Origin: Owenia fusiformis
Lineage: Eukaryota; Annelida; Polychaeta; Sabellida; Oweniidae
NCBI GenBank assembly: GCA_903813345.2
Contig: CAIIXF020000002.1
Span: forward strand, 8,451,555-8,515,554
DNA length: 64,000 nt
Direction: 5' to 3'
Shown here: positions 1-64,000 of the stretch, piece by piece
Layout: every line of letters starts with the position of its first letter
Position numbering within the stretch: the first letter of the stretch is position 1
Position numbers and translations under genes: made by a program
The notes under the pieces: generated by a model
The model's input: the letters and a program-made list of their open reading frames with translations, nothing else
Told to the model about the DNA's origin: nothing
The model's database searches: none

Positions 1-1865
1 GCCCTTATAATGACCAACATATAAGGGAGAAGATCCGCTATGGATCAGGATATCCGGCCTCTCTCTACAATGAAGACAGGGAATAACACACCAATGTCAT
101 TACCCTAGGATCTACCAAATATACACTACCTGTGACATGAGTACTGACGGTGGTTAGGAGAAGCTTAGCTACCAGACTTTGTCTCCCAGCCCCCCCCCCC
201 CCGAACGAGACCTCTCACCATTAATACAGATAGCATGACATATATGCGTATTTACTACAGGTGATGTCTCAGGACATTGTCTAAGTCACCACTCCCAAAA
301 ACTAGGCTACAATTCACAAATGGGCCGGGTTATAATAACTAAGATTGGTAAAAAGTGCTTTCATTCTACAATATGCCCATGATCAATGGATACGACTCGG
401 CAGTCCTAATTTTCATCAGTTGAGAGGATAAGATTCACATTTTGGACGACGAAAAGCTAAACCTGAACGCAGAAGAAGTGAGTAGCTCCCATGATGGCAT
501 CTCATTTCTTCTCAGCCCTGAGATATTTCAAGTGAAACAGAAAGATGCTATGAGTATCAGAATGGGATTCCCCTTAGCCATCCTATATGGCCATACAAGC
601 CTCATATGGATCTATCACTTGATATTCAAAATAGCGGACAACGGTCAGTTTGATTCCTAGTATATGGTCATGTAAGCCGAATCGAATACGAAGGCTGAAC
701 TTCGGGAGATCTCCCCCCTGACCTGAACGTAAAGTGCGATGCGCGCGCAACAAATTATGTAAACTCTTTAAGTTCGACTCAGGGGGGGGGGGAGATTTCC
801 CAAAGATGACCTATCATATTAGCACGTTCGAAAACAAATTTTATAAACAGGCCTCAATTTGACATTGAAATGGATCTCTAAATGTTTAATGTAGTTTTAT
901 GACTATTCTCTACAAGTATGGATCGAGTAACTTCAATAGTATTACCGAAGGTTTGAAATGATGATGTTGACGCCATTCCCACGATTTCAAATTTAAATTT
1001 GCGCATGCGCAGCACTGAGAGAGCACTTGCTCATGATTGTTCACGTGATCGAATCCTGCAATTTGATTGGAGATGATGCAAGAGATGATGTAATGGGGAA
1101 TCCCCGAATACGATAGAATATGAAAGAATTATGGGGGCTACTCACTCCTCCTGAGTTCGACTTGTTTTATAATCCCATCGACGTGTAGATTCAATGTAAT
1201 TTCAATTGGGTTAGTTGGGTTTTAGTCTTGCGATGAACCTGTAACACGAGGGATTGTGAGTAAGGTTGAGATAACATATAACTTTCTAGTACTTATTTCA
1301 CGGTCTCAATCATTTTATACGGCCATTGAGATGCGAAACTCTAGCTAGCAAAAGTATGTTTATATATGTTCTTAATTTGAAAGTAGCATAGCTGTCGAAT
1401 AGTTGAGTATGCATCTAAATTGCTCAAAATAAATCGTTTGTGGGTAAACTAGCCCCAGGAAAATGGCATATATTTCCTGAGATGATTACCATAGCCATTT
1501 TCAAATATATGCTAGCACCCCTAGTTTACATATATTGAGCTAATCCAATTATGTGATGTTACTAAACAGAACAAATCAGAAGGTCTACCGCAGCAAACGA
1601 TATGATATGTTAGATGACCTTGTTAAATACGTTATTGCTCTTGATGTGAGATGTTGAGGACGGTGTTAATGCAATACCTGTACGTCATGATCTATAAATT
1701 AAATTCGTTAACTTAATATCAAAACTGCTTATATACGCCATGTTTTGAAAATGTTCGAAACTTTACTACGATATGATAGAAGCGCGTGATTAATATTGTA
1801 TTGCCCTTGTGATATGTTGAGGTCGGTGTTAATGCAATTCGTTCATGGTATATCAATCAGAATAA
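1..1865. other. Non-coding stretch, no gene recognised
   Basis: I see no coding region with a recognisable motif here. The only longer open frame (442-660) lacks an ATG at its first codon and resembles no family I know. The stretch holds a run of C at about 190-203. A small foldback has arms at about 704-722 and 779-801, where a CCCC-rich arm faces a G-run with about 55 bases between; it looks like a short MITE. Confidence 0.5.
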
Positions 1866-2283
1866 GAATGGAGAGCTTTAAATAAAGGTTAATGTCATCG
1901 AGCGTCCGGAATGGAGCTTCCTGAATACAAGCGTCGGGTTAAATAGCGTCCAGAATAGAGCGTCCCGATTGCAGAAAGCGACCGCTTAAATAGCGTCCAG
2001 AATAGAGCGTCCAGAATGGAGCGTCTGGAATAGAGCGTCTGGAATCGATAGCGTCCGGTTTAATAGTGAGCGTCCAGAATGGAGCGTCCGGAATAGAGCG
2101 TCTGGAATCGATAGCGTCCGGTTTAATAGTGGGCGTCTAGAATGGAGCGTCCTGAATAGATAACGTTCGGTTTCAGAGCGTCCAGAATAGATAGCGTCGG
2201 GAATAGGTAAATAGCGTCTGGAATAGAACATTAGCGTCAGGAATGGAGAGCGTTCGCTTTTAGAGCGTCTGGAATAAAGAGCA
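1866..2283. repeat. Minisatellite built on a GAGCGTCCRGAAT-like unit
   Basis: A core of about 13 bases (GCGTCC/GCGTCT followed by RGAATAGA or GGTTTAATAG) recurs more than 20 times. A higher-order unit of about 70 bases is repeated near 2020-2150. The array abuts the broken end of the Harbinger transposase. Open frames on the minus strand here are products of the repeat. Confidence 0.85.
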
Positions 2284-2321
2284 CACGAAATCGTACATTT
2301 TCGTGCACCTAAATAGCGAAA

Positions 2322-3361
2322 TTATGTCTGTAAACTTTTGACACAGAATTTACACCATAAGAAAAAAGGCATATCAACGGTGTCGTTAGGAAATGGCTGT
2401 TGGTGTGGAAATGCGATCGAACCATCCTGCACCATCTCCAAGAATTCCGATGCATTATAGATCCTGGCATCTCCACTTGAACCATATCCTGAGATTATAC
2501 AAGAGTAAGAGGATAAAATATTGTCAGTATACATTGCAAATATAGCTATAATTGTATTAAATCTATATAATTACAAAATTAATGCAGTAACGTATGTAGA
2601 GTTTACTCACCACCCAGATCACACCACACGAACTTGTAGTCTGAGTCGACAATTCCCAGTAAGATGATGCTGTTGAAACCCTTATAATTATAATATAAGG
2701 AACCAGAGCTATTAGGCTTTCTGATGGCTATGTGTTTGCCATCAATTGCACCAACGCAATTTGGAAAGTTCCACTTCTCGAGGAAACCATCAGCCAATTG
2801 TTTCCATTCTTCAGGTGTGGAGGGGGCAGTCATGACTTCATCAACATATTCGTCACATATAGCTTGACAGACTTCTCTTACCACTACAGAGAGGGTATTC
2901 TCGGCAACCCGCCAGGAGTACTGCATGTCAGAGTACTTGGCACCAGAAACCAGGTGGCGAATAGTGGCAGCTAGTTTGAGGCCTGGACCTAAAGGCTCTC
3001 TGTACCAGCTATGTTGTTTCCATAGCCGAGGACGGACCCTCTCAAAGATTTCGTCATCCATTTCTGTTGGCATACAGAGGAACTTTTTGAATGTTCTGGG
3101 GTCCTCTCTTCTCAGCTCCACCATGAGCTGATCATAAATGCCGAATTGGCGCCGTCTCTCTGGATTCAACCATTGTCTCCTCCAGATGCCACGTCCTCTG
3201 GCTCCCCTTCTCCGCCTAAAACGGCCTCTGATGAACTCATGAATGTTAAGTTGCTGCGTTAAAACTTCTTGCTGGGCCATAGCAGCCACATACTGCAGCC
3301 TCAGTCGATCTGTGTCTTCCATGACAAAAGAATTATTTGATTTAATTTGGTATTCTCTCAA
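2322..3361 (-). pseudogene. Truncated PIF/Harbinger (HARBI1-like) transposase
   Basis: Two exons can be joined on the minus strand: 2611-3361, ending in a GTGAGT donor, and 2322-2488 after a CTCAG acceptor. The first exon has an Arg-rich N-terminal part and then the DDE_Tnp_4 start. GAIDGKHI carries the first catalytic Asp, followed by YYNYKGFNSIILLGIVD. Joining gives DLGGYGSSGDARIYNASE, the block with the second Asp. After a PFPND..MPFFL block the frame runs into unrelated residues and a stop. The usual downstream D.AFPL block and the third acidic residue are missing, and a minisatellite begins 40 bases beyond. In the family this nuclease cuts and pastes DNA at 3-bp TWA targets. This copy looks inactive. 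A domesticated HARBI1 gene with further exons is the alternative, but none was seen to the left. Confidence 0.8.
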
Positions 3362-3761
3362 TTATTCAGCTTAACGTAGATCCAATTCGAAAGTATTCGT
3401 TCCACTGCGTACAAGGTTGCAAACTGCCGCAATGGTTCGTAATGGTTCGTAATGGGATCGTCGTCAGTCGCTTGATATGCAAATTATGGGGATACGACCT
3501 TATCCCCAGCGACCTGTAACGTCACTTGATGAAGCCAATGCGAAGGTTAACCGATCGTTAACGCATTGAAACGAATTTCAACGAATGACACGAAACTTTT
3601 ATTCGCTGCAATTTTTTGAACATGTTGAAAATTTTCCGACGAAAAAGACTAATTTCAACCGAGGTAAACGCTGACAAACGCATCTATACGAACACTGCGA
3701 CGTACTGTCACGAACTCGTACTAATGAGAACGAATTTGACTAATTTCCTATTCGCCACTAT
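3362..3761. other. Short non-coding interval
   Basis: No gene recognised. It lies between the Harbinger-like transposase and the left end of the large inverted-repeat element. The open frame at 3616-3825 crosses the element boundary and has no family resemblance. Confidence 0.5.
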
Positions 3762-6700
3762 TAGTCAGAAACCCATGCCTCTCTATCGTTTCAAAAAATT
3801 TACCCAACGTATCGGTCTCTGTTAATTTATGGCATCCATACTTTTTTGAAAGGTAACATTTTGAGGTTCAATTTTCTGCCGGATGCCCTTGCAAACTCTC
3901 ATTGGTTGCTCTGTATTGTAGCATTCCGTTACCATGGTTACGCATCTATAGACATCTTACCTTGGAATCTTAAATCATTTGTAGCTTTGTCATTATTTTG
4001 TCTACAGAAATGATATTGGTATCAAATTAAACCTAAATAAATTTCCCATATAATTATAATATTCAATTATGCAAATTAGCTCATTTGCATAAATTGTGAC
4101 ATCATGAATCTATTTTTGGTTCAGAATTTTCAAGTATAGCAATGTATCTTTAAGAACTGAAGCCGTACGGTAGAATTTCTTCAATGTTATGACTTTTATT
4201 CTATGAGCAGAAGGTTTAAGCAACATAAAAGTGAAAACAGATTCAAAATTGAATCAGAACTAACAAAGTTATTAAGCTTTCTAGGCAGCTACCATGAACG
4301 TTATCACTGAACAATTAACTTTAAACATCTTACCAAAGAATTGATATGTTTGGTAGCTTTGTCATTATTTGGTCTATTAAAAGGAGATCTTGGTATCGAA
4401 TTGATCATAATTGAATAATCGGTATGGAAACGATATTCAATTATGTAAATTAGCTAATTTGCATAAATTATGATGTCATCAACCTATTTTTGGTTCAGAA
4501 CTTCCAAGTATAGCAACATATTTATTAGATCCAAGGTTGTATGCCATAGTTTCTGCATAGTTTGTCATTTATTCTATGAGTGGAAGAGGTATGAGCAACA
4601 TAAAAATGATTCAAAATTGAATTAGTATTAGCTAAGTAATTCAGCTTTTGAGGCAGCTTCTATGAATGTTACTATTTGACAATCAAAAATAAAACACTGA
4701 AATAACAAAAATGAAACAAAGCTGATTCAAGCTTATCGAGTGAAATCTATATATTTTCCATGTCATTGAATTAGTTGGTGTATAGAAATGATACAAGTAT
4801 TTATAATTTTGACTATCATTGACAGGGGTCAAAACAGTTTTTTTTGATTTTGTAACATGATTTATTGTTTGTGAGAAAGTTATGGATTAATAAGTTAGTG
4901 AATGGGTGAATGGTATTGTAAAATCTGTTATGTAATCTATACATTTTTAAACTGATTTGCTTCATAGGCGTCAATCTATTTAAAGAGATGAAACATTATG
5001 CCTGGTCAAACATCAATATTTGTTCTGCTATTCAAGCAGTGGACATCTACATGAATTTTTAAACATTATATTATATTATTATAGATTATATCATTGCTGT
5101 TTTTCATGTCATCACCAAAAGCGGTGACATATTGTTATGACGATGACTGCTGATGACGTTGCGCCATTCTTACACCTAATACCTAACTGATTTTACCATA
5201 CTATATGCTTTTTGACGAAATAAATCTTATTTGTTGAATTCTCTTGCAGAAATCGCCTCCCCTTCACTCATTTTGTCATATTACTGGCAGTGACATTAAA
5301 GATACAATTTTTATTTTCTAGGGTGTCTCAAAAATGTACCCAAAGGTATATCAACAGCAAAGATAAATCAATCAATATTTTCAGATATTTTTTGCATGGT
5401 CATTTAGGAAAAGCATGTAAGTTTTCTCTCCAATACTAAATTTTTAGTTCAGTCTTGCCTTTTTGATGCTTTTTAGCCCTTTTTTATACCATGTGTTTAA
5501 TTTAACCTCCTTACATTTTGATAAGAGCCTGCATCCTTACTGCTACATTGTTTATCATATATGATAATGTTTCTGGTGGAATGTTTTGAATTTCCTTTCA
5601 CATGTTGATCTCAAGTTGTTCTATGTCTCTAGGCTTGGGATAAGCATAAACATGGTTCTTGAAGTCATCCCAGAGAAAATGTTTGGGGTGTCAAATCTAT
5701 ATGAATAGGGAGGCCCTCACAATGTCTATATGCAGAGAAAGAAACTCCTTTCATGTGAATTTTTGTGTGGCCATTGCTGTACATGGAGGGGCTGAAACTG
5801 TCTGGAACCACAGTGTTCTCATTTGGATATAATTCAGTCTCCGTAATTCTGGCAGACCTGGTTCTCTGTGATTGTTCTGCCATCTTCAACCTTGGAACTT
5901 CTTTCTTTAGGGCTATTTGAAGGAACATGTTAAGCTAATCCCAACCCAAAAGACCTAGAACAACATAAGGCCAACAACCAAAGAAAATTTCAAAACATTC
6001 CACCTGAAACATTATCAAATGTGATGAACAATGTAGCACAAGGATACAGGCATTGAAGTAAAAAGGGTTAAATCATCAAAAAGGCAAGACTTAGTATCAG
6101 GAAGGAAACATACATGCTTCAGCAACATGACCATGCAAAAATGTCTGAAAATATTGATTAGTTTAACTGTGCCGTTTATATACTTTTAGGTACATTTTTT
6201 GAGACACCTTGTATTATTTATCATACCAACCTATCATAGTTCATAGATAGTAGATACCATTGCATTTTTATATTAAGTGTTAATGAAGCGTAGAAATGAA
6301 TAGAGAGGGCTTTAACCCGAGAGTTTCTACATCCATATGACACTGATTTAATGTCATCAGTGTGACATTGATATCCGCGTTAAAATCACTTATATGGCAT
6401 TCATTCATGTTATAACCATCTACATGTACATGTATATGTAACATTGATATGGCACCCATATGGCAGTGGTTGAATTGTTCTTATGTATCTATTTCAGTGG
6501 TGACTTTTATCGACAGGGATGCTTTTTATTCTCAATGTTTCCATGATCTTTGTCACATCTCCATGAGTCCATGTTCACCTCACCAGTGTGATTTGACTCC
6601 CAAATATGTGTGTGACATTAATCTCCTTGTAAACATCATCTATAGATGTGACTTTGATTCAGCTCCTCTCAGCACATCTTATTGTGATGACTTTTGGATA

Positions 6701-9180
6701 ACTGCCCCAACATTCAGGCCTACATGTACATCTATGACTTTTTGATATAATCTGTTATATTGATCAGATCTTCAGAAACCCTTGTCTGAAAATAATTTAA
6801 ATCCTTACAATGAAATAATATCTTGTACTGGTCTTCGTTCAGAATTCCAATCTATGCTCCCTAAACTACATACTGTATGCTATTTTCATTCCATATTAAA
6901 GCTTCTAAGCTATAAAAAGTGTATATTAAAATAGTTTATTCAACCTCTGTCAATCATACTACGTGATTAACTCCTTTATTTTGCGCTAAAATCTCCTGTT
7001 GTTACTGTTCTCAGTTTTGAATGGTATCCATACTCTTTGGGATATACCTGAAATCCATCCATTTGAGACTCATATTTTTTCATAGATTTTTACATATTTC
7101 ATATTTTGGAAACCCTTTAAAACAAGTTCAGATTATAAGTCCTATACCACACATACTTCCATAAGATTTAGATGTAGGAAACCTATATGTAGATGTAGGA
7201 AGGGTTAGTTAAAGTCCTTCAAAAATCACTTCTTTCAAAAATATTTTAAAGGGCATTTTTCTTTGTGGCTATTTCTATCAATACACTTTAATTTCAGGAT
7301 TACTAGTACTACTACTGAGCTCTTTGTATGGATTTTGTCATCATTTTTCATTGCATATCAAAGAGGTAATACTATGTAAAATTAAACTTTTCATTTTGCT
7401 TCCCGAAGTACCTACTTTCTGCTTATAGTCCATTTTCAGAAAAGCTATAACATAAACCATTCTAAGGTTGAATCACCAAGGATTTTGAAGGTTAAAAAAT
7501 TCCTTTAAGTAGTTGGCACATTAGCTGTGTGGGCTCACCATTTGCCACTGGATGACTTATTTAGGGCATTGTTTTTTATAATTAATTTACTTTTTATTTG
7601 ATGTGATTGGGATATCTTTCTGTAAAACTATTTGTTTTGCCCACCCTGTATTCATGATGTACCCTGCCCTCTGTGGGAAAGTATTTACATGGTGGCGAAT
7701 GATGAGCTACAAGGCCTAAGTGTGACAGCTCCATCAAAGGAATGCATCCTGGAGGGTGTGATGTGACTCCCTCAATAATTGACACATTGGGACATGAGAT
7801 GGAAATGTTAATATCTAAGTTCTAAAGTTGACACTCTATCTGTATTTTGAATATAAAATGGTAATTAAGATTTATTTAGCTTATGTCCAAATATCAACAA
7901 AATTTTTGTTTTCAGCTTTATCGCGTGTTAGAAATCTAATGAAACCAGGAATACTCCTCCATATAAATTTTGTAAATATTGATATGTATATTTGTCAACA
8001 TATGTCAAAAAAGCATAATTAAAGGATCATATGGATCATTGACAGTATATGGTGAATTATAAAATTGGATTTTGAAATACAGGATCAAGATCACACGATT
8101 TTGACCCCTGTGAATGATAGTCAAAATACATATAACATATCCACATACTTACATGTTCAGTTCAATGGAAAAATATGAACAAGTCATGTACATTTTTACT
8201 CAATAAGATTGAAACAACTATGTTTGTTTCTTTTTTTCGTTATTGTAATATTTTTTATAATTGTAAAACAATGACGTTCACAGTAGCTGCCCAAAAAGCT
8301 GAATAACTTTGCTAATTCTGATCCAATTCTGAATCTGTTGTCTCTTGAATGTTGCCTATATCTTCCACTCATCAAATAAAGGTCAAAACTATGCACACAT
8401 TCTGTCATACAGCCTAAGTTCTAATATATATGTTGCTAAACTGGGATATTCTGAACAAAAATTGATTGATGACATCACAATTTATGCAAATTAGCTAATT
8501 TGCATAATTGAATATTGTAATCATACAGGAAATAAGGTTTAATTTGATACCAATATCATTTCTATAGACCAAATAATGACAAAGCTACAAACATTTTAAA
8601 CATCCATGGTAAGATGTCTGAATATAATTGTCAAATAATGACATTCACAGTAGCTGCCTCGAAAGTTTAATAGCTTTGGTAATACTGATCCAATTTTGAA
8701 TCTGTTTTCACTTTTATGTTGCTTATACCTTCTTCTTATAGTCTAAAGGACCAAACTTTGCAGAAATTCTGACATACGGCCTCAGTTCTAATAGATACGT
8801 TGCTATACTTGAAAATTCTGAATCAAAAATTGATTGATGACGTCACAATTTATGCAAATGAGCTAATTTGCATAATTGAATATCATTATCTTATGGGAAA
8901 TTTAAGTAGGTTTAATTTGATACCAATATCATCTCTATAGACCAAATAATGACAAAGTTACAAATGATTTAAGATTCCAAGGTAAGATGTCAATAGAAGC
9001 GTAACCATGGTAACGGAATGCTACAATACAGAGCAACCAATGAGAGTTTGCGAGGGCATCCGGCAAAAAATTGAGCCTCAAAGTGTTACCTTTCAAAAAA
9101 GTATAGATGCCATAAATTAACAGAGACCGATACGTTGGGTAAATTTTTTGAAACGATAGAGAGGCATGGGTTTCTGACTA
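3762..9180. mobile_element. 5.4-kb foldback DNA transposon with inverted arms of about 1.1 kb
   Basis: The left end reads TAGTCAGAAACCCATGCC and the right end is its reverse complement. Similarity between the arms continues inward to about 4850 on the left and 8085 on the right, where ATTGACAGGGGTCAAAA and TTTTGACCCCTGTGAATG face each other. Both flanks carry TAT, a possible 3-bp target duplication. Each arm itself holds two tandem copies of a sub-repeat of about 340 bases, with recurring GCAAATTAGCTMATTTGCATAA and TTGGTATCAAATT blocks. The interior (4850-8085) has no transposase of its own that I can recognise, but it carries a nested mariner remnant. It therefore appears non-autonomous. A 3-bp TSD would fit PIF/Harbinger, but I cannot assign a superfamily. 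Confidence 0.8.
5321..6210 (-). mobile_element. Decayed mariner/Tc1-like element nested in the foldback transposon
   Basis: Ends are GGGTGTCTCAAAAATGTACC on the left and, in reverse complement, AGGTGTCTCAAAAAATGTACC on the right. On the minus strand the body shows transposase traces in shifting frames. One frame (5665-5928) ends in a GLPIHIDLTPQTFSLG block resembling the mariner PDLTP.DFFLWG region. A neighbouring frame continues with DDFKNHVYAYPKPRDIEQL. Frameshifts and the short length (890 bases against about 1.3 kb) show that it is dead. Confidence 0.75.
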
Positions 9181-9887
9181 TATACGCAAGTTGACGTAAA
9201 GGGGTTTTCGTTCATATGTGAGGGGGGCTTTAAATCAAGTTTAATGATTAAAAATAGGACCATTGGTACTGGGCTTACATGGGAAGGTTTCAATATTGTT
9301 TTTATTATTTACCATTAGGAGCTAAAATCATTATTTTTTGCTTATCAAAGGCTGATATAGTTATTTTGTTCCGGCACCTGGTAAGCTAAAATTGAAAACA
9401 TAATACCATTTTCCAAAATGAAGTTGGAGCAGAGGAATTCCACAAGAACACTAATAAGTAAATGTATGTATGTTGTGTATTTTTTACAATAAACGTAGTG
9501 GCCATTTTGAATCTTTGCAAAATATTTTGTGAAAACCATTTATTCTACCTAGGGGTGTTCAAGTTAGAGGAGGGGCGGGGCTTAAAAAGCAACCGCTCCA
9601 ATGATCACTCACTGTTTCTGGGTCTCGTTATTTGAAAATCTGAGCTATAAAGTACCATATTTGAATCTATTCTCAAATAACGAGACTCACAGAGACAGTT
9701 TGTGATACATTTTCCTTTAAAGTGGGAGGGTTGTTCCCTGTCTCAATGTTAAAATTATTTTATCACCTCTAGCAGTGCCTTTCCTGGAGGTAATACATTG
9801 GTCTAAGATATGCACCTGTTTAAATCCTTAGAGAATAGCCAAAATCCAACACATGACTGTCCGAAATATGTTGCGATACTTTCCATA
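9181..9887. other. Non-coding stretch with a hairpin at about 9606-9702
   Basis: No gene recognised. ACTGTTTCTGGGTCTCGTTATTTGA and its near reverse complement (TCAAATAACGAGACTCACAGAGACAGT) face each other over about 40 bases, forming a foldback of about 95 bases, probably a small MITE. Confidence 0.55.
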
Positions 9888-10166
9888 GGCGTAGCCAGGA
9901 GGGGGTGCGATGGTGCGATCGCCCCCCCCCCGCCATAACCAATAAAAAATATAATCATAAGATAGGGGAAGAAAAAAGCTTCAAAATGCTTTTATTTGAA
10001 GCTTCAAGCTCAATTTTGAACGAAGTTGCATCAATTTTTTGTAAAATTCAAAACAAATTTGAATCTTTTTTTTTGCAACGATCACACCACCCCTGACTGA
10101 AAACCGAAATCTTTTTGGCGATCGCACCCCCCCCCCCCCCTGACTGAAAGCTGGCTACGCCCCTGC
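9888..10166. mobile_element. hAT-type MITE with CAGGGGCGTAGCC-like ends
   Basis: The left end is CATAGGCGTAGCCAGGAGGGGGTGCGATGGTGCGATCGCCCC. The right end, reversed, is CAGGGGCGTAGCCAGC followed by GGGGGGTGCGATCGCC. Such GGGGCGTAGCC termini are typical of non-autonomous hAT elements in animals. No open transposase frame is present. A target duplication is not clear because the left end is mutated. Confidence 0.6.
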
Positions 10167-10781
10167 TTTCCCTCCTCCTTTGTGGGTATCATTATGATTC
10201 TGATACCATAGTTTGCAGTAACATGCAAACAAACTCAGAGATATTCATTAAGTAGTTTTTGAAAAAAAAAAGTTTGCCTCTCACATTCGTGAAGAGAACC
10301 TGATTCACGAATATTTGGCGATTAACTGTATTTTATCTTTGAAAATTCATAAGATAGTCAAGCAGTCATAGTGGCTTGATTTTCATGAATTGAAGATCAT
10401 TGGAGAGAGGAACCCCTAAATGATTATCTATCAAACAGAGCAAAATGACCACTGTATCTTTTACAGTATGAGAAACAAGGTAACTATATCAATATTTCAC
10501 GAGTTCACTTTTATTGGCATCAACTTCCGACTATCATAACATTGCCCGTCTGCCCCTATCACCTTAATCTTAAAGCCAAAAAGTTTCATTTTCAAAAATT
10601 TCCAGGGGGTTGAAATTTGACAATTTTGGCCCAGATATGGCTAAAATCACTGGAGAAGTGCTCAAAATGGTGAAAAACTGCATGATTTTGAAAGAATTTT
10701 TGGCCAGGGGGGGGGAGGGGTTCGCCCAAGCCTGCGAACCCTCCACCCACCCCTGGCTATGGGCCTGTTGGGTTAACTTCG
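10167..10781. other. Non-coding stretch; MITE-like fragment at about 10573-10790
   Basis: No gene. The segment ending in CCACCCCTGGCTATGGGCCTG resembles the terminus of another hAT-like repeat. A G-run at about 10707-10716 and complementary open frames on both strands are by-products of this fragment. Confidence 0.4.
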
Positions 10782-11620
10782 TTAAAGGCCCCATGTAAAA
10801 TTTAAACCACTTTGGCTTATATTGTAGTCTTACCCAATGTTATCAAAGTGTGATATGTGAAACTTTTTTTTTTAATTTCAAAAAGTGGTTTTTGATAGAC
10901 TTTTTGTTCCAAAATTTGTGAAATTATTTAAAACCAACTTTTAGAGGTCACTCATATCTTCTAATTAGCCACAATTCATACCAATGCATAGCATACATCC
11001 TCCCATGTTTTTTGCCGAAAAAATTAAGAAAATCGGTTGATAAACAAGCGAGAAATGAACTTATCAGTGCATGAAAATGGTTCTGAGAAAATGCATTTCA
11101 AAATTTTAGTTCTCATAGAAACCAATGGTACAATGATATCTAAAACATAATTTATTCTTCCTTTTAACCTGTTAGACAATCAACATTGGTTTCTTATGAA
11201 AGTCTAGCATATTTAGAAAAGATTGACATCGAAAAAAAAAATTCAATTTTTTTCAAAACGTTTTTGTTACCTTAGTGACATCACTAATGTTTCAAAATAT
11301 TTTTGATAAACTAAAACATTGAAGTGGCCCATTAAATATGACATTTTATTATTGAAATAGTGTGTCTTTTGTTCAATCTTTGCATTGGTGTTGAAAATAT
11401 AATCTTTTTTGAAATGCATTAAGAAATATTTGATGATTAAGAAATTTCAACTTTTTTTGAAAAATGGCGGGAAATTTGAATATTTGAGAAATGAAATGCT
11501 CACAACTTTTTTTTCAAAAAAAATTTTTTGTTCAAAAATCTCTAAAATCACTTTTTAAGTCCTGACAAATAGTAAATGAATGATAAAAAAATATTTTCAA
11601 ACTTTAGACGGGGACTTTAA
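10782..11620. mobile_element. MITE with TTAAAGGCCCC-type terminal repeats
   Basis: The left end TTAAAGGCCCCATGTAAAA and the right end, reversed, TTAAAGTCCCCGTCTAAAG form short inverted repeats. The interior is AT-rich and non-coding with long A and T runs. A further TTAAAGTCCCC end lies alone at about 12418. Confidence 0.5.
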
Positions 11621-12509
11621 TATACACTTGCAATGAGAGACTCTCCAAATTGCCCTTTCTTGTCTGACAAGAATAAATAATTGCATCATTGACCTCTTTT
11701 TAAGAGGCAAATTCCGAGTTTAAGATTCTCGAACAAGATACAAGGGGTTGTGTCAAAGGTGTCAAGGATTTTATTAGAGTCATGAGTTATTATGAATTCC
11801 GATTGGATTCTTCACATGCTGCCCGTAATGTAATAACCAGATTTATTTCTACACCGTTGCTCATATATCTAGAATTGTTTGGTTGTGTCAAGGATTTATG
11901 AAGAGTGATGGAATTATGAATTCCGATAATTCCGAATTCCTATAATAGAGAGTTTAAGCTTGCGATATTTTTCACAACGTAACCGTGAACGCAAAGCCGC
12001 CAATGTATATATCGCGCATACAAAACAAGTGCTACTTAGTCTACTTTAGGTCCCCGATCAGCTTCAGAGCTGTGTTCAGAACGAGAGATTTGCAATTTCA
12101 CGTTGGTGTCAATGGGAATCATTATACCCATGTCTGTTGAATACTATGCCGGCAATTTTGATTTCGATGCACAGTATAATGCTTTCTGAAAAAAAGATGT
12201 ATGTCATACATGTTTTAGCTCCAAATATCTTACGAAATGAGCTTGTTTAAAATATGTTTCATAGAAAACTAGCTATATAACTATCAATGGCATATTAAAC
12301 GATGATGTGTAGTCTATGTAAACACTGTAACTGAACGATTATTTATGTGAGAAAACTACATGCATTTGTTGGCAACTTTTGCGTACAGGTTGACGTTTCG
12401 ATTTTATACGTATTGCTTAAAGTCCCCATTGTTTATTTATAGAGTAAAGATATAATTACATTTTGTGTTATATTGACTTGGTTGGTTTTATTCATTAAAG
12501 TGGCAAAGA
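11621..12509. other. Non-coding stretch upstream of nucleotidase copy 1 exon 2
   Basis: I looked here, and in all of 1-12,955, for the missing first exon of the nucleotidase (signal peptide followed by LHTND.HAH) and did not find it. Nothing else is recognisable apart from a repeated GAATTCCGAT motif at about 11796 and 11912. Confidence 0.45.
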
Positions 12510-12890
12510 TTACTCCATCAATGACATTGTTTACTCCATAAATGGGATTGTTTACTCCACATATGACATTGTTTACTCCATATATGACATTGTTTTCTCC
12601 ATATATGGCATTGTTTACTCCACATATGGCATTGTTTACTTTACACATGGCATAATTCACTCCACATATGACATTGTTTACTCCACACATGGCATAATTC
12701 ACTCCACATATGACATTGTTTACTCCACACATGACATTGTTTACTCCACATATGGCATTGCTCACTCCACATATGACATTGTTTACTCCATGTATGGCAT
12801 TGTTTACTCCACATATGGCATTGTTTACTTAACACTTGGCATAATTCACTCCACATATGGCATTGTTTACTCCACATATGACACAGCTCT
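12510..12890. repeat. 21-bp minisatellite (TGACATTGTTTACTCCACATA unit)
   Basis: About 18 copies of a 21-base unit varying at a few positions. Because 21 is a multiple of 3, several strands and frames stay open (for example a seven-residue VNNVICG repeat on the minus strand); these are artefacts. The array ends 66 bases before exon 2 of nucleotidase copy 1. Confidence 0.9.
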
Positions 12891-12955
12891 CACTCTCGAT
12901 ATATGGCGTAGATGCTTAAGCTTCTCGTTCAATTTTGTTCCTCTGTGTATTCCAG

Positions 12956-15900
12956 GCTTTAGGAAACCATGAATTTGACAACCATCTGGAAGGCTTGATC
13001 CCATTCATCAATAACGTCACATTCCCCATCCTCGCTGCTAACATTGACGCCTCTGATGAACCGACATTCCAAGGTCTCGTGAAGAAGTACACAGTCTTGA
13101 CGGTGGCTGGAGAGAAGATAGGAGTAGTAGGGTATCTGACTTCACAAATGCCTGCACTGTCTCAAAGATTTGGTAAGTTATAAAATATTAGAGATCTCCC
13201 ATAATTTGAATAGGTGACGGTGAACGTAATGCAGTCGGGCACACACTGGAAGGGGCTGGAGCTTCTACTGGGGGGTCATACACTAATTGGCTGTTCAATC
13301 TTCCCTGTTAGTTCCACCACAGTGCTATTTCACGATAGACCCCTGCTATAATATCCCATCTTCCATGGATCGTCTCATTCTGCACATACTGCTGTGCTTA
13401 TTTCAACGGATTCGACTCTACCATGCTCTTATAACATTGATTTTCTAGCATTTCTTCGGCATAACAATGACAATTTTCTTGTATTTTTTGAGGAAAAGAA
13501 AAAAATCCATGCTGTAAACGGGCAATTTACATGCAGTGGCCTTACTGATTAAACGCTCTTCATCCAAGCTAAACAAACATAAAAATAGAAACACTTAGAT
13601 GGTGCCTACATTTTTTGAGATGTTCAATTTTTTTGAGCGTCCCTTGTATTCTTGTAGCCATTTTAGAAGTTTTCTTTTTCCAAAAACCTTGTCGTCTGGA
13701 TTCAATGAAAAACGCATGTCAAATTTTCTTTTAACCCGTACGTAAACAGAGGCTATGGTGATCTAGAGCTTCTTAACTTTTGGACGGCCATCTTAGATGT
13801 TGTCATCGCCATATCAGAAACCGCCGCTCGTCGGATCCGGATTTTCTTAAAATTCGTACACATCTTGAACGTTGGATACTTGATTTTGTAAAACTCCAGC
13901 AGGCTTCTACGTCTAAGTCAAACAATGGTTACGTGACTTTAATATACCTCACGTTAGCATCTCCGCTCAAAGTGGATTGGATCTTTCTTCACATTTGAAG
14001 GCTAAACATTGATAACTAACAGGCGAGCTGATAGACGCTTATTTTAGGAGATAATCGAATCGACATAAATTTTACTGTATATCATAAGTGCGAATATGTC
14101 TGATTACATGACCTGTCAACGCAAAAATCGAAATGGCGGATTTAAATAGAGAAAACAATTATTTTATTACCGGAAGGCAGGCCATCGATGCATCTTGTTG
14201 GGCATACAAAGTGGCGGTATAACACGTTGAGCCCCAGTGAACGGGGAATTAAGAATGGAACGACATTAATGACTGCACTTCTAAAGTAGCATGCGCGAGT
14301 TCAACTGCCGGCCGTCAGTTGACGGTTTGATTACTTTTTCATTGTCAACCAATATAGATATGAATAGTACCACTACCTGCTACAATTCATATTAAAATGA
14401 GTTGGCCATAAAATATCGGTCAAATCGTCAGCCGAAAGCCGGCGGTTGAGTTCGCGAATGCTAGCTGAGGCATAAACTGATATATTCACATCTTAAATGT
14501 TCTTAAGTCCCGTAGTTATGTTACCAATAACATATAGCCATCTTTCATGTTTATCAAATTAGTATAGCTTTGACAATTGTATATATAACTCTCAAACGCG
14601 CTAGATTTAACGCCTTATAAATTTTATTTGATTAAAAAATAAAAATGTATCCCTTGTACATTCTTTAATTAAGGTAAGCTTAAATTCCTGGACGAAATCG
14701 AGACAATCCAAGCAGAGGTCGACAAATTGACAGCTCAGGGAATCAACAAGATTATAGCACTCGGTCATTCTGGATATAAAACAGATAAAGAGATAGCCAA
14801 GCAGGTTACTGGTGTCGATTTGGTAATAGGAGGGCACACGAATAATTTCCTATTTAACGGTAATTTTCTTCTCTTCATATTACATTTTTTTGCATTTCAA
14901 ATCGATTCTACATAAATATTATACTGGTTCTTATGGTCGTAGAATAATACGTTCCACGGTTCAAATATTGCTATACCGTGTTTCCTACATAGGCTACTAG
15001 ATATAGTATATTGACACAATCATATGATAAATTATCAATGGGAATTCTTATCTCTCACCATGGGCTTTCAACAGACTAAGATATGGAGCCTATATCGTAT
15101 AACTCATACGATATATTCACTGATATTGATATGATTATTTTACAAGAAAAATAAGTTTTAACCGACTATTATTTTGACTGTTCAAACACTTTTGCTCGGG
15201 AAAGACGAAGAGAAATTGGCGCCAAAATTATTTTAAATTCGGCCAATTACGGTCGTTGCCGAACTTTGACGATCGACTCAGTGATGAAATCTGGGGAAAA
15301 TTCATTTGCAGGGCCATTGTTAACTGATGGACCAGAAGTTATTGAGGACCCTTACCCAGTCGTAATTACCCAGGCATCTGGTAAAGAGGTGCTAGTCGTC
15401 CAGGATTATTTCTATGGAAAATACCTCGGGTATCTTAATCTTGAGTTTAATGATGAAGGTATTGTGACGTCATACAATGGAAATCCGATTTTGCTGAATG
15501 GATCAATTGCAAAAGGTTAGTGCGTTCATTTTATTTTTTGATAAATATTCTGGACAAGTGGTCTACTCCATCATCTTTAGAATTAGAATTCTTGCCAATT
15601 AAAATTGTTCTAATCAGCTTTACTGAGTCTCTAGCCGATACTTGGCTAGAGGGGATTTCATCTGGAATACGTGAACTCTATTTGAAAAAAGCTGGCCGGG
15701 GTGTCATAAATTAATTGAATATTTTAAAAATCGCCAGATAAATAAATCATTAATCAAACCGGACCCAGCCCGGCTCCTTGATGAGATATGACATGATTTC
15801 GACAGGATTTCGTCTAAAATTAAAACAAAATGGCTCCAAGCAGTCTGCAAGAAAAATGGCGATGTTCGAAAACTGGACGAAATGTCGTTAACGTCTGACA

Positions 15901-18900
15901 TTAATTAGTAACTGGCTGGAAATTCTAAGTCAGCGATCCAGAAGATGTGAACTAATACACTGATCACTTTATGTGTGTTTTGGATTTTTTGGTGAGGTAA
16001 TAAGACCAAAACTCGCAATTCAAATTGTGATGTGGAAAAATGGCGGACATGTGATTTCAAATTTTATGATTACGACATGACCAGTTGTTCATGCAGGAAT
16101 ATATCTGTACTGGAAGGCCACGATACAGTGGCCTTAGAAGAAGGTAAAATCAGCTAATTTAAATTTACCTTCTTCTAAGGCCACTGTATCGTGGCCTTCC
16201 AGTACAGATATATTCCCGCATGAACAACTGGTCATGTCGTAATCATAAAATTTGAAATCATATGTCCGCCATTTTTCTACATCACAATTTGAATTGCGAG
16301 TTTTGGTCTTTTTACCTAACCAAAAATTCCAAAACACACATAAAGTGATCAGTGTATTAGTTCACATCTTCTGGATCGCTAACTTAGAATTTACAGCCAG
16401 TTACTAATGTCAGACGTTAACGACATTTCGTCCAGTTTTCGAACATCGCCATTTTTCTTGGAGCCATTTTGTTTTAATTTTAGACGAAATCCTGATGAAA
16501 TCATGTATTATCTCAATAAGGAGCCGAGCTGGGTCCGGTTTGATTAATGATTTATTTTTCTGGCGATTTTTAAAATATTCAATAAATTTATGACACCCCG
16601 GCCAGCTTTTTTTCAAATAGAGTTCACAGTATTCCAGATGAAATCCCCTCTAGCCAAGTATTGGCTAGAGACTCGAGTAAATTTAAATCATTATTGATTT
16701 AACTCTTATACTTACTTCCATAAGTATTTCTGATTTTTTGAAAGATATAAAATACCATATTATGTTTTATGTTTGAATTTCAAAGATCCAGGTGTACAGG
16801 GAGAAATGGAGGGATTCATGCAGATTCTTGACAGTATCAAGACCAACAAACTAGCATATTCCAATGTCTTCCTTAATGGCGAAAAGCCACTCTGCAGGTA
16901 AAAATCTAGCGTATAAGTCATGTTGTGGAATTATCATTTGGCAAAAAGTTAGACAAGCTAGCTTTTAGAAATCCTCTCGGTTTGGAATTTGATTTTTAAA
17001 CAAAGCTGTGATCCATGCATTTAGACCATCGCTTTTGTTACATTGACGTAAGTCGTCAAAGTGGACTTTCGTCAATGTTACAAAAGCGAGGGGCTAAATA
17101 TATGAATTGCAACTTCATTCACAAAACAAATTCCAAATCGAAGTAACTTATTAAAACCAGATTATATTTTCTAGCTTTGTGTCAAATTATAATCTGCAAC
17201 TTGACTTATAAGCAGGTTTAAATCGAGAAAATAAAAAACTCGTAACCAGGAAGTTCATTCATTTTGTTACATTGACGTTCCGTCAAAGTAACTACCTAGT
17301 TGTGGAACAGTGCTATTGATAAGTAGGAATATGTATGTGATAATGATGACATTAGACCTGGTTTGACCGTCAATTTTCGTAAAATGAAAACTGCCATTCA
17401 TTTTCATGGGGTCTACGAGGGTTGTCCCATAAGTCTTGAAATTTTTATTCTAATTCAAAAAGATTTTAATTAATTTGGCTGAAAATTGGTATGTATTGGT
17501 ATCAATCACTTATCTTCAACATGTGATAGTTTAATAACAAAATTAAGAACTTGAGTAACTATTACGGTTGCTATGGTAACCGGGGGAGTTGGGGGGGGGG
17601 GGTGGGGCAGTAATGAAATATAGTAAAAATGTAAAATGGAGCCATGGGAGTATTATGGATTTTGAAGAATGGTATGCATCTTAAATTGTGAATCACCTGT
17701 CAAGATTGACAAAAACACTGTATTCTTAGTAAAATCTTATGAAATACCTCTGTGATGTCAAAATAAACTAGCACAATTGCTCAATTTTGGTACAGAGCCA
17801 CAGCATTTTGAAAATCAAAATGGCAGCGATTTTGTCACCAGATGTTAAATCTTTGCGTACAGTTGTGCAATACCACGCCTCCTTAGGGCATACACCTACA
17901 CAGACAAGAACAGCCATGGAAAAAGTATAACGACAGTAAACTCTGAGTACCCCTACAATATGGAGGTGGCAGAAGAAGTTAAAAACTGGAGATACCAGCC
18001 TCGAGGATGCTCCTAGAAGTGGAAGGTCAAAATCCAATGTAGGAATATCGCCCGATATCGAGAACTGCTCACAGGGTGATTAAGAAAGACCTTGGGATGT
18101 CAAAGGTAGCCCCTAGATTCGTTCCACATATTCTGACAGAGGAGCAGAAAAGGCAACGTGTTGAGCTGAGCCAGGGGTTCCCAAATCCTTAATGTTAACG
18201 TCATATTTGTATTTTTTATCCTGTTTTCTGCCCCGGGTACCGGCCCAACATTCCATTTTAAACCATCTGTCACATTGCCAAATGATCTTATTATGTTTAT
18301 GAAACTTACAGAGATAGTAGAAATATATCTACGTTTTTATCATTGTATCTCAAATATTCGTTCTATGAATTAGAATAAAACTTTCAAGACTTATGGGACA
18401 ACTCTCGTATGTTGGTAATGATGTACACCATTGTCTCGATTTTTGAAAAAAACGAAACTTCACCATGTGAACCCATCGAGTGATCATTCGTATTATTACA
18501 TCATAGTTTTTTTTCACAACGATGACGAGCATCAACTTCTCCATAGTGGAACACCTTTATACCAGGGACGGTCTTGGAAATCAAAAGGAAATGGGCCTAG
18601 AAATTTCTGAAATTTTCTTAAAAGTTAGGCCCAAAGTTTTAACATAATAATAATGCCCAGCAATGGTTAAATTGTTATCTCAATATATTGCCCAGTTTAG
18701 GTGCATGTTAAGAGGAGCCCCCCCCCTTCCCCGTGTACGCCACTGCTTATGTTCATACTATTTAATTTCTTTTCAGGATAAGAGAATGTAACCTAGGCAA
18801 CCTGTTTGCCGATTCGTTAGTGGATTACTTCATTGCAGAACGAAAGCCAACGGATCTCAACTGGAATGGCAACAACGTATCTCTGGCTTTCCACAATTCT

Positions 18901-20681
18901 GGGGGTCTCAGGTCTTCTATAAATGCCGGTGGTGCGTTTTAATTTACATGGTGATATACCACGGCCACTGGTCAGTATCAAGCGAAGGTAACAGCCGTCA
19001 CCTTCGCAACAAAGATGGCGGACGGAAAGTGTCGGTCTCGATATTTTTAGTTTTCATCGAATTAAACTACTTTATAATTTGACGTAATGCTTTGGTATTT
19101 GAACTAAACCCGACATGGAAACTCTGGGGTATGATCATTTGCCCAAATATCATACGTGGGCGCGCGCCACGGTTTATCGATATCTTCCACACATTAACGA
19201 AAGGTAGCAGATGGTTGTCAGCAAGTCCATTATGGTCTAGTGGTTAGGATTCCTGGCTTTCACCCAGGCGGCCCGGGTTCGATTCCCGGTAATGGAACGC
19301 TATTTTTATTTCGATATTTATTATTTTACACTTACACAATGTCAGAATATCGGCATTACTATGAAATAAAAATGTGGACTTAGTAAATTAAATTACTTTT
19401 TTTCTTATCTTGTTATCTTAACTTGGAAACCACGTGTTTCCGAAAAATTATTGTTTTTTCTCTAATGACGTAAATACCCATGGATACATGTCCTAAATCA
19501 TTTCAAATGTGAAAAAATACTATCAAGGACCTTGATACTATTAACCTCTTTTTGCAGACGTCACAATGGAGAATGTCCTCGCTGTGATGCCATTTCAGAA
19601 TCTCATCGACATGGTTGCTTTGAAAGGGAATATCCTGAGACAAGCGTTTGAACACTCAGTGGGGAGGTACCCGGAGTTTGCTGCTGAATTTTTACAAGTC
19701 TCGGGTAGGTTTTTTCGACATATTAAACATGTCTCGAAAATATTAAACAAAAAGTACGAGGGGTAAACCAGAAAGCGATGCATACTGGTTATCAGATATT
19801 CAGAATGTCCAAACCATTACTAGTTTACAGTGTGCTCTGTATATACACTCTACTATACCTAATCCCTAGAAATGCATAAGATACTCCGTTTGTCTAATTG
19901 CATTGTTTAGTATATTGAAAGTACCTTATTAACATCTAACTTTCAACCAATAAACCATTAATAAGAACCAGACAAATAAAAAAATAACATAATTATTACT
20001 AATAAGCCAAATGGGTTGCTCATGAACACCAAATGAAGGTATAGTAGAGTGGTATACCATATCTACTTGTTTCAGGGTTTCACGTTGTATATGACGTCTC
20101 TAAACCCCCTGGGAGTCGCGTGGAGACCTTAGAAGTGCTATGTACGGAGTGTAGGGAGCCCATGTTGGAACCAGTTGACGACAACAAAATCTACAATGTT
20201 ATTATGCCAGCATATGTTGCCAATGGCGGTGATGGATACTTTGTTATAAGAGATAATAAACTGGATCATCGTAACTTAGGTGAGAAAACAACGTTATGTA
20301 GTTGTTTCATCGGTTAGTTTAAATTATGATCTATGGTGTACCAAAATTTAAACAACCCACTATGTACTCACTTTACTTTGACACAACCCTTGTTTTAAAT
20401 TTTAGATTTGAAAGCATTCCCCACTAGATGCTAAAATTACTAAACGTGTTTATTTTGCGAACATTTCGAAATTAAAAACGTGCGAATTTAATTTAATTTC
20501 AGGTATTCTGGATTCAGATGTCTTCATCACGTACATCAAGAAGCTATCGCCTCTGTACCCAAATTCGCATAAGCGTATTGTCGTAAATGACGGTCCCAGT
20601 GGACAGTGTACGAGTTCAGCTATGAATCGCTCAATCTCAATTTTTCCATTTTTGTTGAGTTTGATATTGAGTTTGACCTGA
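12956..20681 (+). CDS. NT5E-like: Ecto-5'-nucleotidase (CD73-like), copy 1; exons 2-9
   Basis: Eight exons follow from GT-AG junctions and homology to copy 2: 12956-13172, 14674-14859, 15312-15515, 16786-16897, 18777-18931, 19558-19704, 20076-20279 and 20503-20681 (stop TGA). Together they give 467 residues. Visible family motifs are GNHEFDN and GHSGY..D.EIA then GGHTNNF (metal and catalytic residues of the metallophosphatase domain). They continue with C-R-I-R-E-C-N-L-G-N-L, HNSGG.RSS, a VMPFQNL block, and ANGGDGYF in the substrate-binding C-terminal domain. The tail ends in a Ser/Leu/Phe-rich hydrophobic segment, as expected for a GPI anchor. The family hydrolyses extracellular AMP to adenosine. 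The exon with signal peptide and HTND.HAH motif is absent, so the gene either starts beyond the left edge or has lost it. All visible exons are open. Introns carry a MITE, a foldback of about 1 kb, a mariner and a tRNA-Glu gene. Confidence 0.9.
14289..14461. mobile_element. Foldback MITE, family M1 (intron 2 of copy 1)
   Basis: GCATGCGCGAGTTCAACTGCCGGC faces GCCGGCGGTTGAGTTCGCGAATGC. The centre carries the family signature TTCATATTAAAATGAGTTGGCCATAAA. Relatives lie at 32053, 32290, 37527, 55828 and, as a fragment, about 60325. Confidence 0.75.
15619..16682. repeat. Near-perfect inverted repeat of about 520 bp in intron 4 of copy 1
   Basis: The left arm (15619-16148) and right arm (16164-16682) are reverse complements with few mismatches, separated by about 15 bases. 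Ends read TTTACTGAGTCTCTAGCC and, reversed, TTTACTCGAGTCTCTAGCC. No transposase is visible. Parts of the arm (AATGGCGG..TGTGATTTCAAATTTT..ATTACGACATG) resemble the foldback at 59706-60016, which suggests one MITE family. Transcribed within the intron, it would form a long double-stranded RNA. Confidence 0.9.
17416..18407 (+). mobile_element. Decayed mariner element with TA target duplication (intron 5 of copy 1)
   Basis: The ends CGAGGGTTGTCCCATAAGTC and, reversed, CGAGAGTTGTCCCATAAGTC are flanked on both sides by TA, the mariner target. Plus-strand transposase traces in broken frames include MAAILSPDVKSLRTVVQY near 17819, SLEDAPRSGRSKS near 17997 and RTAHRVIKKDLGMSKVAPRF near 18060. These match the N-terminal helix-turn-helix region of mariner transposases. 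Most of the catalytic domain is gone (992 bases in total). Confidence 0.85.
19226..19297 (+). tRNA. tRNA-Glu (anticodon TTC), in intron 6 of copy 1
   Basis: The 72-base cloverleaf starts TCCATTATGGTCTAGTGGTT and ends CCCGGTAATGGA plus discriminator A. The acceptor arms TCCATTA and TAATGGA pair fully. The anticodon loop CTTTCAC gives TTC. The B box is GGTTCGATTCC. It lies on the same strand as the host gene, and T-rich sequence follows it. Confidence 0.93.
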
Positions 20682-20761
20682 TACTGGAGTGTGGGTGTGA
20701 TATATAGAGGTTATTTGATGGGAAGTTTTTGATACAGGGTATATCCGAGGGAAATACATAG

Positions 20762-20981
20762 AGATTATCCTATATGAGGTTCAGGATATTGGGATTATCC
20801 CGAGGCTAATATAATATATTTGCCCGAGGGCCGCAGGTCCCGAGGGAAAATATATTATATTGGCCAAGGGATAATCCCAATATCCTGAACCGACTATAGG
20901 ATATTATCGGTGAGTGGATATCGCTCATCTCCACGAGTGAGCGCAGCGAATGAGTGGAGATCGGCGATATCCAAGAGTGGA
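20762..20981. repeat. Two adjacent hairpins just after the stop codon of copy 1
   Basis: Hairpin 1 (20778-20891): GGTTCAGGATATTGGGATTATCC pairs with its exact complement, with an AT-rich inner stem and a GC-rich apex (CCCGAGGGCCGCAGGTCCCGAGGG). Hairpin 2 (about 20917-20972): GGATATCGCTCATCTCCAC faces TGGAGATCGGCGATATCC around a GAGCGCAGCGAATGAG apex. They begin about 80 bases after the stop and could lie in the 3' UTR. Confidence 0.85.
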
Positions 20982-22260
20982 TAAAAATGATAGCCGAGAA
21001 AATCATAGGATTTTTTTAAATTTTTTTTATTCCTATTATAATTTTATTTTCAATTTTTTCCGAATTAATTTTCAATTTTTTTTTCAATTTAAAAAAAAAA
21101 ATTTTTTTAATTTTTCAAAACATTTTTTTCAATTTTTTCAAAACTTTTTTTTCAAAATTTCAATTTTTGCGCTTTCGTGGTTACACAATTTTTACTTCCG
21201 TGGAATATTTCCCGTATCACATGCTGAAACGTGTAATAACTGATAATATAACACTACTAAGTACGGGATAAAGTGAGATGAATTCTTCTTGGTTCCCCGT
21301 ACAATGTATAACAGCTAAAAATCTCCCGATGTCACATTATGCTTGTGTTCACATTGATCTAAAGTTTAGATATAAATATAGAGGTCAAACTATACGTTTT
21401 TATAGAAATTATACGTGGACGTGTAATATTATAACCACCGGGATGACTTTCCTACGTTTTTGCTGAGTTTGTGTTTCAGTTCAAGTACTAGTTAGCTATG
21501 GATTTCTAGTTATGTGGTATCAATAGTAACAATCTATCGTATCTCACATATGATGCTAATCTCGTCAGTTTTATCAATCGCTTTTTATGGGGATTTTAAG
21601 TATTTTACTATCTAATCTGATATATACGTATCTATGCACAAATCTTAATACTCTTGAGCTTATTCACTCTGAGCTTATGTACTGTACATGTAAATATTTC
21701 AGGGAGTACAGAAATATATTTAGTAGTTTATACCTTCATAATATAATTGTTATCTTCTAAACGGGTATCTCCATATGGTGGCGTCAACCACGTCGGTGTA
21801 AAAGGTATCAATTTATGATCCTACTCTCCATTGATTTATATGGTGACCTCAATACATTTCTTTCCCTCATTATCTTATACGCAATCAGGTCCAGTAAGGG
21901 CCGTTATGAAAGGGGACCATAATCCCTGGGCTTGTTTCTAGTGCACCTCAGGAGTTCGATTGCAATAAACCGTGATGTCTTTCAAAATTGTGTGAGTGTT
22001 AGTGCGCTCGGGTGAGTTTTGTTGTTGAAAACATGCGACCATGTAATTTGCGCTACAGGGCTTTTTGTTCTTTTTCTTGATACCTGGTGGGAAATCTCAT
22101 TACCTGTTACGCAATGCACCACCACCGCGGGCATTCAAAAATGCGGTTTATGAGTCTGGTTGTAGTTTACACAGACCCCAATAGTAAGTGCTAACACTAC
22201 CTGGTCGTTACATGCAGTGCACTGAAGCTGAACTTATTCACAGTACCTCCAATTGCACCG
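20982..22260. other. Intergenic stretch, AT-rich
   Basis: The first 200 bases are almost pure A/T with long T and A runs, giving a spurious Phe-rich frame. An AATAAA at about 21964 is a possible distant poly(A) signal for copy 1. No gene recognised. Confidence 0.45.
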
Positions 22261-24762
22261 GTAGTATCCAAAGCCCCGCTATGATTTCAAAGTCGCGAGC
22301 AAGTTCCCGCTGAAATCGCGAGGAATAAAAAAGTGGGTTGTCTTTTGTTTACTTGAATTGTATGATGTACAAAACGTTTTCTTTTTAATTTTCCGCAATG
22401 AGATTACATGGTATTGAGACTAAAAAGGCAACTGATGGAAAAAAGTATCACGAGCGGCCGTTCTATGGTTCTTTATTTGACAATTGAAGAGAGAAAAGTA
22501 TCATCTTGAATCTTTATCTATATATATTGTATACGTTATAGGTGAAGAACGACGTTGTCCTGTGGTTGAAATAATGGTAGTGATTTGAAATAAAAATGTA
22601 CTGAGTTTCACTTCCTAAAGCTTTACAGAACACTTTATATTTCAATTTTATCATATCTCTCAAGGCCCAGCTTCTAGCGGAGCAAAAAAACAAAGACCCC
22701 GCTGAAATCATGAGGAGGCCCCGCTGAAAACATGAGGAGGTCCCGCTGAAAACAGGAGCAAGTGTCTCTCAAAAATGGAATAAATCCTGATTATACCGTG
22801 AAAATCTCCCACTATCGTACCCAGCTTGATCCACTATTGTACCCAGTTTCATGAATACATCATTTGTTGATACAATTCTCAAAAACAGCAAATACTGTAT
22901 TGATATAGTACATATTATGATACGTTGTAATGGAAAAACTGCAGTATGATATTCGATGCCATTTTCCAGAATGAGATAGGTCATCTGAAAAATGTGATGA
23001 GAATTAGATCGGATAAAATGTTAAAAGTTTAACCTCATTTTCATAATTACAATGTGAACATAAATGTTGTTGATTTTACGCATCAAATCTAATCAATTCA
23101 ACTGTTTGAAAAGTAAGTAGAATTCCATCATATATGAATACAAGTCGATATTTGGTAAGATTCATGCGTAAGCTAAAACGATTAAGTCAGAAAAATGTTC
23201 AGTTATACTATTTTTTGTCTCAATCTCCTGTTGCCAGCTTAGATACTCACTCACTCACTCAACCGCCCACTAACTCACACACTTTTTCCCTCCCTTTTCA
23301 GAAATGAACGAACGCACGAACAAATGCAAAAAGTATTTACCAACATATAACGAACGAACCCTCGCACGGACGCACGCACGAACGAACGCATGCACGTTTA
23401 AATGCACACATGAATGAACGGTCGGACGAACGTACGTAACGTCTGAACGCACAAACCGACAGCTAGACAAACGCGCGCAAAAACGACCAGACAAACGCAC
23501 GCATGAACGGACGGTCGAAAGAACGCACGCACGGACGAAAGGACGTTTAGATAGACGCACTCATGAATGAATGGACAGTCGGACGAAAACAAGCACGAAC
23601 GGACGATTGGACGAACGCATGCACGCACGAACGAACGGTCGAACGAATGCATGAACGAACGGCCGGTAGAACAAACGCACGCACGAACGAACGAACGGTC
23701 GGACGAACGCACACTCGAACGAATGGATGGTCGGACGAACGCACGCACGCGCTAACGATCGGACGGACGAACACCCGAACTGACGGTGGGACAAACAAAC
23801 GCACGGATGGACGGTTGGATGGGCGCTGTCACGAACAGACGATTTGACGATAGCACGAATGGACGATTTGACTATCGCACGAATGCACGAACGAACGAAC
23901 GAATAAACGGTCAGACGAACGCATGCCTGAGCGAACGAATTTCGAACGAACGCACACACGAACGTACGGTCGGACGAACGCATGCACGAACGAACGAACG
24001 GTCAGACGAACGCACCCAAGAATGGACGGTCAGAAGAACAAACAAGCCGATGTCATGTATGTGTCCTCAGAAATTCCTTGGAACATAGAATTATATAGAA
24101 TTTACATTTAACTGTACAAAAGTACAAAGTCTGTTTACACATTTAAGAATTTTATTTTATGACGACGCTGACAGATGGATCAAACTGCCTTAAGTTGCAG
24201 AAGAAATAGTTGCGATGTTGCCATTGATATGTTATAATGGTATTAATACGTTATTGGCACGTTCTTGTACGTTCATATAAAGAAACTCAATATCTTCGTG
24301 GAATAATAATGAAGCTTTTCTCGCGATCGAAGCGGGACCTCCTCATGTTTTCAGCGGGGCCAATGAAACACCTTTAATGATGTATTTTGACCCCCATGGC
24401 AGACGTAATTTCACAGTTACTGATCAATACAGAAAATATTGATCCAATATGTATTATGGAGTATGTAAATCGTATGTATTGCCTTTGTTTTAACGATAAA
24501 AGTAATATATGAACAGTAAATTATGCAAACGTGCATGTTGACGCCCCTCTTTTCAATGCCAGTGAAGAAGAATCATTTTTATGTCATTGTTTGTCAAATG
24601 TATCTGTTTTTAAAGTATTGTTGGAGTATGGAAGAACAGTAATAAGTATTTTCACCCTTTTGGTCCATTTTCCAAAGTGATGCAAATAAACAGGACTATG
24701 CTCGCGATTTCAGCGGGAACTTGCTCGCGACTTTGAAATCATAGCGGGGCTTTGGATACTAC
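22261..24762. mobile_element. 2.5-kb non-autonomous DNA transposon with perfect 62-bp TIRs
   Basis: Positions 22261-22322 (GTAGTATCCAAAGCCCCGCT...) and 24701-24762 are exact reverse complements over 62 bases. CCG stands next to both ends, possibly a 3-bp target duplication. A second, inner inverted motif (CCCCGCTGAAAACATGAGGAGG) occurs at about 22697-22755 and, inverted, at 24329-24361. No transposase frame is present. The interior carries a tetranucleotide-like array. TIR perfection suggests a recent insertion. Confidence 0.85.
23270..24035. repeat. Array of ACGN tetranucleotides (GAACGAACGCACG-like)
   Basis: About 750 bases are made of CGAA, CGCA, CGGA and CGGT-type four-base steps, with a higher-order motif near GCACGAACGAACGGTCGGACGAACGCACG. 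The four-base step keeps several frames open on both strands, encoding HERTNART or VRPSVRSCV patterns; I regard these as artefacts and not proteins. Confidence 0.9.
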
Positions 24763-25007
24763 CCGTGAATTGAATTGTCAATACAAAAGCAATCAAATTT
24801 GCCAGATTGGACCATGGACCATTTTTCTTTCATAAGAGTGTGTGGGGTTTAAGTTAGATATTTGCATTCTTATTGGTTTTTAGGATAAATAATAGCCACG
24901 GGCCTATATAAATTACTATTTTATCATAAAAGCTAATACTCAAATTTTATCCCTAACTTTTAAGATAATTGTAAAAATGATTGTCGAAAGTAACTCCCAA
25001 AATTATT

Positions 25008-25079
25008 TGACCCCGACGTGATTCGAACACGCAACCTTCTGATCTGGAGTCAGACGCGCTACCGTTGCGCCACGGAGTC
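25008..25079 (-). tRNA. tRNA-Trp (anticodon CCA), copy 1
   Basis: On the minus strand it reads GACTCCGTGGCGCAACGG...CGTCGGGGTC plus A. The acceptor stem pairs GACTCCG with CGGGGTC through one G-U. The loop between CTGA and TCAG contains CCA. The D arm GGCGCAACGGTAGCGC and B box GTTCGAATC are intact. Confidence 0.92.
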
Positions 25080-25168
25080 AATTGATGATGCACGATCGTC
25101 AGATATCATGTTATAACAGGAAGCGGTACCATATGTTAGATTCACAGCACATTTCTTGTTGACGAAAA

Positions 25169-25535
25169 CTTTGTCACCATCATTGATATGTTACAGGCCC
25201 GAGTCACCATCATTGATATGTTACTGGCTCGAGTCACCATTATTGATATGTTACAGGCCCGAATCACCATCATTGATATGTTACGGGTCCGAGTCACCAT
25301 CATTGATATGTTACAGACCCGAGTCACCATCATTGATATGTTACAGGCCCGAGTCAACATCATTGATATGTTACAGGTCCGAGTCGTCACCATCATTGAT
25401 ATGTTACAGGCCCGAGTCACCATCATTGATATGTTACAAGCCCGAGTCACCATCATTGATATGTTACAGGTCCGAGTCATCACCATCATTGATATGTTAC
25501 AGGTCCGAGTCGTCACCATCATTGATATGTAACAG
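25169..25535. repeat. 30-bp minisatellite (CACCATCATTGATATGTTACAGG...)
   Basis: Twelve copies of a 30-base unit, some lengthened to 33 by an inserted GTC or ATC. The sister block at 28080-28140 has only two units, so the array expanded, or contracted in the other copy, after the duplication. Open frames here are repeat artefacts. Confidence 0.92.
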
Positions 25536-25833
25536 GTCCGATAACCTGTTCAAAAGGAAACATTAAACATTCACTCATGATCAACTCGTTTTTCACAAAT
25601 TAAATCTTTCCTCTTGAGGGACGAACGTCCGCCATGTTAGTAAGATCATGGGCTTTCAAGAGATCGTTGAAAGCCCATGGTAAGATTGTTGGTTACTTTT
25701 AACATCTTACGATAGTTACGCGCCGGACAAAGAACAAGTGTGCTCACATTGTCTACTGTTGATACGGTTTGTCAATTCGTCCCTCAATCCACCAAAAGGA
25801 AATTTGTATCGATAACGCAATACTAAAATAATT

Positions 25834-25905
25834 TGACCACGACGTGATTTGAACACGCAACCTTCTGATCTGGAGTCAGACGCGCTACCGTTGCGCCACG
25901 GAGTC
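25834..25905 (-). tRNA. tRNA-Trp (CCA), copy 2
   Basis: Same gene as copy 1 with TTCAAATC in the T arm. The 3' acceptor strand is CGTGGTC instead of CGGGGTC, leaving one C-T mismatch in the acceptor stem, so function is less certain. Confidence 0.82.
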
Positions 25906-26145
25906 AATTGTATCACTAGATGAAACGTCAGATATCACATTATGACAGGCAGTGGTATTTACCCTGGTGTTTAGATAAACATTATTTTTGATCAACAGCA
26001 CAATTCTTGTAGACCATTTGTCGCTCCTATGCATCCCATAGGGAACCTATGAATTGTTAAAAACACGATGTTTTTTGGTTAATTTATGACGATAAGGGTT
26101 TCCTGAAGAGATTTAGCTGGGTTGGACAAAAAGTTAGTTTGGGGA

Positions 26146-27530
26146 GTGTAACATGTATTCAGCATCAAGAGTCAAAGATTCTACAAAATTCAAAATCTAT
26201 GATTGCTATAACATTCAGAGCCTGGGATGGGTAGTGGGTACAGTCTCTATGAGTCTAAGATGGTACAGTCTCCAGACCCTTAGATGATACAGCCTCTAGA
26301 TATAACATGGGATCTGTCTCCAGAGATGGTAGAGCCTTCAGAGGCTGATTGCTATAGCATTCAGAGCCTAAGATGGGTACAGTCTTCACGAGTCTCAGAT
26401 GGTGCAGCATCCATATATAACATGGGATCAGTTTCCAGAGTCTAAGATGGTACAACCTTCAGACCCTGAGAAGGTTCAGCCTCCAGAGATGAGAAAACGG
26501 TTTATTAGTCTATGAGTATAACAATTAGTCTAATATGGCTTCAGCCACAAGAGTCTAATGGGTACATCTTCTTCTATGATGGGTAGAACCTCCATTTCCA
26601 AGAGTTTAAGATGGTCCAGCCTCTATCATCAAAAATTGACACAGCCTAGTGTCTACTGTCTAATATGGTACAACCTCCAGAGTATAATATGAATTCATCC
26701 TCCAGAGACTAATATGGTGAAGCATCAGAGTACAATATGGATTCAGCCTCTAGAGTCAAAGATGGTACAGCCACCAGTCTATGATTTGTATGAAAATCAG
26801 AGTATAAGATGGGTAAAGACTCCAAGAGTCTTTCAATAGTAAAGCCTGCAAATATCTGAGATGGTATAGCCTCCAGAGCCTTTGAGAAGTTCTGGGAACA
26901 GCCTTCAAGAGAAGTTGGTACACTTTCCAGATGCAGTGTCTATGATGGGTAAAGCCTCCAAGAGTCTAAAATAGTACAGCCTCTCCAGAGTCTATGATGG
27001 GTATAGTCTCCCAGAGTCTAAGATGGTACAGCCTCTAGAGGCTTAGAGGGGTTAGCCTTAAGTGTTTAATGGGTACATCCTCAATAGTCTACAATGGGTA
27101 CAGCATCCATAATCTAAGATTCATACTGCCTACAAAGTCTAAGTTGGTACATATTCTAGAGTCTAAGATGTCAAAAATCGACATTTTGTCACATATAACA
27201 CCAATCTGTGGTTAATAAATGGGTCTAATATGGTACAGCCTCTACAGTCTCAGAGGGTTAAGCCTCTAATTTTTAATCGTACATCCTCCAGAGTCTACAA
27301 TGGGTATGTTATCCATAGTCTACATAGTCTAAGTTTGTACATCTTCTAGATGTCAGGAATCATCATTTAGTCACATATAACATCCATCTCTGTGATTAAT
27401 AAATGGGTCTAAGATGACACAGCCTCTAGAGTCTTAGAGGGTTTAGCCCTTAATGTTTAATGGGTACATTCTCCAGAGTCTACAATGGGTACAGCATCCA
27501 TAATCTAAGATCAATACGTTACGATGTAAC
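26146..27530. repeat. Degenerate minisatellite between the two tRNA-Trp blocks
   Basis: Units of roughly 25-30 bases of the type AGAGTCTAAGATGGTACAGCCTCC are scattered, mutated and reshuffled from about 26220 to 27520. Larger sub-blocks also recur: an ATGGGTACATCCTCCAGAGTCTACAATGGGTA segment appears near 27070, 27285 and 27460. No gene. Confidence 0.75.
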
Positions 27531-27917
27531 TTTGTACCAGCCATAGCAGTACGTTCCCGTTACCGACCGTGGATAGTACAATAACGTTATTACTATTATT
27601 ACCACCGTTAATGCCCAGGGCTGAAATAGCAAATTTGAAATAGAAAATCTTACGCACTGAACGATATCACTTTTCCCGGGAAACATAGCCGGGCGGATAA
27701 TGTCATTATTGCCCGACTAAAGTCATTAATGCCCGACACAATATCGCTCACGTCAATATAGCAATTTAAATGCCTTCTCAACTAGTACTAAAACCCCTAG
27801 AACAGGCCCTGCAAGGTGGTCATAATACGGTTTATCAATTCGTCAAAAGCTTCGAATTCAATACCCTTCAATACATCAAAAAGAGATTTGTATTTATAAC
27901 GTAATACTAAAATGTGT
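27531..27917. other. Non-coding interval
   Basis: No gene seen. GCCCGACTAAAGTCATTAATGCCCGAC at about 27710 repeats a GCCCG/TCATTA motif also present 20-40 bases earlier. A short TAATACGTTACGATGTAAC motif sits at about 27510. Confidence 0.4.
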
Positions 27918-27989
27918 TGACCCCGACGTGATTTGAACACGCAACCTTCTGATCTGGAGTCAGACGCGCTACCGTTGCGCCACGGAGCC
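27918..27989 (-). tRNA. tRNA-Trp (CCA), copy 3
   Basis: Starts GGCTCCGTGGCGCAACGG on the minus strand and ends CGGGGTCA. The acceptor stem pairs with two G-U wobbles. The anticodon CCA, D arm and T arm are intact. Confidence 0.9.
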
Positions 27990-28019
27990 AATTGTATACG
28001 TAAGCACGTCAGATATTAT

Positions 28020-28752
28020 ATTATGACAGGCAGCGGTACCATATGTTAGATTCACAGCACATTCCTTGTTGGCGAAAACTTTGTCACCATCATTGATATG
28101 TTACAGGTCCGAGTCGTCACCATCATTGATATGTAACAGGCCCGATATAACCTGTTCAAAAGGAAACATTACACTCATGATCAACTCGTTTTCCTCAATT
28201 TAAATGTTTCCTCTTGAGGGACGAACTCTCCGTCCGCCATGTTAATAAGATCATGGGTTTTCAAGAGATCGTTGAAAGCCCATGGTAAGATTGTTGGTTA
28301 CTTTTAACATCTTCCGATAGTTACGCGCCGGATAAAGAAACAGTGTGCTCCCGTTTTCTGTTTTATACGGTTTGTCAATTCGTCCCTCTATCGACCAAAA
28401 GGAAATTTGTATTTATAACGTAATACTAAAATATCTTGACCCCGACGTGATTTGAACACGCAACCTTCTGATCTGGAGTCAGACGCGTTACCGTTGCGCC
28501 ACGGAGTCAATTGTATCACAAGGGGAAACATCAGATATCAGATTATGACACCTAGGCAGTGGTATTTACCCTGGTGTTTAGATAAACATTATTTTTGATC
28601 AACAGCATAATCCTTGTAGTCCATTTGTCACTCCTATGCATCCCATAGGGAACCTATGAATTGTTAAAAACACGATGTTTTTTGGTTAATTTATGACGAT
28701 AAGGGTTTCCTGAAGAGATTTAGCTGGGTTGGACAAAAAGTTAGTTTGGGGA
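28020..28752. repeat. Segmental duplication, copy B
   Basis: Sister of 25120-26145: same minisatellite (two units), same microhairpin, a tRNA-Trp gene, and the same tail through GGGTTTCCTGAAGAGATTTAGCTGGG. Beyond 28752 the two blocks differ. The tail resembles the MITE at 49512-49891. Confidence 0.85.
28437..28508 (-). tRNA. tRNA-Trp (CCA), copy 4
   Basis: Minus strand GACTCCGTGGCGCAACGGTAACGCG...CGGGGTCA. The acceptor stem is intact. It has one G-to-A change in the D region relative to the other copies. Anticodon CCA. Confidence 0.9.
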
Positions 28753-29542
28753 CAAAATAATATAGGCTAATTAGCGAGGTTATTATTGAAATATTGATTG
28801 TTTTCTATATCTTGAAATGTAGAAATGATAGCAGCATAATTAGTTTGTCTGAACTCGTGTTTTGAGGGTGACTGAATAAGATATTGTTAAAATATACAAG
28901 AATAGCTTATTAAATAGAGTGCATAATTGCAACTTAGTATATTTTATGATTGAAATATCGCATTTATTCAGATATAAAGCTTGTAAGCTTTTGTTCAATG
29001 AATATTGCTGTCTAATTAACTAAATTAAGTTTTTTTATATTGATTTAATTTGGTTGCCAAAAATAACTAATTTCGGGGATAATTATATATTGCAAATAAG
29101 AGCAGCCATTATTGAAAAATAAGCAAGCAAAGGACCACGTGCAGCGCAAAATATGAAAATAATCATGAGGAGTTTGAGAGTTTGATCGCGTTTTCACAGA
29201 ATCGGATCTATGGGGAGTGAGATTATTTGAGCCAACGTTTAGAATTGACATACCAATCTATTCCTTGGCATCTCAAATACAATATCCCCCAAAAGATTTC
29301 TTACAAACTGCTGGTGAAAGTGCAAAAATGGGGGAAAGGTGTTAAAATTCTCTCAAATTATAAAGTAAAAATGGTAACCATAAAATAGAAAAATAATACC
29401 TTATTGTAAAAATCTTTCGTTTTCCTGGATTACAGTATGCACGTCGGCGAGGATTTTTTGAAAAATAGACATGACAAGGAATGATATGCATCAAAAATTT
29501 GCTACAATGGTATTCAGAAAGTAACTACTTACACCATTTTTT
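28753..29542. other. Non-coding, AT-rich interval
   Basis: No gene recognised. A TTTGGTTGCCAAAAATAACTAATTTCGGGGATAATTATA segment at about 29050 resembles the far end of the MITE at 49512-49891, so this is probably the remaining body of the same kind of element. Confidence 0.4.
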
Positions 29543-29582
29543 CACCCTGACGTGATTTGAACGCACAATCTGGAGTTGTTAC
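29543..29582 (-). pseudogene. Fragment of a tRNA-Trp gene
   Basis: TTTCACCCTGACGTGATTTGAACGC followed by ACAATCTGGAGT on the plus strand matches the 3' half and anticodon arm of the tRNA-Trp genes with an internal deletion. It cannot fold as a tRNA. Confidence 0.7.
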
Positions 29583-29619
29583 TTGTTTCATCAAATGAAA
29601 GTTGTGCACTTTAGCAAAA

Positions 29620-29752
29620 CATTGATTCCGGGAATCGAAACCAGGCGACGGTGGTGATAGCGCTGGATCCTAATATTCGTTCGTCTTTACTTCTTAAAAG
29701 AGAGCTTCGTCTTATACTGTACACAGGGTTTAACCACTAGACCATATGGTAT
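29620..29752 (-). pseudogene. tRNA-Glu pseudogene split by an insertion of about 55 bp
   Basis: The T arm and anticodon arm (GATTCCGGGAATCGAAACCAGGCG..GATAGCGCTGGATCCTAA) and the 5' part (TAACCACTAGACCATATGG) are both recognisable. They are separated by about 55 unrelated bases that fall in the D-loop region. The site is not the canonical intron position next to the anticodon, so this is a broken gene. Confidence 0.7.
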
Positions 29753-29825
29753 ACTGCTGTAGGTACGATATGGCATATCAATTTTTCAGAAAAAATTACA
29801 TGGTGAAAGACGTTTTAGCAAAACA

Positions 29826-29854
29826 GCAGTTCCCACACCGGGAATCGAACCCGT
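29826..29854 (-). pseudogene. 3'-half fragment of tRNA-Glu
   Basis: GTTCCCACACCGGGAATCGAACCC matches the acceptor and T arm of the genes to the right, then jumps into the spacer (GTACGATATGGCATATCAATTTTT). Together with the spacer it repeats the preceding 75 bases, so it arose by tandem duplication. Confidence 0.75.
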
Positions 29855-29920
29855 ACGATATGGCATATCAATTTTTTCAGAAAAAATTACATGGTGAAAG
29901 ACGTTTTAGCAAAACAGCAG

Positions 29921-29992
29921 TTCCCTCACCGGGGATCGAACCCGGGCCACGGCGGTGAGAGCGCCGGATCCTAACCACTAGACCATATGGGA
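29921..29992 (-). tRNA. tRNA-Glu (CTC), array copy 1
   Basis: Minus strand TCCCATATGGTCTAGTGGTT...; the loop CTCTCAC gives anticodon CTC. The 3' acceptor strand is TGAGGGA, leaving one A-A mismatch with TCCCATA, so it may be a weaker gene. Confidence 0.82.
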
Positions 29993-30085
29993 GTTGGCTA
30001 CGCCGCCTCATATCGCATATCTATTCCTACAATATCAGTCAAAACAAAACCGGAATGAAAGATTAACGTTTTAGCAAAATAGCAG

Positions 30086-30157
30086 TTCCCACACCGGGAA
30101 TCGAACCCGGGCCACGGCGGTGAGAGCGCCGGATCCTAACCACTAGACCATATGGGA
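30086..30157 (-). tRNA. tRNA-Glu (CTC), array copy 2
   Basis: Complete 72-base tRNA: the acceptor TCCCATA pairs with TGTGGGA, the anticodon loop is CTCTCAC, and the B box is GGTTCGATTCC. Confidence 0.93.
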
Positions 30158-30249
30158 GTTGGCTATGCCGCCTCATATCGCATATCTATTCGTACAGATC
30201 AGCCAAAACAAAACCGGAATGAAAGATTAACGTTTTAGCAAAATAGCAG

Positions 30250-30321
30250 TTCCCACACCGGGAATCGAACCCGGGCCACGGCGGTGAGAGCGCCGGATCC
30301 TAACCACTAGACCATATGGGA
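30250..30321 (-). tRNA. tRNA-Glu (CTC), array copy 3
   Basis: Identical to copy 2 over the tRNA. The spacing of 164 bases from copy 2 defines the tandem unit. Confidence 0.93.
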
Positions 30322-30413
30322 GTTGGCTATGCCGCCTCATATCGCATATCTATTCGTACAGATCAGCCAAAACAAAACCGGAATGAAAGATTAACGTTTT
30401 AGCAAAAGAGCAG

Positions 30414-30485
30414 TTCCCACACCGGGAATCGAACCCGGGCCACGGCGGTGAGAGCGCCGTATCCTAACCACTAAACCATATGGGA
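30414..30485 (-). tRNA. tRNA-Glu (CTC), array copy 4, slightly degenerate
   Basis: Same frame of 72 bases and anticodon CTC, but with TTTAGTGG in place of TCTAGTGG and GATACGGCG in place of GATCCGGCG. The changes affect the A box and the region next to the anticodon stem, so function is uncertain. Confidence 0.8.
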
Positions 30486-30578
30486 GTTGGCTATACTTCC
30501 TCATATCGCATATCTATTCGTAACAGATCAGCCAAAACAAAACTGGAATGAAAGATTAACGTTTTAGCAAAATAGCAG

Positions 30579-30650
30579 TTCCCACACCGGGAATCGAACC
30601 CGGGCCACGGCGGTGAGAGCGCCGGATCCTAACCACTAGACCATATGGGA
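30579..30650 (-). tRNA. tRNA-Glu (CTC), array copy 5
   Basis: Complete 72-base gene identical to copies 2 and 3. The spacing from copy 4 is 165 bases. Confidence 0.93.
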
Positions 30651-30741
30651 GTTGGCTAAGCCGCTTCATATCGCATATCTATTCGTACAGATCAGTCAAA
30701 ACAAAACCGAAATGAAAGATTAGCATTTTAGCAAAATAGCA

Positions 30742-30775
30742 TTTCCCACACCGGGAATCGAACCCGGACCATGGC
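30742..30775 (-). pseudogene. Truncated tRNA-Glu at the right end of the array
   Basis: TTTCCCACACCGGGAATCGA then ACCCGGACCATGG keeps the acceptor and T arm only; unique sequence follows. It marks where the tandem array breaks off. Confidence 0.75.
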
Positions 30776-31248
30776 AAAACAAAAATTTCAATTATGATGG
30801 TCTACGAGTACAAACATGATACGTAAAGCCATCGCGGTAATTTAGCAATAATTGGGAAAGATTGGGGAAACCAGTGGCAGAAAAGCTTAGAGCGCATGCG
30901 CACGTACTTAGGATGGATTACATTTTGGAGGAAGGTACAAGGGTTAATGACTGACACTAAGATAGCTCATATCAGTAATTTGAAGTATGAATAGTTGCAA
31001 ACTGAGGTAATTGGCGTATTATTATGATGGAATATTTTAATCGGTCATTCAAGAAGATATTCCCTCTTTGGTGAACGTATGATGTCAAATGATTACGATA
31101 GTAATGTTTAAGTAAGGAAGGGAGGTCGAGAAAGCGTTCAGGAATACAAGTGCGTAGTAAAATAGCATACCCACCATGTTTGAAACCAGTGTTATGTAGA
31201 TAATTGTGTATTGGGCCTAGCTAGTCTAATAGAATCTGTATGTATTAA
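30776..31248. other. Non-coding interval
   Basis: No gene recognised between the tRNA array and the LINE tail. Confidence 0.4.
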
Positions 31249-31893
31249 TATATTTTATTTATTGTACCAATAATCCCTTTAAGGGCAAATGTACAAAAGA
31301 AGAGAAAAAAACTTACATAGACATAGTAACGTACAAGTAGAAAAGTACATAAATACAGATGAATATATATATATATGTAACTGGACCACGTCGTTACTGG
31401 GTGAGTCTGTCTGAAATCTACCTACTGAGCAAAGTACTCCTTATAGAGAATAATCCATTTACCATGTTAGAAAAGATGCTGCAATATTGCTCCTCAGCAT
31501 TAAATAAGAAAGCTAGTAAATCCATATCTGATAGCGAGCCGATATTAGGACATTTGGTATAAAGCAAGTCTAAATATATATTTGTGATATGTTTGAGCTC
31601 ATAACACTTGAGCAAAAAATGTTCTTCGGTCTCCTGTGCCTTTTTACATAGTTTACAAATTCTGAGTTCGGGTGGAAGTTCGGGAGTTCGGGTGGTCTTT
31701 TATATCTACCCACCTCGACTTCAAGCTTGTGACTGCTAATTCTAAGCGATGTTAAATTGCGGCGGGCATCTTTATTCTTAATATGGTCAAGATAATTTTC
31801 ATAATGAAATGAAAATTTAATTTGTTTATAAAACCTTAATTTGCCATTAGTATGTGACATAGTCATTTTGTATTCATTCCAATTGTCATTCAT
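31249..31893 (-). mobile_element. 5'-truncated LINE: end of a reverse-transcriptase protein and 3' tail
   Basis: On the minus strand, 31570-31893 encodes LTSLRISSHKLEVEVGRYKRPPELP, the block found near the C-terminus of many invertebrate non-LTR retrotransposon proteins. A duplicated GTTCGGGTGG segment near 31668-31700 shifts the frame. The neighbouring frame resumes with an ICKLCKKAQETEEHFLLKC zinc-knuckle-like block and continues in 31418-31615. The 3' end carries AAGGGATTATTGGTACAATAAA (minus strand, about 31255-31280). The reverse-transcriptase core and endonuclease are absent, as in dead-on-arrival copies. Confidence 0.8.
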
Positions 31894-32052
31894 TTAGTGC
31901 TCCTCCTCATCTAAGTTGATTTCGCGAATGCCACCTTACTTTTGTTTCGTCTTGTCAAAATGTTTCCCCTCTTCCATTGATTTTGCTTATATGTTCACCA
32001 TTTTTTGTTTAAACATGTTTTTAGTCTTTTCCTGCTGTCTAAGCTTGTATTC

Positions 32053-32201
32053 TGCAACTTTCAGCTGACGGCTACAAGATTATCTGCTTTTTGTGACCAA
32101 CTCATTTAGATATTAATGGAATAGTGGCAGGTACTATTTATATTTCAATGAGTTGACCATAAAAAGTAGGTTAATTTGGTAGCCGATAGCCGTTAGTTGC
32201 A
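32053..32201. mobile_element. Foldback MITE, family M1
   Basis: TGCAACTTTCAGCTGACGGCTAC faces GGTAGCCGATAGCCGTTAGTTGCA. The centre has AGTGGCAGGTACTATTTATATTTCAATGAGTTGACCATAAA, the signature of family M1. Confidence 0.75.
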
Positions 32202-32289
32202 ATTGCCAATACAAGTGTTCTTATATATCTATTGATTCCAAATATAATGTAAACTCACTTTGTAACCAATCATGTAGATGAGGTATCAC

Positions 32290-32454
32290 TCGCGAATCCA
32301 ATCGCCAGCTAATTAACGGTTTAATTCCTACTTTTTATGGCTAATTCATTTAAATATGAATGGAATACCGGCAGGTACTATTCATATTTAAATGAGTTGA
32401 CCATAAATAAGCAGATCAGTATGTCAGCCGACAACCGGCGGTTGAATTCGAGAG
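32290..32454. mobile_element. Foldback MITE, family M1
   Basis: CTCGCGAATCCAATCGCCAGC faces GCCGACAACCGGCGGTTGAATTCGAGAG, with centre CCGGCAGGTACTATTCATATTTAAATGAGTTGACCATAAA. It stands about 90 bases after another copy. Confidence 0.75.
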
Positions 32455-32932
32455 TCTGAGTGTTGGTTATTCATTGCACAATCAATTAGTTGAGAAAAGT
32501 TAGGAAAACTATCAATTACCGAGTTAAGTGAATTGTCAATTTCTGAAATGGATTATTTCAATAGTTTTTATTCAACTTGAAATATTATAAAGCGATGCAA
32601 AAGTGGCGGATGTGTTATGACAACATTCGCTGTAAAATAAACATTTACAAGAACTGTTGAAATAGCACCAGAAAAATAAACAATTTAAGCAAAGATTTGA
32701 ACATACAAATTTCACAATGTGTAGCTGAGAGAAAAAGTTAACAATTGAACAGTAGTAGGATCGATTGCTCCCGAAAGAACCTTAAGCTTAAAATCAGAAA
32801 TTCATATGCATTTAACTGTATCGGATTTTAATCACAAAAGCACATACATACAGGAACAAGACGCTATTTTCACTAATAGTAGTAGGCATACCGCTACCAG
32901 TTCGCTGTGCCAACACATTCCTTGAGACTGCT

Positions 32933-32962
32933 GTATATAGGATAGATAATTGCTCCTTCACA
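32933..32962 (+). promoter_or_regulatory. Candidate TATA box and initiator of nucleotidase copy 2
   Basis: GTATATAG at 32933-32940 is followed about 20-25 bases later by CCTTCACAGTT, an initiator-like sequence around 32960. This would leave a 5' UTR of about 75 bases before the ATG at 33034. It is inferred from motif and spacing only. Confidence 0.35.
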
Positions 32963-33033
32963 GTTGAAGTTCTTTTTTAAAGCGAAATCAAACTGAAAAA
33001 ATTTTATTTCGTAGGTTCACGTTGAATCAAACC

Positions 33034-36000
33034 ATGCTGACCTTGTATCTTTTGATATGTCTATGTATATGCACGTGTACGGTAGGATTCGAACTGACAA
33101 TTTTGCATACAAATGACTGTCACGCTCATATCGAAGAATTCAACAAATATGGAGGAATATGTTCAGACTCGGATAAAGAGGCGAATAAATGCTTCGGGGG
33201 TGTGGCCAGAAGAGCCACAGCCGTTGCGGAGATACGTGATCGTCATGACAACGTGTTGCTGCTTGACGCGGGTGATCAGTTCCAGGGTACTGTGTGGTTT
33301 TACGCCTTCGAGGGTCTTGCAACAGCACAGTTCATGAATGATATGCAATATGATGCAATGGTATGTCTATTGTTACCGTCAAAGTAAAAATTACCTTGAT
33401 ATTAAGTAAGGGTATTGATATTAATTCAATTAGTTCAAATGGTATTTTATTGATAATGAGATGTTATAAGGGTATTGTGCGTATACTGACTCTATGAGTT
33501 AATTCAAAAGCCATTACATTGATATTAAATTTTAGTAATTGAAATGATATTGTATAGATATCAAATTAAAGAGAATTTTTCCCTTTCTGCCTGCTTTACA
33601 ATTTCACGATATATATTTTATGCTCATGTTTCAAATGTTAGTAAATAGCCAACTGCAAACTTTCATTTTTTATTTATAACGTCCGTGTGTAAATTGAACA
33701 ATATTAAGTAAATGTATGACAAATTCTAAAACTGATGTATTTGTCACTTTGGACATTCATAAGTGCTAGGTTAAATGGTTGTTTTGGTTAATATTTGAAA
33801 AGTACTCAAAAGTTTATTAAACATGGAAATGTCTTTCAGTATATTTAACATTAACCTGTGAAGGGCATTTTTATATACTACAATGTCAAAATAAACAGGA
33901 CTTTGGGTTAATGTTTATTTTGGTGTGTTGATTGTGTCGAGTTAGAATTATTTATCCATTAACTGGAAGTTGATAAAGGTGAAGGTGTTCTTTGAAAAAC
34001 TCTCAATTTGAGATAATTTTCATAAATTTAGGTCCATTTTTGAACTAGTTATTAACCCACCTTGGGGTAGGGGGTGAGTGAGAGGCCCCCTCCGCAAAAT
34101 CAATCATCTGCGTATGTCGCCTCTTGACAAAATTTAACCTTCAAAAAGGCAGAATTGTTAATCAGTTTTCGAGATATTTGCATTGTGTATTCCTTTACAA
34201 AATAAACGGAAGAAAAAATTGAGTAAAATTAGAAGCAATCGTTCCATACCAATGATTCCGTAAGAATCCTTATTTTCTGAAAATAGAATTAAAACATCTG
34301 ATCGGACGATGAATCGAAGTTTAAGTTTTACGAGTCATATTTTCAGGCGCGGTGGTGCCCCCTGGACTTTAACTCAAGGGGTGTCATCAAGGTTCAACAT
34401 GATTCTCGAAATATAAAACGTACAGTTCGTATTTTCCCCAGATGATGCCAAAATCGTTTAAGTTTCTCAATCGTTGCTGAAGATTCCCCTTACAAATGTA
34501 CAGACTCGTTTTGGGTTTATTTGGATTATTTGTTCTGGAAATTAGAATTAGCAGATCAGTATTAGTCTATAAATAAATACCACATTCTATAGCCCAAACG
34601 TATCTTTATGTCATTCATGCTACATTTAGTATCCTTGCAGAAAGATACTGCCTGTTTTTTACAACGTGGGCCAAAAAAGTCCACCTTTTTTATTTCGATA
34701 TAACCTTTTTGAAAATGTATGGATTCTATTAAATTTTGACAGGATATAAAGTGGGATTAATAAAAACAATGGAATTTTGAATAATGAAGGTATTCCGTAA
34801 AGAGACATCAGGGGTCTATTTGAAAAACTATACAGATTTAAAAATTAAATTCAAAGCGACAATTTACAATTTTACAATAATAATACTCATGCCTCAAATA
34901 ACATTTCCAGATAGACATTTGGCCAGAGAGACATGCTATGTATTATGTATACACTAAATAAATAAATTAAATTAAAAAAATTGTAAATAATATTTCCAAT
35001 AGAAATTAAAGCATTTGGACCGTAATTATGTCAATCTGGTATTATGCTTTGAGGCATGTCTAATATCAGCGTAAAAGTACTGCCTCAAATAACATTATGA
35101 AATCTGTAATTTTACAAATAGACCCCTTGTGTTTGTTAAACCCTTTTAATTAAAAAATGAATATTTATTTATCCGACTTTCGGAACAATTGTAGAATCGA
35201 TTTCTTTATACCCTGCAAAAATTTCATTAAAATACATTCATTTTCAAAAAAGTTATATATCAAAATGAAAAAGTGGACGTTTTTGACCCACTCTGTATTT
35301 GTATCTTTAATTATATTTTCAATGAGTTAAAAGTTATTATCATTTAAAGATTGTATTATACGCTTTATATATCCAGTATGTTTATAGCAGAGATTCGGTT
35401 GATAATTGCGTGTACTGTGTTATAATTACATGTCTAAATACGTTTACATAGCAAATAAAGAAACACTAATTACATGTCCGTCTTTTTATATAGCTTAGGG
35501 AGCATCTCAAAAGTTCAATATTGGAACTGTATTTGAACAGTTAATCTGTGATCCCACTCCATACCACTCATAACTGTGTTTGAGAAATGTTGAAATGCGT
35601 TATTTCATTGGTCACACTATATTTAACATAATATACGTATAATGCAGTCAATTTTTGTAATGTCGGAAAGCTAACTTTTAAGGTTGATGATCCCCCCTCC
35701 CCCTAACTGTTCAAATACAGTAGTTTTCTGACATTGATCTTTTAAAATGCTCCCTCAGTACATAATACTAATGTTTTGGTCAAATCAGCTCTTTCCTTCT
35801 ACTTTCTTTAGATCATTTTTGATATTATATTTATTTTCCATTGACCCGTTGCGCTTACAACAGGCTTTAGGGAATCACGAATTTGACAACCACCTTGAAG
35901 GTTTGATCCCATTCATCAATAACGTCACATTCCCTATCCTCGCTGCTAACATAGACGCCTCTGATGAACCGACATTCCAAGGTCTCGTGAAGAAGTCCAC

Positions 36001-39000
36001 AGTCTTGACGGTGGCTGGAGAAAAGATAGGAGTAGTAGGGTATCTGACATCTGAGATGCCTGCACTGTCTCAAAGATTTGGTGAGAACTACACCCCCTCC
36101 GTTAGTATAATCCCCCGTAAAATCCCCTTCTCCATTACATGGCCCCATGACAAAATCTATTCTAAGTAATAGAACTCTATTCTCTGTATTTTCATCGTTG
36201 CAATGTTACAATGTTTTAACCTTTCAAATTTTAGAATACCGCTGGCTATGTACTATTCATGAAAAATACAAAGAAGATGTTTTGTATTTTGAAGAATATC
36301 CTTAAGTTTATTCAAAATGAAACTAAAACTCTAGATCGGAATTCAAGATCTACTATTGAAGAATACCTCTACCCCTGCGTGAAGTCATATTCAAATTGCA
36401 ACTATAAGTGTGGGATGAATTTTCAGACTTGGTCGTTGTTGATAACTTTTTGATTGATTGATAGTGACGTATAGCATAAATGGCTGAGACATCTGCATGA
36501 GTTTGATGGTGAGCGTATGAAACGCCCTGAACACCACCCTCCAAAAGTTTGGAAAAATAAACTCTCCTAACGGACAACAAAGCTGTTTATATTCATAGCG
36601 ATTTTATGATTGAATCAAAGTCATAATTTTCGCAATTTTGGATATTCCATTGAAATCACAGAAAAAAGGTTCAGATCGCAACCAATGATATATCATTGTA
36701 TATTTTAAGCATAGGATGTGTTTATTTTCCGGGAAATCTAAGCATCTGATAAGAGATAACCACATTTCAAACAACAAAATTGATTCAATAAACGTTAGTA
36801 ATGGTGTCCAATTATCCACAACAGATGTGGAATTCGAAGAACGAAGTTAATTTCGTTAAGGGGAGGAGGATATACATGATGTACGATGATTTGATTCCGG
36901 AAGATAGTTGATAATTTGAATATTAGTATACGATAGACGATTTAAAATTTTAAATTTCGTAACATGAGAGAAGGGGTCAAACTGTAACGAAATTAACCTT
37001 GATTCTCAATATTAACACAACTATTGGTAATTAACATCGTATATTACAACAAAACGTTGTCAATTACCAGAAATACTCAGAAAATAATTAAGTACAGAGT
37101 ACAGACCCTCCCCCCGATCCTACATAATCCACTTGGATTAATTCCGAAGATAAAGTCGTTCATCTATCAATCATTTTAATGTACATTTTATCAATTATAC
37201 TCGTATATTCCCCATCTTCGATTTCCAAGGTGTTATAACACACCATTGCAAGTTCTAATACAGAGATAAGTTCATATAGAGATAAAAAATGATATGAATA
37301 GATTTATTCGGGTATTCCGTCTGCAACACTTTGAGTGCACAACTTAATCACATGTCGATAAACTTCAATTCTACGAGGGTTGTAAAAAACTTGGAAACGC
37401 GTAAATCATGTTTCTGAAAATATCAAGTTTAAAAATTGCGTTCCAAGTAAGCAGCATGACTTTTGAATTGAATTTACTAAAGATTCAATTATAAAAGACA
37501 CTTCATTCACTTTCAGCAACAGCAATATTCGCGAATGCAACTTTCGGCTGTCGGCTATCGGATTAACTTACTATTTCATGGGTAACTCATTTAAATATGA
37601 AAAGTACCTGCCACTATTCCATTCATATTTAAATGGGTTGGTCATAAAATTGTGTGTTTATCCGGTAGCCGATAGCCGAAGGTTGCATTCGTGAATAGAA
37701 GCTTAGTTGCACGTCTGTTATAACATGCAAGAGCAATGACAAAACATTGATATTAGATTTTGGACATATGCTGGGCAATTTATATTTTACAAGGTACCAT
37801 TTTAAGTGCGATATATCACAATTTATGTTGTTTAGTTATTCCAGCGAACAAGTCACATTACTTTTTTTAATTTAGGAAAGCTGAAATTCTTGGATGAAGT
37901 GTCGACAATTCAGGCAGAGGTGGACAGATTGACAGCTCAGGGAATCAACAAGATTATAGCACTCGGTCATTCTGGATATAAAACAGACAAGGAGATAGCC
38001 AAGCAGGTTACCGGTGTCGATTTGGTAATTGGAGGGCACACGAATAATTTCCTATATAATGGTATGTTTTTTTTCAATTTTAACCCAATAATGATATTGA
38101 ATAAGCTAGAACAATCTAGTGGATTGTGCCACCTATCGGCTAAATACACATATGTTACTTTTGTCCTATGTATGAATTAATGAATTTGAAAAATATTCAA
38201 ACATGGCTACCTACTGATATCACGATAGATCCACACTTTCAATTTATATTTTCTAGGTCCTTTATTGACTGAGGGTCCTGAAAAAATAGAAGACACTTAT
38301 CCCGTAGTTGTAACTCAGGACTCGGGATCACAGGCCTTAGTAGTCCAGGACTATTATTACGGGAAATATCTGGGATATTTAAACCTGGTGTTTGATGACA
38401 ACGGAGTTGTGACATCATACAATGGGAACCCCATTCTCCTTAATGGGTCAATAGCAAGGGGTTTGTATGATTATATTTAGAAAATACGCAAGATTTGAGC
38501 TAAAGTCCACAATACAGGGTAAAAATTGTACTGAACGAAAACAAACTATACTATACCCGTAAGTTGTTTTTCCACAGATGTATTTTTTGTGTATAGCTTT
38601 TTCCCATTCATCTCATATTTGAATGTGTCGATCACTAAATGTATTGGAAGAATCAAAGTTCATAGTTTTTTAATTATCTTGTGTTTGGACGAGTAAATTC
38701 TGAGTTGGCGAGCATAATCGATGGTAGTCACACTAAGTGTCTCAAATGTTCTCTTGCAGACCCTCAGATGCAAGAAGAGATGCTTGGATATTTAAACAAT
38801 CTAGCTTCTCTGAGGAACGACACAATTACATACTCGAACGTCTTCTTAAATGGAGAGAAACCAACATGCAGGTATTACTCGTAATTATCATAATGTGTGT
38901 AAACTTGTAATTATCATAATGTGTGTCAACTCGTAATTATCACAATGTGTGTCAACTCGTAATAATCATAATGTGTATAAACTCGTAATTATCTGTGTAT

Positions 39001-41440
39001 AAACTCGTAATTATCATAATGTGTGCAAACTCGTAATTATCACAATGTGTGTAAACTCGTAATTATCATAATGTGTGTAAACTCGTAATTATCACAATGT
39101 GTGTAAACTCGTAATTATCACAATGTGTGTAAATTCGTAATAATCATAATCTGTGTAAACAAGAGCGTAAAAAACGATAAAGACCAAAAATATTACAAAA
39201 TGTGAGCGAATGAAAAAACTGGTTCAGAACAAATGAGTGGTGGTCGTGTACACTTCCCTCTCATAGAAATTCCCTTTCGGAATACGTGCAAGAGCTTGTT
39301 TATGTTTCGGAATGTTATCTTAAAAATCAAGCAACAAAATAAGAATGAAACATAAACAGACTTCAACCTATACAATGGATTCTCTCGTCTGTCAAACTCA
39401 TGGAGCGGTTTGTAAACAAAATAATATATTTCAGGTATCATGAATGTAACCTTGGTAACCTCATAGCGGATGCTTATCTAGATTATTTCATCTCGAAGCA
39501 AACGTCCTCGGAAACCAGTTGGAATGGAAACGATGTTGCTCTGTGTATACACAATGCAGGAGGAATACGCTCTTCTATAGCTGCTGGAGGTTTGTTTATT
39601 TTTGATTGTTTAATTGTTAACTTTCTTGTTGAAATGCTAACAACGTCAATGATTGGGAATGCACCATTCTGGAGAGATGTGTGTTCTTTATTGAGTCTGC
39701 TGGAGATTGTTTTTATGCGCCGATTGCTTTTTGTCTGTCGACAGACTAAGTCACAATGAATAAATATTTACCAATAATTTTTTGTAAGAAAATACGTAAT
39801 AAAACACATGGAGAGCCCAGAGCCTAGCCTAACGTAACGTAGATAGCAGCTAGTAATGTGAATAACAACGCATTTGTTTAGCATAGACAATGTACAGGCT
39901 CGTAGCCAAGTGGACGGAGCTGGGGTAGAAGTTTTTTTACCATTCTGTTCTGAGCACTTTTCACATACAGATTAAAACTGTCAAAAAGCCCACCCCCCCC
40001 CCCCCTGGTAAAATCGTATTTTACAAGTTGTTTGTTAAATTCAATTTTAGATGTAACAATGGAGCATATACTCACCGTGATGCCATTCCAGAACCTTATA
40101 GACATGGTGGCCCTCACCGGGGACATATTGCGTCAAACCTTCGAGCATTCCGCTAGCCGCCTTACCGAGAGTAGTGGTACTGGTAGATTTCTACAACTCT
40201 CAGGTGAGTGACGGGGAGTATACAAGAGGAGGAAATACCCCAGAGTCCAAAGATGAACCTTTCCATGTAAACCCATGAATCATGAGAAACTGTACCTGGA
40301 AGTAGGTTCGTCTATGAATTCTGGGATGTTCCCACCTCTGGATTGAATAACGAATTATAATCACAGGTTACTTTTAGGCCAATATAAAGGTGGCAGCAGT
40401 GATAGAATTTTATAGTAATTCAGTCTCTTCAGATTGCATGCAGTAGTGCCATCTTTTTTAAATATTTCAATCGCCCTTCAGCCAATGAAAATTATCGAAT
40501 CAACTAGTCACGCCACTAGTTGACAGACCGATGGGGCATGCTAGGAAACAACATATTCTTTTAATAGTATTGTGTGACCAATACTCCCTCTGTGGTCATA
40601 GCTACTTTCGATAACCTCTATAAATGCATGGACCATGATAAATGTTACATTCATTTTGATCAAAATCATAAATTAAAAAGTAACGAAATTTTTAATTCAG
40701 GTTTTCACGTCGTGTATGATATCACTAAGCCTATTGGAAGCCGCGTAGAGAAACTGGAGGTTCTTTGTTCAGATTGCCTGGATCCCGTCCTTTTACCCAT
40801 AGATCCAGTTAAAGTGTACAACGTCATCATGCCGTCGTACATTGCCAATGGGGGCGATGGATACTTCATTATACGAGATAACAAGCTAGATCATCGGAAT
40901 TTAGGTTTGTTTTTTGGCTAGTGCATGTCATATCAAACTAGATCATCAAGAGTCACTATTTGTTTGTTGAAAATGTCATGGTCAAAACTACAGAACTCGC
41001 ATATTTTCAGCACGTGTCTTCCAAACTTGTAGAAAAAACATTAAGAGTGAAACGTTTCAACGTCTTCTCTAGGTCACCATAGCAACCAATTTGCTCACTT
41101 GACCAACAATAACAAACATATCAGTATATGTGTACTCAAAACGTGTAATATGTATGCTCAATACGGACAAAAAATCGATGTTTTTCAAAATAACTAAAAT
41201 AATGCACACTAATTTGTTCCAGGGTTACTAGACACCGACGTTTTCCTGCAGTATCTAAAGAAAACAAACAACCTCTACCCGTCAACCCAGAAACGTATCA
41301 TAACAAGAGACGCCTCTGACGTCACAACAGACTTTCCACAATCACATATGACGTCACAATTACCTTGTGTCAATGACGCTTCGTCAATTAATCGCGTTTC
41401 ACTTATGTGCCTACTAACAATAGTGATGTATTTTACTTGA
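33034..41440 (+). CDS. NT5E-like: Ecto-5'-nucleotidase (CD73-like), copy 2; complete, nine exons
   Basis: Exons: 33034-33360, 35864-36080, 37876-38061, 38257-38460, 38760-38871, 39435-39589, 40051-40203, 40701-40904 and 41223-41440. All have GT-AG borders and sum to 1776 bases (591 residues; human CD73 has 574). I chose the ATG at 33034 because it opens directly into a signal peptide (MLTLYLLICLCICTCTVG) before LTILHTND.HAH. Metal-site motifs are HTNDCHAH, LLLDAGDQFQG, GNHEFDN, GHSGY and GGHTNNF. C-terminal motifs are the C-R-Y-H-E-C loop, HNAGGIRSS, VMPFQNL and NGGDGYF (Tyr where human CD73 has an adenine-stacking Phe). The tail RVSLMCLLTIVMYFT fits a GPI-anchor signal. Expected role: extracellular AMP to adenosine at the outer membrane face. 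Introns hold MITEs and a 26-bp minisatellite. Confidence 0.94.
34662..35297. mobile_element. MITE in intron 1 of copy 2
   Basis: CGTGGGCCAAAAAAGTCCACCTTTTTTATTTCGATATAACCTTTTTGAAAATG faces its reverse complement ending GACGTTTTTGACCCACTCTGT. Inside, CAGGGGTCTATTTGAAAAACTATACAG and CTGTAATTTTACAAATAGACCCCTTG extend the inverted symmetry. No transposase. The GGGCCAAAAAAGT-type end is mariner/Tc1-like. Confidence 0.75.
35495..35757. mobile_element. Second MITE in intron 1 of copy 2, about 105 bp from exon 2
   Basis: TAGGGAGCATCTCAAAAGTTCAA faces, reversed, TGAGGGAGCATTTTAAAAGATCAA, and an inner GAACTGTATTTGAACAGTTA pairs with AACTGTTCAAATACAGT. The interior is non-coding. Confidence 0.7.
37527..37696. 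mobile_element. Foldback MITE, family M1 (intron 2 of copy 2)
   Basis: ATTCGCGAATGCAACTTTCGGCTGTCGGCTATCGG faces CCGGTAGCCGATAGCCGAAGGTTGCATTCGTGAAT. This is the best preserved member of the family, with the centre TTCATATTTAAATGGGTTGGTCATAAA. Confidence 0.85.
38876..39163. repeat. 26-bp minisatellite starting at the exon 5 splice donor of copy 2
   Basis: About eleven units of ACTCGTAATTATCATAATGTGTGTAA, with CACAATGTGTG variants, begin four bases after the GT of the exon 5 donor (GTATTACTCGTAATTATC). The first unit overlaps the donor region, so the array probably grew from the intron start. Confidence 0.9.
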
Positions 41441-41462
41441 TGATTGTGTATACTATCTGTCA

Positions 41463-41850
41463 CGCCTAACCATCGACAAGGTACAGTGACAAAATATACC
41501 GTAGTACACTTTAGATGTGCGATGTCACTATTTAACCGATTTAAAGCAAAGACAATGATGTAGGTTTGATGTAGGTTTTAAAAAAATAATCTGAGGAAAA
41601 CATTAGGGATTTCTCGATTGATTTTTTGTGTCTTCGTTTTGGAAGACATTTAACTTTCTAATTAAGCCTACGTTAAAAGATTTTCGAACAGTGCTCGATT
41701 TTTTTCGTAGTCAGTATTCCTCAGATTATTTTTAAGACCTACATCAAACCTACATCATTGTCTTTGCTTCAAATCAGTTAAATAGTGACATCGTACATCT
41801 AGAGTGTACTACGGTATATTTTGTCACTGTGCCTTGTCGATGGTTAGGCG
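41463..41850. repeat. Foldback hairpin just after the stop codon of copy 2
   Basis: The left arm (41463-41597) starts CGCCTAACCATCGACAAGG. The right arm (41718-41850) is its near-complete reverse complement, ending TTGTCGATGGTTAGGCG, and about 120 bases lie between. The hairpin begins 23 bases after the TGA and ends 40 bases before an AATAAA, so it probably lies in the 3' UTR. No transposase; MITE-like. Confidence 0.88.
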
Positions 41851-41890
41851 TTTCTGTACAAAATATTTGAATCCCCTAATCATCATGATA

Positions 41891-41896
41891 AATAAA
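41891..41896 (+). promoter_or_regulatory. Candidate poly(A) signal of nucleotidase copy 2
   Basis: AATAAA about 450 bases after the stop codon, immediately beyond the foldback. It is the first canonical hexamer I see downstream, and assigning it to this gene is inference. Confidence 0.4.
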
Positions 41897-42626
41897 TCAT
41901 TAATTAAGTCTGGATATAAAAATAAGCGAGGCAAATAGTTGATAAGCCGAGGCAAACATCTAGTTAAAAAGCAATAGGCCTACTATGAATGAGGCTCAAG
42001 TTTGCCTGCCTCAAACTTGACTATGTCAACCACGCCCGCGAAAAAGGCTATTTACCTCACAGTAAGAAAGGTCCTTACCTATTAGGGCCTGCCTTTGGAC
42101 CTCGTCTCATTGTGAACACCGGGGTGAACACATTTACCCTTACAGTTAGGCCTGGATAGACCTACATATACTATACCCAGTTGGCTAGATTCCAAGATTA
42201 GCTATTCAAGGAAAATGAACATCAAACAATAGCCTACTATTATCTGTTTAAATTATTATTATTTATAGGCGGTTATCAACATAATAAAATTGTACAAATT
42301 GTAATTACTTGCAGTGTAATACATACTCTTTATATACAAGAGATGTACATATACAATGAAATAAACTATATTTTGAAAAATAGAATTTAGATCTTAACCC
42401 TCCAATTACCAGGGAGCACAACCGAAGCATAACATAGTAAGACTTGGGTAAAGAGTTCTGGTTTTGTAGTGATTTCACATTACAATGTGCCTTCATATAC
42501 ATGCCACATCCTGAAAATACACCTTGTCTGAAAATACAAGAGACACATAATAAAAGACACATCCTGAAAATAAACAGTGTCTTACGTGAACGTATATATC
42601 GAAGTTTATGAAATGTTAAATTTATA
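41897..42626. other. Intergenic interval between convergent genes
   Basis: No gene recognised. The interval separates copy 2 (+) from the SDR gene (-). AAAATACA/AAATAAACA...GTGTCTT repeats near 42515-42585 are a short local duplication. Confidence 0.4.
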
Positions 42627-42679
42627 TCAGAAACCCATCAATGAGCGTCCGCCATCATTTACAATGACTTCACCATTCA

Positions 42680-43423
42680 TCATAGCCTACACGACGCGTC
42701 TGACGTCAAGAACGTAATCATCTTTGCACAATCGTCGACTGTTCCAAGCCTTTTTAGGGGAACGCCCTTTGAACCTCGCTCATAGAACGCTGATTTGTCA
42801 TCCCCCGGTTTTATAAGCCCCGAGCGTTCGTGTATCATAGTCGGTACGATATGTGGCGCCAGCGCGTTGACTCTCACGCCCTTCGGTCCCATCTCTAGCG
42901 CCGCGCATTGCGTGAACATATTCAACGCCGCCTTTGCAATAGCGTAAAATGGAAGCCGCGGTGATGGTCTCACCCCTGATACTGCAGAAATGTTTAAAAT
43001 GTTCCCATGTGCCTTTTGAAGCTCTGGAAAGCATAACTGAGACAGCCTCACGGGTGCCCTTAACGAGAGATCCATTTGTTCATCATACGATTCCATTCCC
43101 GATCCAGTAATTGTCGCTCCAACTGTCCCACCTCCTGCGTTATTAACAAGCACGTCGATCTTCCCGAATTCTGCCATTGCTGTATCTACGACAGTCTTCA
43201 ATGTTCCCTCATCCGTAATATCCCCATATACACTTGGAAACTTAGCAATTTTGTCACATGCGGCGTCTTTACACATCTGAACCGTATTTTGGATCGCTTC
43301 TTCATCACGTCCATGGATTAATACGCTCGCCCCGCATTTGGCGAACTCTATAGCTGCTCCCCTACCGATACCGTTACTCGATCCCGTGATTATTACACAT
43401 CTGTTATTAAAATTCTGAGGCAT
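42680..43423 (-). CDS. Classical short-chain dehydrogenase/reductase, intronless, frameshifted near the C-terminus
   Basis: The open frame of 247 residues has the classical SDR layout. TGSSNGIG near residue 14 binds NAD(P), NNAGGG near 95 stabilises the central sheet, a Ser occurs in NISAVSG near 145, and YAIAK near 160 is the catalytic Tyr-Lys pair. The substrate cannot be told; FabG-like 3-oxoacyl reductases and other DHRS enzymes look alike at this level. The frame ends prematurely in DASCRL. In another frame directly downstream (to the TGA at 42627) stands MNGEVIVNDGGRSLMGF, the expected SDR ending. The shift amounts to two extra bases, or one missing, at about 42684-42690. It may be a real lesion in a retrocopy or a sequencing error. 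The single exon contrasts with the intron-rich neighbours and fits a retrogene or an acquired gene. Confidence 0.85.
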   Translation of the reverse strand: MPQNFNNRCVIITGSSNGIGRGAAIEFAKCGASVLIHGRDEEAIQNTVQMCKDAACDKIAKFPSVYGDITDEGTLKTVVDTAMAEFGKIDVLVNNAGGGTVGATITGSGMESYDEQMDLSLRAPVRLSQLCFPELQKAHGNILNISAVSGVRPSPRLPFYAIAKAALNMFTQCAALEMGPKGVRVNALAPHIVPTMIHERSGLIKPGDDKSAFYERGSKGVPLKRLGTVDDCAKMITFLTSDASCRL

Positions 43424-43679
43424 TTTTAGACGAAATCTTCGTTTAATGATGATAACTTTGTGTAGTGCACTTCGGTGTTCTAAAACTAAGTAATCTCGTT
43501 TTATCGACGTATGCTATTTATAGTTTTTTAGTATTTTCCATTTTATATAAGCCTTTATTGGGGCTCCCACGTTTTAGACAAATTCAGCGACAATCAGGGA
43601 TTTATTTTTCGACTATTTATAAAACAAGGCATTGTCATGAAAAAATGTCACAACCTAGATGCTCACAATATTATTAGTC
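43424..43679. other. Upstream region of the SDR gene
   Basis: A short non-coding stretch that should contain the SDR promoter. No clear TATA box or other element identified. Confidence 0.35.
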
Positions 43680-44130
43680 CAATCCTAAGTCAGATTTGAA
43701 TTTCGGAAAACTTTTTGATGATTTTTCAAACCAATTGGTCAATTTGAGGCAAGTTTAAAAAATACCGTTTTGAACTTTTTTACCTCGAGAAGGTCATTGA
43801 CGCTCAAGTCTTAAAAGCTAAAAATCAGATTTGAATTTCTGAGAACGTGTAGATGATTTTGAAAAAAAATCTGGTCAATTCGAAGCAAGTTGAAAAAAGA
43901 CCTCTTGGACCTTGAGAAGGTCATTGAAAGTAAAGTTTTGAGAATGAGAATCTTGAAATGAGAATGAGAAACTTCTGAGAATGTGTAGATGATTTTTTCA
44001 CCTTAAGAAGGTCATTAAAGGTCAAATCTCTAATCTAAAGTCAGATTTGAAATCTTAAGTCATATTTAAACATCTGAGAGCATGTAGATGATTTTGAAAA
44101 GAAAATTGGTCAATTTGATTAATCTATAAA
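43680..44130. repeat. Degenerate tandem repeat with AAGGTCA motifs, array 1
   Basis: Three to four units of about 120-150 bases share AAGTCAGATTTGAA, TGTAGATGATTTTGAAAA, TTGGTCAATTTGAAGCAAGTTGAAAA and CCTTGAGAAGGTCATTGAAGGTCAAA. The same repeat forms a second array at 52650-53210. The last unit holds AGGTCA-TTAA-AGGTCA at 44009-44024. Confidence 0.8.
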
Positions 44131-45839
44131 AATATATAAAATAAAACGCTTTGATATTAACATGTGACAGTTAAAAATAAAGAAAACATGTATGGGTCAA
44201 AAACACTGGTTTCTTTCTTCACTCAACAAAGATTGTTGGAACTTTCCACACACCTCTTGGGGAGCCCCTTCATAGCTCTATGTTGGTATAAGTGAGGTAT
44301 TCGTCGAAAAAATAAAATGGTGGAATAGGACGTGGCATCATTCCGAAAAAACAAGCACTTGAACAATATTTGCATTGCGCAAAATTGTGAAAGATGATAT
44401 ACTGTATACTTCTATGTTGAAACTTTCCCCGAAAAGAACATCCCCCCATGTGGACAGCTGATTACGACATTGAAGTAATTAAAAATTCTGGTAAAACATA
44501 AAAACATATGTTTTTAATTCAGATGTAATACTCATAACAGCTGCTATTACAGTATTAGCTGTAGTGGCTGTCCCTTATGACTCAGGGTAGAGCTTCGGAT
44601 TCTGGAGCGGATTCCCGCGAGGGGCATCAATTTACAACACCCCGTTTCATGTCCAGTAACCGGTTTGTTAGACTATAGTTCCCCAGCACAAATATCATGG
44701 AAAAAAGGAAAGGGGAAAAAATGATACCGTTTGATGTATGATAGAGAATACGGGTCTTAATCACCTCTTAAAAGGAACAAGGAACTAAAGTAGCTGGAAT
44801 CGTGCCGATTGGCTGACTTGTAAAAATAGACAAGAGAAACAAAATAGCAAATATGTTTCCCGTGTATTGCACCATGGACTTTCAACTTGAAAGCCCATGA
44901 TTGGACGTATCAAAATTAACGTATTAATATCCGGTTCACATATTGACAATGACGTTAATTTGTTTTATCTGTTAAGGACCACAATGTTTACCTTTGATCT
45001 CGAAAAAAATAACATATCTGTTTTTGTCAATATGAAATCCAAAATGCATCGACACTGCTGACGTATGTAATTAGCTACACGCCTCTGTGACCCCGGGGTC
45101 CGGGGGTCAAGTAGAAGGGGGGGGGGGGCTCTACTTGATAACATACCTTTTCACACTTGTTTTTGTGGCGGGGGTCACAGGGACCTGTAGTTGGACGTAG
45201 ATAAATTGACCCTTTGTCTGCATACGACAAGACAGTTTTCCCATTTTGAGAAAGAATTTTTCTCTGGACACGTAGTCATATGTATAACTTATCCAAAATC
45301 ATTTTTTATACACTGTCTAAACTAATGTGGTTAATAAATCTAAAGTTGTCAATTGCTGGCCACAAGGATGAAGTATTCATTGATTATTAGAAATAAACTT
45401 GGAAATGTAATGAAATCATCTTATCATGGTTTGGCTTGGTAGTTTATCATAAACGTATCACAACTGACAACGATATACTTATCTTGAATCCTGATTCTTT
45501 TTTAAGAAATATCATTTCCGTGTTTATGTTTATATTTGTTTAGCTCAATGTACTCAATGTGTTGGGGTCCGTATTAAACAATATGAAATGTTATTTTATG
45601 AAGTCGTATATTGCCTATATTGAACCATGGTCTTTCAAGAGAAAGTTGTTGAAAGCCCATGATTGAACCAAATATTCATTTTGTCTCGATTTGTCATGCA
45701 GCATTCAAAATTTTGATATATACCAGTATGCAACTATTTGAAATTTATCCTGTGTCATCTCAATGTTTGTACAAAAATAAATAATTCCATTTTTTCATGC
45801 TGCGCCTGACCTTCTTAATCAATGAAGACCAATGGTATT
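44131..45839. other. Non-coding stretch with small inverted repeats
   Basis: No gene. It contains two microhairpins of the CATGGnCTTTCAA type (44873-44899 and 45626-45661). A MITE-like pair of ends lies at about 45075-45190 (CTACACGCCTCTGTGACCCC facing GGGGTCACAGGGACCTGTAG) around a G-run. Confidence 0.5.
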
Positions 45840-45984
45840 AAACAAATACTGGATGATCAGGAGCTGGATATGGCAGAATACCTATTCGAGAAAAAATATT
45901 GGGCGAGGCGGTAGCCGAGCCCAATATTTTTTCGAGGATAGGTATTCTGGCCATATCCAGCTCCTGATCATCCAGTATTTGTTT
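45840..45984. repeat. 145-bp near-perfect hairpin
   Basis: AAACAAATACTGGATGATCAGGAGCTGGATATGGC... pairs through its whole length with the right half. The apex is built from GGCGAGGCGGTAGCCGAGCCC flanked by AATATTTTTTCTCG-type AT-rich stem. It resembles in design the hairpins at 20778-20972 and 49257-49349. Confidence 0.9.
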
Positions 45985-46073
45985 TATTATGCACCTCCCA
46001 ATCAAAGTTAAGTGGAGTACTTACTGGAGTACAGGCTTAACTGTCGTTTAGTTGACATTATTTTGACATTTAT

Positions 46074-48591
46074 GGTATGAGGTTCCATATCCATCCGCCA
46101 AAAGGTATGACCCCTATATAGTCCATTTAAAAACTCGTGGTATTGTTCTAAATAACGCCATAGTTTGCTTCTAGGGTACCTAGTATGCCACTATTTGGTA
46201 TCAAAATAAAGAGGAGGAGTTCAACTTTCATTTGAATTACGAAAATAGCGATGTAGGTCAAAAATAGTTCCGACGTGAAGGTGTTTACTACGCGTTTGCC
46301 CGTCATATCAGAATTGAGGAAGTGGTAGCAAACGCGAGTCACAATAAATGGACGCTGATATCTCAAAAAGTAACCTGACTCCCTATAATTTGATGTAGAT
46401 CAATCAAACCCCTATATGAACAGGTACATTTTGATATATAACACTATGGGGGGTAAGCGTTTTATAGTTGGTCACGAACGCCATATGTGCAAAGTATTGT
46501 TATGAATTTTCGAATTTGGTGTTGGATTACGGTACTCATACCTTAATATGAGGCCTAAAATTGTCTGCTAGTTGGCCAGAGACCAATATTCTAGCAGAAT
46601 TTGAGAACAGAATCGATTTTTTCGTTCTGCGTAGGGCAAACAATGATTTGAAATCACTTTCAACCATTCTGTGAGTATAAGAATGGTCATAAGAGGCCCG
46701 TGGAGGGTCATGGATGAAAGAGAGCCCTCTGAAATTCCGTCAAAATTTGCAGGTTATTTCTTCATTTTTTGCTAAAATTACATGATTTTCAGGGCCCATA
46801 TCTCAGTGAAATTGCTACAATGTAGCGATTTTTCATTTTTACAGGCTAGATACACGTGTCAGGTCGACAGAAACAGTAATCATGTGTGATTTTTAAATTG
46901 CTACATTGTAGCAATATTTATTTCAAAATACAGGTGTGAGGGAAACTGCAATTTAGTTAGATTTGGGCGAAAATGGCCAAATTTCAGTCAAAATCCTCGG
47001 GACACAGGGCCTTTGTCTTAGATTTAGTCAATGAAGCAACTCTTAGTAGAAGGTGTGCCATATAGGGAATGAAAGCTGTTTGTCAGACGTATCATTTTCT
47101 TCAATAAACTCAGAAATAGTCAGGTTAGATTTGTGACGTCACAGTGGCAAAGTTAGACTAGCATATTTAGACGTATTTGGGGTAGGGCAAATTAACCCTT
47201 TCTAGCCTAAATGGATAAATTTTTCACATATTCAGCCAGTTCCGACGTTTTTATGCATTTTTGAACTAAAAATGATATTTTCTGCCAAAAAAAGTTGCAG
47301 AGACAAAAATCAGTGTGATGTCATAACACATTAATATGAGGCCTAAAATTGTCTGCTAGTTGGCCAGAGACCAATATTCTAGCAGAATTTGAGAACAGAA
47401 TCGATTTTTTCGTTCTGCGTAGGGCAAACAATGATTTGAAATCACTTTCAACCATTCTGTGAGTATAAGAATGGTCATAAGAGGCCCGTGGAGGGTCATG
47501 GATGAAAGAGAGCCCTCTGAAATTCCGTCAAAATTTGCAGGTTATTTCTTCATTTTTTGCTAAAATTACATGATTTTCAGGGCCCATATCTCAGTGAAAT
47601 TGCTACGATGTAGCGATTTTTCATTTTTACAGGCTAGATACACGTGTCAGGTCGACAGAAACAGTAATCATGTGTGATTTTTAAATTGCTACATTGTAGC
47701 AATATTTATTTCAAAATACAGGTGTGAGGGAAACTGCAATTTAGTTAGATTTGGGCGAAAATGGCCAAATTTCAGTCAAAATCCTCGGGACACAGGGCCT
47801 TTGTCTTAGATTTAGTCAATGAAGCAACTCTTAGTAGAAGCTGTGCCATATAGGGAATGAAAGCTGTTTGTCAGACGTATCATTTTCTTCAATAAACTCA
47901 GAAATAGTCAGGTTAGATTTGTGACGTCACAGTGGCAAAGTTAGACTAACATATTTAGACGTATTTGGGGTAGGGCAAATTAACCCTTTCTAGCCTAAAT
48001 GGATAAATTTTTCACATATTCAGCCAGTTCCGACGTTTTTATGCATTTTTGAACTAAAAATGATATTTTCTGCCAAAAAAAGTTGCAGAGACAAAAATCA
48101 GTGTGATGTCATAACACATTAAGGTATGAGGTTCCATATCCATCCGCCAAAAGGTATGACCCCTATATAGTCCATTTAAAAACTCGTGGTATTGTTCTAA
48201 ATAACGCCATAGTTTGCTTCTAGGGTACCTAGTATGCCACTATTTGGTATCAAAATAAAGAGGAGGAGTTCAACTTTCATTTGAATTACGAAAATAGCGA
48301 TGTAGGTCAAAAATAGTTCCGACGTGAAGGTGTTTACTACGCGTTTGCCCGTCATATCAGAATTGAGGAAGTGGTAGCAAACGCGAGTCACAATAAATGG
48401 ACGCTGATATCTCAAAAAGTAACCTGACTCCCTATAATTTGATGTAGATCAATCAAACCCCTATATGAACAGGTACATTTTGATATATAACACTATGGGG
48501 GGTAAGCGTTTTATAGTTGGTCACGAACGCCATATGTGCAAAGTATTGTTATGAATTTTCGAATTTGGTGTTGGATTACGGTACTCATACC
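46074..48591. mobile_element. Composite A-B-B-A structure with TTAA at inner junctions
   Basis: A (46074-46542) and A' (48123-48591) are 469-base direct repeats, identical as far as I can compare. They have GGTATGAG / CTCATACC ends. Between them stand two direct copies of B (46547-47330 and 47335-48118, 784 bases each) with only about three differences. TTAA lies at each inner junction (46543, 47331, 48119), and both outer flanks read TTAT. No gene is visible; a 72-residue minus frame occurs in both A copies without recognisable similarity. Possible readings are a piggyBac-like MITE pair around a duplicated payload, or a non-autonomous LTR-like element. Confidence 0.85.
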
Positions 48592-49511
48592 TTATTTATT
48601 TTTTCTTTCAAAACTCAGACGACTTCCGGCCAGTTTATTCGCTACGCTGGACGAAAATATTTGCCCCGGGAATTTAATTTTTAGTTATTCGAGACGTTCT
48701 TGCAGAATTATATGTAACTTTTGAATGATAAGGGTAATTTTGATTGATTAAGTACATTTTTTCTTCTATTTTCCGCCAGTTTCAGATGTAAGCTTTAAGT
48801 AGTACTCCAGTTATTAGGAAATAAAACTTGGCTCTGAAGTGGGAATGTTGCAAAAACATTGAAAAAAATATCCGACCCTTTTTCTCGAAAGGGTCAGATA
48901 TTAAAAAAATATCCGGCAGTTTTCAGAAAAGAGCAGAGTATTGCCAAATTACAAGCAACTAAGAACCAATCAGATTTGAGTATTTTAATGAGGTGCATAA
49001 TCAATTTATTATACCACTGTCACATTCCTCACTCTCTGATTGGTCCATGTCCTACAGGTGACTAAAAAATAACACATGTGACTTCCGGTAAATATCAAAT
49101 GATATTTACCAGTCCGACTAAGTTCAGTGTAATTTTTTAATTTTATAATACCCGGGGGTACATTGTTATGATTAATTAGACATCAATAGTTTGTTATTAC
49201 ATTAATGTGAGTGAGGAATATTCTATAGGCTAACAGTGAATAATAATTATATTTTCGGTGAATACCTGTGACACTTTCACAAGATGATATTCCACTAGCC
49301 CTTCGGGCTTCGTGGAATATCACTTGTGAAAGATGCACAGGTATTCACCTCTGTAAATAGAATTAAATATTTGCATAATATTGTAATATTGTAATTATAA
49401 TATGAGTTTGATGATGATGTAATAGTTTGATGATACGCTTCAATTTTAAAATAAGTATTTAAGAATTAGTCAGGTTTTTATATTGCGTGAAATGAATGTC
49501 AAGACCGGGAT
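48592..49511. other. Non-coding stretch rich in hairpins
   Basis: No gene. A short hairpin lies at about 48869-48902 (AATATCCGACCCTTT facing AAAGGGTCAGATATT), a palindrome GGTAAATATCAAATGATATTTACC at about 49087, and a 93-bp hairpin at 49257-49349. GAGGTGCATAAT at about 48980 is the inverse of ATTATGCACCTC at about 45987, so the composite may sit within a larger element. Confidence 0.55.
49257..49349. repeat. 93-bp hairpin with GCCCTTCGGGC apex
   Basis: GGTGAATACCTGTG, CACTTTCACAAG and GATATTCCAC pair with GTGGAATATC, CTTGTGAAAG and CACAGGTATTCACC around AGCCCTTCGGGCTT. The bulges are small. Confidence 0.88.
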
Positions 49512-49891
49512 GTAGTCCATTTGTCACCCCTATACATCCAATAGTGAACCTAGAAATTGTTAAAAGTACGATGATTTATGGTCGATTTATGATAATAAGG
49601 GTTTTCTGAAGTGATTTAACTGGGTTGCCCAAAAGGTTTGTTTGGGGAAAAAATGATATAGGCTGATTAGGGAGGGGTGCAATCGCTTAACATGGCGTTG
49701 ACTATTGACTTAGCGTTTGGATACCACCATATACCTGGTATGTTACCATGGTAATAGATACAAAAATTTTCCCCAAAGTTATTTTTTGGCAACCCAGCTG
49801 AATCACTCCAATAATCCCTAATGATAGTATTTACACAGAAAAACATCATACTTTTGAATATTTATACGTTCAGAAAATGACAAATGGACTA
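49512..49891. mobile_element. MITE with TAGTCCATTTGTCA terminal inverted repeats
   Basis: The left end TAGTCCATTTGTCACCCC and right end ATGACAAATGGACTA are inverted. The interior pairs partly (GGGTTTTCTGAAGTGATTTAACTGGGTTGCC against GGCAACCCAGCTGAATCACTCC). Relatives occur in the tails of the tRNA-Trp duplication (about 26007 and 28616 onward). Confidence 0.75.
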
Positions 49892-49899
49892 ATGTGGCA

Positions 49900-51192
49900 T
49901 TAGAGGTCGCAACGGTACTGAAAACCAGTACCGGTAACCGTCACGCTAATAACCGTACCGTTACCGAACTACCGGTAAAATATATGTAAGATAAAATGCC
50001 AATGCGCTGCCACCACCACTTTGTTCCTAACTCTCTCCGTAGCTCCGTATGCATACGTTATAGCAACCCTCCTACATCCGACTTACTAAAAGATGATAAG
50101 GACTCTAATGGCCAACGTATGTTAATATATATTTCGTTTATATTTAAATTTAAAAATTAAAACTTACGAAAGGCACGGGAGTTCAGATTCTTTTATTTAT
50201 TTGTTTGCTAAAACACTTTAGCAGAGAGCTTGCACTTTATTTTGTTCACAATTAAAAGTTCAGATACTATCACAAAATATTAAAGTGACAAATATAATAC
50301 GAAATGCTATTCCTGCGTCATCCGTGTCAAGTGAACGCCAATACACTAGATGCGAGTAGAAATAATCTAGATTTACGTCATTATATATTCAAAATTCATT
50401 CAAAGTGATGTCATATTTGAAATCTGCATGTAAAAGTACATATAGAAATATGGTTTCGAAAACTGTCTATCAACTTTGAAAATTTAATTTTTTTTGAAAA
50501 TGGGACTTCTTGTTCGGGTTGATTCCCCATAGACTCCATGTTACAAAATCACAAAAAGTGAATTACCTTATCTTGTATTGGGCAAATAACAGTTTCTTTT
50601 ACTGGACATATTTTAATTTGCATAACTATTAGATACATAAGGGTTATATGAAAATTGAACCACGCAAATAGATGTAATTTAAGTTTTCTTAATTTAACTT
50701 TCTACTATACTCGCCATGCTATCTGACCCGAATGAGCCACCCGGTGGTGAATCTGGTAACTACCTACTCGCATCTGCAGCTGGCACCATCACTTCCAAAC
50801 GGGCACGACTTCAACCTGAGGTTGTCAATGCCTTGTTGTTCGTAAATAATCCAGTTTCTGGATCTGACGTTGACACTACAACTACACCGGAACTGCCAAA
50901 CATAACTACAACCAAATCTGAGCATGAAGATACTACACCCGAACTGCCAAACATGGACATCACACCTGAACTGCCAAACATGGAAATCACACCTGAACTG
51001 CCAAACATGGACATCTAAATGTCTATGTAAATGTACGCATCGTGAAAGTGGAAATTAAACGAAATAATTAAAAAAACGACGTGTCTTTTATTTCCCCGGG
51101 GATTATCGTCGGTTAACCGGTTAATAATTTCAATACCGGTAAATGCTTAATTCCGTACCGAAACCATATAACCGGAATTACCGTCAGCCTCT
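49900..51192 (+). mobile_element. hAT element with perfect 8-bp target duplication
   Basis: ATGTGGCA stands immediately before (49892-49899) and after (51193-51200) the element. Ends are TTAGAGGTCGCAACGGTA and, reversed, AGAGGCTGACGGTAA, with CCGGT-rich subterminal repeats at both ends. An 8-bp duplication is diagnostic of hAT transposition. Inside, 50716-51018 keeps only the C-terminal part of a hAT transposase. The rest is non-coding, so the copy is non-autonomous. Confidence 0.9.
50716..51018 (+). pseudogene. C-terminal fragment of a hAT transposase with a TPELPN repeat tail
   Basis: The 100-residue frame contains ASAAGTITSKRARLQPEVVNALLFVNN, the C-terminal dimerisation block of hAT (ZBED-type) transposases. 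The catalytic RNase-H-like part and BED finger are missing. The tail is a run of TTPELPN and DITPELPNM units (five occurrences) that grew by an in-frame 24-27-base tandem repeat. The ATG at 50716 is the first in this frame, but whether it is translated is unknown. Confidence 0.8.
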
Positions 51193-51200
51193 ATGTGGCA

Positions 51201-52004
51201 TGGGCTTCTTTCAAAAGAAGGGTACTTCCCATATTCCATACATAATCATTTCCTCATCGTCGCTTTCCACTGGGTCTAGAGAGGTATATATAGGAACAAT
51301 CGAAACCTTAGGAATCAAGATGCATTTACTTGGGTTTTTAAGGTTTTTCAAGGGTTTTCCTGTACACATTCCAAGAAAAATCTTATTTTGTATTTTTCAT
51401 GTATGTTTTAAAGAAAAAATATGATTATCTGCAAACATATTCAAAATTGATTTTTCTTCAAGGTAACACTCAAACATATACTATGTAAAAACTCTTTAAA
51501 ATATTATCAAAAAGGGAAGCACGACACTGCTCATTTTGAAGTTATCATGTTAATAACACAGAGTAGCATATCTTTCTCTTGAAAGTCCATGAATATGATT
51601 TCAATGAAATTATAATCCTACATATCTTTACAGGTCCTTGTCTGAGTTCCCATTAGGTTAGGAACCTACACTCCCAAAATAGAAAACACCGACTGTGAAC
51701 TAGCTATCTTAGTAAGCACATATTGTGTGAATTCTTTTTGGGTGCCCTGCCTAAGAAATTTCTTAAAATTCATTTTCCACACAATCATTTTCGCATGATC
51801 AATAATAATGAATCGTGTTTTTTTGTTAAATAAAAACATAGAAGATGACATGCCAACTTGCGAAATATTGCTATGTTTTCGAGACGCTTATTTAAGAATT
51901 GTGTGATTAAACATGAACGCAAACACCTCCTTTCGACAAACGCCAAAAACTTTACAGAAAAACGAAATTTTTGATATAAACCATGATATAGAAGTCTCAT
52001 AACA
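51201..52004. other. Non-coding stretch
   Basis: No recognisable gene or repeat beyond short AT-rich runs. Open frames of 60-93 residues show no family motifs. Confidence 0.4.
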
Positions 52005-53520
52005 GTGTTGCCTTTAACTGAATTCTTCCCGGGGAATTCTTGCATTGCCTATATTTTGCCTTTAAACGACGAACTCACAATAAGCCAATTTGCACGTTTG
52101 CGCGAGCTGGGTTGTTGTTTTATCAAAATTCAATAGGGATCAACCGATGGCACGTGACTAGAGTATTTTAAAGTAGTCTATGTGAAAATCCAAATGGATC
52201 AAAATAATGTTATTTATGTTTTTCTAAGAAACATTTTGTATTTAGAAAAGATCAATACTTCTTGTCACATATTCCTGCATTTCGAAGAATGCATTTCCGG
52301 AATTCCAAACAATAATTTGACTTCTAGCACTCACAAAGTTTACTTTGACTTATCTTCAATGATGGTTGTGAAAAGGACCGTTAAAAGTAAAGACATTCAA
52401 AACAGCTTTCTGTCAAGCATCCAAAACAGAATTAAATCAGATAAAAGTATATGGAATTAGAGGATTATGAAGACTCCCATACGTGCCCATTATTGTCGGT
52501 TTCATCATGTTTCACCTCTTTCTTAAGCTTTTCAAGTGGAAGTTCTTCTGGTTTCACGTACGTAGTTCGTGATAATTGTCAGGTACGCATATACCATTAA
52601 TTTACAACCATAAATTTACACAAGGCATTAACATGACAAAATGTCACCACTTAGTTGAAGCAAGATAAAAATACCTTTTTGACCTTGAAGAGGTCATTAA
52701 AGGTCAAATCTATTTTGACCTTGAGAATGTCATTGAAGGTCAAATCTATGGTCAGATATGAACTGTTGAGAACTTGTCTGATGATTTTGAAAAAATGGTC
52801 AATTTGAAGCAAGTTGAAAAAAGAGCTTTTTGACCTTTTTTGACCTTGAGTAGGTCACTGAAGGTCCAATCTCAAATCTAAAGTCAAATTTGAAATCTTA
52901 AGTCAGATTTCAACTTCTGAGAACTTGTAGATGATTTTGAAAAAAATTGGTCAATTTGAAGCAAGTTGGTCTTTTTGAGCTTTTTTGACCTTAAGAAGGT
53001 CATTGAAGGTCAAATCTCAAATCTTAAGTCAGATTAGAACTTCTGATAACTTATAGACTGAGAGATGATTTTGAAAAAATGGTCAATTTGAAGCAAGTTG
53101 AAAAAAGACCTTTTTTGATCGTGAAAAGGTGATCAAAGGTCAAATCTTAAATATAAAGTCAGATTAGAACTTCGGAAAACATGTAGATGATTTTGAAAAC
53201 AAATTGATATACGGTGACACTACGGTTCCCAACGGCTTTTCCTCTTCATCTTGATTGACCTTACGTTTTACATTTTTCATTGTTGAGGAAACGGACCATT
53301 GGGGATATCCGAAACGTCCTGTTTAGTAAAATAAAGGTTGTGAAAAGAAGAAAAAATTTTTTTGTGATTTGATTACCCAACCTGAAGAACATGTTTAAGA
53401 GTGTTGCCTTTAACTGAATCTTTCCCGGGGAATTCTTGCATTGCCTATATTTTGCCTTTATACGAGGAACTCACAATTAGCCAATTTGCACGTTTGCGTT
53501 TGCTGGTTGTTGTTTTCGTT
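52005..53520. repeat. Pair of 120-bp direct repeats with a second AAGGTCA array between
   Basis: Positions 52005-52125 and 53401-53520 are about 90% alike (GTGTTGCCTTTAACTGAATC/T..CCCGGGGAATTCTTGCATTGCC). Between them, 52650-53210 holds four to five degenerate units of the repeat also seen at 43680-44130, with AGGTCA direct repeats spaced by four at 52691-52706 and 52997-53012. An open frame at 52182-52460 has no recognisable motif. Confidence 0.7.
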
Positions 53521-53644
53521 AGTTAATTGTTATTCGAATACAAAATACAAGTAATTGAGAAAATGGGATTAGTATAGCCATGTTCATGTTTATTCAAGCA
53601 AAATATTAGAACAACTATTACTTTTTGAGCAGTTTTGACACCTC

Positions 53645-54010
53645 AGCAGGGTAGCCTCGTGGCGTAGAAACTACTGTGTGGGTCGAACGTCCGATGGGAT
53701 ACGGAGGTCCCGCGTTCGAGCCCCGGGTACGGAGTTGTTGATCATTTCACTACAGGACACCCGGTCCGAAGGTCCAACCGTTTACCGGCCCTTGACATGG
53801 GCCGGTTCTCTGGCCGCTCTTGCCAGAGACAGATTGTGAGACTGTGGTTGGTTCCTCCACTGACGTGCTTTAGTAAACTCCGGGAGGCATACAGTATGGT
53901 AGCGAGCCCCCACCAAGGGCAGTAGTGGAACGACACGAATCGGTCCCAGTATGGTTGCCTTGCAACTGAAGAGACTCGAGGAAATCATGCCATTCGCAGT
54001 GACCCAGAAA
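53645..54010 (+). mobile_element. Probable tRNA-derived SINE
   Basis: An A-box-like TAGCCTCGTGG (53652-53662) and a B-box-like GCGTTCGAGCCCC (53712-53724) form a polymerase III type promoter, but the 60-base spacing and lack of acceptor pairing rule out a normal tRNA. A GC-richer body of about 250 bases follows, unlike the AT-rich surroundings. The end and target duplication are not defined. Confidence 0.5.
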
Positions 54011-54684
54011 ATACTTTTTGCTCCTTGATGCAACCATCACTTAGGCCTATAATATATTTATTTCTTGTAAACAAATAAACGTTATGTTTCATATAAATTA
54101 TGAGATAGACCAGTCTCACAAACAACAAATGCATAAACTAATTGTATTCAAATTTAAAAACATTTATATTTTCCCAACAAGGTTTACAATACAATAAAAA
54201 ATTAAATGTAATATTCAGTGACTGAAATTAAACGTGCGACATCTTTATAAGCACAGCAAAGCTAATTTTCTTTAGGCTGTTAGCCTTTTAACCATCAAAG
54301 GAAGGAGTAGGGTTGGTCACCGTCCAATACACATGCTCCAATAATTCATAGTCGTGAACTACAAAGTCTGTCGTCAGTCGTGAGTAGTCACAGATAATTC
54401 ATATTTTCTTGAGTGAATGCTTGTTTTAATTCATCGAAAAACGACAATATTGTAACCTACCGTACATGTACAGTCCAATTCAAAATTCTACTTAGTACTT
54501 TGAATTAAAAAAATAAGCAATCAAATGACAATATTGCAACAGTTTATGAACAAGGCACAGACATGAACAATATCGTACCTAAAACACAGCATTGTGGTCT
54601 TGTTGACCAAGAAAGCAAGATGGCCGCAGAAAAGTTAATCAGCTCTAGAACTTATCACTGTGTAACATATGTAAAAATTTGAAC
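54011..54684. other. Non-coding stretch
   Basis: No gene or clear repeat recognised. The last part (from about 54600) is a diverged start of the 161-bp array that follows. Confidence 0.4.
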
Positions 54685-55385
54685 GGTTTGGCTGGAAACC
54701 TGTAGACAAGTCTTGAAAGTGAAGATTTTAGGACGGAAAATTCAAAATGGCCACCTTAAGATCTACCCAGAATGCTCAAAAACTAATCAGTTCTTGACGT
54801 TGATATGTAGAAACATCCCTGAAAATTTCAGATGAATCCCTCAAATGGTTTGGCTGGAAACCTGTAGACAAGTCTTGAAAGTGAAGATTTTAGGACGGAA
54901 AATCCAAAATGGTCACCTTAAAATTTACCCAGAATGCCCAAAAACTAATCAGTTCTTGGCGTTGATATGTAGAAACATCCCTGAAAATTTCAGATGAATC
55001 CCTCAAATGGTTTGGCTGGAAACCTGTAGACACTTGAAAGTGAAGATTTTAGGACGGATAATCCAAAATGGCCACCTTAAGATTTACCCAGAATGCCCAA
55101 AAACTAATCAGTTCTTGACGTTGATATGTAGAAACATCCCTGAAAATTTCAGATGAATCCCTCAAATGGTTTGGCTGGAAACCTGTAGACAAATCTTGAA
55201 AGTGAAGATTTTAGGACGGAAAATCCAAAATGGCCACCTTAAGATTTACCCAGAATGCCCAAAAACTAATCAGTTCTTGACGTTGATATGTAGAAACATC
55301 CCTGTAAATTTCAGATGAATCCCTCAAATGGTTTGGCTGGAAACCTGTAGACAAGCTGAAAAGTGAGATGCCGCCCGCCCGCCTG
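54685..55385. repeat. 161-bp tandem repeat, about 4.3 units
   Basis: GGTTTGGCTGGAAACCTGTAGACAAG recurs at about 54685, 54847, 55008, 55168 and 55330. Each unit runs through TTTTAGGACGGAAAATCCAAAATGGCCACC and GATATGTAGAAACATCCCTG. The last unit ends in a CCGCCCGCCCGCCTGCCCGCCC tract. Repeats of this kind often belong to an element terminus, but none is proven here. Confidence 0.9.
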
Positions 55386-56729
55386 CCCGCCCACCCGCCC
55401 GTCAAGCTGACTACAATATCGTATCCTTTGTTAGGTAGATAAAAAATAGAAACATATGTACGGTACAAGACCCAACTTTTGCATATTTCAGATAGTCAGG
55501 TACAGAGGTATAATGTGCAGTAGAGCGGTGGCCTTTTGTAATTTAGGGAGTTTCAGCCATGTTAATTTTTCCGAAAATAACATGGCAGAGAAGCATCAAA
55601 ATATAAGAGGCCACACATATGATAGCCAAACTACAAAACTAACTGAAATATACAAAAGTTAGGTCTTGTACATTTGTTTACTTTTGTATATTTTTTCATA
55701 CACTGTTGCAATATGGTCATTTTATTGCTTTTTTAATTCAAAGTACTAAATAGAATTTTGAATCAGACTGTACAGGTAGGTCATCTCAGTGAGAAAACCA
55801 CAAAACAAGGGAACATTTTTATTAGCTAGCATTTTGCAAATTCAACTTCAGAATGACGATTTGATATGATCGTATTTTATGTCCAACTCATTAAATTATG
55901 AGGTACTACATGTACTTTATATTTAAATGAGTTGGCCATAAAACAGCAATGAAACCGTCAGCCGATAGTTGAATTTGTGAATGCTACCTTAGATTTATGG
56001 GGCAGAGAACATGATATCAGAATAAATTCTGTAACAAGCATTACAAAATACAGTAATTTCTAAAAACCTCATTTATTTTACTACATGCACTATTCCGAAT
56101 ATAACATTTAATTGTAAAAATATATAAAATGTAAAAATATATTTGCGTGTATGTTTTGTGCAAACATGCAGTCAGTCTATACATGTGCCATGTAATAGTT
56201 ATTTCCCCCTAAAACTTTCATGCTAAATATTTTAATTTAATATCAATTAATGAGTACAGTTAATTATAAAATAATTAATAATGGAAACTTAAATTGTTGA
56301 TATGGCACAGAATTAGTATATTGCGATTTCAGTCAACTGCAAGTTAAACAGTTAAGCCAGTATTCACATCTTTAAAAAATAAACACAAAAATTGACCATG
56401 TATGAAAACAGACATGGCAAGGAATGGTAAGACCAATTGTCGCAAATATTTTGAAATCGCATAATTTTGGAAAATATATTTTCTATCTACACACAATATT
56501 TAAGTCAATCTTGTAGTATATCATTTTTCTAGTGTCATTGGATTAAGTACCTTGTGCAATATGACATCATTCCTCTTATGACATCTGATTAAGTCCATTG
56601 TGCAGTAATAGTATAAAATCATTCTTATGACACCAGATATTATTCAAAATCACTCCTGATATTATATGAGATTGAATCCATTATGCTGTAAGACATTATT
56701 CCTCTTATGACATCAAATCAGGATTCCTC
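55386..56729. other. Interval downstream of the MGST2-like gene, including its likely 3' UTR
   Basis: No gene. It holds a family M1 MITE (55828-55985). From about 56525 to 56729 there are degenerate repeats of ATTCCTCTTATGACATCWRATYAGG, derived from the stop-codon end of the MGST2-like exon. A minus-strand AATAAA lies at about 56062-56067. Confidence 0.5.
55828..55985. mobile_element. Foldback MITE, family M1
   Basis: AGCATTTTGCAAATTCAACTTC faces GATAGTTGAATTTGTGAATGCT, with centre ATATTTAAATGAGTTGGCCATAAA shared with the other members. Confidence 0.7.
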
Positions 56730-59700
56730 TTATGACATCAAATCAGGCCCTCCAACAGACTTGTAGAGCCTAATGGCCTCCATCTTGAGATTGACTCCTG
56801 CGTAATTCAAGAGTCCCATCTGCAGTAAACCAAATAGTGACATCACTAGTCCTAATTGTAGCGCCATAACACTCATTTTGAATGGACCAACCCTGTCAAA
56901 AAGAAAGAAAACACATAAAGCACATGGAAAAATGTAACAATTCTACAATGCTAAATTCCCATTAACACAGAGTTTAACTATCATTAGAATATGTAACCAC
57001 TTAATGCAATAACACTCATTTTGAATGGACCAACCCTGTCAAAAAGAAAGAAAAAACATAAAGCACATGGAAAAATGTAACAATTCTACAATGCTAAATT
57101 CCCATTAACACAGAGTTTAACTATCATTAGAATATGTAACCACTTAATGCCATAACACTCATTTTGAATGGACCAACCCTATCAAAAAGAAAAAAAACAC
57201 ATAAAGCACATGGAAAAATGTAACAATTCTACAATGCTAAATTCCCATTAACACAGAGTTTAACTATCATTAGAATATGTAACCACTTAATGCCATAACA
57301 CTCATTTTGAATGGACCAACCCTGTCAAAAAGAAAAAAACACATAAAGCACATGGAAAAATGTAACAATTCTACAATGCTAAATTCCCATTAACACAGAG
57401 TTTAACTATCATTAGAATATGTAACCACTTAATGCCATAACACTCATTTTGAATGGACCAACCCTGTCAAAAAGAAAGAAAAAACATAAAGCACATGGAA
57501 AAATGTAACAATTCTACAATGCTAAATTCGCAGTAACACAGAGTTTAACTATCATTAGAATATGTAACCACTTAATGCCATAACACTCATTTTGAATGGA
57601 CCAACCCTGTCAAAAAGAAAAAAACACATAAAGCACATGGAAAAATGTAACAATTCTACAATGCTAAATTCCCATTAACACAGAGTTTAACTATCATTAG
57701 AATATGTAACCACTTAATGCCATAACACTCATTTTGAATGGACCAACCCTGTCAAAAAGAAAGAAAAAACATAAAGCACATGGAAAAATGTAACAATTCT
57801 ACAATGCTAAATTCCCATTAACACAGAGTTTAACTATCATTAGAATATGTAACCACTTAATGCCATAACACTCATTTTGAATGGACCAACCCTGTCAAAA
57901 AGAAAGAAAAAACATAAAGCACATGGAAAAATGTAACAATTCTACAATGCTAAATTCCCATTAACACAGAGTTTAACTATCATTAGAATATGTAACCACT
58001 TAATGCCATAACACTCATTTTGAATGGACCAACCCTGTCAAAAAGAAAGAAAAAACATAAAGCACATGGAAAAATGTAACAATTCTACAATGCTAAATTC
58101 CCATTAACACAGAGTTTAACTATCATTAGAATATGTAACCACTTAATGCCATAACACTCATTTTGAATGGACCAACCCTATCAAAAAGAAAGAAAAAACA
58201 TAAAGCACATGGAAAAATGTAACAATTCTACAATGCTAAATTCCCATTAACACAGAGTTTAACTATCATTAGAATATGTAACCACTTAATGCCATAACAC
58301 TCATTTTGAATGGACCAACCCTGTCAAAAAGAAAAAAACCACATAAAGCACATGGAAAAATGTAACAATTCTACAATGCTAAATTCCCATTAACACAGAG
58401 TTTAACTATCATTAGAATATGTAACCACTTAATGCCATAACACTCATTTTGAATGGACCAACCCTATCAAAAAGAAAGAAAAAACATAAAGCACATGGAA
58501 AAATGTAACAATTCTACAATGCTAAATTCCCATTAACATAATGTTAAAAATGTTGAAAGATTGATTAATTCTATTGAGGATCACAATATTGTAAGGTGAT
58601 AAATCACAATCTGCATGTTTACAAGATCATTTAATGTGGATGCCCAAAGAATTTTACATCATCCAAACAGAAATATTTGACAATGCATTTAACGTGTCTC
58701 CTTATCTATCTATATCGCAAAGTCTCTATCGCTTTAACATGCATATAACAAAGTCTCTATCATTTTAACATGTATATAACAAAGTCTCTATTGCTTTAAC
58801 ATGTATATAACAAAGTCTCTATCGCTTTAACATGCATATAACAAAGTCTCTATCATTTTAACATGTATATAACAAAGTCTCTATTGCTTTAACATGTATA
58901 TAACAAAGTCTCTATTGCTTTAACATGTATATAACAAAGTCTCTATTGCTTTAACATATGATCTTACCTCGATTTGGCATCTTTGATGTAACCATTGAAG
59001 TAATTCTGCCTAGCATAGATATACAGCACCCCAACTAGGGCAGCAGGAACTAAAATAGAGTAAAACTTGTCTTAGTGAACACCTCCAATAAACACTTGTT
59101 ACATACCTTACTGACTTCTGCTTAAAGTCCCGCTCTGTAGTGAACACCTACCTAGTACAGTGAACATATTTTTGTGGCTCTATAGGTGATAGGTGTTTAC
59201 TGCACACAGGTACACACTGTACATAGTATTTCATCTTACGATATAGAACAATTGAAATTGGTGTTACCAGAGTTGCGAATCCCCGTTCGTATGGTCGGAA
59301 TTTTACGACCAATAAATTGAAAATACTTTTAACGTTCATGATAAAATGCAACTACCTCTTAGTTATTGAAAATAATAACAACAGTGAAACAATTCTTCAA
59401 ACGTTAAAATGCAAACAGCTAGTCACAAAAATAGTGGGCCATTGGAATACAGTGATCTCTCTAGCATTAAAGCAAGTGAGCTTACACCCACCTGAAATTC
59501 TGAAAACAGGCTTAAACCCATTTGCACCCACTTGAAAATGAGAAAAATCAAGAGAAATCACTTTTTGGTTTTACATGAAAGGAATAAATGGCCTTTAATT
59601 AAAGACAAGTAGACCACCTTTACAATGGTGAGTGGAAACAAATTCAAGCTAATACATGTAGATAAGATACATGTGCCACCAAGGGACTTTGTTTTCTATA

Positions 59701-60605
59701 ATTTCAGTCAAGGAGGATTGGCTTCCAGGATCGAGACTAAATATTTTCTAATAATGAAAACATTGCAATGTCTTTATTTTCTGAAATTACAGCGGACTAT
59801 AAGTTCAAAATAAACAATTCAAAAGATTTGAATCAATATCTCAATCATTTCTTGTCAGTTTTGGAATTTTTCGTTTGGAAATAAGACTAAAATTCACTAT
59901 TCAAATGTCGGAGTGAACAAAATGGCGGCTGTTTGATTTCAAATTTTGTAATCACGACATGCACATATATGGCAAAAATATCGATGTTGCACTCTGGGAG
60001 CCAATCCTCCTTGACTTCAGTTTAAAAAGCCTGAATGGGGAAGATATCAAGATATAGCTGTCACTCAAATCATCACAATTTACCTTGATGGAGAAAGATG
60101 GCTGATATCCACATTGTTACAATAAATATAGGGTAGAACTCAAGGCCATTCTGTCTGAAATGTAAGAAAATATAACTTAGGACCACTGAAGCTTTAAACT
60201 ACTTACTGGGAATTATTTTTTGAAAAGTTACCAATTGACCAGTTTTTATTTTTCTATTTTTCTTAAATAGAAATTTTAACTAGGATAAGAGATGTGCTAA
60301 TTATGGGCTTAAGCTTGTATTTGCGAATGCAACTTTCGGCTGTCTGCTACCGGATTAACCTATGAATTAACCTGTCATTTTGAAGACGATTTAAAGAACA
60401 ACCTATTAGTCAGCGAACAGAGATCGCATCCTTTTTTATGTCACGGTAACAATCAATTATAATAAAGTCGCTCGGCTGAATAAGTTTTAATTGGTCAATA
60501 CTTACTGAGCTCTGATTGTGCGGAGGAACTCAGGAGGCCCCTCCATAGATGGGGGATCTATTTTAAACTTCATTCGTGACATACCCATTCTCTTTGCATG
60601 AGTAG
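56730..60605 (-). CDS. MGST2-like: Microsomal glutathione S-transferase 2-like (MAPEG family), last four exons
   Basis: On the minus strand: 60506-60605, 60084-60154, 58968-59049 and 56730-56892 (stop TAA), all with GT-AG borders and matching phases. The joined product (about 137 residues here) shows PEFLRTIRAQ then QNGLEFYPIFIVTMWISA. This is the R-A-Q-Q-N..EFYP signature of MAPEG proteins, with the Arg, Asn and Glu used in glutathione binding. LVGVLYIYARQNYFNGY follows, close to the RxxYFxGY block of MGST2, FLAP and LTC4 synthase, and then a last membrane span. MGST2 enzymes conjugate glutathione and can make leukotriene C4 in the ER or nuclear membrane. The first exon, with the first membrane span, was not found between 60606 and 64000 and may lie beyond the window. 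The last intron contains a large array of acceptor duplications. Confidence 0.9.
56864..58537. repeat. 143-bp satellite in the last MGST2-like intron; each unit copies the splice acceptor
   Basis: Eleven tandem units of 142-143 bases follow the true acceptor. Each contains, on the minus strand, a polypyrimidine tract with ..CTTTTTGACAG (or GATAG) and the first about 31 coding bases of the last exon (GGTTGGTCCATTCAAAATGA..). Exon-like edges run from 57035 to 58463. Units differ by only a few bases, so the array is young or homogenised. Confidence 0.95.
58715..58957. repeat. 31-bp minisatellite (AACATGTATATAACAAAGTCTCTATTGCTTT)
   Basis: About eight units with CATGCATATAAC and ATCATTTT/ATCGCTTT variants arranged in a higher-order pattern. 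The array ends 10 bases before the donor of the 58968-59049 exon (minus strand), within the same intron as the 143-bp satellite. Confidence 0.92.
59450..59545. mobile_element. Fragment of a MITE related to 60697-60895
   Basis: GTGATCTCTCTAGCATTAAAGCAAGTGAG is the inverse of the right end of the element at 60697-60895 (CACTTGCTTTAATGCTGGAGAGATCAC). Only one end is present. It lies in the intron between exons 58968-59049 and 60084-60154. Confidence 0.55.
59706..60016. mobile_element. Foldback MITE in an MGST2-like intron
   Basis: AGTCAAGGAGGATTGGCTTCC faces GGGAGCCAATCCTCCTTGACT. The interior (AAATGGCGGCTGTTTGATTTCAAATTTTGTAATCACGACATG) resembles the arms of the long foldback at 15619-16682, so they may share ancestry. 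Confidence 0.75.
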
Positions 60606-63600
60606 CTGGAATTATAATAAGAAATGCGTCAAAAACACTCATTTCCTGAGTGGTGAGGTGATTTTAAAATGAAAAATCATGAAATATTGATATGAAGTGA
60701 TCTCCCCAGGATTTTTTCTCAGGTGGTTGCGAAATTGTTATTTTCACAATTACATGTAAGACCAAAATTGGCCGAAATATGCCAATTTTTCATGATTTTT
60801 CTCATTTTCACATGGATTTTCAGGTGGGTGCAAGCCTATTTTCAAATTCTCGGGTGTTGCACTCACTTGCTTTAATGCTGGAGAGATCACCAGATAGAGA
60901 AGCTGTTCATCTGTATATATTTAAGGTCAAGGTCACGAAGATGGCCAAATCCCCGGCCAAATCACTGCCTCAGAGTATCAAGTTCTTAAAATAGTAAGTG
61001 AGGGAATGGTCTAAAGTCTTGTGCATACACCCATAACTCCAAACATAACCCCAAAAAGACGAAAATGTTGGTAGAAAATGGAAATTTAAAAAGTTTTAAA
61101 CTTTGTTTAATTTTTGAATTGAGAATAATAGGCCCTACCCTCTTTCAAAGAACTCTGTCATCTGAGAGTAAATGTTGTAATATTCTTTACATTTACAAGT
61201 AAGAAGAAGGAGTCTTCCTTTGAAACTCGATGGGGGGGGGGTTACTTCATCGTGGTGCTTTTTTACCATGGGGCTATTTTAATCTATGCAGTCCACCAGA
61301 CACAATCTTAATCCAAAATGACCAAACCTGGAAATTTGAATGATCGGCCATTGTCGAAATAACCCCCATGGTCGAAGTAACATATACATCAACCAAGTGA
61401 AATAAGAACCAGAACAATGTCGACGCCAATCAAACTTTTGACTGCAATCGACAGTCAGTTACTGTGACTTGGCCCTAAAAATCTGAGTGCAAGAAAGTCA
61501 CTAGAGGCAATCTGCGCGAGATTCCATTTTTTGGTTCGGTTTTTAGGGCATGCGCAATAAATCCAGCAATTTAATTGGTTAAAATTATTATCACGCATGC
61601 GCAATTAATAACTTATAGGAACATTTAATTTGAGATAGATGTCACTTACGTTCATTTTTTCACAGCAGTCCCTACCCATGATGCACCATATAGTGCGGGA
61701 ATATTTTTGTTTATTGTCAAAACAAAAAGTATACACCCAAAACAAATGTAATTAGGGGTTCAGTCACTTCTGGGTTTAGTCCGGACAACCTCAAAATTAT
61801 GCAATTACAGCTATTATATGCCAACTTACTATGTCATGTGTTATTATTTCAATATAGATGTACTTGTCACCTATGATTCTATGTTTATTTACTTCATTTT
61901 TTTAATTTTGGCAATTTTAAGACAGAAAAACCATCAAAATATGTAAAAATAAGCATATTTCTGCTTATTTACTCCTCCAAGATGGTGGCCAGAAATTTTG
62001 AATGTCACACCATTTTTCCAACTCAAACCCTCCATTGATTATGAAATATGAAATTCAGAAATCTTAACAACCAAGTTGTTGTATCTAATAGTTTACACTC
62101 TGGGTGTCACAAAATGATTTTATAGCTGACATCAATAGATATTCCTGATTGAAGTGAAGACACTTTGTTCTAAAAATCCTCATATTTTGGACTTATTTTC
62201 TCCCAGATGTCTGGATACTCTTGTAAAACAATGAAGATTCATTTTTGCAATAACTTTGCAACCATTAGTTCAATTTTAAATCCGCAAAGAGCACTATAAT
62301 CCTGAATTTCACCTCTTCAATATTATCATTATTGCAAGTAATATAGAAGTAAACCAATGACCCGTACTCCTTAAACAAAATTAATAAATCTAAGCATATA
62401 ATTTCTGCATATTTTCTTATTGTATCAGATGCTGGCACAGTTTTGCCGGAAGTTTGCAAGAAGTAACTTTTGGCAATGCAGTATGTTAGAGTAACCTAGT
62501 AGGTGTAAGAAAATATAAGGTGATGGCCTTTAAAGTGGTAAAAACAATTTTCACGGCCGAATTGGACTTTAATTCCTGCGATTTCAGGGGGTACTATAAG
62601 ACTATTTCATAACATAAAGGATATAGTTGCTATTGTTCTGCTTTCTACAGCACACATTACTAGTCCAAAGATGAATAATATCCTAAAGTTATAGGCCGAT
62701 ATCTGTATTAGTCTCAGAAATATTGCAATTAATAGGAAAAAAATATGCAATTTTAGTCATTTTTAAGCCTCACGTATCTTATATTTGTAGCTTCCAGCAA
62801 AAGATGGCAGCTTAAATAGCTCAAAATTGTTTTCTAAAAACTAATTCAAGCTTTGTTTGATATTGTAATACAATTATAATAATGATAATGTACTATTTAT
62901 GATTTTTAATATGACTTTACAGTACCCTACCCCTGGGAAGTGGGCGTGGTCAATGTTATCATTTTGCAGCATGCAATTAAAAACTTATATTGATAGAAAG
63001 CAAATCAATGCATTTTTAACATTTTCACTTGTTACTTGACATTGTAATTCATTCATTACTAAAATATAGGACTCTACATATTTTATATATACGTTTTCAA
63101 TTTTGTACAATGTATCATGATGAAATCTAATAGGCTGGTTCATTTTCAGTGTTCACTAACGCATGAAATGTAAGTCACAGTGTTTCCAAATTACCTTTGC
63201 AATGAGAAAGTACCACAAAGACTACATAATATGAGCAGTTTCAAGGTCCTAATACTAATACTTACCGATCTATCGGCGTTCAAAAATAGAGAAAGCTGTC
63301 GTGAGTGCAGTTTTAACTTTTAACTAACTTTGAACTGAAACTGCTGCTTAATGAATATTTTTCTCAACATCTGTGACTTTTTTAGACCCCAAACATAAGA
63401 TACCATGACATAATGCTACCAAGTTCTGATATTAGAAGTTTCAGAGCTCTAGATCAAATATTCACTTCTGCATGTACTTTTGAAAAGAGGCAAAAGGACA
63501 AAAAACCTGTCAGATATCGTGAAAAATATGACAGATGCACTATTCAGAACAATTTATCTCTTAAATGTTACTTTTATTTAATTTCTGATTCTGCCTCCAG

Positions 63601-64000
63601 TTAGTACCACCAATAATACATATGAGAAGACTTAACGTCATAGTAAGTGGAAGTACAGATCTATTGGCTTCTGAAAATGGGAAAAGCTGTAGCAAGTATG
63701 ATTTTCACCAGTTTTTCATCTAAGACTGCAACTTTCTGAATTTTCTTTTTACAAACTGCACAGTAAGACCAAAGACATTAAAGGAAACCTGGTCATTGTA
63801 CCACCAATAATAGGTAAAAATAATATTGGTAATATATACCAAGTGTTTACTTTAATTCCAAGGCATCTGAATTGATAAATAAATGAAATCAGTACTTTAT
63901 TGTATCTTGGAACAAAATACACTGTTTGAATGCTTAAGCTTGACATCACAGTATCAAGTGAAAGATACGTTGTTTTATACCACTCTAAGTCCAATTACAG
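60606..64000. other. Right-hand stretch, no coding exon recognised
   Basis: It should hold the first intron and perhaps the first exon and promoter of the MGST2-like gene. I looked for a minus-strand ATG plus hydrophobic span ending in a phase-1 donor and found none convincing. A MITE with GTGATCTCYCCAG ends lies at 60697-60895, and a G-run at about 61232. Confidence 0.45.
60697..60895. mobile_element. MITE with GTGATCTCYCCAG-type ends
   Basis: The left end GTGATCTCCCCAGGATTTTTTCTC and right end CTTTAATGCTGGAGAGATCAC are inverted over about 13 bases. The interior carries CAGGTGGTTGCGAAATT and CAGGTGGGTGCAAGCC motifs. A second copy fragment is at 59450. Confidence 0.55.

Follow-up and report, generated by a model that had tools for sequence, protein, structure and literature searches.

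It has long been asked, usually with engineered duplicates, which of several equal splice acceptors wins: the nearest one, the last one, or the one that belongs to a proper exon. The question is raised here by the last intron of an MGST2-like gene in the 64-kb stretch of DNA that was analysed (the window), in which the original prediction had placed a satellite with eleven decoy acceptors ahead of the real one. Mapping of the twelve acceptors, together with an array called by Tandem Repeats Finder (TRF) at this place, bore out this arrangement (Table 1). The questions are how the array arose and what becomes of the decoys.

The evidence is drawn entirely from the window, from protein libraries, and from published papers. 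The window is AT-rich (36% GC) and carries an intron-bearing gene of animal type. On the minus strand, exons a, b, and c and the last exon, read from 56892, join to give an open MGST2/LTC4S-like protein with a MAPEG domain (Pfam PF01124, E 9.3e-15). Among the 12 solved sequences listed, human MGST2 (6ssr) was the best match (E 6.7e-28), followed by LTC4S. Judged from these matches, the gene is a member of the MAPEG family, in its MGST2/LTC4S branch. The GC content of exons a to c is 0.38–0.47, and exon c ends at 58968, exactly where the upstream exon had been predicted to end. Lengths of 100, 71, and 82 nt are likewise those of the middle exons in human LTC4S and FLAP; a literature search on LTC4S and MGST2 exon sizes added nothing of use. 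For the first exon, four weak candidates were found in 60606–64000, none of which was accepted, and the window thus contains only part of the gene. The last exon retains an open, MGST2-like frame, and its stop codon is followed by two poly(A) hexamers, ATTAAA at 56241 and AATAAA at 56077. A 25-nt unit that contains the last codons and the stop codon is present in two tandem copies at the end of this exon, followed by weaker copies deeper in the 3′ untranslated region (56541–56747).

Table 1. Positions of the gene, array, and flanking features in the window.
Feature	Position	Strand	Details
MGST2-like coding exon a	60506..60605	-	100 nt; ag/gt borders, open frame, MAPEG match
MGST2-like coding exon b	60084..60154	-	71 nt
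MGST2-like coding exon c	58968..59049	-	82 nt; donor GAG/GTAAGA; ends in the first two bases of a split Arg codon
MGST2-like last intron	56893..58967	-	2075 nt
31-nt minisatellite	58711..58957	-	8 copies; starts about 10 nt past the donor of the last intron
Perfect inverted repeat at upstream edge of array	58533..58547		15 nt; 7-nt arms, 1-nt loop
Satellite	56863..58538	-	105-nt segment in 12 copies, with an identical 38-nt filler in each of the 11 gaps
Eleven decoy acceptors, span of first exon bases	57035..58463	-	
Decoy first exon bases	58463, 58320, 58177, 58034, 57891, 57748, 57606, 57463, 57321, 57178, 57035	-	
Real copy	56863..56967	-	75 nt from the 3′ end of the intron, 30 nt from the 5′ end of the last exon
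Real acceptor, first exon base	56892	-	
Real last exon, coding part including stop codon	56730..56892	-	

TRF reports the satellite over the range given in Table 1 with a period of 143, 11.7 copies, and 98% matches. The predicted unit, a pyrimidine tract, an AG, and about 31 coding bases, was recovered with one correction: tract and AG are present in 12 of the 12 copies, and the exon start is 30 nt long, not 31. The repeated 105-nt segment thus consists of 75 intron nucleotides (pyrimidine tract and YAG) and 30 coding nucleotides of the last exon. The distance from acceptor to acceptor is 143 nt, and twice 142 nt. The decoys match the real copy in 102–104 of the 105 columns. Only seven columns vary, namely 56, 57, and 61 in the tract, 73 (the C or T before the AG), and 6, 9, and 103 elsewhere; accordingly, the acceptor triplet is CAG in nine copies and TAG in three (units 1, 3, and 10). 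The mean pairwise difference over the shared columns is 1.8%, or 1.0% without the tract columns 55–71. Over the shared 105 columns, unit 1 is identical to unit 3, units 4, 5, and 6 are identical to one another, and unit 7 is identical to unit 9, so that the 12 copies represent eight distinct unit types, in mixed order.

Chance resemblance between the array and the exon start, which the original prediction had named among the outcomes that would speak against it, is ruled out for the present sequence. A 41-nt junction probe (at most 3 mismatches) found 12 places, eight with 0 and four with 1 mismatch, versus a mean of 0 matches in 100 shuffles. By this comparison, the array copies share descent with the exon start. 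With an intron end and an exon start in tandem upstream of the real acceptor, the locus is a duplicated junction of the CBS 844ins68 type; with a splice site in the repeat unit and the real site as one of the copies, it is also a splice-site VNTR of the ABCA7/IFI6 type. About 91% of the last intron is tandem repeat (1646 + 247 nt of 2075 nt). Both of its ends are arrays, the 31-nt minisatellite at the donor side and the satellite at the acceptor side.

Splicing of exon c to a decoy restores the split Arg codon (AG/G). As predicted, the frame then stays open for a short distance and stops: in 11 of the 11 decoys the Arg is followed by VGPFKMSVMALSGYIF and by the consecutive stop codons TAA TGA TAG, with a change from M to I in unit 11, the decoy peptide of which is VGPFKMSVIALSGYIF. 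The real acceptor yields a stretch of 54 residues that begins with the Arg and runs up to the stop codon, and in the predicted decoy product the last 42 residues are traded for 5. The Arg is residue 82 of the query and aligns to residue 110 of both the MGST2 chain 6ssr_A and the LTC4S chain 5hv9_A, and, by the listed ranges (7–106 on 29–128), to residue 104 of LTC4S 2pno_A. Because it aligns to Arg104 of LTC4S, which we take to be the residue that activates glutathione, the predicted decoy product would keep the glutathione-activating Arg. By homology, the 42 residues lost in this product would hold the fourth membrane span.

The acceptors themselves differ little. Between positions −20 and −5, 14 of 16 nucleotides are pyrimidines at the real acceptor and 13–15 of 16 at the decoys, compared to 11–12 of 16 at the three other acceptors of the gene that were seen. 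Among the 6424 AGs on both strands of the window, 19 combine at least 14 of 16 pyrimidines with a YAG, and 11 of these 19 are acceptors of the array, the real one included (unit 2 has 13 of 16). No special RNA fold was found either for the unit (z −0.39) or for the real junction (z 0.61). Runs of the GAR-GAR type, indicative of purine-rich enhancers, were found neither in the real exon nor in the single decoy examined, 57748; the first 100 nt contain 8 and 5 purine-rich trinucleotides, respectively, too few to use.

What follows the acceptors is different. The array contains none of 12 types of poly(A) hexamers, and hence no unit has such a signal of its own. It also contains no GTRAG donor, and thus no usable donor of this type lies between the duplicated acceptors, as would be required for intron gain by tandem duplication. 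The best donor match among its 156 GTs is 6/9, which is a soft criterion, since the real donor of exon a also scores 6/9, though it reads GTAAGT. In the absence of poly(A) hexamers and GTRAG donors, transcripts probably do not terminate at a decoy, nor would a decoy readily serve as a well-defined internal exon. The GC content of nucleotides 31–100 past the junction is 0.429 for the real acceptor versus 0.271–0.286 for the 11 decoys; hence, in GC, the sequence past the decoys is intron-like, and that past the real junction is exon-like. A value of 0.429 or more is found in 23% of the 70-nt tiles of the window and is, therefore, not rare. Taken together, the intron-like GC past the decoys and the lack of poly(A) hexamers and usable donors argue against efficient decoy use. 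As far as can be read from the sequence, a decoy-spliced message would run through the later units into the real exon. The suggestion that each unit could be an alternative terminal exon is thus retained only for transcripts that reach the poly(A) site of the real exon; as self-contained terminal exons, the units fail, having neither poly(A) hexamers nor GTRAG.

The edges of the array bear on its origin. The 38-nt filler is identical in 11 of 11 cases between copies and is absent before the first and after the last copy; judged from this pattern, a single duplication of the junction that already contained the filler was probably the starting point of the array. A perfect simple duplication is disfavoured because it would give whole units, unlike the observed array of 1676 nt, that is, 11 units plus 105 nt. 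The edges would fit the repair of a break in which 105 nt (75 of intron, 30 of exon) were duplicated and a 38-nt filler was left at the join. Unequal exchange could then have multiplied the 143-nt unit, giving eleven extra copies, and maintained their likeness. Exchange within the array would also fit the identity of units that are non-adjacent (1 and 3, 7 and 9) or form a run (4 to 6). The inverted repeat, inside which the upstream edge falls, is suggestive only as a possible break site and was picked after the fact; there are 66 inverted repeats with 7-nt arms and loops of 0–3 nt in the window, or about 0.02 expected per 21 nt.

Several sources of the filler were considered and rejected. Its alignment to the exon continuation, as if it were a diverged piece of the real exon, was matched by 229 of 1000 shuffles, and its alignment to the upstream flank by 482 of 1000. 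The first codons of the filler, GCA TTA, and those of the exon, GCG CTA, both encode Ala-Leu, which was taken as chance. The best candidate templates in the 9 kb around the array and in the whole window were equalled by 75 of 100 and 9 of 30 shuffles, respectively, so that no template was detected, and the first 28 nt of the filler gave 0 exact matches in viral contigs.

Tandem arrays are found elsewhere in the window as well. When the TRF rows were merged by hand, there were 26 arrays with a total length of 7.05 kb, four of which have units of 143–164 nt (29901–30775, 52751–53169, 54685–55366, and 56863–58538). A length of 143–164 nt is near that of the DNA on one nucleosome. The array at 29901–30775 has 5.3 copies of a 164-nt unit and contains five tRNA-Glu (CTC) genes. 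The long-period arrays other than the satellite have periods of 145, 162, and 164 nt, and these, one of them on a tRNA-Glu gene, suggest that array formation is common in this DNA irrespective of the underlying sequence. Four tRNA-Trp genes lie among minisatellites with 20–33-nt units at 25007–28509, and a minus-strand ORF at 2603–3361 with a match to DDE_Tnp_4 (E 1.4e-05) presumably encodes a Harbinger-type transposase.

For the fate of such acceptors, known systems can be compared. The VNTR in intron 18 of human ABCA7 is, like the present array, built in tandem on a real splice site: its first GT is the donor of exon 18, and a shifted donor one unit further in is used (PMC5954066). There, longer arrays go with more skipping of exon 19 and lower expression, the use of the shifted donor is unaffected by length, and two frameshift isoforms, the second of which we read as a retained unit, make up 14 and 2% of the transcripts (PMC5954066). 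Unlike the present array, the ABCA7 repeat, as described there, has a 25-nt unit on a donor, not on an acceptor with exon sequence; furthermore, its polymorphism and RNA were measured, whereas the present array is known from one genomic sequence. Human CBS 844ins68 is closer in kind, a 68-bp duplicated portion of an intron/exon junction in which the distal site is strongly favoured in RNA; the passage available calls the sites donor sites, the title that it cites 3′ splice sites (PMC2630376). On this description, both loci have a duplicated junction with candidate sites close together, CBS with one extra copy and the present gene with eleven. In a potato RdRp gene, the duplicate reaches, as here, from the 3′ part of an intron into the 5′ part of the following exon and includes a putative branch site, a tract, and an acceptor; the duplicated junction gave rise to a new intron that uses a cryptic GTAAG donor (PMC4974935). 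The present array differs from this account in the lack of GTRAG, in its eleven extra copies, and in its filler. An 8-bp duplication of a donor in OCT1 changed 38–52% of minigene transcripts, but only 0.3–0.6% in liver (PMC8137991). To judge from its title alone, one more system resembles the present one in that a repeat supplies multiple copies of a splice site, although these are donors and not acceptors. This is the IFI6 (6-16) minisatellite, reportedly one with multiple splice donors (Turri 1995, by title). A literature search that covered few subscription papers found no array of acceptors with exon starts.

From the CBS, potato RdRp, OCT1, and ABCA7 precedents, predominant use of the last site with some leak would be the likeliest outcome. 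We favour, with a probability of roughly 60%, a recent tandem array that was derived from the gene's own intron/exon junction, is tolerated rather than selected, and leaves mostly the last acceptor in use. Transcription of the sequence meets eleven same-phase acceptors about as pyrimidine-rich as the real one, and the spliceosome would mostly pick the last, because only the real acceptor precedes exon-like sequence and then poly(A) hexamers. In a minority of transcripts, a decoy would be joined instead; these would reach a stop 16 codons past the Arg, would no longer encode the fourth membrane span, and would have a long tail that extends into the real exon. If anything, the array would be a drag on full-length product. 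Some points stand against this explanation. The new intron of potato RdRp implies that both duplicated acceptors are usable, in ABCA7 isoform change and lower expression do accompany repeat length, the exon-like GC value is common in the window, no template for the filler was detected there, and three different consecutive stop codons past the decoy frame would suit a selected terminal exon.

These stop codons, the common end peptide (with its one M to I change), and the phase, YAG, and tract kept in 11 of 11 decoys are what would be expected if decoys were used regularly, the truncated protein or the loss of full-length message were functional, and array length set the isoform ratio. The human ABCA7 VNTR, the length of which goes with exon skipping and expression, also renders it plausible that array length affects expression and splicing here, albeit without such an effect on the repeated site itself: the shifted ABCA7 donor is not used more in longer arrays. 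Given this, the absence of poly(A) hexamers and usable donors from the array, and the intron-like GC past the decoys, we regard an isoform switch tuned by copy number as improbable. The copies are too alike for any selection test, and copies this alike show no readable sign of selection. Still less probable is a splice rheostat, in which each added copy would compete for the single donor and shift the product from the full-length form to an Arg-keeping form without the last span, allowing fast and reversible tuning. Somewhat less doubtful, but still unlikely, is an array that is unselected and damaging, in which decoys often win by their proximity to the donor and little full-length enzyme is made, as in a partial loss-of-function allele or a decaying gene. 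The acceptors met first are about as pyrimidine-rich as the real one, and, by simple arithmetic, about 1/12 of the product would be full-length if the 12 competed equally. However, splicing can bypass an upstream duplicate, as CBS 844ins68 shows, and the last exon is open and MGST2-like, which is weak evidence, since a young array leaves little time for decay. Finally, the near uniformity of the array would be compatible with an assembly artefact, with too many or too few copies assembled around a smaller real duplication, but eight unit types in mixed order and two 142-nt steps are unlike simple stutter, and this explanation appears the least credible of all.

The tolerated array that we favour is thus a variant of known splice-site repeats, new among them in having acceptors with exon starts, eleven extra copies, and a filler; it is probably young and neutral. 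Its twelve near-identical, same-phase acceptors facing one donor constitute a natural test of acceptor choice. Scattered marks (CAG/TAG and tract variants) separate some of the copies in genomic reads or reads of unspliced RNA, and the copy used can be read from the length of the retained tail, so that a usage profile by position is possible. With such a profile, splice-site VNTRs, which are known for donors, would come to include acceptors that carry coding sequence.
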